From Sphaerisporangium rufum (GTDB taxonomy: Bacteria > Actinomycetota > Actinomycetes > Streptosporangiales > Streptosporangiaceae), in assembly GCF_016863395.1 (NCBI RefSeq), contig NZ_BOOU01000012.1, positions 62,001 to 126,000 on the forward strand: a stretch of DNA of 64,000 nt, in the 5' to 3' direction. Every line of letters begins with the position of its first letter. The stretch's first letter is position 1. Under the pieces are notes generated by a model. That model was not told the DNA's origin. It saw only the letters and a list, made by a program, of their open reading frames with translations, and searched no databases. The position numbers and the translations under genes were made by a program. This document shows, piece after piece, positions 1 to 64,000 of the stretch.

Positions 1-342
1 GGCCGTACCGGCGGCCACGGCGGGGGACGCCACCGCCGTGGCGCCAGGGGCGGCCGTACCGGCGGCCACGGCGGGGAACGCCGCCGCCGGGTATCGGATC
101 CGGCCGCACCCGCGGCCGGGAATGCCCGCCGGGTGGCCGCCACACCGGACCGGCGGCACGGCGGAGACCGGAAGGCCGGGGTGCCAGATCGGCACTCCGG
201 CCCGGTGCGGCGGCCGGGGAATGTAGCGTGAATTCGGCTGGAAAGGGGTCGCTGTTTCGGTCCCCGCCCGCTGGTCGGCGAGAAAAGGCGCGGTTATCGT
301 CGATGGGTCCAGGAAACCGAATCTGTTTCAGGAGCTGCGGCG
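1..342. other. Left-edge region, no gene assigned; contains a 51-bp direct repeat
   Basis: Positions 1-25 are repeated exactly at 52-76 (period 51). The repeat is Ala/Gly/Thr/Pro-rich in two frames. Plus frame 2 is open from the window edge to a TAG at about 224-226 and could be the low-complexity C-terminal tail of a gene entering from the left. A minus frame is also open through the repeat. Neither reading shows a recognisable domain, so I assign no gene. The last 100 bases (about 240-342) precede the NB-ARC gene and hold its ribosome binding site, AGGAG at about 330-334. Confidence 0.4.
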
Positions 343-2664
343 GTGGCCGGGGGCGACGAGAACCGGAAGCGGTCCGCCGCCGCTGCCGGCGAGATTCCGC
401 GGCCGCCTGCCGCCGGTGCCGATGAGGATCCGAAGCGATCTCCCGCCGGTGGCGAAGAGCGGCCGGCCCCGGCCTTCGCACCCTCGCAGGGTTCTCCAGG
501 TCGCCACGGTCCGCCAGGTGGTGACGGCGGCCGGCAGCCGTCCGCGGCCGGAGAGGACCGCCCGGCCGGCGGAAACGACATCAGCGGGACGGTCGCGGGC
601 CCCGCGGTCCAGGCACGCGCCATCCACGGCGATGTGCGCATCACCGTCGGCGGGCGCCCGGAGACACCGGTCCCGGCGCAGCTGCCCCCCGCCCCCGCGA
701 TCTTCGTCGGCCGGGACGCCGAGCTGGCCGGACTCGACCGGTTCCTCGCCGAGGGCGGGCGCGCGCCGGACGCCCCCGCCGTCGTGGTCGTCACCGGGCT
801 CGGCGGCGTCGGCAAGACCTCGCTGGCGCTGAGCTGGCTGCACCGGGTGCGCGACCGTTTCCCCGACGGGCAGCTGTACGTCGACCTGCGCGGCCCGGTG
901 CCGCCCGGCGAGGTGCTGGAGCGGTTCCTGCGCGCGCTCGGCACGCCGCCGGAGCACCTGCCGTCCACCCTGGACGAGCAGGTGGCGGCGTTCCGCACCG
1001 CGGCCGCCGGCCGCCGACTGCTGATCATGCTGGACAACGCGATCTCCGCCGCCCAGGTCCGCACCGTACTGCCCGCCTCGGGTCACGGCCTGGTGCTGGC
1101 CACCTCGCGGGCGCGGCTGTCCGGGCTGGTGGTCGAGGGCGCCCGGTACGCCGACCTGGACCCGCTCGGCCCGGACGCCGCCGTCGACCTGCTGCACCGG
1201 CTGGTCGGCGGCGAGCGGGCCCGCGCCGAGCCGGCCGCGGCCGCCCGCTTGGTCGCGCTGTGCGGACGGCTGCCGATCGCGGTGTGCGCCTCGGCGGCCC
1301 GGCTGGCCCGGCGCCCCCGGCTGCCCATCGCGAGCCTGGTCGGCGAGCTGGCCGACGCCCGGCACCGGCTCGCTGTCCTCAGCGCGGACGACGAACTCTC
1401 CCCGCGCGCGGCCTTCGACGTCTCCTACGCCTCGCTCGCCGCCGACGAGGCCCGGCTTTACCGCATGCTCGGCCGGCATCCCGGCCCGTCGTTCGCGCCC
1501 GGCGCCGCCGCCGCGGCGGGCGGGCTGCCGGCGGAGACGGCGCGCCGCCTGCTGGACCGGCTGGCCGCCGCCGGCCTGGTCACCGCGGAGGCCGGCGGCC
1601 GGTTCCGGCTGCACGACCTGGTCCACCTGCACGCCCGGGAGACCTCGGCCGCGGCCGATCCGCCGGAGCTGCGCGCCGCGGCCTTCACCCGGATCGCGTT
1701 CTGGTACCTCCGCACCGCGGTGGCCGCCGACCTGGTGGTGGTGCCCGGCCGGTGGCATCTCGGCCCGATGTACGAGCCCGCCAAGGCGGCGCCGCCGGCC
1801 TACGACGGCCCGGCCGCCGCGCTGGACCGGCTGGACGACGAGCTGCCGAACCTGCGCGCCCTGCTCGGCCAGGCCCACGAAGAGGGCCGGCATGACCTGG
1901 TGTGGCAGCTCTGCGAGGCACTGTGGGGGCTGTTCCTGCACCGCAAGCACTACGCCGCCTGGGTGGAGACCCACGAGCTCGGGCTCGCCTCGGCGCGGGC
2001 GTGCGCCGACCCGCGGGCCGAGTCCCGCATGCTGGGCGCGCTGTCGGTGGCGCACCTCAACCTGCGAAACTTCGAGCGGGCGCTCGCCCTGTCCCGGCGG
2101 GCCGCCGCCCTGGAACGGTCCGCGGGGTCCGCGCTCGGCGAGGCCGCGGCGCGGGAGCGGATCGGCCTGGCCTGGCTCGGCATGCACCGGCCGGAACGCT
2201 CGATCGAGGAGTTCACCCGGGCCCGGGCGATCCACCAGGGCCTCGGCCGGCGCCGGGGGATCGCGCTGATGACCCGGCGGCTCGGCGAGGCCTACCGCGA
2301 CACCGGGCGGTACGACCTGGCGGCCGCCCACCTCGCCGAGGCCTGCGGCGTCTTCCGCGACCTCGGCGAACCCTACCTCCAGGCCCGCACCCTGACCGAG
2401 CTGGGCCGGGTGCATCTGCTGGCCGGCCGGCCGCGGCCGGCGGCGGGCGCCCTGGCCCGGGCGCTCGCCCTGGTGACCGGGCTCGGCGCGCGGTACGAGC
2501 AGGCTCAGATCCGGCTGCTGCTGGCGGAGCTGGCGACGGCCGGCGGCGACCCGGCCGGGGCCCGCGCCCACCTGGAGACGGCGCTGGAGATCTTCACCGA
2601 GCTCGGCGCGCCGCAGCGCCAGCGGGTCCGCTGGCTCCTGGACGGCCTGCCGCCCGGGCGGTGA
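343..2664 (+). CDS. NB-ARC/TPR (STAND, NLR-like) ATPase with RHIM-like amyloid motif
   Basis: 773 residues from a GTG start, with AGGAG eight bases upstream. Residues 1-77 are a disordered Gly/Pro/Arg/Glu-rich tail. Residues 78-100 form a compact hydrophobic motif (NDISGTVAGPAVQARAIHG followed by DVRI) resembling the RHIM/PP-like bacterial amyloid signalling sequences (BASS3 type) found on actinobacterial NLRs. An NB-ARC ATPase follows: Walker A GLGGVGKT (152-159), Walker B LLIMLDN (226-232) and a GLPLA-like motif (GRLPIAV). Next come a winged-helix region (FRLHDLVHLHAR) and about six TPR-like repeats to the C-terminus. Known STAND proteins bind a signal through the repeats, oligomerise and trigger an effector through the N-terminal motif. 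A cytoplasmic defence or signalling role is inferred. No effector with a matching motif is visible, but only 342 bases upstream are present. Confidence 0.88.
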   Translation: MAGGDENRKRSAAAAGEIPRPPAAGADEDPKRSPAGGEERPAPAFAPSQGSPGRHGPPGGDGGRQPSAAGEDRPAGGNDISGTVAGPAVQARAIHGDVRITVGGRPETPVPAQLPPAPAIFVGRDAELAGLDRFLAEGGRAPDAPAVVVVTGLGGVGKTSLALSWLHRVRDRFPDGQLYVDLRGPVPPGEVLERFLRALGTPPEHLPSTLDEQVAAFRTAAAGRRLLIMLDNAISAAQVRTVLPASGHGLVLATSRARLSGLVVEGARYADLDPLGPDAAVDLLHRLVGGERARAEPAAAARLVALCGRLPIAVCASAARLARRPRLPIASLVGELADARHRLAVLSADDELSPRAAFDVSYASLAADEARLYRMLGRHPGPSFAPGAAAAAGGLPAETARRLLDRLAAAGLVTAEAGGRFRLHDLVHLHARETSAAADPPELRAAAFTRIAFWYLRTAVAADLVVVPGRWHLGPMYEPAKAAPPAYDGPAAALDRLDDELPNLRALLGQAHEEGRHDLVWQLCEALWGLFLHRKHYAAWVETHELGLASARACADPRAESRMLGALSVAHLNLRNFERALALSRRAAALERSAGSALGEAAARERIGLAWLGMHRPERSIEEFTRARAIHQGLGRRRGIALMTRRLGEAYRDTGRYDLAAAHLAEACGVFRDLGEPYLQARTLTELGRVHLLAGRPRPAAGALARALALVTGLGARYEQAQIRLLLAELATAGGDPAGARAHLETALEIFTELGAPQRQRVRWLLDGLPPGR

Positions 2665-3091
2665 CGATCATCATGATCCGGATGCCCTGTCCAGATGACG
2701 GGCGGCCGGCGACGAGCGTGGCGGTGCCGAGCGTGGCGGTGCCGAGCGCCGTAATGCCGAGCGTGGCGGTGCCGAGTACCGGCAGCCGGTCGCCGCCGGC
2801 CAGCCAGGCGTGCGCCGCCGAGGCGGCCGCCCAGGCAGGTCCGGCGAGCCGGACGGCCTGCCCGTCCCGGGCCCGGACCAGGCAGCCGCCGGCGCCGGTC
2901 GGAGCCGCGGCCACCAGGCAGCCCGGGAACCGCGCGAGCGCCGCGGCCGGGCCGCCGGGATCGGCGGCCGGGCAGACGAGCACGTCGGCCAGCGGCGACC
3001 AGGCCGCGTCGTCCGCCGTCGCGCTGAGGTGCTCGTCCACCAGGACGGTGCCGGCCGCCCGGCCGGTCACCACCACCCGGACCCGGTTCAC
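2594..3091 (-). CDS. Unknown small protein, translationally coupled to the GT-B-like gene
   Basis: About 165 residues. The GTG start lies inside the GTGA overlap with the stop of the upstream gene (stop 3088-3090), the usual sign of translational coupling. The first 110 residues have normal actinobacterial composition (RVRVVVTGRAAGTVLVDEHL...) but no family I recognise. The C-terminal third is low-complexity: a LGTAT pentapeptide repeated from a 15-bp DNA repeat at about 2715-2780, then an Arg/Ala/Gly tail. The 3' end runs 71 bases into the 3' end of the convergent NB-ARC gene, which is unusual. The stop could be misassigned only through a frameshift. The function is unknown. A role with its neighbour is suggested by coupling alone. 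Confidence 0.6.
   Translation of the reverse strand: MNRVRVVVTGRAAGTVLVDEHLSATADDAAWSPLADVLVCPAADPGGPAAALARFPGCLVAAAPTGAGGCLVRARDGQAVRLAGPAWAAASAAHAWLAGGDRLPVLGTATLGITALGTATLGTATLVAGRPSSGQGIRIMMIVTARAAGRPGASGPAGAAARRAR
2715..2780. repeat. 15-bp tandem repeat inside the small unknown gene
   Basis: About four copies of GAGCGTGGCGGTGCC-like units, the third diverged. On the minus strand they encode the repeated LGTAT block of the 165-residue protein. Confidence 0.7.
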
Positions 3092-4512
3092 CGGTGACCG
3101 CCGGTGCCGGCGTCCGGAGCCGGCGGAGCCACGGATCGCCGGCCGGGCACCGCGACCGGACCGGCCGCCGGCGCCGTGCCGGCTATCGGCGCCGCGCCGG
3201 CTATCGGGATCGTGCCGGCCATCGGGGTCGTGCCGGTCACCGGCGCCGTGCCGGTCACCGGGGTGGTGCCGGGCGTCGGGATCGGGACGTCCACCGGGAT
3301 CGGGACGGGCATCGGCGGCGGCGCGGCGGGCAGGACACCGGGCGGCTCGGGCAGTCCCAGCAGCCGGTACATCGTCCGGCGCAGCACGTCCGCGGCGCCG
3401 CCCGGGAGCGAGGTGAGCGCTGCCCGCATCCGGGTGGTGGTGTCCGGTGACCACCGGGCCGCCGCCCGGTCGAGCTGCGCCGGGATCGGCGTGCCGGGCG
3501 CCAGCGGCTCGGCCACCGAGGCCAGCCGGGCGAAGGCGGACCCCGGTAGTACGTTCCGCGCCGCGAACGGCGCGAGCAGCACCGGCCGGCCGAGCGCGGC
3601 TCCGTAGACGGCGATGGAGCTGCGATCGGCGAGCAGCACGTCGGCGGCCACCAGCGCCGCCCGCCAGCCCTCCTCCGGCGGGAGCAGTACGGCGCCCGCG
3701 CGGGTGCCGGCGGAGAACCACGACCGGATCTGCCGCCGGCCGTGCACCACCCAGGTGTTCGGGTGCAGCACGACGACCACCCGGACCCCGGCGCCCGCTG
3801 CGCCGCCCGCCAGCCGGACCAGCAGGTCGGGGTGGCGGGCCAGCAGCGAATCCGCGCCGAAGTGCGAGGAGACCATGAGCAGCCGCTGCCCTGGCCCGAC
3901 ACCGAGGGCCGCCCGGTACGCCGCCCGGTGCGGCAGGCCGGCCAGCAGGCGGTCGAAGCACAGGTCGCCGGCCACCACCGCGGCCGGTAGCGCCGCCGGG
4001 CATTCCTCGGCCAGCACCCGGCGGTGGTCCTCATGCCCGAGCATGATGGCCGCCGGGATCACCCGCCCGTGCATGGTCATCCCCTGGAGTCCCAGTCCGT
4101 TCACCGCCTGCGGCGCCGGCGGCCCGTACCCGGCCTCTCGGGGCACGTAGTAGTTCGGCCCGGCGCCGTGAAAGACGGTCATCACGGGGGCGCGCAGCCG
4201 GTCCAGCATGCCCTGCCCGGCCGCCACCGCCAGGTCGAACGGGGTCTCGGCCGCCTGCGCCCACGGCATGACCAGCGCCCCCGTGGTGCTCAGGAACTCG
4301 TGCGCCCCCCGCGCCAGCCGCGACGACGGCGGCACGGTGTAGACGACCTGGATCCGCCGGTCCTCCTCGATGAGCGGCGCGTGGTCCATCAGCCGCGTCG
4401 CGCCCGCCAGATGGTGCGCCACCATCACCGCGGTGCGCCGCACGCCGTGGGTCTCCGCCGCGGTCGCCTCCGGAGAGAACGGCCCTCGCAGCTGCTCCTG
4501 CCCGCACGTCAT
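3088..4512 (-). CDS. GT-B-like glycosyl/glycerophosphotransferase-like protein with Pro/Thr-rich tail
   Basis: 474 residues from the ATG at 4510-4512, which has GGGAG about nine bases upstream. The longer reading back to 4662 lacks a site and is Gly/Arg noise. The N-terminal half (RRTAVMVAHHLAGATRLMD, DLAVAAGQG, VFHGAGPNYY) and C-terminal half (LMVSSHFGADSLL, VVVLHPNTWVVHG, LVAADVLLADRSSIAVYGA) look like two Rossmann-type lobes. The LLADRSS segment resembles the acceptor/donor site of CDP-glycerol glycerophosphotransferases and GT-B glycosyltransferases, so a cell-envelope transfer reaction is inferred with low certainty. The last 80 or so residues are Pro/Thr-rich six-residue repeats encoded by an 18-bp DNA repeat. 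No signal peptide or membrane segment is present. The small gene downstream overlaps by four bases. Confidence 0.7.
   Translation of the reverse strand: MTCGQEQLRGPFSPEATAAETHGVRRTAVMVAHHLAGATRLMDHAPLIEEDRRIQVVYTVPPSSRLARGAHEFLSTTGALVMPWAQAAETPFDLAVAAGQGMLDRLRAPVMTVFHGAGPNYYVPREAGYGPPAPQAVNGLGLQGMTMHGRVIPAAIMLGHEDHRRVLAEECPAALPAAVVAGDLCFDRLLAGLPHRAAYRAALGVGPGQRLLMVSSHFGADSLLARHPDLLVRLAGGAAGAGVRVVVVLHPNTWVVHGRRQIRSWFSAGTRAGAVLLPPEEGWRAALVAADVLLADRSSIAVYGAALGRPVLLAPFAARNVLPGSAFARLASVAEPLAPGTPIPAQLDRAAARWSPDTTTRMRAALTSLPGGAADVLRRTMYRLLGLPEPPGVLPAAPPPMPVPIPVDVPIPTPGTTPVTGTAPVTGTTPMAGTIPIAGAAPIAGTAPAAGPVAVPGRRSVAPPAPDAGTGGHR
3177..3270. repeat. 18-bp tandem repeat encoding a Pro-rich tail
   Basis: Five or so imperfect units of the type CCGGCTATCGGGATCGTG. 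On the minus strand they encode hexapeptides such as TAPVTG, TTPMAG and TIPIAG at the C-terminus of the GT-B-like protein. Confidence 0.75.
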
Positions 4513-4595
4513 GATCTTCTCCCTGCTCGCCGGCGGCCCCCTCGCGGAACCACCGGCGGCAGCATGCGAGCCGGCACCGGATGAAGACCTTGCGG

Positions 4596-4679
4596 TCAGG
4601 TGGACGCCGACCTTGCCGAGTCCTCCGTTCTCACCCGGCCGGCGGTCATGAACCCGCCGCATTCGGAGTTTTTGATCAT
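4596..4679 (-). CDS. Candidate 27-residue peptide ahead of the GT-B-like gene
   Basis: An ATG at 4677-4679 has AAGGA at a suitable distance upstream and opens a 27-codon frame beginning MIKNSECGGF and ending before the GT-B-like gene, 83 bases away. The same frame stays open further upstream to 4868 (90 codons, MFSTMMAVTMGALF...), preceded by a G-rich stretch that could also serve as a binding site. Codon use is less GC-biased than in the neighbours, so either reading could be chance in a low-GC stretch. No family recognised. Confidence 0.25.
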   Translation of the reverse strand: MIKNSECGGFMTAGRVRTEDSARSAST

Positions 4680-5134
4680 GAAGATGTCCTTGCCTTTGCC
4701 CTCGACGGCGGCCGCGACAAGTGATGTCCCATATGTAGCAAAAGCGACATTGGTTAGGGTGCTGGTGGTTTTATGCTGACATGGAGGCAAGTGCGTAATG
4801 CTCGTGGCGGTGGTCGGTGACATATGGAAGAGTGCGCCCATGGTCACGGCCATCATGGTGCTGAACATGTAGATTGGTGCCCCCTGGTGGGTTTAGGTGC
4901 ATAGATCCCTCTTGATCTACCAAAGCTGATCATATCTAGATAGCGGAGTTCCGCAACCCTGATTGAGTTCTCTCCATATCGAGATTCACGTGGCAGGTAA
5001 ATGCGATTTTCAGTCTTCTGTTTGCTTCAGTAAGCGAAGTTAGCGATAAATCGGCATTGGACCGATGCGTAGCCATATGTCACGCTTTCAGAAAGTTGCC
5101 GATCCGGGCGTGGGGAGACACCGGAGGGGGCGGA
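4680..5134. promoter_or_regulatory. Relatively AT-rich divergent intergenic region upstream of the SARP gene
   Basis: About 450 bases that are clearly richer in A/T than anything around them (for example 4870-5060). They lie between the divergent GT-B-like operon and the AfsR-like gene, so both promoters should be here. Short inverted elements are visible: an ATCTAGAT palindrome near 4933 and ATCGG/CCGAT arms at 5050-5066. AGCGA occurs twice nine bases apart at 5033-5046. I cannot assign -35/-10 boxes with confidence. The composition could mark horizontal transfer or a dense regulatory region. Confidence 0.5.
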
Positions 5135-8100
5135 GTGGACTTCAGGCTGCTCGGTCGTGGCGTGGGGATCGTCTTGGACATCGGCGGGCGCAGCCACCCG
5201 CTCGGCACGCCCCAGCAGCAGATCGTGCTGGCGAGCCTGCTGCTGGACGAGGGCGGGCATGTCCCGGCGGACATCCTGATCGGCCGGCTGTGGGGTGATC
5301 ACCCGCCGCGCAAGGCCTCGGACAACCTGCACAGCGCGGTGTCCCACGTTCGCCGCCGGCTGCGCGAGATCACCGGAGACGGTGTCCAGATCGTGGTCAA
5401 GGGGGGTACCTACGCGCTGACCCTCGGCTCGGCCAAGGTCGACCTCCACCAGTTCCGCCGGTTGCGCCGCCGGGCGCTGGCGGTGGAGCGTAGTGGTGAT
5501 CCCGAGCTTGGCATCCGGCTGCTACGCGAGGCGGAACGGCTGTGGCCGGGCGACGCTCTGGCCGGACTGCCCGGCGCCTGGGCCGGCCGGATGGCGGGCT
5601 GGCTCGCCGAGGAACGCGCCGGAGCCCGGCGTGAGCGGATCGAGCTGGAACTGAGCCTGGGCCGGCATGCCGAGATCCTGGATGAGCTGCGCGGGCTCAC
5701 CGCCCGGCATCCGGCCGACGAGCCGTACGCCGCCCAGCTGATGACGGCCCTGTACCTGGCCGGCCGGCGGGTGGACGCGCTCGACGTCTACCGGCGCACC
5801 CGACGCCACCTGATGGACGAGCTCGGTACCGAACCGGGACCGGTGTTGCGCGAGGCGCACATGCGCGTACTCAACGGCGCCCCCGACCTCGCGGCCACCG
5901 CGGCCGGCCGGACGGCGGACCCCGGATCCACGCCGAACACCCTGCCCCGCGACATCCCCCACTTCACCGGCCGGCAGCCGGAGATCGCGGCGGCGAGCGC
6001 GCCGCCGGACGGCACGCGGGCCGTGGTGATCCAGGGCATGACGGGAGTGGGTAAGACGGCACTGGCCGTGCATCTGGCCCACCGCTCGACCGGCCGGTAT
6101 CCGGACGCCGCCCTGTACCTCGACCTGCGCGCGCACGACCCGGTGCGGCCGCCGCTGGACACCGCGGCGGCCCTGCTGGAACTGCTGCGCATGCTCGGCG
6201 TCGCTCCAGCGGCCGTACCCGCGTCCCTGGGCGCACGGGCCGTGCTGTGGCAGGCCGAGCTCGCCGCGCGGCGGGCCGTCGTGGTGCTGGATGACGCCGC
6301 CGGCCCGGAGCAGGTGGCACCACTGCTGGGCCGGGCGTCGTCCAGCCTCGTCATGGTGACCACCCAGGCCCGGTTCGACGGGACGGCCGGGATCCGCCGC
6401 ATCTCCCTCGGGGTGCTCCCGCCCGCGGACGCCGCGGCGCTGACCGAACGGCTGGCCGGTGCGGGGGCCGACCCTGGACGAGTCGATGAGGTGGTGCGGC
6501 TGTGCGGCGGCCTGCCGCTGGCCATCACGCTGTGTGCCGGGCGCCCGTCGCCCGCGGGGCCGGACCGGGAGTGCCGGGACGGCGACTCGCCGGCCCGCCC
6601 GGAGATGAGCGCGGGCGCCGGGCGGCCTGGCCGGATCGCGCGTCATCGAGCGGCGCCATGGGACCGTTCCATTCAGGACGCCCTGCCGGAGGTCCACTCG
6701 GCGTTCGAAATTTCCTACCGGACGTTGCCCGAGGAGGCGCGGGCCGCGTTTCGGCGGCTCGGTCTGTCACCGTGCCGGGACTTCGGCGAGGACCACGCCG
6801 CGGCACTGTTCGGCACCACGGTGGCGCGGGCCCGAGAGCTGCTCGGCCTGCTGCTCCGCCATCATCTGCTCCAGCAGGTGGGACCGGACCACTACCGCTT
6901 CCACGACCTGGTCGGCGCGTACGCGTACGACCGCGCATGGCGGGAGGACACCGCTGCGGAGAACCGGCGGGCGGTCACCCGGCTGCTCGACGACCGGCTG
7001 CGCATGGTGGAGGCGGCGAGCCGGGCCGTCCGCCGCCTGGATGAGAGGGCGGACGAAGGGGCGGTGGAAAGCCCCGATCCCGTGGCCGTCCGGCGCGCGC
7101 TGGCGGGGGAGTGGGGTGGCGTTCTTGCGCTGGTGCAGTGGACGGCGGAGAGCGAGGTCGGCGAGTGGCTGACGTATCCCGGCCGGTTCATGCGGTCGAT
7201 GGCGGAGTTCCTGGACACCGAGGGGTACTGGGAGGACGCCCGCACCGGGCACGGGCTGGCGCTCGTCGCCGCCCGGCGGCGGCGGGACACCGCCGGTATC
7301 GCCCGCGCCTCGCTGGACCTGGGGTTCGCGTGCTTTCGGACCGGCTGTCACCAGGAGGCCCGGGAGAACACGCAGGCGGCGATGACCCTGTACCGTTCCA
7401 TCGGTGATCGCCAAGCGGTCGCCCGTTGCCAGGATCGGCTTGGTGTCATCTGCTGGGCGACCTCCGACTACCGGTCGGCCCTGGCCTACCACGAGGAGGC
7501 GCAGGAGCGGTACCACGCGGTCGGCGACGCCAAAGGGCGGGCGGAGGCGCTCGGCCATCAAGGGATCGTCCACTTCCACCTGGGTAACTACCGGGATTCG
7601 TTGGACCTGTTCACCCGTGCTCTGGCGCTGCACCGGCACATCGGTGATCGTCGCGGGGAGGCCAAGGCGCTGAACAACGCGGGGGATGTGCGCAAGCGTC
7701 TGGGCGACCGCCGGGAGGCCGTCCGGCTCTACCGGGAATCGTTGCGGATCTTCCAGGAGATCGACGGCCGGCAGAACCACGCGATCCTCTCCGGCAATCT
7801 GGGAGATGTACGCCGGTACGAGGGCCGGTACCAAGAGGCGCTGGACTGTTACCGCAAGGCCATGGTGACCTTCCAGCAGACGGGGGACCGGCCCAACCAG
7901 GCGGAGATCCTCAACAGCATCGGCAGTACTTACCTGCGGATGGGCGGGGTGGACGGGGCGCTGGTGCACCACCAGGAGGCCCAGCGCCTGGCGGAGGAGA
8001 TCGCCGACACCTACCAGCTTCTGAGGGGGATGCTGGGGGTGGCGGGCGTGCACTGCGCCACCGGCCGGTACGCCCAGGCGCGGGACCTCGGCCGCCGGGC

Positions 8101-8305
8101 CGTCGCCCTTGCCCGGTCGATCGGTGATCTGTACCAAGAGGCCCGCGCTCATCGGCGGATGGCCGATGCCCAGCTCTGTCTGGGCGGTCCGGAAGAGGCG
8201 CGGATCTCCTGGCGACTGGCGCACGGGCTGCTGTCCCAATTGGGCCTGCCGCAGGCGGAGGAGGTTCGCGTCCGCCTCCAGGACCTGGGCGGCACCGGGC
8301 CGTGA
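5135..8305 (+). CDS. AfsR-like SARP/NB-ARC/TPR transcriptional regulator
   Basis: 1056 residues from the GTG at 5135, with GGAGGGGG just upstream. The longer ATG reading adds 26 unlikely residues. Residues 1-98 form an OmpR-type winged helix (VDFRLLGRG, LLLDEGGHVP, LIGRLWG). About 104-250 is the bacterial transcriptional activation domain (HQFRRL, HPADEPYAAQLMTALY, GRRVDALDVYRR). An NB-ARC ATPase follows with Walker A GMTGVGKT (about 301-308) and Walker B AVVVLDDA (about 381-388). The C-terminal third holds six or more TPR repeats with GDRxGEAxALNNxG-type spacing. This is the AfsR architecture: ATP-controlled DNA binding, usually activating secondary metabolism or morphological genes. No biosynthetic cluster lies adjacent, so its target may be the divergent GT-B-like operon or distant genes. 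Confidence 0.9.
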   Translation: MDFRLLGRGVGIVLDIGGRSHPLGTPQQQIVLASLLLDEGGHVPADILIGRLWGDHPPRKASDNLHSAVSHVRRRLREITGDGVQIVVKGGTYALTLGSAKVDLHQFRRLRRRALAVERSGDPELGIRLLREAERLWPGDALAGLPGAWAGRMAGWLAEERAGARRERIELELSLGRHAEILDELRGLTARHPADEPYAAQLMTALYLAGRRVDALDVYRRTRRHLMDELGTEPGPVLREAHMRVLNGAPDLAATAAGRTADPGSTPNTLPRDIPHFTGRQPEIAAASAPPDGTRAVVIQGMTGVGKTALAVHLAHRSTGRYPDAALYLDLRAHDPVRPPLDTAAALLELLRMLGVAPAAVPASLGARAVLWQAELAARRAVVVLDDAAGPEQVAPLLGRASSSLVMVTTQARFDGTAGIRRISLGVLPPADAAALTERLAGAGADPGRVDEVVRLCGGLPLAITLCAGRPSPAGPDRECRDGDSPARPEMSAGAGRPGRIARHRAAPWDRSIQDALPEVHSAFEISYRTLPEEARAAFRRLGLSPCRDFGEDHAAALFGTTVARARELLGLLLRHHLLQQVGPDHYRFHDLVGAYAYDRAWREDTAAENRRAVTRLLDDRLRMVEAASRAVRRLDERADEGAVESPDPVAVRRALAGEWGGVLALVQWTAESEVGEWLTYPGRFMRSMAEFLDTEGYWEDARTGHGLALVAARRRRDTAGIARASLDLGFACFRTGCHQEARENTQAAMTLYRSIGDRQAVARCQDRLGVICWATSDYRSALAYHEEAQERYHAVGDAKGRAEALGHQGIVHFHLGNYRDSLDLFTRALALHRHIGDRRGEAKALNNAGDVRKRLGDRREAVRLYRESLRIFQEIDGRQNHAILSGNLGDVRRYEGRYQEALDCYRKAMVTFQQTGDRPNQAEILNSIGSTYLRMGGVDGALVHHQEAQRLAEEIADTYQLLRGMLGVAGVHCATGRYAQARDLGRRAVALARSIGDLYQEARAHRRMADAQLCLGGPEEARISWRLAHGLLSQLGLPQAEEVRVRLQDLGGTGP

Positions 8306-8570
8306 CGCCGCCTCATCGCTGTCACCGGGCCGCCGTCCGGTGGCCGCGAGACCTTCACGGGCGGTCGTCGCGAGTCCGATCGCGACCGCCGAGCCCGGTC
8401 CCGGTCGCAGTGCCATCCCGGGCTGCTCCGACAAGGGTGATGGACGGCCTGGCGCGGTCACCGGTGATATGCGAGAGATAGGGCGAAGGACCGATCTATC
8501 CAGAGTTGACGGGGCTGTCCTACCATGGCGGCACATCCAACCCGCGGGTCGACATGGGACGGCGAGGCCG

Positions 8571-10667
8571 GTGACTGGTCGGGCGGGCGCGGGCGGGCTG
8601 CCCGCGGAGACGACGCGGCTGGTCGGGCGGCGGCGGGAGATCGCCGAGATCACCCGGCGGCTGCAGACGGCGCGGCTGGTCACGCTGACCGGCGTCGGCG
8701 GCGTCGGCAAGACGCGGCTCGCGCTGCGGATCGCGCGGAACGCCGGCGACGCCTTCCCGGGCGGCGTCCGGTTCGCCGACCTGTCCGGGCTGCCCGGGCC
8801 GGCGGCCCTGGGCCGGGCCGTGCGCGCCGCGCTGGCCTCCGCGGACGGCACCGGCGGCCCCATGGCCGAGCGCCTGGCCCGGCTGCTGGCCGGCCGGCTC
8901 GGCCTGCTGGTGCTGGACGGCTGCGAGCATGTGGCGGAGGCGTGCGCGTCGGTGGTGGCGGCGCTGCTGGCCGCGGTCCCGGCGCTCACCGTGCTGGCCA
9001 CCAGCCGGCGTGTCCTCGGCGTGCCCGGCGAGTCGCCGTTCCAGGTCGAGCCGCTGCCGGTGGAGGCACCGGAGGACGCCGGCCGGAACGGCGCGGGGGA
9101 CGGTGGCGGGGAGGGGGCGGTCGCGCTGTTCGCCGACCGGGCCGCCGCCGCGCTGCCCGGATTCGCGCCGACGCCGGAGGTGGCTCTGCTGTGCCGCCGG
9201 CTGGACGGCATTCCGCTGGCCGTGGAGCTGGCCGCGGCGCGGCTCGGCACGCTGACCGTCGGGCAGCTGATCCGCGGGGCCGGTGACCGGTTCGGGCTGC
9301 TCGCGGACGGCGGCCCGGCGGGATCGCCGCGGCACCGGTCGCTGCGGGCGGCGATCGGCTGGAGCCATGAGCTGTGCGCGCCGCTGGAGCGCCTGCTGTG
9401 GGCCCGGCTCTCGGTCTTCGAGCCCGGATTCGATCTGGCGGCGGTGCGGGCGGTGTGCGCCGACGCCGACCCCGGTCGCGGCCTGCCGGCCGAGCTGGTG
9501 GAGGACGTGCTGGTCGCCCTGGTGGACCGGTCGATCGTGCAGCGCGTCGACACTGGGCGGGAGATCCGCTTCCGCATGCTGGACACCGTCCGGGAGTACG
9601 GCGCGGAGCGGCTGCGCGAGCTCGGCCTGCGGGCGGCGACCCGGCGGCGGCACCGCGAGCACTACCTGGCGCTGGCCTGCCGGTTCGACCGCGAGTGGTT
9701 CGGCCCCGACCAGGTCGCCTGGCGCGCGCGGATGAGCGAGGAGCTGCCGAACCTGCGCGCCGTGCTGGACTCCTGCCTGGCCGACCCCGCCGAGCACGCC
9801 ACCGCGCTGGCGCTGGCCGGGCGGCTGGCCTACCTGTGGATGGCGTGCGGCCTGGCCGCCGACGGCCGGCACTATCTCGGCCGGGCGCTCGCCGCCGGTC
9901 ACGTGCCGGGCGAGAACCGCTGCCGGGCCTTGTGGGCATGCGCCTGGCTCGCCGATCTGCAGGGCGACCTGGACACCGCCAACGATCTGGCCACCGAGTG
10001 CCTGTCGGAGGCGTTCGCCCGGCGTGACCAGGCGGCGGCCGGCTGGGGTACGGTGTGCTGCGCCACCACCGGCCTGCACTGGGGTTACCTGGCCGAGGCG
10101 CTGGCGATGTACGAGCAGGCGCGCGCCACGCATGAGGACGGCGGCGACCGGGAGGCCGGCCTGGCCTACACCCTGGTCTGCGAGGCGTACGCGCTGACCT
10201 GCCTGCGCCGGCCGGAGCAGGCGCTGTCCCGGCTGCGCCGGCAGCGGTCGCTGAGCGAGTGCCGGGGCGACGTGTGGCTGCGCTCGTCCGGGGACCGGGT
10301 GCGCAGCCTCATCGAGCTGGACCGCGGCGACGCGCGCGCCGCCGAGCGGTTCGCCCGGGCCGCGCTGCGGGACAAGCACCGGCTGCACGACGGGCCCGGC
10401 ACCGCCGACGCGCTGTCGGCGCTGGCCGCCGCGGTGGCGTCGCTGGGCCGGATGGACCGGGCGGCGCGGCTGCTCGGCGTGCTGCGGCTGGTCGAGGACG
10501 ACTGCGGGCTGCGGGCCGGGCGGCCCCGGCCGATGGCGCCGGGCGCGCCGGCCGAGCGGCAGGCGCGGGCGGTCCTCGGCGACCGCGCCTTCGAGGCCGC
10601 CTACGACGCGGCCCGCGCGCAGGACCGGCGGGCCGCTCTGGAGTACGCCCTGGAGGAGACCGGCTGA
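8571..10667 (+). CDS. NB-ARC ATPase with winged helix and TPR-like repeats (AfsR/LuxR-like, no DNA-binding domain)
   Basis: About 698 residues if the GTG at 8571 is used. The frame is open far upstream, and an ATG at 8469 would add 34 residues. The P-loop is GVGGVGKT and Walker B is LGLLVLDGCEH. LDGIPLAVELAAARL is the GLPLA motif, and RFRMLDTVREYGAERL is the winged-helix/MHD-like region. The second half is helical repeats. The protein matches the ATPase-TPR module of the large LuxR/SARP regulators, but neither an N-terminal SARP domain nor a C-terminal LuxR helix-turn-helix is present. It may work as a partner of the upstream AfsR-like protein, which ends 265 bases before. The region between (8306-8570) shows no other gene. 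Confidence 0.82.
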   Translation: MTGRAGAGGLPAETTRLVGRRREIAEITRRLQTARLVTLTGVGGVGKTRLALRIARNAGDAFPGGVRFADLSGLPGPAALGRAVRAALASADGTGGPMAERLARLLAGRLGLLVLDGCEHVAEACASVVAALLAAVPALTVLATSRRVLGVPGESPFQVEPLPVEAPEDAGRNGAGDGGGEGAVALFADRAAAALPGFAPTPEVALLCRRLDGIPLAVELAAARLGTLTVGQLIRGAGDRFGLLADGGPAGSPRHRSLRAAIGWSHELCAPLERLLWARLSVFEPGFDLAAVRAVCADADPGRGLPAELVEDVLVALVDRSIVQRVDTGREIRFRMLDTVREYGAERLRELGLRAATRRRHREHYLALACRFDREWFGPDQVAWRARMSEELPNLRAVLDSCLADPAEHATALALAGRLAYLWMACGLAADGRHYLGRALAAGHVPGENRCRALWACAWLADLQGDLDTANDLATECLSEAFARRDQAAAGWGTVCCATTGLHWGYLAEALAMYEQARATHEDGGDREAGLAYTLVCEAYALTCLRRPEQALSRLRRQRSLSECRGDVWLRSSGDRVRSLIELDRGDARAAERFARAALRDKHRLHDGPGTADALSALAAAVASLGRMDRAARLLGVLRLVEDDCGLRAGRPRPMAPGAPAERQARAVLGDRAFEAAYDAARAQDRRAALEYALEETG

Positions 10668-10678
10668 CCGGCGGCGGG

Positions 10679-11890
10679 TCAGGCCCGGCGCGCCGGGCGC
10701 GGCATGAACGGCCTGTGCAGCGACGCGGCCACCGCCGCGAACCCGTGGCGCAGCATCTCCGCCTCGTACGCCGGAACCGCGGCCGCCGGTGGGCGGCCGG
10801 CCGCGACCGCGGCGACCAGCACGTCGCGCAGCAGCGCGGCGTCGCGCAGCGCCGTGCCCGCCCCCTCGCCCCGGCCGGGCGCCATGGTGTGCACCGCGTC
10901 GCCGAGCAGGGTCACCCCCGGGACGTCCCACGGCCGGACCGGGCGGGCGGAGGACAGCGTGACCAGGAACGTCGCCTCCGCCTCGGCGCCGGCCACCACC
11001 CGCCGCACCGCCGGATGCCAGCCGGCCACGGCCCGGGAGGCCAGCCGGTGCAGCTCGCGCGGCCCGGCGGCGCGCAGCTCCTCCGGGCCGGCCCCGCCGA
11101 GCGTGCCGGCGCCGTCGTCCGGGCCGGTGACGGTCCACGCCAGGTAGTCGGGCACCGGGGTGAGCCTCACGTCCGGCGCCAGGCGCGCCGCGGCGGCGGC
11201 GTGCGGCTCCCGGGTGCGGCAGGTGGCGATCGACACGGCGGTGCCGTCGGCGGCGGTGACCCGGTTGAAGCTGTCGACCAGCACCTCGGGCAGGTCGGCG
11301 AGCGTGCCGGGCCCGATGGGCGTGCGACCGTAGACGGCCCGGCCGAGGTGGTCGAACTCCGCGTCCGGCAGCAGCGCGCCCCGCACCGCCGACCCGGTGC
11401 CGTCCGCGCCCACCAGCAGGTCGCCGGTGGCGGTGCCCCCGTCGGCGAACCGCGCGACGACCCGCCCCTCCGCGGCCCGCTCCAGGCCGCGGAACTCGCG
11501 GCCGAAGTGGACGGCGCCGGCCAGGCGGGCGAGCAGGATCTCGCGCAGGGTCAGCCGGTGCACGCCGAACCCGGCCGCCGGGTCCTGCGGGGGGATCTCC
11601 TTGCTGAACTTCGGGCGCAGGCCGGCGTCCAGGAACGCCATCCGGGTCGCCGGTCGCAGCGCGGTCGCGGTGCACAGCTGGAACAGGTCGGGCGGCAGGC
11701 ACTCGCGCAGCGCCCGCGCCCCGGGCGCGCCGATGTTGATGCGGTAGCCCTGGGCGCGGGGCGCGGGCGACGCGTCGCGCTCGTAGACGGCGACGCCGAA
11801 GCCGGCGACGGCCAGGGCCTGCGCCAGGCATAAGCCGCCGAGGCCGGCTCCGATGATCAGGACGTGCGGCGGGGCGGGGGGTTCGGTCAC
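10679..11890 (-). CDS. FAD-dependent monooxygenase (PHBH/aromatic hydroxylase type)
   Basis: 403 residues from the GTG at 11888-11890, with GGAAGGA nine bases upstream. The N-terminus has the dinucleotide-binding GAGLGG motif in VLIIGAGLGGLCLAQAL. LLVGADGTGSAVR is the DG motif, and VTLLGDAVHTMAPGRGEGAG is the GD motif that contacts the FAD ribityl chain. This is the group A flavin monooxygenase fold (NADPH-dependent hydroxylation of a small, often aromatic, substrate). The substrate cannot be read from sequence. It is divergent from a MarR regulator, with a shared 111-bp intergenic region carrying a promoter and palindromes, so it is probably repressed by MarR and induced by its substrate. 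It ends only 11 bases from the convergent NB-ARC gene. Confidence 0.9.
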   Translation of the reverse strand: MTEPPAPPHVLIIGAGLGGLCLAQALAVAGFGVAVYERDASPAPRAQGYRINIGAPGARALRECLPPDLFQLCTATALRPATRMAFLDAGLRPKFSKEIPPQDPAAGFGVHRLTLREILLARLAGAVHFGREFRGLERAAEGRVVARFADGGTATGDLLVGADGTGSAVRGALLPDAEFDHLGRAVYGRTPIGPGTLADLPEVLVDSFNRVTAADGTAVSIATCRTREPHAAAAARLAPDVRLTPVPDYLAWTVTGPDDGAGTLGGAGPEELRAAGPRELHRLASRAVAGWHPAVRRVVAGAEAEATFLVTLSSARPVRPWDVPGVTLLGDAVHTMAPGRGEGAGTALRDAALLRDVLVAAVAAGRPPAAAVPAYEAEMLRHGFAAVAASLHRPFMPRPARRA

Positions 11891-11940
11891 GCGACGGGTT
11901 CCTTCCGGCGGTCGGCCACGGGCGGGCCGTGATCCGGCCC

Positions 11941-11952
11941 ACGGTCGACCGT
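11941..11952. promoter_or_regulatory. 12-bp perfect palindrome in the monooxygenase/marR intergenic
   Basis: ACGGTCGACCGT is its own reverse complement. It overlaps the -10 box of the minus-strand monooxygenase promoter and is a candidate operator. Confidence 0.45.
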
Positions 11953-11976
11953 AGCAATTAACTGTCACGACAGCAA
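11948..11976 (-). promoter_or_regulatory. Promoter of the FAD monooxygenase
   Basis: On the minus strand TTGCTG (11971-11976), a 17-bp spacer and TACGGT (11948-11953) give a good housekeeping-type promoter about 60 bases upstream of the start. Confidence 0.6.
11962..11973. promoter_or_regulatory. Candidate MarR operator
   Basis: CTGTC-AC-GACAG is a 12-bp inverted repeat in the spacer/-35 of the monooxygenase promoter and about 30 bases from the marR start. This is a position where MarR could repress both genes. Confidence 0.55.
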
Positions 11977-12001
11977 CCGTCTGGTCAACTATCCTGTCGC
12001 C

Positions 12002-12532
12002 ATGAACTCTCCCGACGTGACGCCCCCGCCCGCCGCCGGTGCCGGACTGCCTCCCGAGCTGGTGTTGGGCACCGGTGCGGCGGTGCAGCAGGTGGGGCGG
12101 GACCTGCGCACCGCCGTGGAGCAGCGGCTCGCCCCGCTCGGGGTCACCTCCCAGCAGGCCGCGGTCCTGCTCCAGGCGGCCGGCGGCGGGATCAGCCCGA
12201 ACCGGCTGGCGCCACGGATCGGCACCGACACCGCGGGCATGACGCGGCTGCTCGACCGGCTGGAGGCCAAGGGCCTGGTGCGGCGGCGCCGGCACGCCGA
12301 GGACCGCCGCTCTGTCGTCATCGAGGTCACCGCGCAGGGCCGGGCGCTGGTACCCCGGCTGGCGCCGGTGTTCGGCCAGGTCGGCTTCGCGCTGCTGGCC
12401 GGCTTCTCCGAGGCGGAGTTGCGCCTGCTCGAGGGGTTGCTCGACCGCATGCTCGGCAACCTGCGCGAGATCCGCACCGGCGGGCCCGACCCGGTGGCGG
12501 GCGAGGACGATCAGCCGATCGTGTTGACATAG
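12002..12532 (+). CDS. MarR-family transcriptional regulator
   Basis: 176 residues. The winged helix-turn-helix is typical of MarR: LAPLGVTSQQAAVLLQAAG, ISPNRLAPRIGTDTAGMTRLLDRLEAKGLV (recognition helix) and RRRHAEDRRSVVIEVTAQG (wing with the DxRR signature). Helices at both ends form the dimer interface. A TATCCT box at 11990-11995 lies seven bases from the ATG and no ribosome binding site is visible, which suggests a leaderless transcript. It is divergent from the FAD monooxygenase and probably represses it and itself through the inverted repeats between them, releasing DNA on binding a phenolic or similar ligand. That regulation is inferred from layout. Confidence 0.92.
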   Translation: MNSPDVTPPPAAGAGLPPELVLGTGAAVQQVGRDLRTAVEQRLAPLGVTSQQAAVLLQAAGGGISPNRLAPRIGTDTAGMTRLLDRLEAKGLVRRRRHAEDRRSVVIEVTAQGRALVPRLAPVFGQVGFALLAGFSEAELRLLEGLLDRMLGNLREIRTGGPDPVAGEDDQPIVLT

Positions 12533-12557
12533 CTGCCAGAAATGACATTATTTGGCC

Positions 12558-12968
12558 ATGCATGACGAGGCCGAGCGGCTGCTGCGGATCCAGGACGACT
12601 TCGAACGTTTCCGGGCCGCCACCCGGTTGCTGGTCGACCTGGACGACCTGATCCTGGAGATCTCCCGCATCCGCAACGAGAGCGCCTCGCGCATGCAGAT
12701 CAGCCCGGTCGCCCCGGCCGCCCGCCCGGACGAGGCGCTGCCCGACGACGCCCGCGCCGTCCTGGCGTGCATCCGCCGCACCGGCGTCACCCGGTTCCGC
12801 CGCCGCGACGTCTTCCGCCGGCTGGCCCGCCGGTTCAAGACGGTGGCGGCCATGCTGCCCGCCCTGGACCTGCTTGAGGCGGCCGGCTACATCCGAAAGG
12901 TGGAGACGGTCACCGAGCCCGGCCAGCCCGGCCGCCGCCGCTCGCCCGAGTACGAGGTCCGGCTGTGA
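12558..12968 (+). CDS. Small winged-helix protein, like the C-terminus of DUF3987/YfjI-type proteins
   Basis: 136 residues from ATG 12558; a TTG two codons earlier is also possible. The first half is helical (EAERLLRIQDDFERFRAATRLLVDLDDLILEI). The second half, RFRRRDVFRRLARRF...LDLLEAAGYIRKVE...GRRRSPEYEV, closely resembles the winged helix that ends YfjI/DUF3987 replication-type proteins, whose C-termini read GRPxSPxYEV. It may therefore bind DNA or be a stand-alone remnant of such a protein. A TTGACA box at about 12523-12528, inside the marR 3' end, could start its transcript. Its stop overlaps the start of the SDR gene by four bases (GTGA), so the two are co-translated. Confidence 0.7.
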   Translation: MHDEAERLLRIQDDFERFRAATRLLVDLDDLILEISRIRNESASRMQISPVAPAARPDEALPDDARAVLACIRRTGVTRFRRRDVFRRLARRFKTVAAMLPALDLLEAAGYIRKVETVTEPGQPGRRRSPEYEVRL

Positions 12969-13711
12969 AGGGGCTGGTGGACGGCCGCACCGCCCTGGTC
13001 ACCGGCGCCGCCCGCGGCATCGGCCTGGCGGTCGCCCGGCTGCTCGCCGAGCACGGCGCCCGGGTCGTGCTGGCCGATCTGGACGCCGGGGCCGCGGCCG
13101 CCGCGGCCGCCGGACTGGCCGCGGCCGGGGCGGAGGCGTCCGGCGTCGGCTGCGACGTCACCGCCGAGGCGGACGTGACCGGCGCGGTGCGGCACGCGGT
13201 CGACCGCCACGGCGGGCTGGACATCATGGTCAACAACGCCGGCATCACCCGGGACGCCACCATCGGCAAGATGTCGCCGGCCGACTTCGACGCGGTCGTC
13301 GACGTGCACCTCAAGGGCGCCTGGCTGGGCGTGCGCGCGGCGGCCGAGGTGATGCGGCCGGCCGGGGCCGGCTCGATCGTCAACATCTCCTCGCTGTCCG
13401 GTAAGTCCGGCAACTTCGGCCAGACCAACTACAGCGCCGCCAAGGCCGGCGTCATCGGGCTCACCAAGGCCGCCGCCAAGGAACTGGCCCCGCGCGGGAT
13501 CCGCGTCAACGCGGTACAACCCGGGCTGATCCGCACCGCGATGACCGCGGCCATGCCGCCGGACGTCTTCGCGGCCCGCGAGGCCGACATCCCGATGAAG
13601 CGGGCCGGCGAGCCGCACGAGGTGGCCGGCGCGGTGCTGTTCCTCGCCTGCGACCTGTCGAGCTACATGACCGGGGCGGTACTGGAGGTGGGCGGCGGCC
13701 GGATGATGTGA
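12965..13711 (+). CDS. SDR-family oxidoreductase, 3-oxoacyl-ACP reductase-like
   Basis: 248 residues, GTG start overlapping the preceding gene. It is a classical short-chain dehydrogenase: TGAARGIG cofactor motif at 14-20, NNAG at 90-93, and catalytic Ser143, Tyr156 and Lys160 (NYSAAK). The NGxRVNAVxPGxIxT-like stretch and GxMxxxxxGxP-like C-terminus are as in FabG. It reduces a beta-keto group with NADPH. Because an orphan FabG-like enzyme often serves polyhydroxyalkanoate, polyketide or xenobiotic pathways, I do not claim fatty-acid synthesis. It is co-transcribed with the small winged-helix protein. It faces the STAS gene tail to tail, ten bases away. Confidence 0.9.
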   Translation: MKGLVDGRTALVTGAARGIGLAVARLLAEHGARVVLADLDAGAAAAAAAGLAAAGAEASGVGCDVTAEADVTGAVRHAVDRHGGLDIMVNNAGITRDATIGKMSPADFDAVVDVHLKGAWLGVRAAAEVMRPAGAGSIVNISSLSGKSGNFGQTNYSAAKAGVIGLTKAAAKELAPRGIRVNAVQPGLIRTAMTAAMPPDVFAAREADIPMKRAGEPHEVAGAVLFLACDLSSYMTGAVLEVGGGRMM

Positions 13712-13721
13712 CCGGCCGCGG

Positions 13722-14138
13722 TCAGGGCACCGGGCTCAGCCGGTCCGGCGCCTCGGGCGCCTCCGGTGGCCCGGGTGCCTGCGGCGGCGCGCCGGCGGTG
13801 GGGGCCTGCACACCGAACATGGCGAGCAGGCCGGTGATGGTCAGCAGGCGCAGCACGGTGCCGTGCACGCCGGCCAGCGTGAACCGCCGCCCGTCGGCCT
13901 CGCAGCGCCGCAGCGCCGCGATCAGCTCGCTCAGCCCGACCGAGTCGCAGAAGTCCACGTCGCTGAGGTCCAGCACGATGGCGGGGACCTCCGGCTGCTC
14001 GTACGCCTGCCCCAGCGCGCTGCGCAGCACCGGCGCCCAGCGGTGGTCGAGGTCACCGCGCACCCGGAGCACGACGACGTCGTCCCGCCGATCAGGTGAG
14101 ACGGTGAGTTCCGGCGGTGGAACGGCCCCAAACTGCAT
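13722..14138 (-). CDS. STAS-domain anti-sigma factor antagonist
   Basis: 138 residues; ATG with GAGGGAG upstream. A single STAS domain spans about 10-110: VVVLRVRGDLDHRWAPVLRSAL, VVLDLSDVDFCDSVGLSELI and the final helices. Ser66 in FCDSVGL is the usual site phosphorylated by an anti-sigma kinase (RsbW/SpoIIAB type). Dephosphorylated protein would bind the anti-sigma factor and free a sigma factor, normally of the SigB/SigF stress group. The C-terminal 25 residues are Pro/Ala/Glu-rich and probably disordered. No partner kinase or sigma gene is adjacent, which is common for the many STAS paralogues of actinomycetes. Confidence 0.92.
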   Translation of the reverse strand: MQFGAVPPPELTVSPDRRDDVVVLRVRGDLDHRWAPVLRSALGQAYEQPEVPAIVLDLSDVDFCDSVGLSELIAALRRCEADGRRFTLAGVHGTVLRLLTITGLLAMFGVQAPTAGAPPQAPGPPEAPEAPDRLSPVP

Positions 14139-14275
14139 GATCAGCTCCCTCGGCCCGCAGGGTTCAGGGCGGGCCCGGCCTCATTCCTACCAGTTCATCG
14201 CCCGGACTAACGCCCGCTTGAGTGCCCGATCGTGTCCGCCCTGGTGCGGGACGTCCCGATCCGAGGCGATCCCGC

Positions 14276-14304
14276 TTGGCGAGGGCCGCCGGGACGGTCA
14301 CAAT
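14276..14304 (+). promoter_or_regulatory. Promoter of the molybdenum hydroxylase gene
   Basis: TTGGCG (14276-14281), a 17-bp spacer and CACAAT (14299-14304), followed seven bases later by the ATG. The short distance and absence of a ribosome binding site suggest leaderless translation. Confidence 0.5.
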
Positions 14305-14310
14305 CGGCGT

Positions 14311-16599
14311 ATGCCCGATCACTCTTACGTGGGCGCCCGCCTCCCCCGGCGGGAGGACGCCCGGCTGCTGCACGGCGGCACCCGGTTCGCCGGCGGTGTC
14401 CGGCTGCCCGGCATGGCGTATGCAGCCGTGGTCCGCAGCCCGGTCGCGCACGGCCGGCTCACCCGGTGCGACGCGGGACCGGCCGCCCGGATCCCCGGAG
14501 TGCTGGACGTGATCACCCCGGCCGACGCCGCCGGGGTCCGGCTGCCCTGCGTGACGGTCGCCCCCGGTCAGCGCCTGACCTCCTACCCGGCGCTGGAGGA
14601 GGTGGTCAGGTACGCCGGCCAGCCGGTCGCCCTCGTGGTGGCCCGCACCCCGGAGGCCGCCGCCGACGCCGCCGGCCTGGTGCGGCTGGACTTCGCCGAA
14701 CTTCCCCCCGTCGTCGGGGTGGAGCGGGCGGCCGCGGCGGGCGCCCCGCTGCTGTACCCCGAGTGGGGCACCAACCTGGTCACCGACTTCACCATCGGCG
14801 ACGCCGGCTGCGAGGAGGTCATCGCCGGTGCCCGGCACGTGGTGGAGATGACGTTCCGGATCGGCCGGGCCGCGCCGTGGCCGCTGGAGCCGCGTGCCGT
14901 GCTCGCCGCCTACCAGGACGGCGAGCTGACCGTGCGCCTGTCCACCCAGGCGCCGCACCACGCGCGCGACCACGCCGCCGACGCCCTCGGGCTGCCCTAC
15001 GACCGGGTCCGGGTCATCGGCGGTGACGTGGGCGGCGGCTTCGGGGCCAAGGACCACCTGTACCCCGACGAGGTGCTGGTGTGCCTGGCCGCTATCCGCC
15101 TCGGCCGCCCGGTGCGCTGGACCGAGCCGCGCGCCGACCACCTGACCGCCACGCTGCCCGCCCGCGACGCCGTGCACCACGGGCGGCTCGCCCTGGACGG
15201 GGACGGGCGCTTCCTCGCGCTGCACTGCGACATTCTCGGCGACCTCGGCGCGCACCCCTCCAACGTCGGCATCTCGCCGCTCGCGGTGTCCGCCCTGGTC
15301 CTGCCCGGCCCGTACCGGTTCGAGCAGGCCGGCGCGCGGGTGCGCGCCGTGGTCACCACCACCACGCCCACCGGCTCCTACCGGGGGTTCGGCCAGCCGG
15401 AGGCCACCTGGACCCGGGAGCGGCTGGTCGACGAGGCCGCCCGGCTGCTCGGCGCCGACCCGGTGGAGCTGCGGCTGCGCAACATGATCGGCCCCGCCGA
15501 GCTGCCGTACACCACCCGGACCTGGCAGGAGTACGACTCCGGCGACTACCCCGCCGCGCTGCGCGCGGTGCGCGGCCTGGCCCGGCCACGACGGGCGGCC
15601 GACGGCCGGCGACGCGGGGTGGGGTACTCCTGCCACGTCGAGACGACCGGCCTGGGCCCGTCCATGGACATGAAGGCGAGCGGCACCCAGGCCGGCGGGT
15701 ACGAGACCTCGGTGCTCCGGATGGAACCGGACGCCTCGGTGGTCGTCGCCGCCGGGGTGGCCGCCATCGGGCAGGGCATCGAGACCACGCTCGCCCAGCT
15801 CGCCGCCGACCGGATGGGCGTGCCGCCGCATCGGGTGCGGGTCGTGCTCGGCGACACCGCGGCCACCCCCTACTCGCCGGTCGGGTCGATCGCCAGCCGG
15901 GCGCTCACGGTGGGCGGGGCCGCGCTGACCCGGGCGGCCGACCGGCTGCGGGACAAGATCGTCGCCATCGCCGCCCACCAGTTGGAGGCCGACCCCGCCG
16001 ACATCGAGTTCACCGGGGAGGCCCTTCAGGTCAGGGGCGATCCGGCCGGCCGGCGCACGCTGCGCGAGATCGCCACGTCGGCGTGGCGCGGCTGGGACCT
16101 GCCGGACGGCATGGCCCCCGGCCTGGAGGAGCGGGCCACCTACGACCCGCGTGCCTATACCTTCTCCTACGCCGCGCACGCCGCCGCCGTGGCGGTCGAC
16201 CCGGAGACCGGCGCGGTCGAGGTGGAGGGGTACTGGGTCGTCAACGACTGCGGGGTGGTGGTCAACCCGGCCATCGTGGAGGGCCAGCTGCGCGGCGGGG
16301 TGGTGCAGGGAATCGGCATGGCGCTGACCGAGCAGGTCGGCTACACGGCCGGCGGGCGACCGGCGGCCGGCTACCTGCCGCCGACCGCCCGGGAGGTGCC
16401 GGCCGTCGAGGTCGTGCTGGTGGAGACGCCCTCGCCGCACACGCCCGGCGGCATGAAGGGTGTGGGGGAGTCCGGGGTGATCGGCCCGCCCGCCGCGATC
16501 GGCAACGCGGTCGCCGCCGCGCTCCCCGAGATCGCCGGCAGCGTCACCGCCACCCCGATCACCTCGATGTCCCTGTGGTCGGCGCTCGCCGGACGCTGA
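14311..16599 (+). CDS. Molybdopterin-dependent hydroxylase large subunit (xanthine/CO dehydrogenase family), orphan
   Basis: 762 residues from the ATG at 14311; the longer frame upstream is a shadow of the STAS gene. The N-terminal a/b hammerhead domain (VGARLPRREDARLLHGGTRFA, LRLPGMAYAAVVRSPVAHGR-like) is followed by molybdopterin-binding parts: GGDVGGGFGAKDHLYPDE, TGSYRGFGQPEATWTRERL, GxGIETTLAQLAAD, and the C-terminal MKGVGESGVIGPPAAIGNAV, whose Glu in GVGESG corresponds to the catalytic glutamate. It would be a cytoplasmic Mo-hydroxylase acting on an aldehyde, purine or N-heterocycle. It lacks the CoxL active-loop AYRCSFR, so it is not a form I CO dehydrogenase. The FAD (CoxM) and 2Fe-2S (CoxS) subunits that normally accompany it are absent on both sides. 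Confidence 0.9.
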   Translation: MPDHSYVGARLPRREDARLLHGGTRFAGGVRLPGMAYAAVVRSPVAHGRLTRCDAGPAARIPGVLDVITPADAAGVRLPCVTVAPGQRLTSYPALEEVVRYAGQPVALVVARTPEAAADAAGLVRLDFAELPPVVGVERAAAAGAPLLYPEWGTNLVTDFTIGDAGCEEVIAGARHVVEMTFRIGRAAPWPLEPRAVLAAYQDGELTVRLSTQAPHHARDHAADALGLPYDRVRVIGGDVGGGFGAKDHLYPDEVLVCLAAIRLGRPVRWTEPRADHLTATLPARDAVHHGRLALDGDGRFLALHCDILGDLGAHPSNVGISPLAVSALVLPGPYRFEQAGARVRAVVTTTTPTGSYRGFGQPEATWTRERLVDEAARLLGADPVELRLRNMIGPAELPYTTRTWQEYDSGDYPAALRAVRGLARPRRAADGRRRGVGYSCHVETTGLGPSMDMKASGTQAGGYETSVLRMEPDASVVVAAGVAAIGQGIETTLAQLAADRMGVPPHRVRVVLGDTAATPYSPVGSIASRALTVGGAALTRAADRLRDKIVAIAAHQLEADPADIEFTGEALQVRGDPAGRRTLREIATSAWRGWDLPDGMAPGLEERATYDPRAYTFSYAAHAAAVAVDPETGAVEVEGYWVVNDCGVVVNPAIVEGQLRGGVVQGIGMALTEQVGYTAGGRPAAGYLPPTAREVPAVEVVLVETPSPHTPGGMKGVGESGVIGPPAAIGNAVAAALPEIAGSVTATPITSMSLWSALAGR

Positions 16600-16631
16600 C
16601 GGCGCACCGCCGGGCGGCGCCGCCGGCGCCG

Positions 16632-18071
16632 TCAGGCGGAGGCGGTCACCGGGGTCTCCGCCGGCCCGCCGGCCGGCGGGACCGCCCGGCGGCGCAGGCC
16701 GAAGGCCGTCACGATCGCACCGGCGGCCACGGCGGCCACCGGCACCACCAGCGCGGCCCGGATCGCCGCCAGCCGCGCATCCGGCGCGGTCGCGGCACCG
16801 AGGGCCGCCACGTTGACCGCGGTCACCGCCGACAGGCCGATGGCCGTCCCGAACTGCAGCGCGGTGTAGAACAGGCCGCCGGCCAGACCCTGCTCCTCCT
16901 CGGCGATGCCTTCCACCGCGACCATCGTCAGCGGCCCGTAGGCCAGGGTGAAGGCCACCCCGAGCAGCACCATGGTGGGCAGCATCGCGGCGTAGGTCCA
17001 GTCCGCGGTGACCGGCAGGAACAGGGCGTAGGCGACGGCCGCGGCCACCATGCCGCCGAACAGCACCCGCACCGCGCCGAAGCGGTTCACCAGCCGGGGG
17101 GTCAGCGTGGGGGCCAGCACGGTGTCGATGGCCACCACCAGCATGGCCAGCCCGGTCTGCAGCGGGGTCCAGCCGCGCAGCTCCTGCAGGTAGAGGGTGA
17201 GGGCGAACTGGAAGCCGGCGAAGGCGCCCAGGAACAGCAGCGCGCCGATGTTCGCGCGGACCAGCGGCCCGGACCGCAGGATGCCCAGCCGCACCAGCGG
17301 CGCCGCCGCCCGCCGCTCGATCGCCACGAAGGCGCCCAGCAGGACGAGCCCGGCGGCCAGCACGGCCGCGGTGCCGGCCAGGCCGTCGCCCGCGTCCTCC
17401 AGCCGCACCAGCCCGTACACCAGCAGCGTCATCGCGCCGGTGATGGTGAGGGCACCGGCCAGGTCGAAGTTCCGGACCGGGACGCGGTCCGGTCCGGAGT
17501 CGCGGACCAGCGGGATCGCCGCGGCCAGCAGCAGTGCGGCCAGCAGGACCGGGGCGAAGAATACCCACCGCCAGCCGAACGCGGTCAGCAGGCCGCCGGC
17601 CACCAGGCCGAGCGAGAAGCCGCCGGCCGCGATGCCGGCGTACAGCGCGAGCGCCTTGGTGCGCAGCGGCCCGTCCGGGAAGTCGCCGGTGATGAGCGCG
17701 AGCCCGGCCGGGGCCATGAACGCGGCGGCCACCCCGGTGACGAACCGGGCGAGCAGCAGCATCCAACCCTCGGTGGCGATGCCGCCGAGACCGGAGAACA
17801 CCAGGAAGACGGTCAGCCAGGTCAGGAACATCCGCCGGCGGCCGAGCAGGTCCGCCGCGCGGCCGCCCAGCAGCATGAAGCCGCCGTACCCGAGCACATA
17901 GGCGCTGACGACACCGCTCAGCGTCCCGGTGGACAGCCCGAGCTCGGCCCGGATCGACGGCAGCGCGACGTTCACCATCGCGACGTCGACGCCTTCCAGG
18001 AAGATGGCGCCGCACAGCACGAACAGCACGCCCCGCGCGCGGCCGTCCATCCGGACGGTCGATGACGACAT
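16632..18071 (-). CDS. MFS drug/solute exporter, DHA2-like
   Basis: 479 residues, ATG with AGGGGGA upstream. About fourteen hydrophobic segments are visible. The first-loop signature GGRAADLLGRRRMFLTWLTVFLVFS and the motif C-like stretch between helices 5 and 6 (GIAAGGFSLGLVAGGLLTAFGWRWVFF) place it among proton-coupled drug exporters of the DHA2 group. It sits in the cytoplasmic membrane. It is divergent from an HxlR-type regulator with 111 bases between them, which implies substrate-induced expression controlled by that regulator. It ends 32 bases from the convergent molybdenum hydroxylase. The substrate is not predictable. Confidence 0.92.
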   Translation of the reverse strand: MSSSTVRMDGRARGVLFVLCGAIFLEGVDVAMVNVALPSIRAELGLSTGTLSGVVSAYVLGYGGFMLLGGRAADLLGRRRMFLTWLTVFLVFSGLGGIATEGWMLLLARFVTGVAAAFMAPAGLALITGDFPDGPLRTKALALYAGIAAGGFSLGLVAGGLLTAFGWRWVFFAPVLLAALLLAAAIPLVRDSGPDRVPVRNFDLAGALTITGAMTLLVYGLVRLEDAGDGLAGTAAVLAAGLVLLGAFVAIERRAAAPLVRLGILRSGPLVRANIGALLFLGAFAGFQFALTLYLQELRGWTPLQTGLAMLVVAIDTVLAPTLTPRLVNRFGAVRVLFGGMVAAAVAYALFLPVTADWTYAAMLPTMVLLGVAFTLAYGPLTMVAVEGIAEEEQGLAGGLFYTALQFGTAIGLSAVTAVNVAALGAATAPDARLAAIRAALVVPVAAVAAGAIVTAFGLRRRAVPPAGGPAETPVTASA

Positions 18072-18133
18072 GAATGATCCCCCTACGAGCGGCGAGGCGC
18101 CCGGCCCGTTCCTCGCCGGTTATCGATGGTGTG

Positions 18134-18156
18134 GCCGGTTCCTTCTTGTTACCGGC
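18134..18156. promoter_or_regulatory. Inverted repeat between the MFS exporter and hxlR-type genes
   Basis: GCCGGT (18134-18139), 11 bases, then ACCGGC (18151-18156). It overlaps the putative -35 box of the regulator and is a candidate operator for both divergent genes. Confidence 0.4.
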
Positions 18157-18174
18157 AGCATCCTGCGACATCAT
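18146..18174 (+). promoter_or_regulatory. Putative promoter of the HxlR-type regulator
   Basis: TTGTTA (18146-18151), a 17-bp spacer and CATCAT (18169-18174), nine bases before the ATG. Confidence 0.4.
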
Positions 18175-18182
18175 GAGTTCGC

Positions 18183-18812
18183 ATGGAAGACGGCACTTCA
18201 CAGTCACCCGGGCACTGCGCGGATACCGGCTACGACTACGACGTGTTCCAGTGGGACACCCGGGAGGACTGCGAGGTCCGGCAGATCCTCGACCGGATCG
18301 CCGACAAGTGGTCGCTGCTCGTCATCGCGCTGCTGGAGCAGCGCCGGCTGCGCTTCACCGAGCTGCGGCGGGCGATCGACGGCGTGAGCCAGCGCATGCT
18401 CACCCGCACCCTGCGGCACCTGGAGCGGGACGGCCTGGTCACCCGGACCGTGTACCCGACCGTCCCGCCCCGGGTCGAGTACGCGCTGACCCCGCTCGGC
18501 GCCACCCTGCACACGACCATCCAGGCGCTGGTCGGCTGGACCGAGGAGCACCAGCAGGAGATCGCCGCCGCGCGCGCCGCCTACGACGCGCGCGAGCGGG
18601 CCGAACAGGCCGAGCAGGCCGAGCGGGACGGCACGGCCGACGCGCGGAACGTGGCGGGCGGTACGGCCGCTGCGCGGGGCGGCTCCGGCGACGCGCGGGA
18701 CGCGAAGGGCGGTACGGCCGGCGCGGGGCACGTGCGGGGTGACGCGCGGGACGCGCCGGTCAGTGGCGGCGGGCGCGCCGTCCCCGCCGGTCGGCGCGCC
18801 GGGCCAGCGTGA
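18183..18812 (+). CDS. HxlR-family transcriptional regulator with repetitive C-terminal tail
   Basis: 209 residues. Residues 30-125 are an HxlR winged helix: CEVRQILDRIADKWSLLVIALLEQRRLRFTELRRAIDGVSQRMLTRTLRHLERDGLVTRTVYPTVPPRVEYALTPLG. The conserved DKWS and RMLTRTLRxLExDGL motifs are all present. After a helix (WTEEHQQEIAAARAAYDA) comes an unusual 65-residue tail of Gly/Ala/Arg/Asp repeats (GTADARNVAGGTAAARGGSGDARDAKGGT-like) that is probably disordered. Its DNA overlaps the 3' end of the convergent LPMO gene by 53 bases. It is divergent from the MFS exporter, which it probably regulates. The tail may be a recent readthrough extension of a usual 140-residue protein. Confidence 0.9.
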   Translation: MEDGTSQSPGHCADTGYDYDVFQWDTREDCEVRQILDRIADKWSLLVIALLEQRRLRFTELRRAIDGVSQRMLTRTLRHLERDGLVTRTVYPTVPPRVEYALTPLGATLHTTIQALVGWTEEHQQEIAAARAAYDARERAEQAEQAERDGTADARNVAGGTAAARGGSGDARDAKGGTAGAGHVRGDARDAPVSGGGRAVPAGRRAGPA

Positions 18813-19869
18813 CCAGCACCCCGGCACCCGCCAGCAGTACGGCGCCGCCGATCAGCAGCGGCGCGGCCGTCCCGCCCGCCCCGGCGGTCCGGCCGGCGAC
18901 GGCCGTCGCGCCGAGCGGGGCGCCCGGCGCCGGGCCCGTATCGTCCCCCGCGGTGCCCTTCCCCGGCGTGCCGTCATCGGATGAGCCGGTGTCGGGCGTG
19001 CCTTTCCCCGGCGTGCCGGTGCCGGAGGAGCCGGAATCGGGCGTGCCCTTCCCTGGCGTGCCGGTCGCGGCCGGACGGTCGCCGGGCGCGGCGCGGGCCG
19101 CGGTGAAGACCACATCGGAGCACGAGTAGTAGGTGTCCGGGGTGTCGGAGTTCTGCCAAACCGTATAGATCACCTGGCGGCCGGTCCGGCCGGCCGGCAG
19201 CCGGCCGGACATCCGGTAGGCCCCGCCGGCCAGCGGCGGGTCGGTGACGGTGAGGAACGGCCGTGGCTCCAGCGCCGCCCACGTCAGCGGCCGGTCCGCC
19301 GGCCATCCGGACCGGGTGAGGTACATGCGGAAGGTGCCCTTGTGCGGGATGGTGGCGCGGTACCGGAACGCGAAGCGGGCGCCGGCCCGCAGCTCGGTCG
19401 CCGGCCAGTCGTCCCGGGCCAGGTCCAGGCCGCGGAACCGGGCCAGGCCCGCGCTGCACAGCCGCCCGTCCGGGATGCGCCGCCGGTCACGGCCGGCCAC
19501 ACCCGGCACGCGCAACTCGTCCCAGCCGGCCAGCGCACCCGGCTCGCTGTCCGCGACGGCCGCCCGGCAGGCGCGGGACCGAGCCGCCGCACCGCCTTGC
19601 GGGCCGCAGGCCGCCGCCCGGCTCACCGGGCTGGTCAGCGCACCGTGCGCGGCGGCCGCGGCGGGCCGCGCGGCCGCTGTGGCGGGCATGGCGACGGGCC
19701 TGGCGGCGGACCAGGTCGCGCCCCAGGCGGCCGGCGGTGTCCCTGCCGCCGACGCGGCCAGTGACCCGGTCGCCGACGCGGCCAGTGACCCGGCCGCCGG
19801 GGTGGCCAGTGCCGTGGCCAGTGACGCTGCCAGGACGGCGGCGACCGTCCCGGCACGGAGCGGCTTCAC
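18760..19869 (-). CDS. Membrane-anchored AA10 lytic polysaccharide monooxygenase
   Basis: 369 residues from the GTG at 19867-19869, with GGAGG eight bases upstream. A 74-residue Ala-rich leader ends in AAAAA directly before His75 (HGALTSPVSRAAACG). That is the N-terminal histidine of the copper histidine brace once cleaved. The second brace histidine is His176 (ATIPHKGTFRMYLTR). Cysteines at 88, 101, 138 and 250 and the C-terminal YYSCSDVVF, with Phe255 as axial residue, complete the AA10 fold. After about 262 come Thr/Pro/Gly/Ser linker repeats (TPGKGTPDSGSS-like). A membrane helix follows (PLLIGGAVLLAGAGVLVTLA) with an Arg-rich cytoplasmic tail, and there is no LPxTG. It should oxidatively cleave chitin or cellulose at the cell surface. 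The leader is two to three times the usual length because of small internal duplications. Confidence 0.85.
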   Translation of the reverse strand: MKPLRAGTVAAVLAASLATALATPAAGSLAASATGSLAASAAGTPPAAWGATWSAARPVAMPATAAARPAAAAAHGALTSPVSRAAACGPQGGAAARSRACRAAVADSEPGALAGWDELRVPGVAGRDRRRIPDGRLCSAGLARFRGLDLARDDWPATELRAGARFAFRYRATIPHKGTFRMYLTRSGWPADRPLTWAALEPRPFLTVTDPPLAGGAYRMSGRLPAGRTGRQVIYTVWQNSDTPDTYYSCSDVVFTAARAAPGDRPAATGTPGKGTPDSGSSGTGTPGKGTPDTGSSDDGTPGKGTAGDDTGPAPGAPLGATAVAGRTAGAGGTAAPLLIGGAVLLAGAGVLVTLARRADRRGRRARRH

Positions 19870-19955
19870 CTGGCGGACCTCCTCGGCGTGCGGCGCGGGC
19901 CGGGCCGGCTCCGCACCAGGCGTGCTCTGCCGAGGTACGCATCCGCTCCCGGCCC

Positions 19956-20170
19956 GGTTCACTCTTCTGAGGCACGCCTCCGCCCCGGCCTGGTTCACCG
20001 GCCGGGTCCGCCTCCGCCCCGGCCTGGTTCACCGGCCGGGTCCGCCTCCGCCCCGGCCTGGTTCACCGGCCGGGGTCCGCGTCCGTTCCAGGCCTGGTTC
20101 ACCGGCCGGGGTCCGCGTCCGCTCCCGGCCTGTTCACCCGCCGCGGTCCGCGCCCGTCCCGGCCCGGTCG
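19956..20170. repeat. 34-36 bp tandem repeat array in intergenic DNA
   Basis: GGTTCACC or a close variant starts at 19956, 19992, 20026, 20060, 20096 and (with one base lost) about 20131, so the period is 36, 34, 34, 36 and 35. The two units at 19992 and 20026 are almost identical. The array fills much of the 460-bp gap (19870-20329) between the LPMO and ABC1 genes. No gene is supported there. The minus strand stays open through it, but only as repeats of VNQAGAEADPAGEPGRGGG type. Confidence 0.8.
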
Positions 20171-20329
20171 ACCCTGCTTCACCGGCGGTCGGCGGCACCG
20201 GCCGCGCGCCGGGGGCGGCACCGGTGGTGACGTTCCGGCCGGGCCGGTTCCGATATCCGGACGAGACCCGCTCACCCCGGGTGTACCGGACATTCGCGAT
20301 AGGGTCGGCGACCGGAAGGAGGCGCGGGC

Positions 20330-22300
20330 ATGCGGGTGCTGGTGGTCCTGTCGATCGCGGGCATCGTGCTGCTGATGGTCCTCGGCTTCGCCGCGGCGGC
20401 CCGGCGGCTGCTCGACCTGCGGTTCGGCACGGTACGGACCCTGCTGGCCGGTGCCCTCGCCTTCGGGCTGGCCGGGCCGATCGCCACCGCGCTGGCCGGC
20501 GCGGTGTCCCGGGACGATCCGACCCTCACCCCGCTGTGGTTCCTCATCCTCGCCGGGGCCTGCGCGCTGCTGGCCGCGATGACCTTCCTCGCCGTGACCG
20601 AGGCCCTGGTGCCCACCGGCTCGGTGCCCGGGCCGATCGAGCTGGTCCGGTCGCTGCGCGGCCGGGTGTCGCGCTCCCGGCGCTATTTCGCGATCGTCCG
20701 GATCCTGGTGCGCCACGGCCTGGGCCCCTACCTGCGGGGCCGGCGGGCCGATCTCGGCGCACCGTCCGGGCGGCGCCGGCTGGCCCGGTCGCTGCGCCTG
20801 GCGCTGGACGACGCCGGCGTCACCTTCGTCAAGCTCGGCCAGCTGCTGTCCACCCGCCCCGACCTGCTGCCGGCCGAGTTCGTCACCGAGCTGGCCCTGC
20901 TGCAGGACCAGGCGGCTCCCGCGCCGTGGGCGGAGGTGGCGCAGGTACTGGCCGCCGAGCTGCCCGGCCCCGTCGACGAGGTGTTCGCCGAGTTCGACCG
21001 CACCCCGCTCGCCGCGGCGTCGGTCGCCCAGGTCTACGCGGCCCGGCTGCACTCCGGCGAGCGGGTGGTGGTGAAGGTGCGCCGGCCCGGCGTCGAGGAC
21101 GTCGTGGAACGCGACCTCGACATCGTCGCCCGGCTGGCCCGCACCCTGCACTCCCGTACCCGCTGGGCGCGGGCCATCGGCGTCCGGGATCTGGCGCGCG
21201 GCTTCGCCGAGGCGCTGCGCGAGGAGCTGGACTTCCGGGTGGAGGCCGCCAACATGGCGGCGGTGGCGGCCGGCCCGGACCGCTCGCCGGTGCGGGTGCC
21301 GGCGCCGTACCCGTCGCTGTGCGGCGGGCGGGTGCTGGTCATGGAACGGCTGGACGGCACCCCGCTCGGCGCCGCCATGACCGGCGGACAGGAGGCCACG
21401 GACGCGGCCGCCGACCGGACCGACCTGGCGCGGGTGCTGTTCGAGGCGCTGCTCCGGCAGATCATGCTGGATGGCGTCTTCCACGCCGACCCGCACCCGG
21501 GCAACATCATGCTGCTCGCCGACGGCCGGCTCGGCCTGCTGGACTTCGGCTCGGTCGGCCGGCTGGACGCCGCGCTGCGCGCCTCGCTGCAGCGGCTGCT
21601 GCTCGCGATGGACCGGGGTGACCCGCTCGGGGTGACCGACGCGCTGCTGGAGGTGGTGCCGCGCCCGGACGTGATCGACGAGCAGCTGCTGGAGCGGGAG
21701 ATCGGCCGATTCATGGCCCGGCACCTGGGCGGCGGCGGGCCGGCGGCCGGCGCGCGCATGTTCACCGCGCTGTTCCGCATCGTCTCCGCGCACGGCCTGT
21801 CGGTGCCGCCCGAGGTGGCCGCGGTCTTCCGTGCCCTGGCCACCGTCGAGGGCACGCTCACCCGGCTCGCCCCGGGATTCGACCTGGTGGCCGAGGCCCG
21901 GGCGTTCGCCGAGCGCCACTTCGCCGCCCGGCGCGACCCGGGGACCGTCCGGCGGCTCGCCGAGGAGGAGCTGGTCGCGCTGCTGCCCATGCTGCGCCGG
22001 CTGCCGCGCCGGGTGGAGCGCATCGTGGGGGCCGCCGAGAGCGGCCGGCTCAGCGTGAACGTGCGGCTGCTGGCCGACGACCGCGACCGCCGCCACCTGA
22101 CCGGCCTGCTGCACCAGGCGCTGCTCACCGTGCTGGCCGCGGCGACCGGGATCATGGCCGTGGTGCTGCTCGGCCACGAGTCCGGGCCGCGGGTCACCGC
22201 CCAGGTGACGCTGTACCAGCTGCTGGCCTACAACCTGCTGGTCGTGGCCTCGGTCCTGGCCCTGCGGGTGCTCGCCGGGATCTTCCGCCGCGACGGCTGA
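20330..22300 (+). CDS. ABC1/UbiB-family atypical kinase, membrane-bound
   Basis: 656 residues; ATG with AAGGAGG upstream. Two or three hydrophobic segments lie in the first 95 residues and two at the C-terminus (HQALLTVLAAATGIMAVVLLG, LLAYNLLVVASVLALRVLAG). Between them is the ABC1 kinase core: FVKLGQLLSTRPDLLP (KxGQ motif), the Ala-rich loop AAASVAQVY, VVVKVRRPGV (lysine), the catalytic GVFHADPHPGNIMLLADGRLGLLDFGSVG, and ELDFRVEAAN. UbiB proteins are ATPases that support quinone biosynthesis or lipid handling at the membrane. Actinobacteria make menaquinone, so the exact role is open. It stands alone, followed by the DUF2243-CtaG operon 137 bases later. Confidence 0.92.
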   Translation: MRVLVVLSIAGIVLLMVLGFAAAARRLLDLRFGTVRTLLAGALAFGLAGPIATALAGAVSRDDPTLTPLWFLILAGACALLAAMTFLAVTEALVPTGSVPGPIELVRSLRGRVSRSRRYFAIVRILVRHGLGPYLRGRRADLGAPSGRRRLARSLRLALDDAGVTFVKLGQLLSTRPDLLPAEFVTELALLQDQAAPAPWAEVAQVLAAELPGPVDEVFAEFDRTPLAAASVAQVYAARLHSGERVVVKVRRPGVEDVVERDLDIVARLARTLHSRTRWARAIGVRDLARGFAEALREELDFRVEAANMAAVAAGPDRSPVRVPAPYPSLCGGRVLVMERLDGTPLGAAMTGGQEATDAAADRTDLARVLFEALLRQIMLDGVFHADPHPGNIMLLADGRLGLLDFGSVGRLDAALRASLQRLLLAMDRGDPLGVTDALLEVVPRPDVIDEQLLEREIGRFMARHLGGGGPAAGARMFTALFRIVSAHGLSVPPEVAAVFRALATVEGTLTRLAPGFDLVAEARAFAERHFAARRDPGTVRRLAEEELVALLPMLRRLPRRVERIVGAAESGRLSVNVRLLADDRDRRHLTGLLHQALLTVLAAATGIMAVVLLGHESGPRVTAQVTLYQLLAYNLLVVASVLALRVLAGIFRRDG

Positions 22301-22437
22301 GCGGGGCGCCGCGCGATCGGCGGCCCGCGGCCGGTTACCGCGCGTGACATCGGGAAGCACCCCCTTGGGGGCCGGTGCGTCCCGGGGACGACCTCCGCCG
22401 GCGTGCCGGCCGGGACGCGCGGGACAGGGAGGACGGT

Positions 22438-23001
22438 ATGGCGGTCACATCGGCCGGTGCGGCGGAGAAGGCCGCGCCGGGCATCGCGCTGCCCGGCGCC
22501 GTGCTCGGCGTCGGGCTCGGCGGATTCGTCGACGGCATCCTGCTGCACCAGGTGTTCCAGTGGCACCACATGCTGAGCAGCACCGACACCGACAACATCG
22601 GAGTGCGGTACTACCCGCCGGGCACGGTCCCCGGCCTGCAGATGAACACGCTGTGGGACGGGCTTTTCCACGTGGTCACCTGGCTGGCCGTGCTGACCGG
22701 CCTCGGCCTGCTGTACTCGCGGGTCGCGCACGCCCGGGGACGGGTGTGGCGGTCCCGGGCGCTGTGGGGCTGGGTCCTGGTCGGCTGGGGGCTGTTCAAC
22801 CTGGCGGAGGGGATCATCGACCACCACCTGCTCGGTATCCACCACGTGCGCGGCGGGCCGTACCAGACGTGGTGGGACCTGGGTTTCCTGGTGCTCGGCG
22901 CGCTGCTGGTCGCCGGCGGGTGGCTGCTGCGGCGCGGGGCCGGCCTGGTGGACGCGCCGGACGCGTCCGGTGCGGCGCCGCCGCGCCGCGGGTCGCTATG
23001 A
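22438..23001 (+). CDS. DUF2243 multi-pass membrane protein
   Basis: 187 residues from the ATG with GGGAGGA four bases upstream. There are about four membrane segments. The family signature is clear: GLGGFVDGILLHQVFQWHHMLS near the N-terminus, LWDGLFHVVTWL, GWGLFNLAEGIIDHHLLGIHHVR and a conserved C-terminal helix. Many His residues lie at membrane boundaries, which suggests metal or haem contact, but no biochemical function is established. Its stop overlaps the start of the CtaG-like gene (ATGA), so the two are one translational unit. The pairing recurs in actinobacteria and suggests a role in oxidase assembly. Confidence 0.88.
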   Translation: MAVTSAGAAEKAAPGIALPGAVLGVGLGGFVDGILLHQVFQWHHMLSSTDTDNIGVRYYPPGTVPGLQMNTLWDGLFHVVTWLAVLTGLGLLYSRVAHARGRVWRSRALWGWVLVGWGLFNLAEGIIDHHLLGIHHVRGGPYQTWWDLGFLVLGALLVAGGWLLRRGAGLVDAPDASGAAPPRRGSL

Positions 23002-23798
23002 CGCACGGGCACGCGAGCGCGGCCGGGGTGCACCTGCTGTCGCCGGTCGCGCTGGGAACGGCGGTCGCGGTCGCCGCCTACCTGTGGGCCGCGATGCTTC
23101 GCCGCCGGGAGCCGCGCGGGTGGAACCCGTGGCGGACGGCGGCGTTCCTGGCCGGCGCCGCGCTGCTGCTGGCCGGCTCGCTGCCGCCGGTGGCGGCCTT
23201 CGCCGGGCAGGACTTCCGCGGGCACATGATCCAGCACCTGCTGCTCGGCATGCTCGGCCCGCTCGGCCTGGTGCTCGGCGCGCCGGTCACCCTGGCGCTG
23301 CGGTCCGCGCCCCGCCCGGCCCGCCGGGTGATCGTCGCGGTGCTGGGCAGCCGGTACGGCCACGTGATGGCGAATCCCTGGTTCGCGCTGGCGCTGAGCA
23401 CCGGCGGCATGCTCGCGCTGTACCTGACCCCGCTGTATCGGGCCGCCACCGCCTCCCCGGCGGTCCACCACCTGCTGCACGTGCACCTGGTGCTGGCCGG
23501 TTGCCTGTTCGCCTGGGTGATCGCCGGGCCGGACCCGGCGCCGCACCGCCCTCCGGTGCCGCGCCGGCTGGTGGTGCTCGGTGTGGCGATCGTCGCGCAC
23601 GCCGGCCTGGCCCAGCTGATGTACGCCGGCCTGCTGGTCGACGTCCCGGCGCCCGCCGCCCAGCTGCGCGGCGGCGCGGAGATCATGTACTACGGCGGGG
23701 ACGTCGCCGAGCTGCTGCTGGCCCTGGCCATGCTGGTCACCTGGCGCCCGGCCCGCCGGCGGCTGGCCGCTCCCGCCGCCGGCCCGGCGGCCGGCTGA
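22998..23798 (+). CDS. ctaG: CtaG/caa3-type cytochrome c oxidase assembly protein
   Basis: 266 residues starting inside the ATGA overlap with the DUF2243 gene. About seven membrane helices are present with the CtaG-family hallmarks: FRGHMIQHLLLGMLGPLGLVLGAPVTLALR, PAVHHLLHVHLVLAGCLFAWVIAGPDP, HAGLAQLMYAG and YYGGDVAELLLALAMLVTW. The histidines in MIQHLLL and HHLLHVH are the probable copper or haem ligands. Members help insert copper into, or assemble, cytochrome c oxidase. This is the short actinobacterial form without the CopD fusion. A long terminator-like hairpin follows at 23844-23874. Confidence 0.88.
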   Translation: MTHGHASAAGVHLLSPVALGTAVAVAAYLWAAMLRRREPRGWNPWRTAAFLAGAALLLAGSLPPVAAFAGQDFRGHMIQHLLLGMLGPLGLVLGAPVTLALRSAPRPARRVIVAVLGSRYGHVMANPWFALALSTGGMLALYLTPLYRAATASPAVHHLLHVHLVLAGCLFAWVIAGPDPAPHRPPVPRRLVVLGVAIVAHAGLAQLMYAGLLVDVPAPAAQLRGGAEIMYYGGDVAELLLALAMLVTWRPARRRLAAPAAGPAAG

Positions 23799-23843
23799 CT
23801 CCCCTCCCCGCCGGCCGCGGGGCGGTGCGGGAGCCGGGCGGCC

Positions 23844-23874
23844 GGCCGGGGCCGGGATCATCCCGGCCCCGGCC
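23844..23874. terminator. Bidirectional terminator hairpin
   Basis: Perfect 13-bp GC stem (GGCCGGGGCCGGG at 23844-23856, loop ATCAT, complement at 23862-23874) between the convergent ctaG-like and I36-like genes. There is no U tract, as is usual in GC-rich actinomycetes. Confidence 0.7.
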
Positions 23875-23954
23875 CGGCGTCCTGGCGGACGCGGACGCTC
23901 GATCCGCCTCGGCCGGTCGTCACGCTCCGGCCGTGGACGTCGTGGTGCTCGGTG

Positions 23955-24452
23955 TCAGCAGCCGCTGCCCCACCGGTGGGCGGAGATGTTGTCGTTCAAG
24001 GACTGGCCCTGGCCCGACCGCCCGTCCCAGGGATAGTAGATGCCCTTCAGGTTGTCGAGATACAGGCCGCGGGGCAGGCAGGTCCGGGTGCCGTCCCAGC
24101 CGCCCGCGTCGTCGGCGTTGTCCCAGTACAGGATGACGTCTTCGTAGGCCCCGGCGTACCCGCGGTTCTCCAGAGAGCTGGCCTCGTTACGCATGCTGTA
24201 GAAGCCCCCGCATCCCTCCCAGTTCGCGTCGTCCACCGCCCATCCACAGTGGAAACCACCTCGCTTGATGTCCATCCAGGCGTAGAAGTAGCCGTCCGCT
24301 GCCAGAGCCGCGGACGCGCCGTCGGCGTCACGTGCGATCGAGGCGTCGGCGCTCGGCGGAGTCGAGGGGTCGGCGTGGGCGGGAACCGGCACGGTCAGCA
24401 GTGCGAGAGCGGCGAGCCCCGCGGCGGTCAGGAGCGATCTGGCCTGCTTCAT
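23955..24452 (-). CDS. Secreted peptidase-inhibitor I36/crystallin-like protein
   Basis: 165 residues with a signal peptide (MKQARSLLTAAGLAALALLTVPVPAHA). The mature part (GYFYAWMDIKRGGFHCGWAVDDANWEGCGGFYSMRNEASSLENRG, then GAYEDVILYWD and GQSLNDNISAHRWGSGC) matches the beta/gamma-crystallin-like I36 (SMI-type) family of secreted actinomycete proteins, with four or five Cys able to form disulfides. The family includes metalloprotease inhibitors, but many members are untested. The protein is exported. It lies 69 bases downstream of another secreted-protein gene in the same direction and may be co-transcribed with it. Confidence 0.82.
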   Translation of the reverse strand: MKQARSLLTAAGLAALALLTVPVPAHADPSTPPSADASIARDADGASAALAADGYFYAWMDIKRGGFHCGWAVDDANWEGCGGFYSMRNEASSLENRGYAGAYEDVILYWDNADDAGGWDGTRTCLPRGLYLDNLKGIYYPWDGRSGQGQSLNDNISAHRWGSGC

Positions 24453-24521
24453 ACGTCCTCTGTCTCTCTGTGCCGGGCCTGTCCCGGCGAGTCGGGTGGG
24501 TGTGTCGGGTCGTGTGACCGG

Positions 24522-25472
24522 TCAGCCGGCCGTGACGATGGCCTGCGCGCGCGGCAGCGCGGCCTGTTCCAGCCGCTGCCGGGTGGCGAACTCCCCGGCG
24601 TACCGGGCCCGCAGGTGATCGTCGTACCGCTGTGCCAGCCGGTGCGCGGTGTCCGCCAGGCCGCTGCTCGCGGCACACCCGGCCTCGGCCACCGCGGTGC
24701 GGATCTCCGCTCTCCGCGCGGCGGGGCCCGCCGGCGTGTCGAATCGCCGGCGGGATTCGGCGGGAGTGGCGTAGGAGAAGCCCCGCTCGGTCATGCACGC
24801 GGACCAGTCCTTGACCGACTCCTTGAACTCTTTCTCGGTGAAGACCTCGGCGCGGTTCGTCTCCGCGAGCGCGTCGGTGATGGTGCTGGCGCGGAACCAC
24901 CGCGGCAGGTCTCGGTAGAGTTCCTGCTGGGCCTGGGCGGTGCAGCCGTCGGTGAGCCGCGCGAAGGTCAGCCCGCTGGGGACGGTGACCCGCAGCTGCC
25001 GCCCGCCGCGCCTGCCGTGCAGCGCGTCCGCCGCACGCCCCTTCTCCTGCGGGGACAGGCCTTCGAAATACCGGCGGTTCGGATCGGACCGGCGGTACTG
25101 GTCGCGCCGCCCTGCCATCTCGCTTCCATAACCGTGTGCTCGGGCCCAGAGAACGTCGTCGACGACATAGGGGAAGTCGCGATCCTCCGGTATCGGAACC
25201 CGGGGCACGACCCAGGTTCGGAAGCCCCGCTCGCTCATGCAGGACTGGGTGAGCAGTTGTTCGGCCTCATGGAGCACATCCTTGTCGCGTTCCGAGAGCG
25301 GCCGGGTGGCATCGACGGAGGTGGCGAGCCGGCGCGTGGAGCCGGTGGCCGGCGTGTCCACGCCGCTGCCGGTCGAGTGCTCCGCGGTACCGGCGGTCAC
25401 GCTCAGCAGCGCGGTGACCGCCATGAGATGCGCCAGAGGGCGAATGCCGCGGCGGCGCGGATGCACCGGCAT
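24522..25472 (-). CDS. Secreted protein of unknown function, Cys-containing repeats
   Basis: 316 residues; ATG with GGAGG upstream. The N-terminus (RRRGIRPLAHLMAVTALLSVTAGTA) looks like a signal peptide. Two halves each carry a CMSERGF/CMTERGF motif (LTQSCMSERGFRTW and WSACMTERGFSYA) followed by YxxP/YATP. TDGCTAQAQQELY and AGCAASSGLADTAHRL provide further cysteines. This pattern (C-M-x-E-R-G-F) is known from uncharacterised secreted or lipoprotein-like actinomycete proteins. I know no function. It is followed by the I36-like gene. Confidence 0.75.
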   Translation of the reverse strand: MPVHPRRRGIRPLAHLMAVTALLSVTAGTAEHSTGSGVDTPATGSTRRLATSVDATRPLSERDKDVLHEAEQLLTQSCMSERGFRTWVVPRVPIPEDRDFPYVVDDVLWARAHGYGSEMAGRRDQYRRSDPNRRYFEGLSPQEKGRAADALHGRRGGRQLRVTVPSGLTFARLTDGCTAQAQQELYRDLPRWFRASTITDALAETNRAEVFTEKEFKESVKDWSACMTERGFSYATPAESRRRFDTPAGPAARRAEIRTAVAEAGCAASSGLADTAHRLAQRYDDHLRARYAGEFATRQRLEQAALPRAQAIVTAG

Positions 25473-25579
25473 CCCATCCTCCTCTCGAAGCCGGACGTCA
25501 CCACCGGCAACGACCTGCCCGGTGATCGGCGGAGTTCCTGACCGTACTGTCGGCGGGCGGCCGCGGCCCGGACAAGACC

Positions 25580-25597
25580 TTTGCGCCGGAGCGCAAA
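25580..25597 (-). terminator. Hairpin after the ArsR-like gene
   Basis: TTTGCGC-CGGA-GCGCAAA, seven bases beyond the stop of the minus-strand regulator. Terminator or possibly an operator; 7-bp arms only. Confidence 0.45.
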
Positions 25598-25603
25598 CAG
25601 GGC

Positions 25604-26614
25604 TCAGGACCCGCCTTGGCTCCCGTCGAGGAGTTTCCAGCCCAGCGGGGTCAGGTTGTGCAGGAGCGCGGGTCCGCTACGGGTGCTGGTGATCAGCCCG
25701 GCCTGCCGGAGGGTCTTGGTGTGGCGGCTCATCGAGGCGATCGAGGTGTAGAGCTGGGTGGCCAGCTGCGTGGTGGAGACGCTGCGCCGCAGCGTGACGA
25801 GCACGGCGGCGCGGGTGGCGCCCATCAGGTCGGCGAGCGGCCCCGCCGGATCGGCGGCGGTGATCGACTCCCAGCGGGATTCCGGCGCGATCGGATAGAC
25901 CAGGACCGGTGGCAGGTCCTCGTTCGCCAGGGATACCGGGTCCCCGTGGCAGAAGTACGACGGCACCAGCCGCAGGCCCCGGCCCCTCAGATGCAGGTCG
26001 CGATCGACGGCGTAGCTGACCTCCAGCACCGGATGGCGCCAGCGCATCAGCGGCTCGAACCCGCGGAACAGCGCCTCCACGCCACCGGCGAGCAGCGCTT
26101 TCACCCGTAGCGCCACGTCATTCTCGACGCTCATGCGGATCAGATCGTCGTGGGAGCCGACCGCGGCGCGGTGATATTCGCGCAGCGCGGCCGTCAGGGC
26201 TGCCAGCTTGCCGCCCCGCGAGTCGGTGAGACCGGCGAGCCAGCTCGGGGTGGCGCGACCGTGGCGCCGGTTGGTCTCGGACAGCTGGGCCAGCTCGTCC
26301 CGCAGCCGCCGCAGGCTCGTGGCGCGGACGGCGTCGATGCCGGCTTCGAGCCCGGCCGCCGATTCGGCCGGGGTGAGGAAGTCGGGGAAGTAGGGGCCGA
26401 GCGGCGCGAGGTCGGTGAGGTAGGCCACGGCCGGCCGCACCGTGGTCAGCAGGTCGGGGCGGCTGCGGAGTCGTGCCATCCACGGCTGGAGGAACAGCGG
26501 CCGCTCGCGGCCGGTCAGCGAGAAGCGACTCAGCAGGACTTCCCATAAAGGGTCGATCGTGGTGGTGAGGGTGGTTCTCGCGATGTCCTCGGTGGTGAAG
26601 TGGATCCGCAGCAT
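25604..26614 (-). CDS. ArsR-like winged-helix transcriptional regulator
   Basis: 336 residues. The C-terminal 75 residues form an ArsR-type winged helix: LADLMGATRAAVLVTLRRSVSTTQLATQLYTSIASMSRHTKTLRQAGLITSTRSGPALLHNLTPLG. The larger N-terminal domain (FTTEDIARTTLTTTIDPLWEVLLSRF..., RRWRHPVLEVSY-like, LRLVPSYFCHGDPVSL) matches the family of actinomycete regulators in which it probably senses a small molecule or partner. It is cytoplasmic. It is divergent from the large secreted NocE-like gene, with 113 bases between, and may regulate it. Confidence 0.82.
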   Translation of the reverse strand: MLRIHFTTEDIARTTLTTTIDPLWEVLLSRFSLTGRERPLFLQPWMARLRSRPDLLTTVRPAVAYLTDLAPLGPYFPDFLTPAESAAGLEAGIDAVRATSLRRLRDELAQLSETNRRHGRATPSWLAGLTDSRGGKLAALTAALREYHRAAVGSHDDLIRMSVENDVALRVKALLAGGVEALFRGFEPLMRWRHPVLEVSYAVDRDLHLRGRGLRLVPSYFCHGDPVSLANEDLPPVLVYPIAPESRWESITAADPAGPLADLMGATRAAVLVTLRRSVSTTQLATQLYTSIASMSRHTKTLRQAGLITSTRSGPALLHNLTPLGWKLLDGSQGGS

Positions 26615-26727
26615 GCCCCCGTGTCCCCCCAGACTCGTGCCCCCGGTTTATCAGTGGTAGTTAATGCTGGTTTGCGTTCTGCCGTAAAGCTGTTTTCCGG
26701 GAGTTCGCCGCATAGCAGATTTCGGGT

Positions 26728-29700
26728 ATGAGAGCAGGAGCTTTGTTACGAGGCGTCACGGCGGCCGGCCTGCTGGCCGGGGTGCTCGTCGTTCCCTCGG
26801 CGGCCCTCGCCGCGCCACCGGGCCCCGATGACGAGGTGCGCGCGCCGGAGGTGACGGCGACGGCACCCGCCGCGGTGCCGGCGAACGACCGGGCCCGGGT
26901 CCTGGGTGAGCGGTGGCAGGCCTCCACCGACCGGGCGGTGCTGGCCACCGGTGACGCCACGGGGTTCCACGTCCTGGCCGCGGACGCCGGGGCCGGGTAC
27001 GCGTGGAAGACCATCGCCACCCTGGGCGAGCCGGGGGTGGAGACCGACCGGTGGATCGGCAACATGTGCGTGACGGCCTCCGGCCGGCGCGCGGTGGTGG
27101 TGTACGCGCCGCGGACCTACACCAACGATGAGCGATTGTTCGACCGGGGCGGCTTCACCGCGGTGGTCGACCTGACCAGCGGCGCGGTGACCCGGCTGCC
27201 GGTACGGGCGAGCCTGGCGTACTTCGACCCCGCGTGCGGCGCCGGCGAGCAGGCGGTGCTGACGCAGGCCGGGGACACCGACCTCGGCCGCACCCGGCTG
27301 GTCCGGGTCGACGCCGCGAAGGCCCGGCTCGGCGCCCGCATCGAGGTGCCCGGCCAGCTGACCTCGGCGGTTCCGGTGGGCACCGGGATCGTCGCGGCCG
27401 ATGACGGCGCGCTGGTCCGGGTGGCCGAGGACGGATCGCGGCGGGTGCTCGCCGCGACGGAGGGCGTGCCCTTCGACGTGACCGCCGACGCCGGCGGCGG
27501 TGTGGTCTACGCCCAGCGTTCGGGCGCCGACCGATCGCAGGTCCGCCGGGTGTCGGCGGCAGGGAAGGGACGCGCCGTCCCCACCACGCTGGCCACCGGC
27601 CCGCTGACCGGGCTCGGCGTCACCTCCGGCCGCGGCGGCCGGGTGTTCGTGCTGGGCGCCGGGACGCTCGCCGCGGGCGCGCCCGGGGTGACCGGGCTGG
27701 ACGCGCCCCGCGGATCGTCCCCCTCCCTGGACGGCGAGCTGGTGGTCACCTCGGTGCTCCCGGTGACGAAACCGGTGACGACAGGTCGGCCCGTCCCGGA
27801 ACGACTGGCGGTCAAGGCGACCGCGACGAAGACCGGGACCGGCACCGCGTTCACCGCCACGCCCGAAGTCGCCGCCATGCCGGTCGGTGCGGACACCAAG
27901 GCCACCGCCAAGCTGGCCGCGGCCAGCCCCACCGACCCGGCCGACTTCGCCGAGCGGTACTGCGCGGTGCCGCGCAACGACCCGCGCAACCAGGCGATGC
28001 AGCCCAAGCCGCGCCAGGTCGAATGGGCGGTCGACCAGGCCGTGCGCGGGGCGTTGACCGTCTCCCGGCCGGCGAACTGGAAGAACCTCGGCATGCCGGC
28101 CTACACCCCGCAGGGCCTGTTCCCGTCCCGGGCGCTGGTCGGCGGCGGAGCCGTACCCGCGCAGATCATGCTCGGGATCGCCGCGCAGGAGTCCAACCTG
28201 TGGCAGGCGGCGCGCTTCGCGGTGCCCGGCGTGACGGCGAACCCGCTGATCGGCAACTACTACGGGCTCGACATCTACGACGCCGACACCTCCGACGACT
28301 GGACGATCCGCTGGTCGGACGCCGACTGCGGGTACGGCGTCACCCAGGTCACCGACGGCATGCGGCTCGCGGGCCGGGAGAAGCCGGGGGAGACCGCGCT
28401 GCCCTACCAGACCCAGCGCGCCGTCGCGCTGGACTTCGCGGCGAACGTGGCGGCGGGGTTGCGGATCCTGCAGGACAAGTGGAACATCACCCGCTCGGCG
28501 GGTCTGCAGATCAACAACGGTGACCCGTCGAAGATCGAGAACTGGTTCTTCGCGGTGTGGGCGTACAACTCGGGTTTCTACCCGCAGAGCCAGGCCGGGC
28601 AGAACGCCGGCGCCTGGGGGGTCGGTTGGGCCAACAACCCGGTCAACCCCAAGTATCCGCCCGGCCGGGACGCCTTCCTCGACCGCACCTACCAGGACGC
28701 CGCGCACCCGCAGGACTGGCCGTACCCGGAGAAGGTGCTGGGCTGGGCCGGTCATCCGGTCGAGGTGCTGGAGTCACCGGACGTGATGGTCTCCGGCTAC
28801 CGCCCCGCATGGTGGGCCGGCGAGAACGATGATGTCGCGGAGCGGAACCGTACCGCAGTCAAGCCGCCCAACCACCAGTTCTGCGACGCCAGCAACAACT
28901 GTGTCCCGGGTGCCTCCTATCCGCCCGATGCCCCCGAGGTGATCGGCGAACCCGCCGGGCCGTGCGCGCACAAGAACGCGGCCGGCCAGCGCGACCTCAA
29001 GTGCTGGTACCACCAGACGACCGGTTGGAAAGCCGACTGCCCGAATACCTGTGGTAACGAGCTGCTGCGCTTCGATCCCGGCTACGCCTACCAGGACGAC
29101 GGCACCGCCTACCCGCCGAACTGCTCGCTCACCGGGCTGCCGGCCAACGCCAAGATCATCGACGATGTACCGGACGGCACACCGTCGATCCGGCCGAACT
29201 GCGCCAGGCCCTGGACCAACCAGGGCACGTTCCAGTTCCAGTTCCATCCCGACAGCAACGGCAACTATCCCGGCAAGGTCGACACCCACCAGATCGGCGG
29301 CGGCTTCGGGGGGCACTTCTGGTTCGCCCACACCCGGACGGCCCAGGCCGAAGGCGGCCGGCTGCAGGTCGACGCGACCTGGCGGCTCAACCAGTCGATC
29401 ACCGGGCTGTGGAAGGTGCTCGTCGCGCTGCCCGACCACGGAGCCCAGACCACCAAGGCCCGCTACGTCGTCCGGACCGCCTACGGCGAGCGGGTCAGCA
29501 CGGTGAGCCAGCCGGGCAGCGGTAACCGCTGGGCGTCGCTGGGCACGTTCAAGTTCAACAACCAGCCCGATGTCAAGCTCTCCTCGGTCACCCCGGACGG
29601 CAACGGAACCCAGGACATCGCCTTCGACGCCGTCGCCTTCGTCCCGGTGACCGGCACGACGGTCGAGATCCTGCACTGGAACCTCGCCGGGTCGACCAAG

Positions 29701-30552
29701 AACAAGGGCGACTACGACGTCGTGGAGCGGCTGATCCAGGAGGTGCAGAGCCGCAAGCCGGATGTCATCTCCATGAACGAGGTCTGCATGCGCCAGTTCG
29801 AGCACGCGGCCGCCCGGCTCAAGGAGATCGGGTACGAGATGGCGGGTTACTATCACGCCAGCCAGAGCCTCGTACCGGACTGTTTCATCGACTTCCCGCC
29901 GACCGAGACCCGGACGTCGGCAGGTAACGCCGTGCTGGTGCGGGGACCGATGCTCAGCCACCAGGGCTTCGTCTTCAACGCGTCCAACCAGCTCGAGGAG
30001 CGCATCGTTCTCCCGGGGGAGGTGCAGCTGGGTGTCGACCGGAGCGTGGCCTGCGTCGTCACCCGGTTGCCGGGCACCAGCCGGGATCTCAAGGCGTGCT
30101 CCACGCACCTCGACCAGGAGAAGGACGGCGCTTCCAATCCGTACGCCGACGCGGAGAAGCAGGTCGGAGAGCTGGCGCGCGTCTTCGGGCCCCAGGCGAA
30201 GACCATGCCCTTCATCCTGGCCGGCGACTTCAACATCAAGGTCCCGCCCTCGAACCTCGCTCTCGGCGCCCTCTACGGTGATCCCGCGGGAACGGGTGAC
30301 TTCGTCGAGGTCGACCAGGAGCGCGGGTGTGGCGACTCGTGTGTCCCGCGCCAGACCGGTGCCCCCACCCAGGTCGGCACCAGCCAGGGCGGCCCACGCA
30401 AGATCGACTATGTGTTCGCCAGCCGGTGGCACCTGGTGTTGCCGCCCGACCGGGTGCAGATCCTGACCGACGTCGGCAAGTGCGGCGGCGACCAGCACGC
30501 CTGTTCCGACCACTACCTGTTCCGCAGTGAGGTCGAGCTGCCCAACGGCTGA
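26728..30552 (+). CDS. Secreted multidomain protein: transglycosylase-like + golvesin-like + endonuclease/exonuclease/phosphatase
   Basis: 1274 residues. Residues 1-28 are a signal peptide (ends AALA). Residues 30-370 look like a beta-propeller (repeated VVxVAEDGSRRVL-type blades). Around 480-680 a lysozyme/transglycosylase-like region carries GIAAQESNLWQ (Glu488 in the place of the catalytic glutamate) and CGYGVTQVTDGM, as in NocE-type proteins. About 840-975 is a golvesin/Xly-like beta domain (GGGFGGHFWFAHT, WRLNQSITGLWKVLVALP, IAFDAVAFVPV). About 980-1270 is an endonuclease/exonuclease/phosphatase domain with HWNLAG, VISMNEVC, CSTHLD, LAGDFNIK, KIDYVFAS and CSDHYLF, so every catalytic motif is present. 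The whole protein is exported. A role in degrading wall plus nucleic acid or phosphoesters outside the cell is inferred. No ribosome binding site is obvious. Confidence 0.82.
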   Translation: MRAGALLRGVTAAGLLAGVLVVPSAALAAPPGPDDEVRAPEVTATAPAAVPANDRARVLGERWQASTDRAVLATGDATGFHVLAADAGAGYAWKTIATLGEPGVETDRWIGNMCVTASGRRAVVVYAPRTYTNDERLFDRGGFTAVVDLTSGAVTRLPVRASLAYFDPACGAGEQAVLTQAGDTDLGRTRLVRVDAAKARLGARIEVPGQLTSAVPVGTGIVAADDGALVRVAEDGSRRVLAATEGVPFDVTADAGGGVVYAQRSGADRSQVRRVSAAGKGRAVPTTLATGPLTGLGVTSGRGGRVFVLGAGTLAAGAPGVTGLDAPRGSSPSLDGELVVTSVLPVTKPVTTGRPVPERLAVKATATKTGTGTAFTATPEVAAMPVGADTKATAKLAAASPTDPADFAERYCAVPRNDPRNQAMQPKPRQVEWAVDQAVRGALTVSRPANWKNLGMPAYTPQGLFPSRALVGGGAVPAQIMLGIAAQESNLWQAARFAVPGVTANPLIGNYYGLDIYDADTSDDWTIRWSDADCGYGVTQVTDGMRLAGREKPGETALPYQTQRAVALDFAANVAAGLRILQDKWNITRSAGLQINNGDPSKIENWFFAVWAYNSGFYPQSQAGQNAGAWGVGWANNPVNPKYPPGRDAFLDRTYQDAAHPQDWPYPEKVLGWAGHPVEVLESPDVMVSGYRPAWWAGENDDVAERNRTAVKPPNHQFCDASNNCVPGASYPPDAPEVIGEPAGPCAHKNAAGQRDLKCWYHQTTGWKADCPNTCGNELLRFDPGYAYQDDGTAYPPNCSLTGLPANAKIIDDVPDGTPSIRPNCARPWTNQGTFQFQFHPDSNGNYPGKVDTHQIGGGFGGHFWFAHTRTAQAEGGRLQVDATWRLNQSITGLWKVLVALPDHGAQTTKARYVVRTAYGERVSTVSQPGSGNRWASLGTFKFNNQPDVKLSSVTPDGNGTQDIAFDAVAFVPVTGTTVEILHWNLAGSTKNKGDYDVVERLIQEVQSRKPDVISMNEVCMRQFEHAAARLKEIGYEMAGYYHASQSLVPDCFIDFPPTETRTSAGNAVLVRGPMLSHQGFVFNASNQLEERIVLPGEVQLGVDRSVACVVTRLPGTSRDLKACSTHLDQEKDGASNPYADAEKQVGELARVFGPQAKTMPFILAGDFNIKVPPSNLALGALYGDPAGTGDFVEVDQERGCGDSCVPRQTGAPTQVGTSQGGPRKIDYVFASRWHLVLPPDRVQILTDVGKCGGDQHACSDHYLFRSEVELPNG

Positions 30553-30565
30553 CCCGATCACCCTT

Positions 30566-30597
30566 CCGGCGCACGGCGGCCCGCCGCCGTGCGCCGG
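30566..30597. terminator. Terminator after the secreted NocE-like gene
   Basis: CCGGCGCACGGCGGC at 30566-30580 pairs perfectly with 30583-30597, starting 13 bases after the stop codon. Confidence 0.7.
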
Positions 30598-30679
30598 CCG
30601 ATGCGGCCGTCGCCGGCCCCACGCGAGCCGGCGAGGCCGTGACCAGCATGGACGCCGGGCGATCGGGCAGGACGGCGGC

Positions 30680-31216
30680 ATGGCAACGACCGCGTTGATC
30701 GTCATCGATATGCTCAGCCCCTACGACCACCAGGACGCCGACCTGCTGGCCAAGAGCGCCGAGGAGGTCGTCCCGCCGCTCGCCGACCTGGTCGCGCGTG
30801 CCCGGCGCCGGGACGACGTGGACCTGATCTACGTCAACGACAACCACGGCGACTTCGCCGCCACCAGGGAGACGATCCAGGCGCGGGCGCGCGAGGGCCG
30901 GCGCCCGGACCTGGTGGAGCCGCTGCTGCCGCCGCCCGACCGCGCGTTCCTCACCAAGGTCCGGCACAGCGCCTTCTACGGCACGCCGCTGGAGTACCTG
31001 CTGGGCCACCGGGGCGTGGAGCGGGTGGTGCTGACCGGCCAGGTCACCGAGCAGTGCATCCTTTACACCGCGCTGGACGCCTACGTGCGGCACTACGCTC
31101 TCAAGATCCCCAAGGACTGCGTGGCGCACATCCACCCGGAGCTGGCCGACGCGGCGCTGCGGATGATGGAGCGCAACATGCGCGCCGAGGTGACCACCGC
31201 GGCCGAGTGCCTGTGA
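30680..31216 (+). CDS. Isochorismatase-family cysteine hydrolase
   Basis: 178 residues. The catalytic triad of the family is visible: Asp10 (LIVIDML), Lys93 (FLTKVRHSAF) and Cys126 (TGQVTEQCILYTALDAY), with the cis-peptide VxTEQC context. These enzymes hydrolyse amides or vinyl ethers (nicotinamidase, N-carbamoyl compounds, isochorismate). The substrate cannot be told here. The start ATG at 30680 has a weak GGACGG site, and the longer frame from 30527 is a readthrough of the previous gene's end. Catalase follows 125 bases later in the same direction. Confidence 0.88.
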   Translation: MATTALIVIDMLSPYDHQDADLLAKSAEEVVPPLADLVARARRRDDVDLIYVNDNHGDFAATRETIQARAREGRRPDLVEPLLPPPDRAFLTKVRHSAFYGTPLEYLLGHRGVERVVLTGQVTEQCILYTALDAYVRHYALKIPKDCVAHIHPELADAALRMMERNMRAEVTTAAECL

Positions 31217-31275
31217 CCGGCCCGGCGGGGTGGTGTGATGTCGCCCACTGACCGGGTTTAGACCGGCTGATGAGC

Positions 31276-31291
31276 TTTATAAGGGGATAAA
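31276..31291. promoter_or_regulatory. AT-rich inverted repeat upstream of catalase
   Basis: TTTAT-AAGGGG-ATAAA, 51 bases before the catalase start, stands out in GC-rich DNA. It may be the binding site of a Fur-like peroxide regulator (CatR/PerR type) or overlap a stress promoter. No clear -35/-10 pair was found. Confidence 0.4.
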
Positions 31292-31341
31292 TCGGATAGG
31301 GAGGTCAGGACCGAGACCGTCTACGGAGGGGAGCCGTCGAG

Positions 31342-32994
31342 ATGACGGACGTGTCCAGTAAAGGACCTGGCCCGGGAGACGACCGTCCCGTGCTGACCAA
31401 CCGGCAGGGACACCCGGTCCACGACAACCAGAACCAGCGGACGGTCGGCGCGCGTGGCCCGGCCACGCTGGAGAACTACCAGTTCCTGGAGAAGATCAGC
31501 CACTTCGACCGCGAGCGCATCCCCGAGCGGGTGGTGCACGCCCGCGGCGCGGTGGCCTACGGCTACTTCGAGGCGACCGGGCAGCTGGGCGACGAGCCGA
31601 TCGGCCGGTACACCCGGGCGGTGCCGTTCGCCGAGCCGGGCAAGCGCACCGATCTCGCGATCCGGTTCTCCACGGTGATCGGCGGGCGGGACTCCTCCGA
31701 ATCGGCCCGCGACCCGCGCGGCTTCGCGGTCAAGTTCTACACCGAGAACGGCAACTGGGACCTGGTCGGCAACAACCTCGCGGTGTTCTTCATCCGCGAC
31801 GCGATCAAGTTCCCGGACGTGATCCACGCGCTCAAGCCCGACCCGGTGACCTTCCGGCAGGAGCCGAACCGCATCTTCGACTTCATGTCGCAGACGCCCG
31901 AGGCGATGCACATGCTGGTCAACCTGTTCAGCCCGCGGGGCATCCCGTCGGACTATCGCCACATGCAGGGCTTCGGCGTCAACACCTACAAGTGGATCAA
32001 CGAGCAGGGCGAGACCCACCTGGTGAAGTACCACTGGATGCCCAAGCAGGGCGTGCGCAGCATGACCGCCGAGGACGCCGCCGTGCAGCAGGGCCGCGAC
32101 CTCGGGCACGCCACCAAGGACCTGCAGGACGCGATCGACCGCGGCGAATACCCCGAGTGGGAGCTGCTCGTGCAGATCATGTCCGACGAGGAGCACCCGG
32201 AGCTGGACTTCGACCCGCTGGACGACACCAAGGTCTGGCCGGAGGACCGGTTCCCGGCGCGGCCGGTGGGCAAGATGGTGCTCAACAGCAACGTCGCCAA
32301 CTTCTTCGCCGAGAACGAGCAGATCTCCTTCGGCACCGGCGTTCTGATCGACGGGCTGGACTTCTCCGACGACAAGATGCTGGTCGGTCGCACCTTCTCC
32401 TACAGCGACACCCAGCGCTACCGGGTCGGCCCGAACTACCTGCAGCTGCCGGTGAACCAGGCCAAGAACGCCGAGGTGCGCACCAACCAGCGTGACGGCC
32501 AGATGACCTACCACGTCGACGGCCAGGGCGAGAATCCGCACGTCAACTACGAGCCGTCCATCACCGGCGGGCTGCGCGAGGCGCGGTACCCGCACCTCGA
32601 CGAGCAGGGCCCGGTGATCAACGGCCGGCTCACCCGCAGCCGGATCCCGCGCACCAACGACTACACCCAGGCCGGCCAGCGGTACCTGCTGATGGAGCAG
32701 TGGGAGCGCGACGACCTGGTACTCAACCTGATCGGCCAGCTGTCGCAGTGCGACCGGCCGATCCAGGAGCGGATGGTCTGGCACTTCCTGCTGGTCGAAG
32801 ACGAGCTCGGGCTGCGCGTCGGCGAAGGGCTCGGCATCGCACCCGGCGACGTGGCGCACCTGGAGCCGCTGGCGAGCCAGGACCTGTCGGAAGAGGACCG
32901 CGGCCGGCTGGCGAGCCTGGGCAAGAACGGCCCGCGCGACGTGTCCGGCCTGAAGATGACGCACTGCGTGCCGAACGAGCGTCACACCCCATGA
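31342..32994 (+). CDS. katA: Haem catalase (monofunctional)
   Basis: 550 residues; ATG with GGAGGGGA upstream. It is a full-length clade-type catalase: [20 protein letters not shown]-terminus, distal His66 ([18 protein letters not shown]), distal Asn145/146 ([13 protein letters not shown]), and the proximal haem ligand Tyr354 in [23 protein letters not shown]. It converts hydrogen peroxide to water and oxygen in the cytoplasm. The C-terminal extension (about 490-550) contains the family's usual helical tail. A 14-bp hairpin terminator follows directly. An AT-rich inverted repeat upstream suggests control by a peroxide sensor, but no regulator gene is adjacent. Confidence 0.96.
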
Positions 32995-33002
32995 TGTGAC
33001 GC

Positions 33003-33033
33003 CGGTCCCGGCGGGCGCCGCCCGCCGGGACCG
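33003..33033. terminator. Bidirectional terminator between catalase and dienelactone hydrolase
   Basis: CGGTCCCGGCGGGC at 33003-33016, loop GCC, perfect 14-bp complement at 33020-33033, between two convergent stop codons. Confidence 0.75.
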
Positions 33034-33053
33034 CGGCGCCCGGGGCCGAGCCC

Positions 33054-33761
33054 TCAGGAACCGGCCGGCAGGTGCCGGGCCAGGAACCCGGTGGCCAGCC
33101 GCCAGCCCGCCCGCGCGGCCTCGGGGTGGTGGAACGCGGGCGCCTCGAAGTTGTGGAAGGCGTGGCCCGCCTCCTCCTGTACGTGCACCTCGAGGTTCGG
33201 CCGGCCGGCCACCGCCTCCTCCAGCCGGGCCACCTGCTCGCGCGGGATGTAGGGGTCCTTGCCGCCGAACTGGAACTGCACCGGCGCGCTGATCCGGTCG
33301 AGCAGGCCGAGGGTGTCGGGCACGCTGGAGCCGTAGAACGACACCGCCGCGGCCACCGGGGCGCGCGCGGCCAGCTCGTACGCCAGGGAGCCGCCCAGGC
33401 AGAAGCCGAGCGCGCCGGCGCCGCCGGTGACCTCCGGCAGCCCGGCGAGCACGTCGAACGCCGCCGCGGTGTCGGCCACCCCGGTCGCGAAGTCGAACCG
33501 CTGGACGAGCTCCAGCGAGCGGGCCAGCCCTTCGTCGTCGTGGTCGGCCGCCCAGCCCGGGCTGATCCGCCAGAACAGGTCCGGCGCGCCGACGACGTAC
33601 CCGCGCCCGGCCAGGTCCTCGGCGACCTTGCGGATGTAGGAGCTGATGCCGAAGATCTCCTGGAGCAGCAGCAGGCCGGGGCCGCTGCCGCGCTCGGGGA
33701 TCCACAGGTGCAACGGGAACCCGCCGTCGGGGACGGTGACGGTCTCCTGGCGTTGGCGCAT
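33054..33761 (-). CDS. Dienelactone hydrolase family protein
   Basis: 235 residues, ATG with GGAGG five bases upstream. It is an alpha/beta hydrolase of the dienelactone hydrolase type: the LLLLQEIFGISSYIRKVAEDLAGRGY N-terminus contains the family Glu, the nucleophile Cys is in GALGFCLGGSLAYELA, the Asp is in QFGGKDPYIP and the His is in EEAGHAFHNF. It hydrolyses dienelactones or related esters. In most genomes without a full chlorocatechol pathway its substrate is unknown. No other aromatic-degradation gene is beside it. It is convergent with catalase. Confidence 0.92.
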   Translation of the reverse strand: MRQRQETVTVPDGGFPLHLWIPERGSGPGLLLLQEIFGISSYIRKVAEDLAGRGYVVGAPDLFWRISPGWAADHDDEGLARSLELVQRFDFATGVADTAAAFDVLAGLPEVTGGAGALGFCLGGSLAYELAARAPVAAAVSFYGSSVPDTLGLLDRISAPVQFQFGGKDPYIPREQVARLEEAVAGRPNLEVHVQEEAGHAFHNFEAPAFHHPEAARAGWRLATGFLARHLPAGS

Positions 33762-33982
33762 GGCTACCTCCGATACCGGGCGCCGCCTCGCGGGCGGAGC
33801 GAGCCGCGTGCCGGGCCGGCACGCCTCGGATGACGCTAGCGCCTCGGGCGGTCCGGGCGCCGCCGGGTGGGGCGTATCTCGCGGGCCGGGGCCTGGGCTG
33901 ATGTCCGCTCATGGGTGTTTGCCGACCGGGTGTCCGGGCAGCGGTCCGGCGGCAGGGATCATGCGAGGGGACGGTGCGGCCG

Positions 33983-34987
33983 ATGACCGATCACGACACC
34001 CGGCGGACCGCCGGCCCGGTCCGGACGGAGAAGGCGGCGCCGGAGAGCCCGTTCGCGCTGTCCGGCCGGTCGTGGTGGTCGGTGCTGAAGCGGACCTTCA
34101 AGGAGTTCCAGGAGGACAACGTCACCGACTGGGCGGCCGCGCTCACCTACTACTCGGTGCTGTCGATGTTCCCGGCCATCCTGGCCGCGGTGTCGGTGCT
34201 CGGGCTGTTCGGCCAGGGCACCACCCAGCCGCTCATCGACAACCTCAGCGCGATCGCCCCCGGCCCGGCCCGGGAGATCCTCGGCAGCGTGCTCGGGGCC
34301 CTGCAGGGCAGCCGCGGCGCCGCGAGCGTCACCACGATCATCGGGATCGTCGTCGCGCTGTGGTCGGCGTCCGGTTACGTGGCCGCCTTCATGCGCGCCG
34401 CCAACGTCATGTACGAGATGCCGGAGGGCCGGCCGATCTGGAAGACGCTGCCGCTGCGGCTGGGCATCACCGCCGTGCTGGTCGTGCTGATGGCGGTCGG
34501 CGCGGTGGCGGTGGTGTTCACCGGCGGGCTGGCCGAGCAGGCCGGCCGGTTGCTGGGTCTCGGCGACACCGCGCTGACCGTCTGGTCCATCGCCAAATGG
34601 CCGGCGCTGGTGATCGTGGTCGCCATGGTGCTGGCCCTGCTCTATTGGGCGGCGCCGAACGTCGAGCAGCCCGGGCTGCGCTGGGTCACCCCGGGCAGCC
34701 TGCTCGCCGTGGTGCTGTGGATCGCCGCCTCCCTCGCCTTCGGCTTCTACGTCGCCAACTTCGCCTCCTACAGCAAGACCTACGCGGCGCTGGCCGGGGT
34801 CATCGTCTTCCTGGTCTGGCTGTGGATCACCAACATCGCGGTGCTGCTCGGCGTGGAGTTCGACGCCGAGCTGGCCCGCGGCCGGGCCATCGCCACCGGT
34901 CACCCCGAGGACGTCGAGCCGTACATCGAGCCGCGGGACACCCGCAAGATGGACGAGGACCAGGTGCGCGAGATCAACGGCGACTGA
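33983..34987 (+). CDS. YihY/BrkB family inner-membrane protein
   Basis: 334 residues from the ATG at 33983; a GTG nine bases earlier is closer to the GAGGGG site. About six membrane helices are visible, with the family signatures DWAAALTYYSVLSMFPAIL near the N-terminus, GIVVALWSASGYVAAFMRAANVMYE in the middle, and YSKTYAALAGVIVFLVWLWITNIAVLLGVEFDAEL near the end. Members were once called RNase BN, wrongly. They are integral membrane proteins of unclear role, proposed in transport or envelope integrity. The hydrophilic C-terminus (RDTRKMDEDQVREINGD) is cytoplasmic. It is single, with no evident operon partner. Confidence 0.92.
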   Translation: MTDHDTRRTAGPVRTEKAAPESPFALSGRSWWSVLKRTFKEFQEDNVTDWAAALTYYSVLSMFPAILAAVSVLGLFGQGTTQPLIDNLSAIAPGPAREILGSVLGALQGSRGAASVTTIIGIVVALWSASGYVAAFMRAANVMYEMPEGRPIWKTLPLRLGITAVLVVLMAVGAVAVVFTGGLAEQAGRLLGLGDTALTVWSIAKWPALVIVVAMVLALLYWAAPNVEQPGLRWVTPGSLLAVVLWIAASLAFGFYVANFASYSKTYAALAGVIVFLVWLWITNIAVLLGVEFDAELARGRAIATGHPEDVEPYIEPRDTRKMDEDQVREINGD

Positions 34988-35153
34988 TCGGCGGCCGGGT
35001 GGGCAGAGTGCCCGGTCCGGCTGGGGTCACCCCTAGCCGCATCGGACATGATGCCTATCCTGCGGCGGCCCGGTTGCGCAGGTGGTGCGCCGCTGGGCAG
35101 CATGGCCCGGCAAAGTGCCCAACGGGCGGCCGGCCCAGCTGAAAGGCGATCAC

Positions 35154-37499
35154 ATGTACCGCACCGCGGAACCGGAGACCCGCGCCGGCCAGGTCGCCGG
35201 CCGCGGCGGCCTCGGCGTCCTGCGCGAGATCGAGCGGCGGGTCCTGTGGCTGTCCACCGCCATGATCCACCACGCCAACCGGGTGCGGCCCAACCCCGAC
35301 GGCCTCAAGGTCGGCGGGCACCAGGCGTCCAGCGCGTCCATGGTGTCGATCATGACGTCGCTGTGGTTCGACCGGCTCACCGCCGGGGACCGGGTCTCGG
35401 TGAAGCCGCACGCCTCCCCGGTGCTGCACGCGATCAACCACCTGCTGGGCACCCTGCCCGCCTCCTACCTGACCACGCTGCGCGAGTTCGGCGGCCTGCA
35501 GAGCTATCCCAGCCGCACCAAGGACCCCGATCCCGCCGACTACTCGACCGGGTCGGTCGGCATCGGCGCCACCGCCCCCATCTGGGGCGCGCTGGCGCGC
35601 CGCTACGTCGAGGCCCACTTCGGCGGGGCCGGCACCGGCCGCCAGTACTCGCTGCTCGGCGACGCCGAACTCGACGAGGGCGCCTGCTGGGAGGCCCTGC
35701 TGGATCCGCAGGTCGCCGAACTCGGCGAGATCGTGTGGATCGTCGACTTCAACCGCCAGTCCCTGGACCGGGTGGTCCCCGGGGTCGGCGGCACCCGGCT
35801 GCACGGGATGTTCGCCGCCGCCGGCTGGCAGGTGATCAACGTCAAGTACGGCGCGTTGCTGGACGAGCTGTTCGCCCGGCCCGGCGGCGCGGCGCTGCGC
35901 GCCCGGATCGACGCCATGTCCAACCCCGAGTACCAGCGGCTGCTGCGCTGCGGTCCCGCCGACCTGCGCGCCCGGCTGCGCGACGGGGCGGCCGGCCCGC
36001 GCGACGCCGCCGAGATCGCCCGGCTGCTCGCCGGCGTGGACGACCCGACCCTGCACGCCGCGGTGCGCAACCTCGGCGGGCACGACCTGGCCGCGCTGTG
36101 CCGGGCCTACGACGACATCGACGACGGCCGGCCGACCGTCATCTTCGCCTACACCGTCAAGGGCCACGGGCTGGCCACCGAGGGACACCCGCAGAACCAC
36201 TCCTCCCTGCTCAGCGCCGAGCAGCTCGCCGAGCTGGCCGCCCGGGTCGGCGCCGACCCCGCCGACCCGTGGGCGCCGCTGCCGGACGGCCCGGCCGCCG
36301 CGCTGTGCCGCGACACCGCCCGCCGGCTGCACCGCACCCCGCCGGCCGCGCAGCCGGTCCCCGAGGTGCCGGCCGACTTCGGGCGGGAGCCGCGCGGCGT
36401 GGCCACCACCCAGGCCGCGCTCGGCCGCACGCTGTTCGACCTCACCCGCCAGGCTCCGGGCGTGGGCGCCCGGGTGGTCACCGTCAGCCCGGACGTCAGC
36501 TCCAGCACCAACCTGGGCGGCTGGCTGAACAAGGTCGGCGTGTTCGCCGGCGCCGAGCGGCCCGACTGGTTCGACGACGACGCCGAGACCATCCTGCACT
36601 GGCGCGAACGGCCCACCGGGCAGCACATCGAGCTCGGCATCGCCGAGACCAACCTGGTCGGGCTGCTCGGCGAGCTCGGCGCCACCTGGTCGCGATGGGG
36701 ACAGCCGTTGCTGCCGATCGGCGTGCTGTACGACCCGTTCGTGGAGCGGGCGCTGGAGCCGTGGTCGTTCGGGATCTACGCGGGCGGCCAGTCCATCCTG
36801 GTCGGCACCCCCTCGGGCGTCACCCTCGGCCCGGAGGGCGGGGCGCACCAGTCGATCAAGACGCCGTCCATCGGCATCGAGCAGCCCGGCTGCACCGCCT
36901 ACGAGCCCGCCTTCGCCATCGACCTGGAGTGGTGCCTGCTGGCCGCGCTCGGCCGGCTCGGCCGGCCCGGCGGCCGCTCGGCGTACCTGCGGCTGTCCAC
37001 CCGCCCGGTCGACCAGACCCTGGCCGCGCTGCCCGCCGACCCGGCCGGGCGCGAGCTGCGCCGCCGGCAGGCCGTGGCCGGCGCCTACCCGCTGCGCCGC
37101 GACGAGCGCCCGGCCGTCACGATCGCCGCGATGGGCGCCGTGGTGACCGAGGCGCTGGCCGCCGCCCGGCGGCTCGGCGAGCTCGGCATCGGCGCGGACG
37201 TCGTCTGCCTGACCAGCCCCGGGCTGGTGTTCGAGGCGCTGCGCGCCTGCGGCGGCCACGGTGAGGCGCCCACCTGGGTGCTGGACCAGGCCTTCCCGGC
37301 CGGCCGCGCCCGGCCGATGGTCACCGTGCTGGACGGCCACCCGCACACCCTGGCGTTCCTGGCCGGCGTCCACCAGGTGCCGGCCACCCACCTGGGCGTC
37401 ACCGAGTTCGGCCAGTCCGGCGCCATCGCCGACCTGTACCGGCACCACGGCATCGACGCCGAGGCCATCGTCGCCGCCGCCCTCGACCTGGCCGACTGA
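35154..37499 (+). CDS. Orphan AceE-like/transketolase-like thiamine-diphosphate enzyme
   Basis: 781 residues from the ATG at 35154 with AAAGG upstream. It has the homodimeric E1 layout: N-terminal thiamine-diphosphate domain with GDAELDEGACWEALLD...IVDFNRQSLD (the GDx...N magnesium motif), a central pyrimidine domain (GQHIELGIAETNLVGLLGELG, with the conserved Glu) and a C-terminal transketolase domain (VTIAAMGAVVTEALAAARRLGELGIGADVVCLTSP). It resembles pyruvate dehydrogenase E1 (AceE, about 900 residues) but is shorter, and it lacks the usual neighbouring E2 or E3. It may supply E1 activity to a distant complex or act on another 2-keto acid. The substrate is inferred only from homology. Confidence 0.85.
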   Translation: MYRTAEPETRAGQVAGRGGLGVLREIERRVLWLSTAMIHHANRVRPNPDGLKVGGHQASSASMVSIMTSLWFDRLTAGDRVSVKPHASPVLHAINHLLGTLPASYLTTLREFGGLQSYPSRTKDPDPADYSTGSVGIGATAPIWGALARRYVEAHFGGAGTGRQYSLLGDAELDEGACWEALLDPQVAELGEIVWIVDFNRQSLDRVVPGVGGTRLHGMFAAAGWQVINVKYGALLDELFARPGGAALRARIDAMSNPEYQRLLRCGPADLRARLRDGAAGPRDAAEIARLLAGVDDPTLHAAVRNLGGHDLAALCRAYDDIDDGRPTVIFAYTVKGHGLATEGHPQNHSSLLSAEQLAELAARVGADPADPWAPLPDGPAAALCRDTARRLHRTPPAAQPVPEVPADFGREPRGVATTQAALGRTLFDLTRQAPGVGARVVTVSPDVSSSTNLGGWLNKVGVFAGAERPDWFDDDAETILHWRERPTGQHIELGIAETNLVGLLGELGATWSRWGQPLLPIGVLYDPFVERALEPWSFGIYAGGQSILVGTPSGVTLGPEGGAHQSIKTPSIGIEQPGCTAYEPAFAIDLEWCLLAALGRLGRPGGRSAYLRLSTRPVDQTLAALPADPAGRELRRRQAVAGAYPLRRDERPAVTIAAMGAVVTEALAAARRLGELGIGADVVCLTSPGLVFEALRACGGHGEAPTWVLDQAFPAGRARPMVTVLDGHPHTLAFLAGVHQVPATHLGVTEFGQSGAIADLYRHHGIDAEAIVAAALDLAD

Positions 37500-37532
37500 T
37501 CGGCCCGGCCCGGCGCGCGGTAGCGTTCGGGT

Positions 37533-37958
37533 ATGACGGCGATCTCGGGGCGCCAGTGGCGGGTCCGGCGCGAGCTGACCATGGTCAAGTGGGCCGCGAC
37601 GGCCGCGCTCGCCGTGCTCGCCGTCGCGGTGGCGATCGGCGGCGACGTGCGCGGCACCATCCTGTGCGCGGGGGGCACGCTGATGCTGGGCGGATTCGTG
37701 CTGCGCGACGTGCTGGCGCCGGTGCGGCTGGCCGCCGACGAGCACGGCGTCACCGTGGTCACCGGGCTGGCCCGCCGCCGGCGGTTGCCGTGGCCGGAGA
37801 TCGCCGCCATCCGGGTGGAGGAGAACGCCCGCTACGGCCTGCGCTGGGACGTGCTGGAGATCGAGACCACCGAGAGCCTGCACCTGTTCTCCGCGCACGA
37901 GCTCGGCACCCCCTGCCGGGACGCCGCCCGGGAACTGGACCGGCTGCGTCCCGGCTGA
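37533..37958 (+). CDS. PH-domain (bPH2-like) small membrane protein
   Basis: 141 residues. After a basic N-terminus there are two membrane helices (WAATAALAVLAVAVAIGG and TILCAGGTLMLGGFVLRDVL). A small beta-rich domain follows (VRLAADEHGVTVVTGLARRRRLPWPEIAAIRVEENARYGLRWDVLEIET). This is the bacterial PH-like fold of the YdbT/low-molecular-weight antigen type. A TAGCGT box seven bases before the ATG and no ribosome binding site suggest a leaderless transcript. The function is unknown. It ends in front of a 13-bp hairpin terminator. Confidence 0.82.
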   Translation: MTAISGRQWRVRRELTMVKWAATAALAVLAVAVAIGGDVRGTILCAGGTLMLGGFVLRDVLAPVRLAADEHGVTVVTGLARRRRLPWPEIAAIRVEENARYGLRWDVLEIETTESLHLFSAHELGTPCRDAARELDRLRPG

Positions 37959-38090
37959 CCGGCCGTCAGGCGCGGATCCCGGGCGCGGCGGCCACCGCAC
38001 GGCCACCCGGCGCGGACCCCGGATGACCGCCGGCTCGGTGTGCGGCTCGGACCCGCACCCGCTGGACGGTTCGTGCCCGGCGTGCCGGCC

Positions 38091-38121
38091 GGCCCGCCAC
38101 CCCAACCCGGGGTGGCGGGCC
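38091..38121. terminator. Bidirectional terminator between PH-domain gene and GH130
   Basis: GGCCCGCCACCCC at 38091-38103, loop AACCC, perfect complement at 38109-38121. It separates two convergent transcription units, and the rest of the gap (37959-38131) shows no gene. Confidence 0.75.
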
Positions 38122-38131
38122 GCGCGGACGG

Positions 38132-39187
38132 TCAGCCGGTCCGGTCCAGCCGGGCCACGCCGATCTTGCTGTCGGCCATGCCGTAGAACACGTACCGCAC
38201 CCCGTCGACCTCCTCGATGGCGGTGGGGAACACCACGTTCGGCACGATGCCCGACCGCTCGTCGTCGGTCTCCGGCGCCAGCAGCGGCTCCGGCGAGCGG
38301 TCCAGCACCCGGGCCGGGTCGGCCGCGTCGAGGATCATCGCACCCGCCGCGTAGTGCACCTTGCTCTGCTGGGCGAACGCGTCGTCGATCTCGCCGGACA
38401 CGCCGTGGTGGATGAGCAGCCAGCCCTCCTCGACCCGGATCGGCGCCGGACCGGCGCCGATCTTCAGCTCCTCCCACGGCTCCTGGGCCAGCGCGACCAG
38501 CCGGTGCGCGCCCGGCCGGGTCAGCGCGGACAGGTCCCGCTCCGCCTCGGCCACCGGGACGTAGGAGATCCAGATGCCCGGGCGCTCGTCGGTCACCCCG
38601 GCGGGCAGCTGCACCCCCTCGCCGGGCCGCAGCCAGCCGAGGTCCCACATCGGGCGGTGCAGCATGGCGTAGCACGGCTCGCCGTCCGGGCCGGGCACCG
38701 GTTCGGGAAAGTGCACCACGTCCTTGTTGGGGAACAGGTTGAGATCGGTGTCCAGGTCCGGCTGGTAGCCGAACTGCAACGGCCCGAGGCGCCGCCACTC
38801 GCGCAGGTCCTCAGACACCGCGAGCGCGGGCTTGGGACCGAGCGGCCCGAAGGCGACGTAGGACATCACGTGGTGGCCGAGCGAGGGGATCCAGGTGACC
38901 CGCGGGTCCTCCACCCCGGCGTTGGCCCGGCCGCGTTCCCAGCCGGCGTCCGGGGCGAGCACCACGCCGCGGCGGCGCACCCCGGTGGGCACGCCGTTCT
39001 CCAGGATCACCTCGGCCAGCCCCACCCGGGAGACGTTGCCCGCGGCGACCAGGCGCGGCAGCAGGTGCAGCGTCCCGTCCGGGGTGCGGCCGGACGCCGG
39101 GTTCAGCACGCCTTCGGCCTCCAGCGGGTCGTCCGGCAGCGGGGTCATCACGACGCCGACCCGGGTCAGCGTGTAGGGGATGGTCAA
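38132..39187 (-). CDS. GH130 glycoside phosphorylase (beta-mannoside-type)
   Basis: 351 residues; TTG start inside a TTGA overlap with the upstream permease stop. It is a five-bladed beta-propeller with family GH130 motifs: GVLNPASGRTPDGTLHLLPRLV, NAGVEDPRVTWI (Asp of EDPR in the active site), YVAFGPLGPKPALAVSEDLREW, NKDVVHFPEPV, RPGIWISYV and LLIHHGVSGE. GH130 enzymes phosphorolyse beta-1,4- or beta-1,2-mannosides, releasing mannose 1-phosphate. Subfamily cannot be fixed by eye. It is the last gene of the LacI-controlled ABC operon, so it should act in the cytoplasm on the imported oligosaccharide. The transport ATPase is absent and must be shared (MsiK-like). Confidence 0.9.
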   Translation of the reverse strand: MTIPYTLTRVGVVMTPLPDDPLEAEGVLNPASGRTPDGTLHLLPRLVAAGNVSRVGLAEVILENGVPTGVRRRGVVLAPDAGWERGRANAGVEDPRVTWIPSLGHHVMSYVAFGPLGPKPALAVSEDLREWRRLGPLQFGYQPDLDTDLNLFPNKDVVHFPEPVPGPDGEPCYAMLHRPMWDLGWLRPGEGVQLPAGVTDERPGIWISYVPVAEAERDLSALTRPGAHRLVALAQEPWEELKIGAGPAPIRVEEGWLLIHHGVSGEIDDAFAQQSKVHYAAGAMILDAADPARVLDRSPEPLLAPETDDERSGIVPNVVFPTAIEEVDGVRYVFYGMADSKIGVARLDRTG

Positions 39188-39999
39188 CCTTTGACTCCAG
39201 TTCCGATATCGGTGGACACGAAGTGCCGCTGGAAGGCGATGAACAGCCCGATCACCGGCGCGGCCAGCACGCACGCCCCGGCCAGCAGCGCGCCGTAGGG
39301 GTTGGCGGCCCGCCCGGCCACGTTGCTGATGTAGTTGGCCAGCGACACCGCCAGCGGCTGCATGTCCGCCTGCTTGGTGATCAGGAACGGCCACAGGAAC
39401 TCGTTCCACGGGCCGATGAAGGTGAGCAGCACCACGGTCAGCAGCGCCGGCCGCACCAGCGGCAGCGCGACCGACCACATCACCCGCAGCTCTCCGGCGC
39501 CGTCCACGTGCGCGGCGTCGAACAGCTCGTTGGGCAGTTGCAGGAAGAACTGCCGGAACACGAACACCGCGGTGGTGTTGATGGCGAACGGCAGGATCAC
39601 CCCGAGATGGCTGTCGGCCAGCCCGTAGCCGCGGACGATCAGCACGTACAGCGGGATGAGCAGCAGTTGGAACGGCACCACCTGCACCAGCAGCACGATC
39701 CCGAAGACGGCGCCGCGCCCGCGGAACCGCAGCCGGGCCAGCGCGTAGCCGGCCAGCACGCCGAACACCACCGTGCAGGCGATCACCCCGCCGGTGAAGA
39801 TGCCGGAGTTCAGCAGCGAGGTGCCGAGGTTCACCTTCTCGTTGATCTCGGCGTAGTTGCCCAGTGTCAGGTTGCCCGGGTCGGGCAGCACGCTGGTCAC
39901 CGTGGTGTCCGGCTCGGCCTGCAGCGAGCCGATGAACATGTAGTAGAACGGGAACACGAACAGCAGGGCGCCGAGCCCGAGAACGATCATGCGGCGCAT
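39184..39999 (-). CDS. ABC sugar permease, MalG type
   Basis: 271 residues, six membrane helices. The cytoplasmic EAA loop that docks the ATPase reads ELFDAAHVDGAGELRVMWSVALPLVRPAL, with the conserved G at the expected spacing. The N-terminus RRMIVLGLGALLFVFPFYYMFIGSL is typical of MalG/CUT1 components. Its stop overlaps the TTG start of GH130 by four bases. It pairs with the MalF-type permease immediately upstream to form the channel for the GH130 substrate. Confidence 0.93.
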   Translation of the reverse strand: MRRMIVLGLGALLFVFPFYYMFIGSLQAEPDTTVTSVLPDPGNLTLGNYAEINEKVNLGTSLLNSGIFTGGVIACTVVFGVLAGYALARLRFRGRGAVFGIVLLVQVVPFQLLLIPLYVLIVRGYGLADSHLGVILPFAINTTAVFVFRQFFLQLPNELFDAAHVDGAGELRVMWSVALPLVRPALLTVVLLTFIGPWNEFLWPFLITKQADMQPLAVSLANYISNVAGRAANPYGALLAGACVLAAPVIGLFIAFQRHFVSTDIGTGVKG

Positions 40000-40000
40000 A

Positions 40001-40900
40001 TCAGCGAGCCTCCAGCAGCCGGCGGTTGAGCAGCGACAGCGCGACCACCCCGATGACCAGCAGCACGCCGATGGCCGCGGCGACGTCGGGCAGGCCCTGC
40101 TCGACGCCGCGCTGGTACATCAGCAGCACCGGCGAGGCGGACGCGCCGTTCGGGCCGCCGCCGTTGGTGAGCAGGTAGGGCTCGGTGAAGAGGTTCGCCC
40201 CGGTGATGGTCGCCAGCACCACCACCAGCACGGTGGCCGGCCGCAGCGCCGGCACGGTCACCGACCAGAACGACCGGGCGCGGCCCGCGCCGTCCACCGA
40301 GGCGGCCTCGTACAGCTCGCGCGGCACGTTCTGCAGCGCGGCCAGGTAGAGCAGGATGAAGAACCCGCTCTGCTTCCAGGCGACGAACACCGCGATCACC
40401 GGCATGGCCAGCGCCTCGTTCACCAGCCACGACGGATCGGGCGCCAGCGGCCCGAGCACCTGGTTGACCAGGCCCTCGCGGGAGAACAGGAACAGCCAGA
40501 CCCCGACCACCGCGACGCTCGCCGTCACGTACGGCACGTAGAAGGCGACCCGCAGGAAGGTGCGGCCGCGGATGGCGCCGTTCAGCGCCACCGCCAGCAC
40601 CAGCGCGATCGCCACGGTCAGCGGCACGTTGATGACCAGGAAGATGGCGACGTTGAGGAACGCGCGGCGCACGGCCGGGTCGCCGAGCACCGCCGCGTAG
40701 TTCTCCAGCCCCACGAACGGCCGCTCGACCGTCGCGCCGGGCGCGGCGAAGAAGTAGTCGTGGAAGCTCATCCACACCGCGAAGCCGAGCGGGTAGGCGA
40801 AGACGACCGCGACGAACACCACGTACGGCGCGGTGAGCAGCAACCCGACCGGATGCCGCCCGAGCAGGGACGGCATCCGGGCGGCGCGGAGGCCCGTCAT
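40001..40900 (-). CDS. ABC sugar permease, MalF type
   Basis: 299 residues, six membrane helices with the EAA loop ELYEAASVDGAGRARSFWSVTVPALRPATV. The N-terminus LLLTAPYVVFVAVVFAYPLGFAVWMSFHDY is typical of CUT1 MalF components. The ATG overlaps the stop of the lipoprotein gene by one base (TGATG). It ends one base before the MalG-type start. It works with that protein and the lipoprotein in import of an oligosaccharide. Confidence 0.93.
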   Translation of the reverse strand: MTGLRAARMPSLLGRHPVGLLLTAPYVVFVAVVFAYPLGFAVWMSFHDYFFAAPGATVERPFVGLENYAAVLGDPAVRRAFLNVAIFLVINVPLTVAIALVLAVALNGAIRGRTFLRVAFYVPYVTASVAVVGVWLFLFSREGLVNQVLGPLAPDPSWLVNEALAMPVIAVFVAWKQSGFFILLYLAALQNVPRELYEAASVDGAGRARSFWSVTVPALRPATVLVVVLATITGANLFTEPYLLTNGGGPNGASASPVLLMYQRGVEQGLPDVAAAIGVLLVIGVVALSLLNRRLLEAR

Positions 40901-42189
40901 CAGGACTGGCCGGCCAGGGTGTCGATCTTCTCCCGGGCCGCCTTGAACGCGTCGGCGACCGGCGTCTTACCGAAGATCACGCTGCTGGAGTAGGCGTCGC
41001 GGAACGTCTGCCAGATGGTGATCGAGTTGGGCACGTTCGGCACCTCGACGGTGCGCGCGGCCTGGGCGGCGAACGTCTTGTACTCGGGCTTGCCGGTGAA
41101 GTAGTCGGCGTAGGTGGTGGGCAGGTCCTTGCGCAGCGGCATCTGGCCGGTGGCCTTCAGCAGCGCGCCGTCCTGCTCCTGCCCGGTGGCGAACTTCAGC
41201 ACGTCCCAGGCGGTCGCCCGGTTCTGGCAGGCGGAGTACATGGCGACGTTCTTGGCGTCGCTGAACGTGGTGATCTCCTCGGCGGACCGCCCGGTGGAGG
41301 TGGGCACCGGCGCCACGCCCCAGTCCACCTTCTCGCCGTAGACCGAGACCGCCCACGGGCCGACGATGGCCATCGCGGCCTTGCCGTCGGCGAAGGAGTC
41401 GCCGTTGTACTTCTCCTTCGGCGCCAGGCCCTCGTCGTACAGGGTCTTCCAGAACGTGGCGACCCGCTGGCCCTCGGGGGAGTCGAACTGCGCCTTGCCG
41501 TCCGCGACCAGCTGCTTCCCGCCGCTCTCCGCGGCGAACAGCGGGTAGAAGTCGAACCAGGACTGGAAGAACTCGCTGGTGGGCGCCGGGTAGATCGCCG
41601 CGTCCGCCGCCTTGCTCGACACGATCTTGCGGGCGGTGGCCAGGAACTCGTCGTAGGTGGCGAGCGGCGGCTTCTCCGGGTCGACGCCGGCCTTCTTCAG
41701 CAGCTTCTTGTTGTAGAAGATCATCACTGGGTTGGACTTCCACGGCAGCTGGTAGTACTTGCCGTCCGGCGACTTGTACTGCGCGGCCGTCTCCCCGGTG
41801 CGCGCCTCGACGTAGGAGGCGCCGTCGGGGAAGTCGTTCAGCGGGACCAGGCCGCCCTGCTTCTGGAACTGCGGGACCGCCGCCGGGGCGGTGTTGAAGA
41901 TCAGGCAGGGTGCGTTACCGGCGGTGATCGCCGCGCCGATGACCTCCTCGGAGGTCTTGCCGGCCGGGATCTCCTGCACGCTGATCTTCTGGTCGGCGTG
42001 CGCGGTGTTCCAGGCGTCGGCCATGGCCTTGCCCCAGGTGACCTCTTCGGGGTTGTTGGACAGCCAGACGTTGATCGGCCCCCGCTTGGCGGCGGCCTGG
42101 CCGGCGTCACCGCCACCACCGCCGCCGCCTTCGCCGCAGGCCACGGTGGTACAGAGGATCAGGGTGACGAAGGCGGCGGCACGTTTCAT
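40900..42189 (-). CDS. ABC sugar-binding lipoprotein
   Basis: 429 residues. The signal sequence ends in a lipobox (LCTTVAC) with the lipidated Cys at about 18, then a Gly-rich spacer. The mature protein is a CUT1-type type I solute-binding fold: INVWLSNNPEEVTWGKAMADAWN, PCLIFNTAPAAVPQFQKQGGLVPL, YYQLPWKSNPVMIFYNKKLLKKAG, GKAAMAIVGPWAV. It captures an oligosaccharide outside the membrane and hands it to the two permeases downstream. The intergenic 42190-42275 behind lacI contains no obvious promoter or operator, so the gene is probably read through from lacI. Confidence 0.93.
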   Translation of the reverse strand: MKRAAAFVTLILCTTVACGEGGGGGGGDAGQAAAKRGPINVWLSNNPEEVTWGKAMADAWNTAHADQKISVQEIPAGKTSEEVIGAAITAGNAPCLIFNTAPAAVPQFQKQGGLVPLNDFPDGASYVEARTGETAAQYKSPDGKYYQLPWKSNPVMIFYNKKLLKKAGVDPEKPPLATYDEFLATARKIVSSKAADAAIYPAPTSEFFQSWFDFYPLFAAESGGKQLVADGKAQFDSPEGQRVATFWKTLYDEGLAPKEKYNGDSFADGKAAMAIVGPWAVSVYGEKVDWGVAPVPTSTGRSAEEITTFSDAKNVAMYSACQNRATAWDVLKFATGQEQDGALLKATGQMPLRKDLPTTYADYFTGKPEYKTFAAQAARTVEVPNVPNSITIWQTFRDAYSSSVIFGKTPVADAFKAAREKIDTLAGQS

Positions 42190-42275
42190 GGGCGTTCCTC
42201 AAGGGTTGTGCGATGGGTGGTGCTCTGGTCTGCCGGGGGCGTGCGGGGTGGGAGAGGGGACGCGGGGGCCGGAGG

Positions 42276-43292
42276 TCAGCGCGCCGGGGCGGTGGAGCCG
42301 CGCACGACCAGCCGGGCCGGGGGTAACGCGGCGTCGGGGACGGCGGCGCCGTCGACCAGGTCGAGCAGCGCGGTCGCCGCGCGCACCCCCCAGCCGAAGA
42401 CGTCCATGGTCACGGTGGTGAGCGGCGGGTGCACGTGCTCGGCCAGCTCGCAGTCGTCGAACCCGGTGACCGACAGCTCGTCCGGCACCGACAGGCCCAT
42501 GGCGCGGGCGGCGGTCAGCCCGGCGATCGCCATCAGGTCGTTGGCGTACACGATGGCGGTGGGCCGCGGGCGGGCGGCCAGCAGCTCGCGGGTGGCCGCG
42601 GCGCCGCCGGCCGCGGAGAAGTCGGCCTCGGCCAGCGGGCCCGGCGGCAGCCCGGCGGCGGCGAGCGCGGCCCGCCAGGCGGCCGCGCGGCCCGCGCCGT
42701 GCAGGAAGTGGGCCGGTCCGGCGACGTGCGCGATGCGGGTGTGCCCGAGCCCGGCCAGGTGCCGGACGGCGGCCTCGACGCCGGCGTGGTCGTCCAGCCC
42801 GACGGCCGGGAACGGCGAGGGCACGTCCGGCCGGTTCAGCGTGACCGCGGGCAGGCCCAGCTCGGCGAGCAGTTCGATGCGCGGGTCGGCGTGCCGCAGG
42901 TCGGTGAGGAAGACCCCGTCTACCCGGCCGTCCCGGGCGAGGTTGCGGTAGCCCTCGGTCTCGGCGGCCGCCGAGAGCACGACCTGCAGGACCAGGATGT
43001 GGCCGCGCTCGGCCAGCACCGACTCGACGCCCGCGATGAAGGTGGGGAAGAACGGGTCGGCGCCCAGCAACTGCGGGGGGCGGGCGATGACCAGGCCGAG
43101 CGCGAAGGCGCGGGACGCGGCCAGCGACCGGGCCCGCCGGCTCGGCGTCCAGTCCAGCTCGGCGGCCGCGGCCAGCACACGCTCGCGGGTGTCCGCCCCG
43201 ACCCCCGGCCGGCCGTTCAGCGCGAACGAGACGGTGCCTCTGCTCACCCCGGCCAGCCGCGCCACGTCGGCGATCGTCGGTCTCTTGCCCAC
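42276..43292 (-). CDS. LacI-family repressor of the GH130/ABC operon
   Basis: 338 residues from the GTG at 43290-43292, with AAGGAG seven bases upstream. The DNA-binding helix-turn-helix is RPTIADVARLAGVSRGTVSFALNGRPGV, with the hinge helix TRERVLAAAAELDWTPSRRARSLA. The remainder is the periplasmic-binding-like sensor domain (LGLVIARPP..., DGVFLTDLR, IVYANDLMAIAGLTAARAMGLSVPDELSVTGFDD). It is first in the operon with the lipoprotein, permeases and GH130 on the same strand, so it should autoregulate all of them. The AAACCGGTTT operators sit on its own promoter. Confidence 0.94.
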   Translation of the reverse strand: MGKRPTIADVARLAGVSRGTVSFALNGRPGVGADTRERVLAAAAELDWTPSRRARSLAASRAFALGLVIARPPQLLGADPFFPTFIAGVESVLAERGHILVLQVVLSAAAETEGYRNLARDGRVDGVFLTDLRHADPRIELLAELGLPAVTLNRPDVPSPFPAVGLDDHAGVEAAVRHLAGLGHTRIAHVAGPAHFLHGAGRAAAWRAALAAAGLPPGPLAEADFSAAGGAAATRELLAARPRPTAIVYANDLMAIAGLTAARAMGLSVPDELSVTGFDDCELAEHVHPPLTTVTMDVFGWGVRAATALLDLVDGAAVPDAALPPARLVVRGSTAPAR

Positions 43293-43307
43293 CCGTCCGC
43301 TCCTTTG

Positions 43308-43336
43308 CTAAACCGGTTTGATTAAAACCGGTTTAG
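43308..43336. promoter_or_regulatory. Double LacI operator for the GH130/ABC operon
   Basis: Two copies of AAACCGGTTT (43310-43319 and 43325-43334), 15 bp apart centre to centre. Together they form a larger perfect inverted repeat: 12-bp arms (CTAAACCGGTTT and its complement) around GATTA. A CCGG core with A/T arms is typical of LacI-family operators, and the sites flank the -10 box. Confidence 0.85.
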
Positions 43337-43350
43337 TAACCCTGCGTCAA
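43321..43350 (-). promoter_or_regulatory. Promoter of the lacI-ABC-GH130 operon
   Basis: On the minus strand TTGACG (43345-43350), an 18-bp spacer and TTTAAT (43321-43326). The -10 box lies between the two operator copies, so repressor binding would block it. Confidence 0.65.
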
Positions 43351-43409
43351 GGGTCCGGCCAACCGGCGGCCAAGACACCGCCAACGGCCGATCCGGTCGA
43401 TTCGCGAAA

Positions 43410-43422
43410 CGTGACGGTCACG
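43410..43422. promoter_or_regulatory. Palindrome upstream of the BP74-like gene
   Basis: CGTGAC-G-GTCACG, a perfect inverted repeat 60 bases before the start of the BP74-like gene. Candidate regulator site; the cognate factor is unknown. Confidence 0.4.
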
Positions 43423-43482
43423 GAGTGTTACGGTACGTGGCGAACGGTCGCGGACGCGACCCGGCAGGTACCGGAGGTTCCC

Positions 43483-43974
43483 ATGCGACATGTCTCCACC
43501 ACCAGGCCCGCAACCCCCATGGTGACGCTGCTGCTCACCGCGCTGCTCGCCATGCTGGCCCTGCCCGCCATGGCGGGGTCCGCCGCCGCGGCGGCGGCCG
43601 GCGGCACCGGGCCGGCCGCCGCCGAGAACGAGGCGTACTTCGCCTTCGACTACCCACCGTCACGGGAGACGGTGGTCATCAAGCTCACCGACCCCGAGAA
43701 GATCCAGCACGCCCGCGACCTGCTCGCCGGCAAGACCCAGGACCGGCCGCACGTCATGGGCCGCCTCGTCAAGCGCCCCGAGCCGTACAACCCCGGCTGG
43801 AGCTTCCACCTCGACCCGGCGACGATCAGCTTCTTCCAGGTCGCGATCGAGGTCTGCGACGCCAGCCCGCACTACGTGGAGGAGCACCTGGACGAGGCGG
43901 GCGGCGCGTTCCTGCCCGGCCTGTACTGGTGCCCGTGGGGCTCCCGCCTGGTGCGCGAGGTCCCCAAGGGCTGA
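43483..43974 (+). CDS. Secreted BP74-like protein
   Basis: 163 residues from the ATG with GGAGG upstream. The longer frame from 43318 is untranslated leader. The signal peptide is [36 protein letters not shown]. The mature domain ([77 protein letters not shown]...[20 protein letters not shown]) matches the BP74 N-terminal-domain family of small secreted actinomycete proteins. Two Cys pairs are possible. The family is named after a Dictyostelium prespore protein and its bacterial role is unknown. It is convergent with the MGH1-like gene across a hairpin. Confidence 0.8.
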
Positions 43975-43985
43975 CCCGGTTCGAA

Positions 43986-44024
43986 CCGTCGCCCGGCCCC
44001 GCCACGAGGCGGGCCGGGCGACGG
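43986..44024. terminator. Bidirectional terminator hairpin
   Basis: A 14-bp perfect stem (CCGTCGCCCGGCCC pairing with 44011-44024), extended by a one-base bulge and three more pairs around an ACGA loop, between the convergent BP74-like and MGH1-like genes. Confidence 0.75.
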
Positions 44025-44082
44025 CCGGGTGTCCCGGCCGCGGGGACGTTCCCGTCCGCGCGTCCCCGCGGCCGGACGCCGG

Positions 44083-47000
44083 TCAGGTCCCGTAGGCCCG
44101 CACCTCCAGCAGGCCCACCGCGTTCGAGCCGTTGCCGGTGAGCAGCACCCGCAGCCGGGTGGTGCTCGTCGCGGTGAACGTCACCGGGTTGAAGGCGTTC
44201 TTGGCGAGCCCGTATCCGCTCGCGCCGGGCACGTCGGCGTAGGTGCTTCCGGTCCAGTACTGCAGCCGCCACGACGCCGGCATGTCGATGCCCTGATCGT
44301 CGTCGAAGAAGTACACTTCCGCCCTGTTCAGCGTGCGCGCGGACGGCCAGGTGAGGTCCACCCACTGCTCCCCGGTCCGCGGCCAGCAGCCCCAGCGCGG
44401 GTTGACGGTGTCGTTGGACGACGGCGGCAGGATGCCGTCGTTGACCGCCGCCACGCTCTCCCAGGACGAGGTGTACGACGCGGTCGCGGTGGCGGACGGT
44501 GCCAGGTTCTCCGGGCCCGGCGGGGGGTTCTGCGGGCCGCCCCGGTTGAACACCTTGATCTCGGTCAGCCCGGTCCGGGCCCCGGCGGCGGCGTCGGTCA
44601 CCACCCGCACCCGGCTCGCGGTGACCGCCGGGAACCGCACCAGGTTGTAGTTCGCGCGCGGCGCCGCCGGGGTCTTCGCCTGGCCGGGCACCGAGGTCCA
44701 GGCGCCGCCGGTGGAGTACTGCACGTCGTAGCCCGCCGGTGCCCGGTAGGTCGTGCTCGCCGGCCGGCTGTCCTTGAAGTACAACCGCACCTCGTCGAAC
44801 GACCGCGAGGATCCGAGATCGAGCGCGAACCAGTCCTGCCCGGCCGTGGTGCCGCCCCAGAACGGCTCGTTGGTGGGCGGCCCGTCGACCGCTCCGGCCA
44901 GGACGCTGCCGGCGGCGGTGGTGGAGGCGGAGGCGGCGGCGCCGGTCGCCAGGTTCGGCAGGTCGGCGGTCAGGTCGATGCCGGCCTTGGCCAGCATGTC
45001 GGTCATCCGGTCGTCGGCCTGCCGCACCTGCGCCGGCGCCTGCAGCCCCGGCACCGCGATGTGGTGGGTGACCGTCCCGGTGGTGGTGACGTCCCCGGTG
45101 GCCGGGTCCCAGGTGAACGGTACCAGCGAGCTCACCGTGGCGGCCCGGGTCCCGTTGACGAAGATCGAGTACCCTTCCGGGACGCCCGGGTAGCGGACCA
45201 CGCCGTCGGCCGGGTCGTCCCAGACGATGGTCAGGTCGGCGTTGCGGTAGCGCAGGTTGTTGACCGTGAAGTTCGGCCAGCCGATGCCGATCGGCGACAG
45301 CTCCACCTTGGCGTCGTTGCGCGGCCGCAGCCCGGCCACGTCCTCGATCACCGTCCAGTTGCCGCTGCCGAGGATGTTGTGGTGGATCCACGACCGGTAC
45401 TGGATGGACGAACCGTTCCAGTCCGCCCAGAACTCGTTGGCGTCCGGCCAGGCGGTGTTGCCGCCGACGTACTGCGCCCAGGCGTTCCAGTAGAGCAGCT
45501 TCTTGTAGTCGGTGGCGCTCATCCAGGGGTTCGGATAGTTGCGCAGCACCGAGGAGTACAGCCGGAACTGCACGGTGGAGTTGATGGTGGAGAAGTTGTT
45601 CGATCCCGGCTGCCCGGCCGCCGCGGCCGCGGCCTTGTCCACCTGGTCGGCGGTGTAGAAGGGGAAGATCGGGTAGTGCGCCGGGTCGTCGAACAGCCGC
45701 AGCGCCTCGCGGTAGGTCGCGGTATTCGGCACCGCGCCGACCGAGAACGGGTAGTAGTTGTTGATCTCCTTCCACGGCACCCACTCGCCGGTCGATTTCA
45801 GCCGGTGCTCGAACAGCCGGCGGTTCGGGTTCCACAGCACGTTGACGATGGCGTCCTTGATCTGCCCGGCCAGCGTGCGCATCTCGTTCGCCTTGGCGGT
45901 GTCGCCGGCCGCCTCGTAGGCCTGCGCCGCGGCCAGCGCACCGCTGTACTGGTAGGCCGACTCGGCGCGGTCCATGGTGCCGGGCTTCCAGTGGAAGGAC
46001 ACCGCGTCGGCGTCGTTGCCGGTCAGCGCCCCCCAGTCGTACTCGATCAGCTTGTTGCGGTCGTGGTCGTAGTAGGCGAGCTGGTCCTTGACGTCCTGCT
46101 CGGCGTAGCGGGCCAGGCGGGCGGCGATGGCCGGCCGGCCGCCGTGGATCTGGTAGCTGCGCCAGGCCGCCTCGCCGATGTACTGGGTGTAGCTGTTGGA
46201 CCAGTTCTCCGGGTCGCCCGGGTTGTCGCGGAAGCGGCCGCTCTTGGAGACCTGGCCGGCGCTCAGCCAGTCGCCGTAGGCGTACAGCGGGGTGCGCAGG
46301 TACTTCAGGTCGTCGATGTGCATCGGCTGGGTGAGCGCGATCGCGTTGTTGTAGCCGAGTGCGCCCTCCACCGAGGTGGGGAACTGGAAGGTCTGCCCGG
46401 GGATGTCGGCGTCGAGGTTGTTGAAGCGCATCAGCCACCAGCGGTAGTAGATGTTCTTCTTGATGGCCGGCTCCGGCACGTCGATGTAGGGCACGTTGCG
46501 TGCCCACCACAGGTTGTAGGCCCGCACGTGGGTGGCGAACGCGGTGGCGGGGGAGTAGCCGGCGTAGGCGTTGTACTCGGTCAGCGAGGCCGGGATCTCG
46601 TCGGTGACGAAACCCATCACCACCTTGGTGGTGACCGTGGCGCCGGCGGCGATCGTCACCGAGCGGTTCAGCCCGCCGCCGCTCGCGGTGAAGCCGTCGC
46701 CGGTGAGCCGCGGGCGGATGGTGGTGAGGTTGTTGTAGGCGTTCACCTGGCCGGTCAGCTCGCCGCCGCCGCCGGAGGTCGCGTACGGCGAGGTGGCGCG
46801 CAGCTGGAGCGTGGTGGCCGCGGAGCCGTTGTTGGTGATGGCGAGGTTCGTCACCGCGACGTTGTCGTCGGTGATGAACTTCGTCTGCTCGACCCGCACC
46901 GAGCCGCCGGTATGCACGCTCTTCCAGTGGCTCGGCGCCTGCCGGCGGCTGGACACCTGTTCGGTGAAGGTGCCCGGGGTGATCGCGACGGTGTAGGCGT

Positions 47001-47373
47001 TGTCGTCGCTGATGCTCTCCCAGTAGGCCACCCGGCCGCCGAAGCCGAGCGTCCCCGGGTTGTGCGTCTTCATGAACAGGGCTCGGCCGCGGGACATCAG
47101 CCAGTCGCCCGCCGGGTCGGCGCCGGTGCGGGCCAGCAGCCGGTCCATCCAGAAGTCGGTGCCCGAGCTCTCGGCGTCGTAGATGGCCTTCATCATGTCG
47201 CCGGTGGTGTAGCCCACCGGCGCGGCCGGGACCGCCGGGCCGGTGAAGGCCGGGAGGCCGATGGTCTGCGCGGCCTGAGCCGGCCCCGCGACCAGCGTGG
47301 CGGCGGCGAGCAGCAGCGCGGTGACGATCGCGCGTGCCCGGCGTGGTCCGGGTGCTCTGCGTACTGTCGTCAT
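44083..47373 (-). CDS. Secreted MGH1-like glycoside hydrolase with two discoidin domains
   Basis: 1096 residues with a signal peptide (ends AQA, about 35). Residues 60-290 form a beta-sandwich (FMKTHNPGTLGFGGRVAYWESISDDNAYTVAITPG). About 290-720 is an (alpha/alpha)6-type catalytic domain like mannosylglycerate-hydrolase-type (MGH1-like) GHs: ARNVPYIDVPEPAIKKNIYYRWWLMRFNN, FPTSVEGALGYNNAIALTQPMHIDDL, SNSYTQYIGEAAWRSYQIHGG, KPGTMDRAESAYQYSGALAAAQAYEA. The C-terminus has two F5/8C discoidin (CBM32-like) repeats at about 850-960 and 970-1095, each ending in a (L/V)LEV/LTEI strand. It is exported and probably trims a complex glycan. It lies seven bases after the GH43 gene, in the same operon. The exact bond is unknown; the locus suggests arabinose-containing material. 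Confidence 0.82.
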   Translation of the reverse strand: MTTVRRAPGPRRARAIVTALLLAAATLVAGPAQAAQTIGLPAFTGPAVPAAPVGYTTGDMMKAIYDAESSGTDFWMDRLLARTGADPAGDWLMSRGRALFMKTHNPGTLGFGGRVAYWESISDDNAYTVAITPGTFTEQVSSRRQAPSHWKSVHTGGSVRVEQTKFITDDNVAVTNLAITNNGSAATTLQLRATSPYATSGGGGELTGQVNAYNNLTTIRPRLTGDGFTASGGGLNRSVTIAAGATVTTKVVMGFVTDEIPASLTEYNAYAGYSPATAFATHVRAYNLWWARNVPYIDVPEPAIKKNIYYRWWLMRFNNLDADIPGQTFQFPTSVEGALGYNNAIALTQPMHIDDLKYLRTPLYAYGDWLSAGQVSKSGRFRDNPGDPENWSNSYTQYIGEAAWRSYQIHGGRPAIAARLARYAEQDVKDQLAYYDHDRNKLIEYDWGALTGNDADAVSFHWKPGTMDRAESAYQYSGALAAAQAYEAAGDTAKANEMRTLAGQIKDAIVNVLWNPNRRLFEHRLKSTGEWVPWKEINNYYPFSVGAVPNTATYREALRLFDDPAHYPIFPFYTADQVDKAAAAAAGQPGSNNFSTINSTVQFRLYSSVLRNYPNPWMSATDYKKLLYWNAWAQYVGGNTAWPDANEFWADWNGSSIQYRSWIHHNILGSGNWTVIEDVAGLRPRNDAKVELSPIGIGWPNFTVNNLRYRNADLTIVWDDPADGVVRYPGVPEGYSIFVNGTRAATVSSLVPFTWDPATGDVTTTGTVTHHIAVPGLQAPAQVRQADDRMTDMLAKAGIDLTADLPNLATGAAASASTTAAGSVLAGAVDGPPTNEPFWGGTTAGQDWFALDLGSSRSFDEVRLYFKDSRPASTTYRAPAGYDVQYSTGGAWTSVPGQAKTPAAPRANYNLVRFPAVTASRVRVVTDAAAGARTGLTEIKVFNRGGPQNPPPGPENLAPSATATASYTSSWESVAAVNDGILPPSSNDTVNPRWGCWPRTGEQWVDLTWPSARTLNRAEVYFFDDDQGIDMPASWRLQYWTGSTYADVPGASGYGLAKNAFNPVTFTATSTTRLRVLLTGNGSNAVGLLEVRAYGT

Positions 47374-47380
47374 CGGTGCC

Positions 47381-48808
47381 TCATCCCGCCGCGCTCGAGG
47401 TGCCGGCCTGCAGGGCCATCCATTCCAGGACCCCGGTGGAGTACCCCGGCCTGGAGGTGATGTTCAGCCGCAGCCGGGTGGTGCTGACCGCGGGGAACGT
47501 GGTGACGTTGTAGGCGTTGCCCGCCACCCCGCAGGCCGACTGGCCCGGGACGTCGGCGTAGGCGCCGCCGGTCCAGTACTGCACCCGGCAGGAGGCCGGC
47601 AGGTCGATGCCCAGGTCGTCGTCGAACCAGTAGGTGGCGACCCGGTCGACGCTCCGCGCGGACGGCCACTGGTACTCGATCCATTCGGTGCCCTGGTGGT
47701 TCCAGTTGCCGTAGGCGCCGTGGGAGTGGTCGGCCGACCCCGTCGGCACGTACCCGTCGTTGATCGCGCCGAGCGTCTCCCAGGACGACACGTAGGAGGT
47801 GCTCGCGGCGGCGCTCGGCGCCAGGTTCGTCCCGGCCGGCTGCCCGTTCCCCGGGCCGGTGCCGGTGGTCTGCACGACCTTCCGCATGGTGCCGTCGGCG
47901 TTCCAGTAGAGCTTGTCCAGGGTGACCGACCGGCGGAAGTTCCCGCCGCCCGGGGCGTTCGCGTTGTGGTAGACCATGTACCACTGGCCCTTGAACTCGA
48001 TGATCGCCGGGTGGTTGGTGGTGGAGGTCACCTGGTCCAGCACCACGCCGCGGTGCGTCCACGGCCCGAGCGGGTTGCTCGCGGTGGCGTACCGGATGCA
48101 GGCGTAGCCCGGTGCCGAGCAGCCGGAGTCGTTGGCGGCGTAGGCCAGGTAGTAGGTCCCGCCGCGCTTGAACATCCAGGGCGCCTCCCAGAAGTTCGAC
48201 ACGCCGCTCGGGGTGATCACCGACCCGTTGATCGAGGTCATGTCCGGGTTCAGCCGGGCGGCACGCAGGCCGTAGTAGGACCCCCAGTACATGTAGACCT
48301 GGCCGTCGTCGTCGGTGAAGACGGTGGGGTCGATGTTGAGCGGCGAGGAGTTCGGCGTGCCGTCGCTGACCAGCGGGCCGCCCTTGGCGTCCCGGAACGG
48401 GCCGAGCGGGGAGTCGCCGACCGCCACCCCGATGTCCATCCAGCCGGCGCCGTTGCCGTTGACCGGGACGTACCAGTAGTACTTGCCGTTCGCGCCGCGC
48501 TCCACCTCGCCGGCCCAGGCGTCGGCGCCCGCCCAGGAGAAGTCCGAGACGGCGAGCCGGGCGCCCTGGTCGGTGAAGGTGGCCGCGTCGGTGGAGGTGA
48601 ACACGTGCCAGTCGCGCATCACGAAGTTGGTGCCGCCCGGCGGTGCCTCGTCGTGCCCGGTGTAGAGGTACAGGGTGTCGCCGACCACCAGGGCGGCGGG
48701 GTCGGCGGTGTAGATCGCGGTGGTGATCGGCGCGGCGGCGCCCGCGGGGACACCGGTGAGCAGGACGAGCAGGCCCGCGGCGAGCGCGGCCGGCCATCGT
48801 CGTTTCAT
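47381..48808 (-). CDS. Secreted GH43 glycosidase with C-terminal discoidin/CBM32-like domain
   Basis: 475 residues from the ATG at 48806-48808 with GAGGAG eight bases upstream; the 15 codons before it read through the operator. The signal peptide ends GAA|AP. The five-bladed GH43 propeller has Asp36 (TADPAAL, general base), Asp160 (SPLNIDPTVF, pKa modulator) and Glu208 (SNFWEAPWMF, proton donor). Residues 340-470 are a discoidin fold very similar to the last domain of its neighbour. It probably releases arabinose or xylose units outside the cell. Transcription starts from a TTGACA/TATCTT promoter with two kinds of LacI-type operator, then continues into the MGH1-like gene. Confidence 0.88.
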   Translation of the reverse strand: MKRRWPAALAAGLLVLLTGVPAGAAAPITTAIYTADPAALVVGDTLYLYTGHDEAPPGGTNFVMRDWHVFTSTDAATFTDQGARLAVSDFSWAGADAWAGEVERGANGKYYWYVPVNGNGAGWMDIGVAVGDSPLGPFRDAKGGPLVSDGTPNSSPLNIDPTVFTDDDGQVYMYWGSYYGLRAARLNPDMTSINGSVITPSGVSNFWEAPWMFKRGGTYYLAYAANDSGCSAPGYACIRYATASNPLGPWTHRGVVLDQVTSTTNHPAIIEFKGQWYMVYHNANAPGGGNFRRSVTLDKLYWNADGTMRKVVQTTGTGPGNGQPAGTNLAPSAAASTSYVSSWETLGAINDGYVPTGSADHSHGAYGNWNHQGTEWIEYQWPSARSVDRVATYWFDDDLGIDLPASCRVQYWTGGAYADVPGQSACGVAGNAYNVTTFPAVSTTRLRLNITSRPGYSTGVLEWMALQAGTSSAAG

Positions 48809-48825
48809 GGGGGATGCTCCTCGAT

Positions 48826-48839
48826 TGTTAACGTTAACA
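48826..48839. promoter_or_regulatory. 14-bp LacI-type palindrome in the GH43 leader
   Basis: TGTTAACGTTAACA is a perfect palindrome with a central CG, as is usual for LacI-family operators. It is 18 bases before the GH43 start, about 65-80 bases downstream of the probable transcription start. It differs from the AGGTTTTCG elements and is probably read by a different repressor, the best local candidate being the second lacI gene. Confidence 0.7.
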
Positions 48840-48902
48840 TCGGGCTGGGGCAAGGGGGTGCCGATGACGGTGCGTCGGCAGGACGCGGTCGAGGTTCCTA
48901 AA

Positions 48903-48918
48903 AGGTTTTCGAAAGATA
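48903..48918. promoter_or_regulatory. LacI-type operator (AGGTTTTCG element) on the GH43 promoter
   Basis: AGGTTTTCGAAAGATA covers the -10 box of the minus-strand promoter; its core TTTCGAAA is palindromic. It shares AGGTTTTCG with 49032 and 53908. Confidence 0.7.
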
Positions 48919-48941
48919 AACGCGCTGACGGAAGGTGTCAA
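48913..48941 (-). promoter_or_regulatory. Promoter of the GH43/MGH1-like operon
   Basis: On the minus strand TTGACA (48936-48941), exactly 17 bp, then TATCTT (48913-48918). Consensus -35 and good -10; start site expected near 48906, giving a leader of about 98 bases. Confidence 0.75.
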
Positions 48942-49031
48942 GAGTTGTCGGCGGTCGTAGGCTTCCAAAGCCCTATGACCTGTGCTTACATCCGTGTGGC
49001 TATTTCAGTAGCGTTTTCATCGCTACGAAAA

Positions 49032-49046
49032 AGGTTTTCGAAGCCT
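49032..49046. promoter_or_regulatory. AGGTTTTCG operator element, copy behind GH127
   Basis: AGGTTTTCGAAGCCT, near-palindromic, 67 bases beyond the GH127 stop. Possibly an auxiliary operator for the GH43 promoter 90-110 bases away (DNA looping) or for an unseen second promoter. Confidence 0.6.
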
Positions 49047-49112
49047 AGTCGTGGGCCTGGACGGGGGCGAGCCCGCGGCGCCCCGTCCCGGTCCCGGAGC
49101 GCCGCGGGGTCT

Positions 49113-50945
49113 TCAGACGGGCAGCCAGACCCGCATGGTGGCCGGGCCGCGATTCCCCCACCGGTGGTAGGGCACCAGGCGCAGCACGGTGTCCGCGCCG
49201 GCCGCCTCACCTCCGGGACGGGCGTCCCGGCCGCCGGGTGCCGGGCCGTACGGCCAGCCGGGTTCCGCCGGGACGCCGATCTGCGCCGCGACCTCCAGTT
49301 CCACCGCGCCGGCCACGGCGTGCTCGGCGGGCGGCCCGGTCCGGGCGGTCACCGCGTCCAGGCTCGGCGTGCCGCCCGCCGACTCGGCGCAGTACACCAG
49401 CGGGCCCCGCTCGACGGCCGCGGTGCCGCGCAGCGCGTCGATCCGCGGGTCGGGATAGGTCCAGCGCGGGGTCACCGGCAGGTCCAGGCACAGCTCGTCG
49501 CCCGCCCGCCACGGCCCCTCGGCCACCGCGTACCCGGGCCGCGCCGGCTGGTGACCGGGGCGGCCGGCGGCCGGCCGCCGCGACAGCCGGGCCCCCTCCG
49601 CCCAGGCCGGGACGCGCAGCGCGATCCGCCCGGCGCCGTCGGCCAGCACCCGGACCCGCACCTCGCCGACCCAGGGGTAGCCGGTCTCCACCCGCAGCCG
49701 CAGGTCCCCGTGCCGGATCTCGGCCGGCGTCGGGTGGTCGATGCGCACGCCGGCGGCGTCCCCGGTGGCCAGCAGCCCGGGCAACCAGGCCAGCGTCCGG
49801 GCCACGTTGGTGGGGCAGCACGACACGTCGAACCAGGGAGAGCGCAGCCCACCCTCGGCCGCGTGGTTCACCCCGGCCCGCGGCTCTTCGGGCACCCGGA
49901 CCTGCAGCGGGTTGGTGTAGAAGAACGAGCGCCCGTCCAGCGCCGGCGCGGTGGCCAGCACGTTGTACATGGTCCGTTCGGCCAGGTCGGCGTAGCGGGC
50001 GCGGCCGGTCGCCAGATGCAGCCGGTGCGCCAACATGATGGACGCCACCCCCGCGCACGTCTCGGCGTAGGCCCGGTCCGGCGGCAGCTCGAAGTCCTCG
50101 CCGAACGACTCGTGATCGTGCCGCGAGCCCATGCCGCCGGTCAGGTGGGTGCGGGCGGCGATGGTGCGCTCCCACTGCGCCTCCACCGCGGCCAGCAGCT
50201 CGCCGTCGCCGGTCTCGACGGCCACGTCCACCGCGCCGGCGGCCAGGTACAGGGCGCGGACCGCGTGCCCGCGCAGCACCCGGGCCAGCCGGACCGGCCG
50301 GTCGTCCTGGAAGTAGGCGCGGCCGGCCGGCACCTCGCCCAGCGCGGGTGTGCCGCGGCGGGCGACGAACCTGGCCGCCATCTCCAGGTACCGCTCGGTG
50401 CCGGTGGCGCGGTACAGCTCCACCAGCGCCATCTCCACCCCCGGGTGGCCGCACACCTCCGGGGCGTCCATGAACCGCCGGCACACGTGGTCGGCGGCCC
50501 GCCGCGCCACCGCGGTCAGCTCGTCCTCGCCGTGCACGCGCAGCCGGGCCACCGCCGCCTGGATGAGGTGGCCGTAGCAGTACAGCTCGTGGCCCCACGC
50601 GAAGTCGAGGTAGCGGGTGCCCTGCCAGCGCGTGTTGAGGTAACCGTCGGGCTCCTGGGCGCGGGCGACCAGCGCGGCCAGCTCCGGCAGGCCCGGGTCG
50701 CCGGACCAGGCCATCGCCTCCAGCAGCTTGTAGACCTCCGAGTCGCTGAACTCCCTGCCGCGCCGGGGCGCGCCGCCGCGGAAGTTGCCGATCCAGCCCT
50801 CCTTGTCCATCCACTCCCGGCAGTGCGCGACGATCACCTCCCGGCCGAGGGCCACTCGGTCCCCCCAGAAACCGGGGAGCGGGCGCACGGCGTCGAGGCC
50901 GAGGGGGGACAGGACTCCCGAGGACGGCAGCACAGGGTTAACCAC
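49113..50945 (-). CDS. GH127 beta-L-arabinofuranosidase (HypBA1-like)
   Basis: 610 residues; GTG start at 50943-50945 overlapping the permease stop by eight bases. The (alpha/alpha)6 barrel contains the complete HypBA1 active site in order: Glu279 (HDHESFGEDFELP, acid/base), Glu295 and Cys297 (AYAETCAGVA), Cys376 and Cys377 (FDVSCCPTNVAR). The last four match the zinc-bound Glu338/Cys340/Cys417/Cys418 set, with Cys376 as nucleophile. Spacings 279-295 (16) and 295-376 (81) agree with the reference enzyme. No signal peptide, so it works in the cytoplasm on arabinofuranosides imported by the ABC transporter encoded just upstream. It is the last gene of that operon. Confidence 0.92.
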   Translation of the reverse strand: MVNPVLPSSGVLSPLGLDAVRPLPGFWGDRVALGREVIVAHCREWMDKEGWIGNFRGGAPRRGREFSDSEVYKLLEAMAWSGDPGLPELAALVARAQEPDGYLNTRWQGTRYLDFAWGHELYCYGHLIQAAVARLRVHGEDELTAVARRAADHVCRRFMDAPEVCGHPGVEMALVELYRATGTERYLEMAARFVARRGTPALGEVPAGRAYFQDDRPVRLARVLRGHAVRALYLAAGAVDVAVETGDGELLAAVEAQWERTIAARTHLTGGMGSRHDHESFGEDFELPPDRAYAETCAGVASIMLAHRLHLATGRARYADLAERTMYNVLATAPALDGRSFFYTNPLQVRVPEEPRAGVNHAAEGGLRSPWFDVSCCPTNVARTLAWLPGLLATGDAAGVRIDHPTPAEIRHGDLRLRVETGYPWVGEVRVRVLADGAGRIALRVPAWAEGARLSRRPAAGRPGHQPARPGYAVAEGPWRAGDELCLDLPVTPRWTYPDPRIDALRGTAAVERGPLVYCAESAGGTPSLDAVTARTGPPAEHAVAGAVELEVAAQIGVPAEPGWPYGPAPGGRDARPGGEAAGADTVLRLVPYHRWGNRGPATMRVWLPV

Positions 50946-51702
50946 GCAGGGCTCCAGACATGAATCCGCGCACGTAATGGCGCTGGAGGACGACGAAGAG
51001 GATCAGGCAGGGGACGGCCATGACCATCACCCCGGCCTGCAACATGCCGTAGTCGACGGCGCCGAAGGTGTGCTGGGTCATGCTGACCACGGCCACCGGC
51101 AGAGTGAACGAGGCGCCGTCGTTGAGCAGGATCAGCGGGGCGAAGAAGTCGTTCCAGGAGGCGAGGAAGGCGAACAGCCCGACGGTGACCAGCCCCGGCC
51201 GCACCGCGGGCAGCAGCACCCGGGCGAACACCCGGAAGGTGCCGCACCCGTCGACCTGCGCCGCCTCGCCCAACTCCCGGGGGACCGCCTCGAAGGCGTT
51301 GCGCATCATGTACAGCGCGAACGGCAGCTGGAACATCACGAACACCAGGGCCAGGCCGACCAGGGAGTTCTGCAGCCCGAGGTGGCCGAGCAGCACGTAC
51401 AGCGGGATCAGGATGGTCGCGTACGGCACCATCAGGACGGCCAGCGTGGTGAGGAACAGCAGGTTCTTGCCGGGGAAGTCGAAGCAGGCGAAGGCGTAGC
51501 CGCCGAGCGCGGAGACGGCCAGCGTGCCGGCCACCGTCATGAGCGACACCAGCGCGCTGTTGGCGGCGTAGGTGCCGAGGCCCTCGCCGTACCGGGCCAC
51601 CCGCAGGTAGTCGGCCGGGTCGGCCAGCGACGCCCAGCCGCTCCACAGCAGCGGGAACAGGAACAGCACCGCCAGCGCCGACAGCGTCGTGTAGTACCTC
51701 AC
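50938..51702 (-). CDS. ABC sugar permease, MalG type (arabinoside locus)
   Basis: 254 residues; GTG start in a GTGA overlap with the MalF-type gene. Six membrane helices and the EAA loop ELGEAAQVDGCGTFRVFARVLLPAVRPGL. The sequence YTTLSALAVLFLFPLLWSGWASL at the N-terminus is a CUT1 first helix. It is slightly shorter than usual at the N-terminus. It partners the MalF-type protein, and the shared ATPase is encoded elsewhere. Confidence 0.92.
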   Translation of the reverse strand: MRYYTTLSALAVLFLFPLLWSGWASLADPADYLRVARYGEGLGTYAANSALVSLMTVAGTLAVSALGGYAFACFDFPGKNLLFLTTLAVLMVPYATILIPLYVLLGHLGLQNSLVGLALVFVMFQLPFALYMMRNAFEAVPRELGEAAQVDGCGTFRVFARVLLPAVRPGLVTVGLFAFLASWNDFFAPLILLNDGASFTLPVAVVSMTQHTFGAVDYGMLQAGVMVMAVPCLILFVVLQRHYVRGFMSGALRG

Positions 51703-52622
51703 CGGGACCTCCGCAGCACCCGCATCTGCAGGGTGTTCAGCGCGACCAGCGCGACCAGCAGCACCACCGACAGCGCCGCGGCGCCGCCGAGGTCGAACCG
51801 GAAGAACGCGTCGCGGTAGACGACCATCACCATCGACACGGTGCTGTTGTCCGGGCCGCCGTTGGTGAGGATGAAGAACTGGTCGAAGGCCAGCAGCGAG
51901 CCGGTGACGCTGAGGATGAGCATCAGGGCGAGGGTGGGCCGCAGCAGCGGCAGGGTGATCCGGGTGAGGATCTGCCACCGGTTCGCGCCGTCGCTGCGCG
52001 CCGCCTCGTAGACCTCCACCGGGATGGCCTGCAGGCCGGTGAGCAGGATCAGCATGTTGAACCCGGCGAAGCGCCACAGCACCAGCGCGATCGTGGAGAA
52101 CAGCGCCATGTCCGGCGTGCCGAGCCACCGCACCGGCTCGCCGGTGACGCCGAGGGCGCGCAGCATCGGGTCGATCGGCCCGAAGTCGTTGTTCAGCATG
52201 CCGTAGAACAGCAGCGCGGCGGCGGCGAAGCCCACCGCGCCGGGCAGGAAGAAGGCGGTGCGGAAGAAGCCGACGCCGGGCCGCCGGTCCTGAACCAGCA
52301 GCGCCAGCCCCAGGGCCAGCGCGGACAGCAGCACGGTGATGATCGCGGTGTACTTGAGGGTGAACGCCACCGCGTCCAGGAACAGCGGGTCGTCGGCGAC
52401 CTTCAGGTAGTTGCGCGGCGCGTTGAGCGCGGCGGGCCCGAGCAGCGGCCAGCGGTTCAGCGACATCCACACCACCAGCACCAGCGGCGCGACGAACAGC
52501 ACGCCCACGACGGCGGCCACCGGGGCCGCGTACAGCCAGCCGGTCACCGCGCGGCGCCGCCGGCGGCGGGCTGGGGGCGCCGCGGCGGGCGCGGCCGGCC
52601 GCCCGGTCAGCGTCGCCGTCAC
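51699..52622 (-). CDS. ABC sugar permease, MalF type (arabinoside locus)
   Basis: 307 residues; GTG start overlapping the lipoprotein stop (GTGA). A basic Pro/Ala-rich N-terminus (ARRRRRRAVTG) is followed by six membrane helices, with the EAA loop EVYEAARSDGANRWQILTRITLPLLRPTL. CUT1 signatures include GWLYAAPVAAVVGVLFVAPLVLVVWMSL and QFFILTNGGPDNST. It forms the channel with the downstream MalG-type gene. Confidence 0.93.
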   Translation of the reverse strand: MTATLTGRPAAPAAAPPARRRRRRAVTGWLYAAPVAAVVGVLFVAPLVLVVWMSLNRWPLLGPAALNAPRNYLKVADDPLFLDAVAFTLKYTAIITVLLSALALGLALLVQDRRPGVGFFRTAFFLPGAVGFAAAALLFYGMLNNDFGPIDPMLRALGVTGEPVRWLGTPDMALFSTIALVLWRFAGFNMLILLTGLQAIPVEVYEAARSDGANRWQILTRITLPLLRPTLALMLILSVTGSLLAFDQFFILTNGGPDNSTVSMVMVVYRDAFFRFDLGGAAALSVVLLVALVALNTLQMRVLRRSR

Positions 52623-53875
52623 TGCCGCAGCGACTTCGTGATCTCGGCGTTGAGCCGGGTGACCTGGCCCGGGTCGCCGAAGACCGCCTCGCGGGCGACC
52701 CGCAGCCAGGGCCCCTGCGGGTCGTTGAAGGTCTGCCCGAATCGCGGCGCGTACGGGGTGCGGCCCTTGCCGACCAGTGAGTTGATCAGTACGACCCGCG
52801 GGTCCTTCGCGGAGTACCTGTTGGCCGCCAGGTCGGTGCGCGCGACCACGTCCTTGTTCTTCGCCATGATCTCGACCTGCGCCTGGTCCGACAGCGTCCA
52901 GGACAGGAACTCCCATGCCGCGTCGGGGTGCGCGGAGGTGGCCGAGATGCCGATCGAGTCGCCGCCGACGAACGTCGACGCGCCGCCGTCCGGCCCGGCG
53001 ATGGGGGCCACGCCGATCTTCAGGTCCGCGGGCATCGAGCCGAGGGTGGTGGACGGCATCGGCATCACGCCGATCTCCCCCTTGGGGAAGAACCCGGTCC
53101 AGGTCGGGCCCTGCTCGTCCTTGGCGGCTGGGCCGGCGACGCCGGTTGCGTACAGGTCGCGGTAGACGGCGAACACGTCGGTCATCGGCGGCCGGTCGTT
53201 GAGCGACTCGGTGCCCTCGGCGTTCATCACCTCGCCGCCGGCCGCCCAGACCGAGGGCCAGAAGGTGAACACGTAGCAGCCGCCGCAGTTGCCGCCGAAG
53301 AACGTGCCGTGCACCTTGCCACCCTTGCCCAGCCTGCGCTGGACGGTGGCGGCCTGCTCGGCGAACTCCTTCAGCGTTGTCGGGCCCCGCTCGGGGTCCA
53401 GCCCGGCCTTGGCGTACAGGTCCTTGTTCCAGAACCAGACCGACAGATCCAGGGTGTGCGGCACCGTGTACCGGCGGCCGTCCATGGTGCCGAGCTTCAT
53501 GTGCGAGGGCGCCAGCGCGGCCTGGAACGGCAGCGCGCCGATCCGGTCGGTGATGTCGAGGTACAGCCCCTGGGCGGTGTAGTTGGGGACGAAGATGACA
53601 TCGGAGGCGAACACGTCGGGGAGCTGCCTGGCGCCCGCGGCGGCGGCGATCCGCGGCTGGTAGTTGTCGGTGGGGATGACGGTCAGCCTGACCTGGTTCC
53701 GGTGGCCGGAGTTGTAGGCCTTCACCAGCCGCTCGCTCTGCGCCTGGGTGGCCGCCCGGGTCCACATGGTGATGGTCACCGGGCCGTCGCCGGACGGTGC
53801 GGCGGTGCCGCCGCCGCAGGCCGTCGTCAGCGCCAGCGCCCCCGCCAGGGCGGCGCGGACCAGCGTTCGTCTCAT
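52619..53875 (-). CDS. ABC sugar-binding lipoprotein (arabinoside locus)
   Basis: 418 residues. Signal peptide with lipobox LTTAC (Cys20), Gly-rich linker, then a CUT1 binding fold: VTITMWTRAATQAQSERLVKAYNSGH, PDVFASDVIFVPNYTAQGLYLDIT, YTVPHTLDLSVWFWNKDLYAKAGLDP, GEIGVMPMPSTTLG, ATSAHPDAAWEFLSWTLSDQAQ. It binds the sugar at the membrane surface for the two permeases and the GH127 enzyme encoded in the same operon. Its promoter (TTGACA/TAGGTT) is overlapped by an AGGTTTTCG operator, and a LacI gene is divergent next to it. Confidence 0.93.
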   Translation of the reverse strand: MRRTLVRAALAGALALTTACGGGTAAPSGDGPVTITMWTRAATQAQSERLVKAYNSGHRNQVRLTVIPTDNYQPRIAAAAGARQLPDVFASDVIFVPNYTAQGLYLDITDRIGALPFQAALAPSHMKLGTMDGRRYTVPHTLDLSVWFWNKDLYAKAGLDPERGPTTLKEFAEQAATVQRRLGKGGKVHGTFFGGNCGGCYVFTFWPSVWAAGGEVMNAEGTESLNDRPPMTDVFAVYRDLYATGVAGPAAKDEQGPTWTGFFPKGEIGVMPMPSTTLGSMPADLKIGVAPIAGPDGGASTFVGGDSIGISATSAHPDAAWEFLSWTLSDQAQVEIMAKNKDVVARTDLAANRYSAKDPRVVLINSLVGKGRTPYAPRFGQTFNDPQGPWLRVAREAVFGDPGQVTRLNAEITKSLRQ

Positions 53876-53907
53876 TGCGCTCTCCTTCGAATCGGCGGGC
53901 TCCTAAA

Positions 53908-53923
53908 AGGTTTTCGGAAACCT
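53908..53923. promoter_or_regulatory. LacI-type operator on the arabinoside transporter promoter
   Basis: AGGTTTTCGGAAACCT has perfect 6-bp arms (AGGTTT/AAACCT) and lies on the -10 box of the transport operon. It shares AGGTTTTCG with the two elements upstream of GH43. Confidence 0.75.
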
Positions 53924-53947
53924 AGAAGAAACGCAACACCCTGTCAA
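53919..53947 (-). promoter_or_regulatory. Promoter of the ABC-GH127 operon
   Basis: On the minus strand TTGACA (53942-53947), 17 bp, TAGGTT (53919-53924). The operator overlaps the -10 box, giving a straightforward steric repression layout. Confidence 0.75.
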
Positions 53948-53980
53948 CGGATGCTATGGTCGAAGCGGAGTGTGGTGCGA

Positions 53981-53996
53981 TCGAAAGGGGTTTCGA
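53981..53996. promoter_or_regulatory. Inverted repeat just before the first lacI start
   Basis: TCGAAA-GGGG-TTTCGA, perfect 6-bp arms, ends four bases before the ATG and includes the likely ribosome binding region. Related to the AGGTTTTCG elements through TTTCGA; candidate autoregulatory site. Confidence 0.45.
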
Positions 53997-53999
53997 GGG

Positions 54000-55001
54000 A
54001 TGGCGGACAGACGGGTGACCATCAGCGACGTGGCCGCCCGGGCGGGGGTGTCCATCGCGACCGCCTCCAAGGCGCTGAACGGGCGGCAGGACGTGCGCGA
54101 CTCCACCCGCCGCCGGGTGCTCGCCGTGGCGCACGAGCTGTCCTTCCAGCCCAACGCGCTGGCCCGCGGGCTGCTGACCGGGCAGACCCGCACCGTCGGG
54201 CTGCTCACCTCCGGCTGCAACGGGCGGTTCGACTTCCCGGTGCTGCTCGGCGCCGAGGACGCCTTCGGGGCCGGGGAGATGGCGGTGCTGCTGTGCGACG
54301 CGCGGGGCGACGCGATCCGCGAGCAGCACCACCTGCGCGCCCTGCTGTCCCGGCAGGTCGACGGGCTGATCGTGGTGGGCGACAGCACCAACCCGCGGCC
54401 CTCGCTGGGCGCCGGGGTGCCGGTGCCGGTCGTCTACGCCTACGCGCCGTCGGAGGACCCCGCGGACGTGTCCTTCGTGCCGGACGACGTCGACGGGGCG
54501 ATGCTGGCGGTCGGGCACCTGCTGGCGATGGGCCGGCGGTCCATCGCGCACATCAGCGGCCCGGCGAACTACACGGCGGTCCAGGAGCGGGCCGAGGGCG
54601 TGCGGCGCGCGCTGGAGGAGGCCGGGGTGGCGCAGACCGGCCGCACCCTGGTGGGGGAGTGGTCGCAGCGCTGGGGCCGGCACGCGGCCGAGATCCTGCT
54701 GATGTCGGAGCCGCAGGTCGACGCGGTGTTCTGCGGGAACGACCAGATCGCGGCGGGTTTCCTGGACATCGCGCGCGAGCGCGGCCGGCGGGTGCCGGAG
54801 GACATCGCGGTGGTGGGCTACGACAACTGGGAGATCCTCGCCGGCGAGACCCGGCCGCCGCTCACCACGGTGGACATGAACCTGGAGCGGCTCGGGCGCA
54901 CCGCGGCCCAGCACCTGTTCGCGGCGATCGACGGCCGGGCCACCCCGGGCGTGCACCGGATGCCGTGCCGGCTGGTCATCCGCGACTCCACCGCTCCCTG
55001 A
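54000..55001 (+). CDS. LacI-family repressor, candidate master of the AGGTTTTCG regulon
   Basis: 333 residues from the ATG at 54000. The helix-turn-helix is RVTISDVAARAGVSIATASKALNGRQDV, then a hinge helix, then the sugar-sensing domain (TVGLLTSGCNGRFDFPVLLGAEDAFG, DGLIVVGDSTNP, AVFCGNDQIAAGFLDIARERGRRVPEDIAVVGYDN). It is divergent from the lipoprotein-permease-GH127 operon, 124 bases between starts, and the shared region contains the AGGTTTTCG operator. Genes divergent from an ABC operon usually encode its repressor, so I infer it controls that operon and GH43. A second lacI follows 44 bases downstream. Confidence 0.93.
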   Translation: MADRRVTISDVAARAGVSIATASKALNGRQDVRDSTRRRVLAVAHELSFQPNALARGLLTGQTRTVGLLTSGCNGRFDFPVLLGAEDAFGAGEMAVLLCDARGDAIREQHHLRALLSRQVDGLIVVGDSTNPRPSLGAGVPVPVVYAYAPSEDPADVSFVPDDVDGAMLAVGHLLAMGRRSIAHISGPANYTAVQERAEGVRRALEEAGVAQTGRTLVGEWSQRWGRHAAEILLMSEPQVDAVFCGNDQIAAGFLDIARERGRRVPEDIAVVGYDNWEILAGETRPPLTTVDMNLERLGRTAAQHLFAAIDGRATPGVHRMPCRLVIRDSTAP

Positions 55002-55045
55002 CCGGCCGGCCGCCGGTGGCATCCGCAGCCCGCGAAGGAGAGGCA

Positions 55046-56062
55046 ATGGTTCAACCGCGATCACCGGTGATCACCGACGTGGCGAGGGAGGCGGGGGTAT
55101 CGCACCAGACGGTCTCGCGGGTGCTCAACGACCACCCCCACGTGCGCCGGGAGACGCGCGCCCGGGTGCTCGCCGCCATCGACAAGCTCGGCTACCGCCG
55201 CAGCTTCGCCGCCCGCGCCCTGGCCACCCGGCACACCCGCACGCTCGGCGTGGTGGGCCTGGACACCACGCTGTACGGGCCGGCCTGCACCGTGCAGGCG
55301 ATCGAGCGGGCCGCCCGGGCGGCCGGCTACTTCGTCAGCGTGGTGAGCCTGCCGCTGACCGGCGCCGGTGAGGTGGGCGAGGCCCTGGACTACCTGGCCG
55401 ACCAGGATGTGGACGGCATCGTGGTGGTCGCGCCGCAGCGCGCCACCGCCCAGGCGCTGGCCGACTTCCCGCCGGACATCCCGGCGGTCGCGGTGGAGGG
55501 CGGCGCGGCCGGGGAGGTCTCGGTGGTCTGCGTCGACCAGGCCGCGGGCGGCCGGGCGGTCACCGAGCACCTGCTCGGGCTCGGGCACCGTACGGTGTGG
55601 CACGTGCGCGGCCCGGCCGATTGGCTGGAGGCCGACGGGCGGGTGGCGGGGTGGCGTGCCGCGCTGGCCGCCGCCGGGCGGGAGGTTCCCGAGGTGCTGG
55701 CCGGGGACTGGAGCCCGCGGTCGGGGTACGAGGCCGGGCGGATCCTGGCCGCCCGCGACGATGTCACCGCGGTGTTCGTGGCCAGCGACCAGATGGCGCT
55801 CGGCCTGCTGCGCGCGTTCGGCGAGCGCGGTGTGCGGGTGCCGGAGCAGATCAGCGTCGCCGCCTTCGACGACATCCCCGAGGCGGAGTTCTTCTCGCCG
55901 CCGCTGACCACCGTGCGGCAGGACTTCGCCGCGGTCGGCCGGCAGAGCATCGAAGTGCTGCTGCGGCTGCTGCGGTCCGGTGGCGGGCACCGGCCGGAGC
56001 GGGTCGTCGTGCCGCCGGTGCTGGTGCCCCGGGCGAGCACGGCGGCCCTGCGCCACCCCTGA
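55046..56062 (+). CDS. Second LacI-family repressor of the arabinoside locus
   Basis: 338 residues; ATG with AAGGAG six bases upstream. Helix-turn-helix VITDVAREAGVSHQTVSRVLNDHPHV, hinge YRRSFAARALAT, sensor domain with TRTLGVVGLDTTLYGPACTVQAIERAA and QMALGLLRAFGERGVRVPEQISVAAFDDI. It follows the first lacI in the same direction and differs from it in the recognition helix (HQTVSRV against IATASKA), so it should read a different operator. The TGTTAACGTTAACA palindrome ahead of GH43 is the closest candidate. No other target is visible. Confidence 0.93.
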   Translation: MVQPRSPVITDVAREAGVSHQTVSRVLNDHPHVRRETRARVLAAIDKLGYRRSFAARALATRHTRTLGVVGLDTTLYGPACTVQAIERAARAAGYFVSVVSLPLTGAGEVGEALDYLADQDVDGIVVVAPQRATAQALADFPPDIPAVAVEGGAAGEVSVVCVDQAAGGRAVTEHLLGLGHRTVWHVRGPADWLEADGRVAGWRAALAAAGREVPEVLAGDWSPRSGYEAGRILAARDDVTAVFVASDQMALGLLRAFGERGVRVPEQISVAAFDDIPEAEFFSPPLTTVRQDFAAVGRQSIEVLLRLLRSGGGHRPERVVVPPVLVPRASTAALRHP

Positions 56063-56154
56063 AGGTCTTCCGATACGGCGGGTCGGCCGCCCGGCCGGCC
56101 GAAATGGCGGTAAAGTCAGCTGGTAATACATGAAATGGAAGGAGGCGAGCGGCG

Positions 56155-57093
56155 GTGCCCGAAGCCCTGTCGTGGTCCGACACCGGTTCCGTCCCCGGCC
56201 CCGGCGGGCCGGACATCCTGCTCCCCGACCCCGCCCGCGCGGTGGTGGCCGTCGCGCCGCCGGCGCGCGAGGCGGGCCACTGGGCCGGCGCGCCCAGCGC
56301 CGTCGAGGCCGGCGGCGAGATCTATCTCGCCTACCGGCTGCGGCGCCCGGTCGGTGCCGGCCGCGGGTACGCCATCGTGGTGGCCCGCTCCGCCGACGGG
56401 GTGCGCTTCGAGACCCTCACCACGATCACCCGGGATCGGATGGACGCCGAATCCCTGGAGCGGCCGGCCCTGGTGCGCACGCCCGAGGGACGCTGGCGGC
56501 TGTACCTGAGCTGTGCGACCCCGGGTACCAAGCACTGGCGGGTGGAGGTGCTGGAGGCGGCCGATCCGGCCGGCTTCGACCCGGCCGGGCGGGTGACCGT
56601 GCTGCCCGGCGACCCCAAGACCGGGGTCAAGGACCCCGTGATCGTCCAGCACGCCGGCGGGTGGCACCTGTGGGCGTCCTGCCACCCGCTGGCCGACCCC
56701 GACGAGACCGACCGGATGGTCACCGACTACGCCACCAGCGATGACGGCCTGGCCTGGACCTGGCAGGGCACCGCGCTGGCCGGCCGCCCCGGCCACTGGG
56801 ACGCGCGGGGCACCCGGGTCAGCGCGGTGCGCTTCGCCGGCGACCGCGTGCTGGCCTACTACGACGGCCGCGCCACCGCGGCGGAGAACTACGAGGAGCG
56901 CACCGGGGTCGCCGCGGGCGACGACCCCGCCGCGCTGGTGGCCCTTGGCGCCGCGCCCGCCGCGGCCTCCCCGTACCGGGGCGGCGGACTGCGCTACCTG
57001 GACGTGGTGGACCTGCCGGGCGGCCGGACCCGGCTGTACTACGAGTACACCAGGCCCGACGGCGGGCACGAGCTGCGTACCGAGCTCCGCTGA
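56155..57093 (+). CDS. Five-bladed beta-propeller glycoside hydrolase-like protein
   Basis: 312 residues from the GTG at 56155, with AAGGAGG nine bases upstream. It has GH43/GH32-like propeller motifs: [88 protein letters not shown] and [33 protein letters not shown]. The KDP and ERP acids could be catalytic. There is no signal peptide, so it is cytoplasmic. It follows the two lacI genes and probably belongs to the same sugar locus, but the substrate is not evident and some members of this group are poorly characterised. Confidence 0.72.
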
Positions 57094-57096
57094 GGC

Positions 57097-58053
57097 TCAG
57101 CCGGCGGCCGGCCGGCCGTTGCGCGCCTGCCGCTGGCCCGCCGGCCGGGCGCCGACCAGGCCGCCGGACCGCTCCCGGGGCCGCAGCCAGTCGCCGAAGT
57201 CCTCGCCGGTGATCTCCTGAAGCAGCCGGATGTCGTCGGCGAAGTAGGGGATTAGCCGTTCCCGCTGCTCCCAGGTCAGCGGGCGGCGCGAGTCGCCGCG
57301 ATGCTGGAGCAGCCGCTCCACCGCGGCGGCCGGCGCCGGCGGCAGCAGCCGGCGCGCCGACGACAGCAGCGCGTGCCGCACCCCGCCGTCCGGGTGCGCG
57401 GTGACGTTCTCCCGGGGCAGCTCGGTGAGCAGTCCCTGCCGCACTCCGAGGAACGCGCAGATCCGGTCCAGGGTGGCGGCGGGACGATCTACCAGGTCCC
57501 GGTAGCGGAACACCAGCACCTGCTCGCGCGGGAACAGGGCGTACAGCTCGCGGAGCTGCTCGCCGTACCGGCCGAGCCCCACGTAGTGCCAGAAGTGCGC
57601 CCAGCCGGCGGCGATCCGCTCCGGCTCGGCGGCACAGGCGCGCACCACGTCGCCGATCGGCTCCAGGCCGGCCGACCACAGGTGCGTCCAGTTGGAGTGG
57701 GCCCGCTCGACCGGGTCGCGAAGGATCACGATCAGCCGGGCGCGGGGGATCAGCTCCCGGACGCGGCGCCGGGCGCCCGCGTCGTACAGGTAGAACGGGG
57801 TGGCCTCGCCGGTCAGCGCGCCGGCCGGGGCCGGGTCGAACAGCGCTTCGTACTCCTCGCGCCGCCAGACGTGCTCCCGGTAGGTCTCGGCGTCCCCCGG
57901 ACCGCCCCGGGCCGGCGGCGGCCCGTCGGTGAGGAAGAACTTGGGCTCCTTGATCCTGGACAGGTGGAGGTCCGGGTGCCGCTGCAGGGCGGCGTGCAGC
58001 GCCGTCGTTCCCGCCTTCGGGACGCCGGCGATCAGGAAGTCCGGTAGTGCCAC
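57097..58053 (-). CDS. PAPS-dependent sulfotransferase
   Basis: About 318 residues. Start choice: the ATG at 58057-58059 touches GGGAGG directly, while the GTG at 58051-58053 has GGAGG six bases upstream and fits better. The 5'-phosphosulfate loop is FLIAGVPKAGTTALHAAL; the 3'-phosphate motif is RLIVILRDPVERAHSNWTHLW; the Gly-rich end is YFADDIRLLQEITGEDFGDWL. It transfers sulfate from PAPS to a hydroxyl or amine of a carbohydrate or metabolite in the cytoplasm. It lies divergent from a TauE-like sulfite exporter, which suggests a sulfur-related context. A hairpin-like repeat lies just ahead of it. The C-terminal tail is Arg/Gly-rich. Confidence 0.9.
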   Translation of the reverse strand: MALPDFLIAGVPKAGTTALHAALQRHPDLHLSRIKEPKFFLTDGPPPARGGPGDAETYREHVWRREEYEALFDPAPAGALTGEATPFYLYDAGARRRVRELIPRARLIVILRDPVERAHSNWTHLWSAGLEPIGDVVRACAAEPERIAAGWAHFWHYVGLGRYGEQLRELYALFPREQVLVFRYRDLVDRPAATLDRICAFLGVRQGLLTELPRENVTAHPDGGVRHALLSSARRLLPPAPAAAVERLLQHRGDSRRPLTWEQRERLIPYFADDIRLLQEITGEDFGDWLRPRERSGGLVGARPAGQRQARNGRPAAG

Positions 58054-58070
58054 GTTCATCCTCCCACTTC

Positions 58071-58086
58071 AGGGTCTAAGGACCCT
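58071..58086. promoter_or_regulatory. Inverted repeat in the sulfotransferase leader
   Basis: AGGGTC-TAAG-GACCCT, perfect 6-bp arms, 18 bases before the sulfotransferase start. Possible operator or small RNA hairpin. Confidence 0.45.
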
Positions 58087-58180
58087 TTACCTACCAGATA
58101 TGGGGGATACTAGGCCTCCGGCTTCTGTGCGTCGATCGGGGGGAGTCCGCGTTACCGTCCACATCCGGCCATGTCCGAGC

Positions 58181-58209
58181 TTGACCGATATGCCAACGGG
58201 CTAGATGAT
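58181..58209 (+). promoter_or_regulatory. Putative promoter of the TauE/SafE gene
   Basis: TTGACC (58181-58186), a 17-bp spacer and GATGAT (58204-58209), about 43 bases before the GTG start. The long palindrome overlaps the -10 box. Confidence 0.45.
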
Positions 58210-58237
58210 GATTCCTACTTGTATAGTAGGAATCATC
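58207..58237. promoter_or_regulatory. Long AT-rich palindrome upstream of the sulfite exporter gene
   Basis: Perfect 12-bp arms, GATGATTCCTAC (58207-58218) and its complement (58226-58237), around TTGTATA. In such GC-rich DNA this is highly unlikely by chance. Placed over the -10/start region it is most likely the operator of a dimeric repressor, perhaps one sensing sulfur status; it could also form an RNA hairpin. Confidence 0.8.
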
Positions 58238-58251
58238 GGAAAGGGGAGCCC

Positions 58252-59187
58252 GTGCGCGCGCTTATCCTGCTCGGGCTGGTCGGCCTCGCGGCCCAGCTCG
58301 TCGACGGCAGCCTGGGGATGGCATATGGCGTCACCTCGACCACGCTGCTGCTCGCCATCGGCACCAACGCGGCGGCCGCCTCTGCCACCGTCCACCTGGC
58401 GGAAATCGGCACCACGCTCGCCTCGGGCATCTCCCACTGGCGCTTCGGCAACGTCGACTGGAAGGTCGTCGCCAAGATCGGCGTTCCCGGAGCCGTCGGC
58501 GCCTTCGCCGGCGCCACCTTCCTGTCCAGCCTGTCCACCGAGGTGGCGGCGCCGGTCATGTCCATCATCCTGCTGACGCTCGGCGTCTACATCCTCATCC
58601 GGTTCACCGCGTTCGGCCTGCCCCGCAGCAACCTGGGCAAGCCGCTGCGCCGCCGCTTCCTCGCCCCGCTCGGCCTGGTCGCCGGCTTCGTCGACGCGAC
58701 CGGCGGCGGCGGATGGGGCCCGGTCGGCACCCCGGCCATCCTGGCCAGCGGCCGGCTGGCGCCGCGCAAGGTGATCGGGTCCGTCGACGCCAGCGAGTTC
58801 CTGGTCGCCATCGCCGCCAGCATCGGCTTCTTCGTCGGCATCGGCTCGGAGAACATCAACTTCGCCTGGGTCGCCGTCCTGCTGCTCGGTGGCGTCATCG
58901 CCGCGCCGATCGCCGCCTGGCTCGTCCGGCACATCCCGCCGCGCGTTCTCGGCTCCGCCGTCGGCGGGGTCATCGTGCTGACCAACGTGCGGACCTTGCT
59001 GCGCAGCGACTGGATCGACGCCCCGGGCGGCGTCCAGGCCACCGCCTACATCGTCATCGCGGCGATCTGGATCGCGGCCATCGTCTACTCGGTACGCGAG
59101 TACCGCCGGGACAAGGAGCGCGAGTCCGTCGAGGCGGTCGAGGCCGAGCTCGCCGCGCGCCGCACCGAGGAGACCACCCCCGCCTGA
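58252..59187 (+). CDS. TauE/SafE-family sulfite/organosulfur exporter
   Basis: 311 residues from the GTG at 58252 with AAGGGGAG upstream; the longer frame includes the palindrome and is not coding. Eight or so membrane helices are visible with the duplicated family motifs: LVGLAAQLVDGSLGMAYGVTSTTLLLAIG in the first half and LGLVAGFVDATGGGGWGPVGTPAILASGRLAPRKVIGSVDASEF in the second. Members export sulfite, sulfoacetate or similar anions across the cytoplasmic membrane. Regulation through the long palindrome at 58207-58237 is inferred. It is divergent from a sulfotransferase. Confidence 0.9.
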   Translation: MRALILLGLVGLAAQLVDGSLGMAYGVTSTTLLLAIGTNAAAASATVHLAEIGTTLASGISHWRFGNVDWKVVAKIGVPGAVGAFAGATFLSSLSTEVAAPVMSIILLTLGVYILIRFTAFGLPRSNLGKPLRRRFLAPLGLVAGFVDATGGGGWGPVGTPAILASGRLAPRKVIGSVDASEFLVAIAASIGFFVGIGSENINFAWVAVLLLGGVIAAPIAAWLVRHIPPRVLGSAVGGVIVLTNVRTLLRSDWIDAPGGVQATAYIVIAAIWIAAIVYSVREYRRDKERESVEAVEAELAARRTEETTPA

Positions 59188-59203
59188 GCCTTCACTTCGC
59201 AAC

Positions 59204-59244
59204 GGCACCGGCCCCGCGTCCTCGGTGGATGCGGGGCCGGTGCC
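59204..59244. terminator. Bidirectional terminator hairpin
   Basis: GGCACCGGCCCCGC (59204-59217) pairs perfectly with 59231-59244 across a 13-base loop, between the convergent TauE/SafE gene and the PPDK-like gene. Confidence 0.75.
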
Positions 59245-59256
59245 ATGCGGTTCGGA

Positions 59257-59943
59257 TCAGGCCTGCGGAACGGGGTTGTAGCGGCGGAAGTCGACGATCC
59301 GGCCGCTGCCGCGGACGTCGTAGACGACCTCCAGGTCCACCGGGTGGCCGGCCAGGGCGGCGGCCTCCCGGGCCAGCCGGCGCAGCCGGCGGCGGCGCGT
59401 CCAGCCGAGCCAGTCGCGCGGGTCGTCCGGATCCGGCGAGCCGCTCCACACGCTGGCGCCCTGACCCCACCCGGTCGGATGCCCGCTCATGACCAGCGCC
59501 GAACACCGCACGTCCGGCACGTCCTGGACGACGATCGACCACGGCAGCCGGGTGGTGGCCGGGTTCTCCAGCCGGTGGTGGGCCAGCATGTCGTACAGGC
59601 CGTCCAGCAGGCCGCTCCAGGTGCTGCCGTCGTAGAACTGCGGGCTGGCGCCGAAACCGCCGCCGGCCGGGCAGGTGGCGGACACCGCGATGCGCACCGA
59701 CCCCCGGATCGCCGCCCACGCCTCGCGCAGCGCCCCGCCGAGCACCTCGGCGACGTCCATGCCCGCGGCGGTGACCGGCACCACGAAGCCCCGCGCCACC
59801 GGGAAACCGACCCGCAGCGCGCGCGACAGCAGCGCCGCGCCGTCCCCGACGATCTGCGGATTCACCGAATGCGGGCCGCCCAGCGGGATCACCTCCGGTA
59901 CGGCCGCGTCATCCCGGGCGGGCTCGTGTGCCAGGTGTCGCAT
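59257..59943 (-). CDS. Miniature PEP synthase/PPDK N-terminal-domain-like protein
   Basis: 228 residues from the ATG at 59941-59943 with GGAGG four bases upstream. Its segments align in order with the ATP-grasp domain of PEP synthase/PPDK (and Rph): IVGDGAALLSRALRVGFPVARGFVV (VGGKGANLxxLxxxGFPVPPGFVV), VRIAVSATCPAGGGFGASPQFYDGST (AVRSSATxEDxxxxSFAGQ), WSIVVQDVPDVRCSALVMSGHPTG and PVDLEVVYDVRGSGRIVDFRRYN (QDIEWxxxxxGxLxxLQxR). The first Lys of the GGKGxN loop and the RSSAT Arg are replaced, and the phosphohistidine and PEP domains are missing. It may be a pseudo-enzyme or a binding domain. The family normally has 550-900 residues. Confidence 0.65.
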   Translation of the reverse strand: MRHLAHEPARDDAAVPEVIPLGGPHSVNPQIVGDGAALLSRALRVGFPVARGFVVPVTAAGMDVAEVLGGALREAWAAIRGSVRIAVSATCPAGGGFGASPQFYDGSTWSGLLDGLYDMLAHHRLENPATTRLPWSIVVQDVPDVRCSALVMSGHPTGWGQGASVWSGSPDPDDPRDWLGWTRRRRLRRLAREAAALAGHPVDLEVVYDVRGSGRIVDFRRYNPVPQA

Positions 59944-60274
59944 GTCTCCTCCATCCAACCCGTTTCCACCCCTCGGTGATGGGTACGTGGACGGCGCGTG
60001 GAAGGCTCAGGCCGATTCTCCGCTGGCGCGCCCACACGAGCGTAACCTCGGGCCGGCCGTGCTCCGATCATCCGGAACATCCGCCGCCGGCCCCCGTTTC
60101 GCCGCCCCGGCCACCGAACCGGGGATTCACCAGGGGTGGGGAGCAGCGGCCGGCCACGCCGGTCAACCCTACCCTCGCGGTTATGTTTCTGTGACCTTTC
60201 GGCCGCGCGACGCCGGGCGCGCCAAGGCGACCGCCTGCTCGCCGGTCCGGCGAGCAGGCGGTCGCCGCCCTGTC
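59944..60274. other. 331-bp intergenic between the PPDK-like and small secreted protein genes
   Basis: No supported gene. It contains the upstream region of the PPDK-like gene and, at its right end, the terminator of the small secreted protein. No promoter could be assigned. Confidence 0.5.
60226..60266 (-). terminator. Strong terminator of the small secreted protein gene
   Basis: An 18-bp perfect stem (60226-60243 with 60249-60266) around GGTCC, nine bases beyond the stop codon. Confidence 0.85.
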
Positions 60275-60592
60275 TCAGTTCTTCAGCTGCCAGCCGCCGG
60301 ACGCGGCCTCCTCCGACGAGAGGCAGGTCGCGACGGAGATGCCCTGGTGCACCTTCTTCCACAGGCCGTACCGGGGGGTGTACTTCTCCGAGCCGATCCG
60401 GTAGCACCGCACCGTCGCCCGGTAGTACCCCGTGCCGCTGGTGCAGTTCGCCCAGTACGAGTTCCCTTCGTACCGGCCGCTGCAGTTGGACGGCGTGGCG
60501 TGCGCGGCCGTCGCCGGGACCAGTACCGCCCCGGCGGCCAGCAACCCGCCGATCACCGCTGTCTTGACCGCCTTGGTCACTCCAGTCTTCAT
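60275..60592 (-). CDS. Small secreted cysteine-containing protein
   Basis: 105 residues; ATG with GAGGGAG upstream. The signal peptide (KTAVIGGLLAAGAVLVPATAAHA) is cut near residue 32. The mature 73 residues (TPSNCSGRYEGNSYWANCTSGTGYYRATVRCYRIGSEKYTPRYGLWKKVHQGISVATCLSSEEAASGGWQLKN) contain four Cys, probably two disulfides, and many Tyr/Gly. This kind of tiny secreted beta-rich protein is common in actinomycetes and of unknown function. It is a single-gene unit with its own upstream region (60593-60816) and a strong terminator. Confidence 0.78.
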   Translation of the reverse strand: MKTGVTKAVKTAVIGGLLAAGAVLVPATAAHATPSNCSGRYEGNSYWANCTSGTGYYRATVRCYRIGSEKYTPRYGLWKKVHQGISVATCLSSEEAASGGWQLKN

Positions 60593-60816
60593 TCGCGCTC
60601 CCTCATCGATACCGGCACCACGGTGATCACGACCGGCCCTGACCCCTCCCGGACATGATCACCGTGGCGATGCCGGAACCATAAGGGAAACGATCTTGCC
60701 CGGCCATGTCTTTCAGCCTGGACTGAAACCCGCAGGTCAGGGCAGGATCAGCCGGCCGCCCGGCCCGCCTGCGGTCGGCTTCCTCGCCGCCGGCCCCGGC
60801 CGTCCCGCACCGGACA

Positions 60817-62442
60817 TCAGGTGCCGGTGGGGCCACCGGTCTCCCGGAGCCGGCCGCCGGTCAGCTCCAGCCACCGGGCCACCCCGATCTCGGCCAGGAA
60901 CCGCGCGTCGTGGCTGACCACCACGAAGGCCCCCTGGTAGGCGGCCAGCGCGCTCTCCAGCCGCCCCACGCTGACCAGGTCGAGGTTGTTGGTGGGCTCG
61001 TCCAGCAGCAGGAGCTGCGGCGGCGGCTCGGCGCACAGCACGCAGGCCAGCGTGGCCCGCAGCAACTCGCCCCCCGACAGCACCCGCACCGGCAGGTGCG
61101 CCCCCGCGCCGCGGAACAGGAAGCGGGCGAGCAGGTTCATCCGTTCCGCCTCCGGCAGCGCGGGGGCGAACGCCGCGAGGTTCTCCGCCACCGTACGCCC
61201 GGCGTCCAGCAGGTCCAGGCGCTGCCCGAGGTAGGCGATCCGGCCGCCGGCCCGCCGGGTGGTGCCATGGGCCGGCTGGAGGTCACCGGCGATCAAGCGC
61301 AGCAGGGTGGACTTGCCGGCGCCGTTGGCGCCGGTGAGCGCGATACGCTCCGGCCCGCGGATCTCCAGGTCGACGCCCGGTTCGGCGAACAGGCCGCGCA
61401 TCCGCAGGCCCTCGCCGCGGAACAGGGTGCGCCCGGGGGGCACCGCGGTCCCCGGCAGCTCCAGCACGATCTTCCGGTCGTCGCGCAGTGCCCGCTCCGC
61501 CTCGTCCAGCCGCGCCCGGGCGTCGTCCACCCGGGCGGCGTGGGTGTGCCCCGCCCGCCCGGCCGACTCCTGGGCGCCGCGCTTGAGGCCGCCGGCGACG
61601 ATCCGGGGGAGCCCGGCGCTCTTCAGGTTGCGGGCGGCGTTGCCGGCCCGGCGCTCGGCGCGTTCCCGGGCCTGCTGCATCTCGCGCTTCTCCCGCTTCA
61701 GTTCCTGCTCGGCGCCGCGGACGCTCCGCTCGGCGGCGTCCTGCTCGGCGCGCACCGCCTCCTGGTAGGCGGTGAAGTTCCCCCCGTAGGAGCGCAGCCC
61801 GCCCGGCTCCAGCTCGGCGATGCGGTCCATCCGGTCCAGCAGCGCCCGGTCGTGGCTGACCAGCAGCAGGCACCCCTTCCACTCGTCCAGAACCGCGGCG
61901 AGCCGGCGGCGGGCGTCCAGATCGAGATTGTTGGTCGGCTCGTCGAGCAGCAGCACGTCCGGGCGCCGCAGCAGCCGCCCGGCCAGGCCCAGCGAGACCA
62001 CCTGGCCGCCGCTCAGCGTGCCCAGCCGGCGGTCGAAACCCAGGTCCGCCAGGCCGAGCCGGTCGAGCTGGGCGCGGGTGCGCTCCTCGATGTCCCAGTC
62101 GTCGCCGATCGTGGCGAAGTGTTCCTCGCGGGCGTCCCCGGACTCGATGGCGTCCAGCGCGGCGATCACCGGGGCGACACCGAGGACCTCGGCCACGGTC
62201 GGCTCCGCCGACAGCGGGAGGTCCTGCGGCAGGTAACCCAGCGCGCCGCCGACGGTGACGCCGCCGGCGGCCGGGCGGTACTCGCCGGCGATCAGCTTGA
62301 GCAGCGTGCTCTTGCCCGCGCCGTTCGGCGCGACCAGGCCGGTGCGGCCGCTCCCCACGGTGAAGGAGAGGTCGGTGAAGACCGGGGTGTCGTCCGGCCA
62401 GGAGAAGGAGAGGTGCGAGCAGACGATGAACGCGTCGGACAT
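60817..62442 (-). CDS. ABC-F family ATPase (ribosome-associated, possible antibiotic resistance)
   Basis: 541 residues from the ATG at 62440-62442. Two ABC domains in tandem without membrane helices: first Walker A APNGAGKST, signature LSGGQVVSL, Walker B VLLLDEPTNNLD; second Walker A GANGAGKST, signature LSGGELLRA, Walker B LLLLDEPTNNLD. The interdomain linker (AEQDAAERSVRGAEQELKREKREMQQARERAERRAGNAAR) is the coiled arm that enters the ribosomal exit site. ABC-F proteins either protect the ribosome from drugs or assist translation, and the actinomycete type with a short linker and this layout is often a resistance protein. A leader hairpin and a small frame upstream suggest induction by attenuation. 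Confidence in ABC-F is high; the resistance role is inferred. Confidence 0.92.
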   Translation of the reverse strand: MSDAFIVCSHLSFSWPDDTPVFTDLSFTVGSGRTGLVAPNGAGKSTLLKLIAGEYRPAAGGVTVGGALGYLPQDLPLSAEPTVAEVLGVAPVIAALDAIESGDAREEHFATIGDDWDIEERTRAQLDRLGLADLGFDRRLGTLSGGQVVSLGLAGRLLRRPDVLLLDEPTNNLDLDARRRLAAVLDEWKGCLLLVSHDRALLDRMDRIAELEPGGLRSYGGNFTAYQEAVRAEQDAAERSVRGAEQELKREKREMQQARERAERRAGNAARNLKSAGLPRIVAGGLKRGAQESAGRAGHTHAARVDDARARLDEAERALRDDRKIVLELPGTAVPPGRTLFRGEGLRMRGLFAEPGVDLEIRGPERIALTGANGAGKSTLLRLIAGDLQPAHGTTRRAGGRIAYLGQRLDLLDAGRTVAENLAAFAPALPEAERMNLLARFLFRGAGAHLPVRVLSGGELLRATLACVLCAEPPPQLLLLDEPTNNLDLVSVGRLESALAAYQGAFVVVSHDARFLAEIGVARWLELTGGRLRETGGPTGT

Positions 62443-62560
62443 GTGGCGGGACCTCGGAGACGGTGCCCGGGCGCGGCGCGGCGCCCCGGAAGTGGACAGG
62501 GGGAACGACGGCGACGGCCACGCCGGCGGCGCGCACCGCGCCACGCCGGGGCCGATCGGT

Positions 62561-62578
62561 CTCCGGTATCACCCGGAG
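62561..62578 (-). promoter_or_regulatory. Hairpin in the ABC-F leader
   Basis: CTCCGG-GTGATA-CCGGAG on the minus strand, about 120 bases before the ABC-F start. Together with the possible 16-codon frame just upstream (62588-62638) it looks like an attenuation-type leader. Confidence 0.35.
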
Positions 62579-62587
62579 ATGTCGTCG

Positions 62588-62638
62588 TCACCTGCCACGT
62601 CTGTCTCCCTGAACCACGATCGATGCGCCCTCCACCAT
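62588..62638 (-). CDS. Possible leader peptide of the ABC-F gene
   Basis: A 16-codon frame (MVEGASIVVQGDRRGR) ends just before the leader hairpin. No good ribosome binding site precedes it, although a TATGGT box overlaps its start. The frame is also open further upstream. A real leader peptide is plausible because ABC-F resistance genes are often controlled this way, but it may be chance. Confidence 0.2.
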   Translation of the reverse strand: MVEGASIVVQGDRRGR

Positions 62639-62891
62639 AACACCGGCGCCGGACGCGGCGGGGGTGGTGATCACTCCGGTCAGCCTGGCCGCCGGGCGCG
62701 GCTGGCGTAAGGCCGTTTCGGCGACCGTCGCATCGATCGCGTGTTCGTCCCCGTGGAGACCGGCGACCTTCAGCAGCTCGGCGTGACCCTGGACGCTGAA
62801 GACGTCGAGCGCGCGACGTGCTCGATCTATGCTCGCCTGATGGGTCGTGCGGCGCCCGGCCGCCGGTGGTGCCGTCTGTGCTGGAGGGGCG

Positions 62892-63230
62892 ATGTCGGAC
62901 TGCGTCGAGGTGCACGTGACGGCGGGCGGCCGGGAGGAGGCCGACCGGATCTGCGCCGCGGTCGTCGAGCGGCGGGTGGCGGCGTGCGCGCAGGTGGTCG
63001 CGCCGATCACCTCCACCTACCGGTGGCAGGGCCGGGTGGAGCGGTCGGAGGAGTGGCTGCTGTTCATGAAGACCACCGCACAGCGGTTCGACGATCTGGC
63101 GGCCGTCGTGCGGGAGCTGCACTCCTACGACGTCCCGGAGATCGTCGCCATTCCGCTGGCCGGCGGCACCCCCGACTACCTGGACTGGATCAGGACCGAG
63201 ACCTCCCCGGCCGCCCCCGAACGGTCGTGA
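62892..63230 (+). CDS. cutA: CutA1 divalent-cation tolerance protein
   Basis: 112 residues from the ATG at 62892, preceded by GGAGGGG. It matches CutA throughout: VEVHVTAGGREEADRICAAVVERRVAACAQVVAPITSTYRWQGRVERSEEWLLFMKTTAQRFDDLAAVVRELHSYDVPEIVAIPLAGGTPDYLDWI. The conserved ACAQV, STYRWQG, EEWLLFMKT, HSYDVPEI and YLDWI motifs are all present. It is a small trimeric cytoplasmic protein linked to copper tolerance and signalling, without a settled molecular role. It stands alone, divergent from the ABC-F leader. Confidence 0.95.
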   Translation: MSDCVEVHVTAGGREEADRICAAVVERRVAACAQVVAPITSTYRWQGRVERSEEWLLFMKTTAQRFDDLAAVVRELHSYDVPEIVAIPLAGGTPDYLDWIRTETSPAAPERS

Positions 63231-63359
63231 TCTCCCACCGGCGCCGGACGCGGGCGAACGCGATGGCGCCCGGGAGGCCGGGAGGCTGATTCACCGGCCG
63301 TTGTCTGGTGCGAATGTGACGGCGCGCATAGCATCGGGCTCGGCAAGGAGGGTGATCAC

Positions 63360-64000
63360 GTGTCCCAGCCGGATACGGCCACGGCCCGGACCCCCGCGTG
63401 GCGGTACGCCATCGGCATGTTCGGCACCTCGATCCCGATCAACATGATCAAGGGATCGATGATCCTCTTCTATGTCGAGATCCTCGGGCTGGACGTGCGC
63501 GCCTACGGTGTGGTGATGGTGATCTACGCGGTCATCGACGCGGCCGACAACCCGCTGCTCGGGCACCTGTCGGACCGGGGGCGCAGCAGGTTCGGCCGGC
63601 GGCGGCCGTGGCTGGTCGCCGGCGCGCCGATGCTCGCGGCCTGCATGATCGCGTTCTTCTCCGCGCCGGACTCGCTGCACGGCGCCGGCCTGGTGCTGTG
63701 GTTCGCGGTGTTCGCCATCCTGTGCGAGGCCTTCGACTCGATGCTCAACGCCAACTACGGCGCGCTGCTCCCCGAGCTGTACCCGCGGGAGCGGGACCGC
63801 GCGGTGGCCAACGGCCTACGCCAGGGCTTCCAGCTGGTGGCACTGGTGATCTCGCTGGCGGTCACCCCGCTGCTCACCACCCAGGTGTTCGGCACCGAGC
63901 GGACCACCGAGGGCTTCCGCACCACGGCGATCATCTACGGGGTGATCGCGGTGGCCGTGATCGTCTTCATGGCGATCGGCGCCCGGGAGAACCCCCGCCA
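63360..64000 (+). CDS. GPH-family (glycoside-pentoside-hexuronide) sugar symporter, partial
   Basis: First 213 codons only; it runs off the right edge. GTG start with AAGGAGG eight bases upstream. The first helices and the GPH signature are readable: TPAWRYAIGMFGTSIPINMIKGSMILFYVEILGLD, then YAVIDAADNPLLGHLSDRGRSRFGRRRPWLVAGAPMLA (the DxxxDPxxGxxSDRTRxxxGRRRPWL-type loop), and ANYGALLPELYPRERDRAVANGLRQGFQLVALVISLAVTPLL. It is a membrane sodium- or proton-coupled symporter for a glycoside or pentoside. Its downstream genes are unseen, so a link to the sugar loci is only possible. Confidence 0.88.
   Translation, partial: MSQPDTATARTPAWRYAIGMFGTSIPINMIKGSMILFYVEILGLDVRAYGVVMVIYAVIDAADNPLLGHLSDRGRSRFGRRRPWLVAGAPMLAACMIAFFSAPDSLHGAGLVLWFAVFAILCEAFDSMLNANYGALLPELYPRERDRAVANGLRQGFQLVALVISLAVTPLLTTQVFGTERTTEGFRTTAIIYGVIAVAVIVFMAIGARENPR

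Follow-up and report, generated by a model that had tools for sequence, protein, structure and literature searches.

Introduction

Bacterial amyloid signalosomes were first found as pairs of neighboring genes. PMC7889193 describes the BASS systems as gene pairs found chiefly in actinobacteria and cyanobacteria, in which an NLR carries the motif N-terminally and the Bell protein encoded next to it carries the same motif C-terminally; this account and that of PMC9815663 also cover the BASS-type NLR/Bell signalosomes that Dyrka et al. (2020) found in multicellular bacteria. In the parts of the published work on BASS, RHIM, and related motifs that bear on the present locus (PMC8086366, PMC7885112, PMC12261475, and PMC12881547), BASS3 is presented as the RHIM homologue, the glutamines Q113 and Q120 of the BASS3 control are given as conserved, BASS3 peptides are described from Frankia and Streptomyces, the PP pattern is given as NxGxQxGxN, the ARD triplet is linked to BASS2, and other BASS motifs are reported to form fibrils or prions.

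Here, we analyze an NLR-like receptor gene of Sphaerisporangium rufum, in a window of 64,000 nucleotides (the whole stretch of DNA considered) that is part of contig C12 of a 7.8 Mb genome. The features of the locus are collected in Table 1. Like the BASS NLR/Bell systems, this one is actinobacterial, it shows a short motif both N-terminally on an NLR and C-terminally on a small helical effector, and the genes for receptor and effector are paired in some relatives. Unlike them, it lacks an effector gene beside the receptor in the S. rufum genome, and the linked motif protein in two sister species is a membrane hairpin rather than a Bell-like protein.

Table 1. Coordinates of the Receptor Gene, Its Parts, and Its Neighbors in the Window
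Feature	Position	Strand	Details or basis
NLR-like receptor gene	343..2664	+	773 aa: tail, motif, NB-ARC ATPase, winged-helix-like region, TPR array
N-terminal tail, residues 1–77, G/P/A-rich, unconserved	343..573	+	Orthologue alignment
Amyloid-signaling-type motif, residues 78–100, NDISGTVAGPAVQARAIHGDVRI	574..642	+	Profiles, orthologue alignment
NB-ARC ATPase domain, residues 144–322	772..1308	+	Pfam PF00931, E = 3.4e-8
TPR array, presumed sensor, approximately residues 541–758	1963..2616	+	Pfam TPR_12 and other TPR models, PDB TPR proteins
Syntenic neighbor, GT-B glycosyltransferase- or CDP-glycerol transferase-like by eye	3088..4662	-	No Pfam match, no motif
Syntenic neighbor, SARP/AfsR-type NB-ARC-TPR regulator without the motif	5057..8305	+	Conserved
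Approximate place of the hairpin gene in S. album and Sphaerisporangium sp. TRM90804	8306..8524	.	Empty here

Results and Discussion

Domain Architecture of the Receptor

Inspection of the sequence places a GTG start at 343, with AGGAG at 330–334, eight bases 5′ of it. Translation and Pfam searches reproduce the reading frame, its coordinates, and the segment between tail and NB-ARC domain that had been described in the original prediction; that segment had been called isolated and hydrophobic, and it is indeed isolated, but its residues follow a mixed, partly hydrophobic β-type pattern rather than a purely hydrophobic one. The Walker A sequence GLGGVGKT was located by eye at residues 152–159 (DNA 796–819), and the TPR region matches PF13424 at E = 2.6e-15. 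The protein thus has the NB-ARC domain with Walker A and the C-terminal repeats of a STAND/NLR-like ATPase, with the short motif N-terminal to the NTPase domain.

Among solved structures, AfsR (PDB 8k60, 8jke) is closest in sequence through its ATPase/TPR part; the two proteins have an NB-ARC and TPR body in common (E = 4.5e-73 for 8k60, over receptor residues 108–601), and AfsR is also the best NCBIfam model for the receptor, at a score far under the cut-off of that model. This likeness is what speaks for an AfsR/SARP-type transcription regulator in which the N-terminal segment is a linker. The match begins, however, at AfsR residue 283, with 107 receptor residues preceding the AfsR-like region, and Pfam and PDB searches found neither a SARP DNA-binding domain nor any other DNA-binding domain within those residues. 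The part of AfsR before residue 283, which we take to be its SARP DNA-binding region, has no counterpart in the receptor, where the tail with the motif stands in its place. As the SARP-type paralogues lack the motif, and as a linker cannot explain the presence of the same motif at effector C-termini (see below), we find a regulator of this kind scarcely credible.

Conservation of Residues 78–100

Conservation of residues 78–100 in orthologues, on which the original prediction had staked its claim, is borne out by the alignment. Over residues 78–103, 21 of 26 positions are identical in Sphaerisporangium sp. TRM90804, 20 of 26 in S. album, and 19 of 26 in Streptosporangium carneum, so that this region is more conserved in the three orthologues than the flanking NB-ARC/winged-helix (197–199 of 302 identical) and TPR (194–224 of 353) regions, while identity in the tail comes to 9/42, 5/20, and 2/20 aligned residues, respectively.

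We compared by eye 37 NB-ARC loci, eight from the same genome and 29 that are the best matches of relatives. The motif lies just before the P-loop in 17 of these (the window's own locus and L034–L049), all of them without a SARP region, and was not seen in the other 20, which are mostly SARP-type. In an alignment of 16 of the 17 receptor motifs (one near-duplicate being omitted), G, QA, and G are invariant and N and V are near-invariant. No Pfam, NCBIfam, or PADLOC model covers residues 78–100, and a literature search for the motif strings gave no match.

Recurrence of the Motif on Effector-like Proteins

Two profiles were used to search for the motif: A1, built from receptor motifs only, with the window receptor as one row, and A5, built from 20 effector-side C-terminal motifs, with no receptor among them and with a Bell-like protein from contig C68 as one row. 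In the receptor's own genome, A5 gave four matches at E ≤ 1, namely the C68 protein, which is itself a row (1.2e-12), the receptor, at window positions 574–642 (1.1e-7), and, weakly, a TIR protein (0.08) and a second Bell-like protein (0.17). The corresponding search with A1, in which 150 of 281 first-look candidates were scored, returned seven matches at E ≤ 10: the receptor itself, the C68 protein (0.0068), the second small Bell-like protein (C24:134564, 0.07), the TIR protein (C24:130894, 0.11), and three matches at 3–6, one of which was read out and which we took as chance.

The C68 protein has 124 aa and the C-terminal end VANTFTGQARTVVQARDITGDITFN, and in the TIR protein (TIR_2, E = 1.7e-7) the motif likewise lies C-terminal to the TIR domain. 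We note that the label "Bell-like" was assigned from the published description (a small helical domain with a hydrophobic helix) and not by a profile, such that the identity of the Bell domain rests on description, whereas the sharing of the motif by the C-termini of Bell-like and other effector-like proteins was found directly. Among 200 family genomes, 106 contain A1 matches at E ≤ 0.01, and 97 contain relatives of the C68 protein; of 30 loci that were read, nearly all end in the motif, as judged by eye. A Bell-like profile was built from 22 of these 30 sequences, and its best PDB relative, AlbC, was set aside as weak (E = 0.0039). None of the Bell-like and hairpin proteins (the latter described below) that were scanned reaches a curated cut-off in Pfam or NCBIfam, the best match being that of a hairpin protein to DUF981 (E = 7e-4). 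It had been expected that effectors would carry the receptor's motif and usually lie next door; the motif does recur at the C-terminus of effector-like proteins and, in part of the related genomes, near a motif-bearing NLR.

The TIR gene has several features of its own. In the S. rufum genome (C24:130393–133076, read as locus L070, with the two genes at 7393–8109 and 8106–10076), it overlaps an nSTAND3-like gene, which matches PF20720 just below the cut-off (E = 4.6e-6). The C-terminus of the TIR protein carries two different motifs, GTGVQGRNIHGDV, which is like that of the window receptor, and SIHMGKGNQYNN, which resembles the start of the nSTAND3-like neighbor, MNMGPGDQHVNNYYF. Among 30 related TIR loci that were read by eye, 13 or more have both motifs.

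Genomic Neighborhood in S. rufum and Its Orthologues

The original prediction had pointed out that the effector usually lies next door and that the window edge is close by, but an effector next door is not supported in this genome. Across the window plus 20 kb of left flank, 933 ORFs are 40 aa or longer, and none but the receptor matches A1 or A5 at 8 bits or more, which rules out an adjacent effector over that whole range. The upstream gene, which ends 76 bases left of the window on the same strand, has no Pfam match and appears by eye to be low-complexity and lipoprotein-like; a similar gene adjoins the TRM90804 orthologue. The order of NLR, glycosyltransferase-like gene, and SARP gene is common to S. 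carneum, S. album, and TRM90804 and is looser in other relatives, the glycosyltransferase-like gene being kept beside the receptor in Sphaerisporangium and Streptosporangium.

Each of these three close orthologues has a motif-bearing gene nearby. In S. carneum, this is a divergent Bell-like gene with the end VSNTIGGEARIHGTVIQAGDVFGSINLGPR, approximately 0.9 kb upstream of the receptor frame, and in TRM90804 and S. album it is a small membrane-hairpin protein with VRNTVSGSVHGPVVQGRDFSGPLTF or VRNTISGSVHGPVFQGRDFTGPVTI near its end, encoded 5–6 kb away, past the SARP gene (best 19-residue hydrophobicity means of 1.9 and 2.3, respectively). The corresponding slots are empty in S. rufum, with neither hairpin gene nor motif found from 8306 to about 8524, and the motif-bearing effector-like genes that were found in its genome are unlinked to the receptor. 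A hairpin relative is present on contig C14, but it carries a different C-terminal repeat without a match to the receptor motif.

These empty slots could mean that the receptor is a relict in this strain, the local effector having been lost and the gene no longer signaling. The ORF and its Walker A are nevertheless intact and the motif has been kept, motif-bearing effector-like genes are present elsewhere in the genome, and receptor and hairpin gene also lie apart in other Sphaerisporangium: in four further genomes, a long distance separates the motif-bearing hairpin gene from the motif-bearing receptor, 71 kb in one (G001) and megabases in the others (G006, G008, and G009). Taking these points into account, we consider it unlikely that the receptor is a relict.

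The membrane-hairpin domain, GLDxADKLASVxxAFxGLAGLAL (L285–L314), is matched in 63 of 200 family genomes, and none of three members that were scanned reaches a Pfam cut-off. The C-terminal tails vary, some having the receptor-type motif and others a repeat of the GRVxQAGxDI type, and at least two hairpin domains (L310 and L312) appear by eye to be joined to NTPase-like regions.

Survey of Receptor Loci in Actinomycetes

The pattern VQA[RQ]x[IV]HG[DG][VI] retrieved 135 loci, and we examined the best 80 of them, all from actinomycetes. Because these loci were picked by a motif pattern, the receptor matches (79 of 80) follow by construction, and only the other ORFs provide new evidence. A second ORF with the motif no more than 40 aa from its C-terminus was found inside 5 kb in 22 of the 80 loci with A1 alone and in 28 with A1 or A5; three of the 20 A5 rows derive from these loci, and 22 is thus the cleaner figure. 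A motif-bearing gene inside 5 kb of the receptor, absent in S. rufum, is seen in this part of the loci, including an orthologue with the same synteny, and the motif-bearing neighbor that the original prediction had hoped for in related genomes is present in some of them. Close receptor–effector pairs in the family include those in G164, G153, G206, G108, and G019. In 52 of the 80 loci, no other motif-bearing C-terminus lies inside 5 kb with either profile; contig ends truncate 11 of the 80.

Across the 80 loci, 108 of 7,649 ORFs score at least 14 bits, compared to none of the shuffled and none of the reversed ORFs; with A1 alone, too, shuffled and reversed ORFs give no hit. In a control set of 20 NB-ARC loci with motif-less receptors, none of 892 ORFs reached this score, the flanks being 1.5 kb in this set compared to 5 kb in the survey; these control loci are mostly SARP-type, with a helix-turn-helix in place of the SARP region in at least one (L059). 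Given the conservation in orthologues, the match of the window receptor to a profile built from effectors, and these 108 ORF hits compared to zero in shuffled or reversed sequence, the segment is beyond chance.

What this body of evidence demonstrates is a sequence shared between receptor and effector rather than an amyloid, and PMC8195603 describes small adaptors linking receptors to effectors. The motif might accordingly be a homotypic adaptor making non-amyloid β-strand contacts, much as effector-associated adaptor domains do in bacterial conflict systems. At 23–28 residues it is, however, smaller than a folded domain, those adaptors are mostly α-helical, and the fibrils or prions formed by other BASS motifs point the other way. 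We hold such an adaptor to be quite improbable and return to the amyloid-type reading below.

We also asked how similar the motif cores of receptor and effector are within pairs, using 24 hand-picked pairs, 14 of which come from the 28 survey loci and ten from other loci that were read. The other 14 of the 28 survey loci were omitted by hand as near-duplicates or alike, L146 was dropped for want of an effector core, and L112 and L114 were not used. The mean BLOSUM score is 29.3 within pairs and 29.0 between pairs (p = 0.37), with no co-adaptation seen. As similarity within pairs is not above chance, sequence cannot identify the partner, and motif matching as a way of naming it was abandoned. 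Scored against the core of the window receptor, the motifs of the TIR protein, the C68 protein, and the second Bell-like protein give 37, 32, and −1, respectively, and those of the 24 effectors from other genomes range from −4 to 44.

Several of the loci contain unusual reading frames. In Micromonospora antibiotica (L235:3547–4037), a Bell-like region and a C-terminal motif lie in different frames beside the receptor, and this effector gene looks broken or misread in that assembly. At L160:209–2935 (G195) and L162:1403–3787 (G017), a Bell-like region or motif ends, or lies within, a larger ORF; these long frames may be high-GC frame artefacts rather than fusions. At L112:4997–6082 (G112:C2), two divergent overlapping small ORFs each have the motif near the C-terminus, one of them Bell-like and the other with hydrophobic stretches, and there is no receptor motif among the hits in 11 kb.

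Assignment to an Amyloid-Motif Family

The original prediction had named the segment a RHIM/BASS3-like amyloid motif on the N-terminus of an NLR. An amyloid-signaling-type motif on an NLR is what we find; its identity as RHIM or BASS3 is not supported. A motif homologous to RHIM/BASS3 would be expected to cross-seed with RHIM-type amyloids, and the two do have in common that they are short and VQ-centered, with BASS3 peptides already described from Frankia and Streptomyces. The Frankia BASS3 peptide, however, scores only 0.8 bits with the receptor profile and 2.7 bits with the effector profile, compared to 56 and 36 bits for the window receptor, which is a row of the former profile and not of the latter; taking this peptide together with an archaeal BASS3-like peptide, best-domain scores run from −0.7 to 2.7 bits. 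Furthermore, the second glutamine, seven residues from the first, is present in none of 16 receptor rows and none of 20 effector rows (one row per set was mis-anchored by the script, and by eye neither of these has Q at +7), and by eye the NxGxQxGxN pattern of the fungal PP motif is likewise absent. The assignment to BASS3 is thus unsupported, in view of the low peptide scores and the lack of Q at +7 in all 36 rows, and we dropped it. A search of the S. rufum genome with the BASS3 peptide gave no match, which carries no weight either way.

The ARD triplet linked to BASS2, with D at +3, is common in the present motif family (five of 16 receptor rows and 15 of 20 effector rows), which also tells against RHIM/BASS3, although the window receptor itself reads ARA at this point. 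Overall, we regard homology to RHIM/BASS3 as very unlikely. Possible membership in BASS2, by contrast, is a lead suggested by the recurrence of the triplet, from which the window receptor differs.

Proposed Mechanism

We have shown the architecture, the conservation of the motif, its reappearance on effector-like proteins, and the neighborhood in some relatives, and on these grounds we think it likely that the gene encodes a STAND receptor with an AfsR-like ATPase/TPR body, in which a BASS-class sequence replaces the DNA-binding domain and would template the C-terminal motif of an effector. The motif is a receptor-side BASS by architecture, and amyloid formation, templating, and cell death are what such an architecture would predict.

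In the mechanism we propose, a ligand would bind to the TPRs, and nucleotide exchange in the NB-ARC domain would be followed by oligomerization, gathering the N-terminal motifs so that they could fold into a cross-β nucleus. This nucleus would then template the same motif at the C-terminus of the effector, which would differ with the lineage (a helical protein of the Bell-like kind, a membrane hairpin, or a TIR protein), and the clustering of the effector would lead to membrane damage or NAD depletion. Since there is no adjacent effector in the S. rufum genome, the receptor would there either act in trans on an unlinked motif-bearing protein, for which the Bell-like protein of C68 and the TIR protein of C24 are candidates, or have lost its partner.

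A more speculative extension, which we put forward tentatively and think rather doubtful, is that the receptor is an orphan in a trans-wired network, in which the linked effector would be exchanged between lineages, the motif would be generic and open to cross-talk, the targets in S. rufum would be unlinked, and the TIR protein, as one candidate target, would connect two types of receptor. Such loose wiring is compatible with the finding that motif similarity is not pair-specific.

Conclusions

The class of motif is already known, and this receptor is a new member of it, for which the BASS3 label does not hold up. The part worth following is the neighbor that is missing here, together with its exchangeable counterparts in relatives. 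A receptor motif that stays conserved while the linked effector changes or is absent suggests that assigning partners by gene neighborhood overlooks part of the wiring. The Bell-like, membrane-hairpin, TIR, and effector-less loci form a natural set on which to test the specificity of templating and, if the trans-wired reading were true, the two-motif TIR protein would bring two kinds of receptor into a single response.
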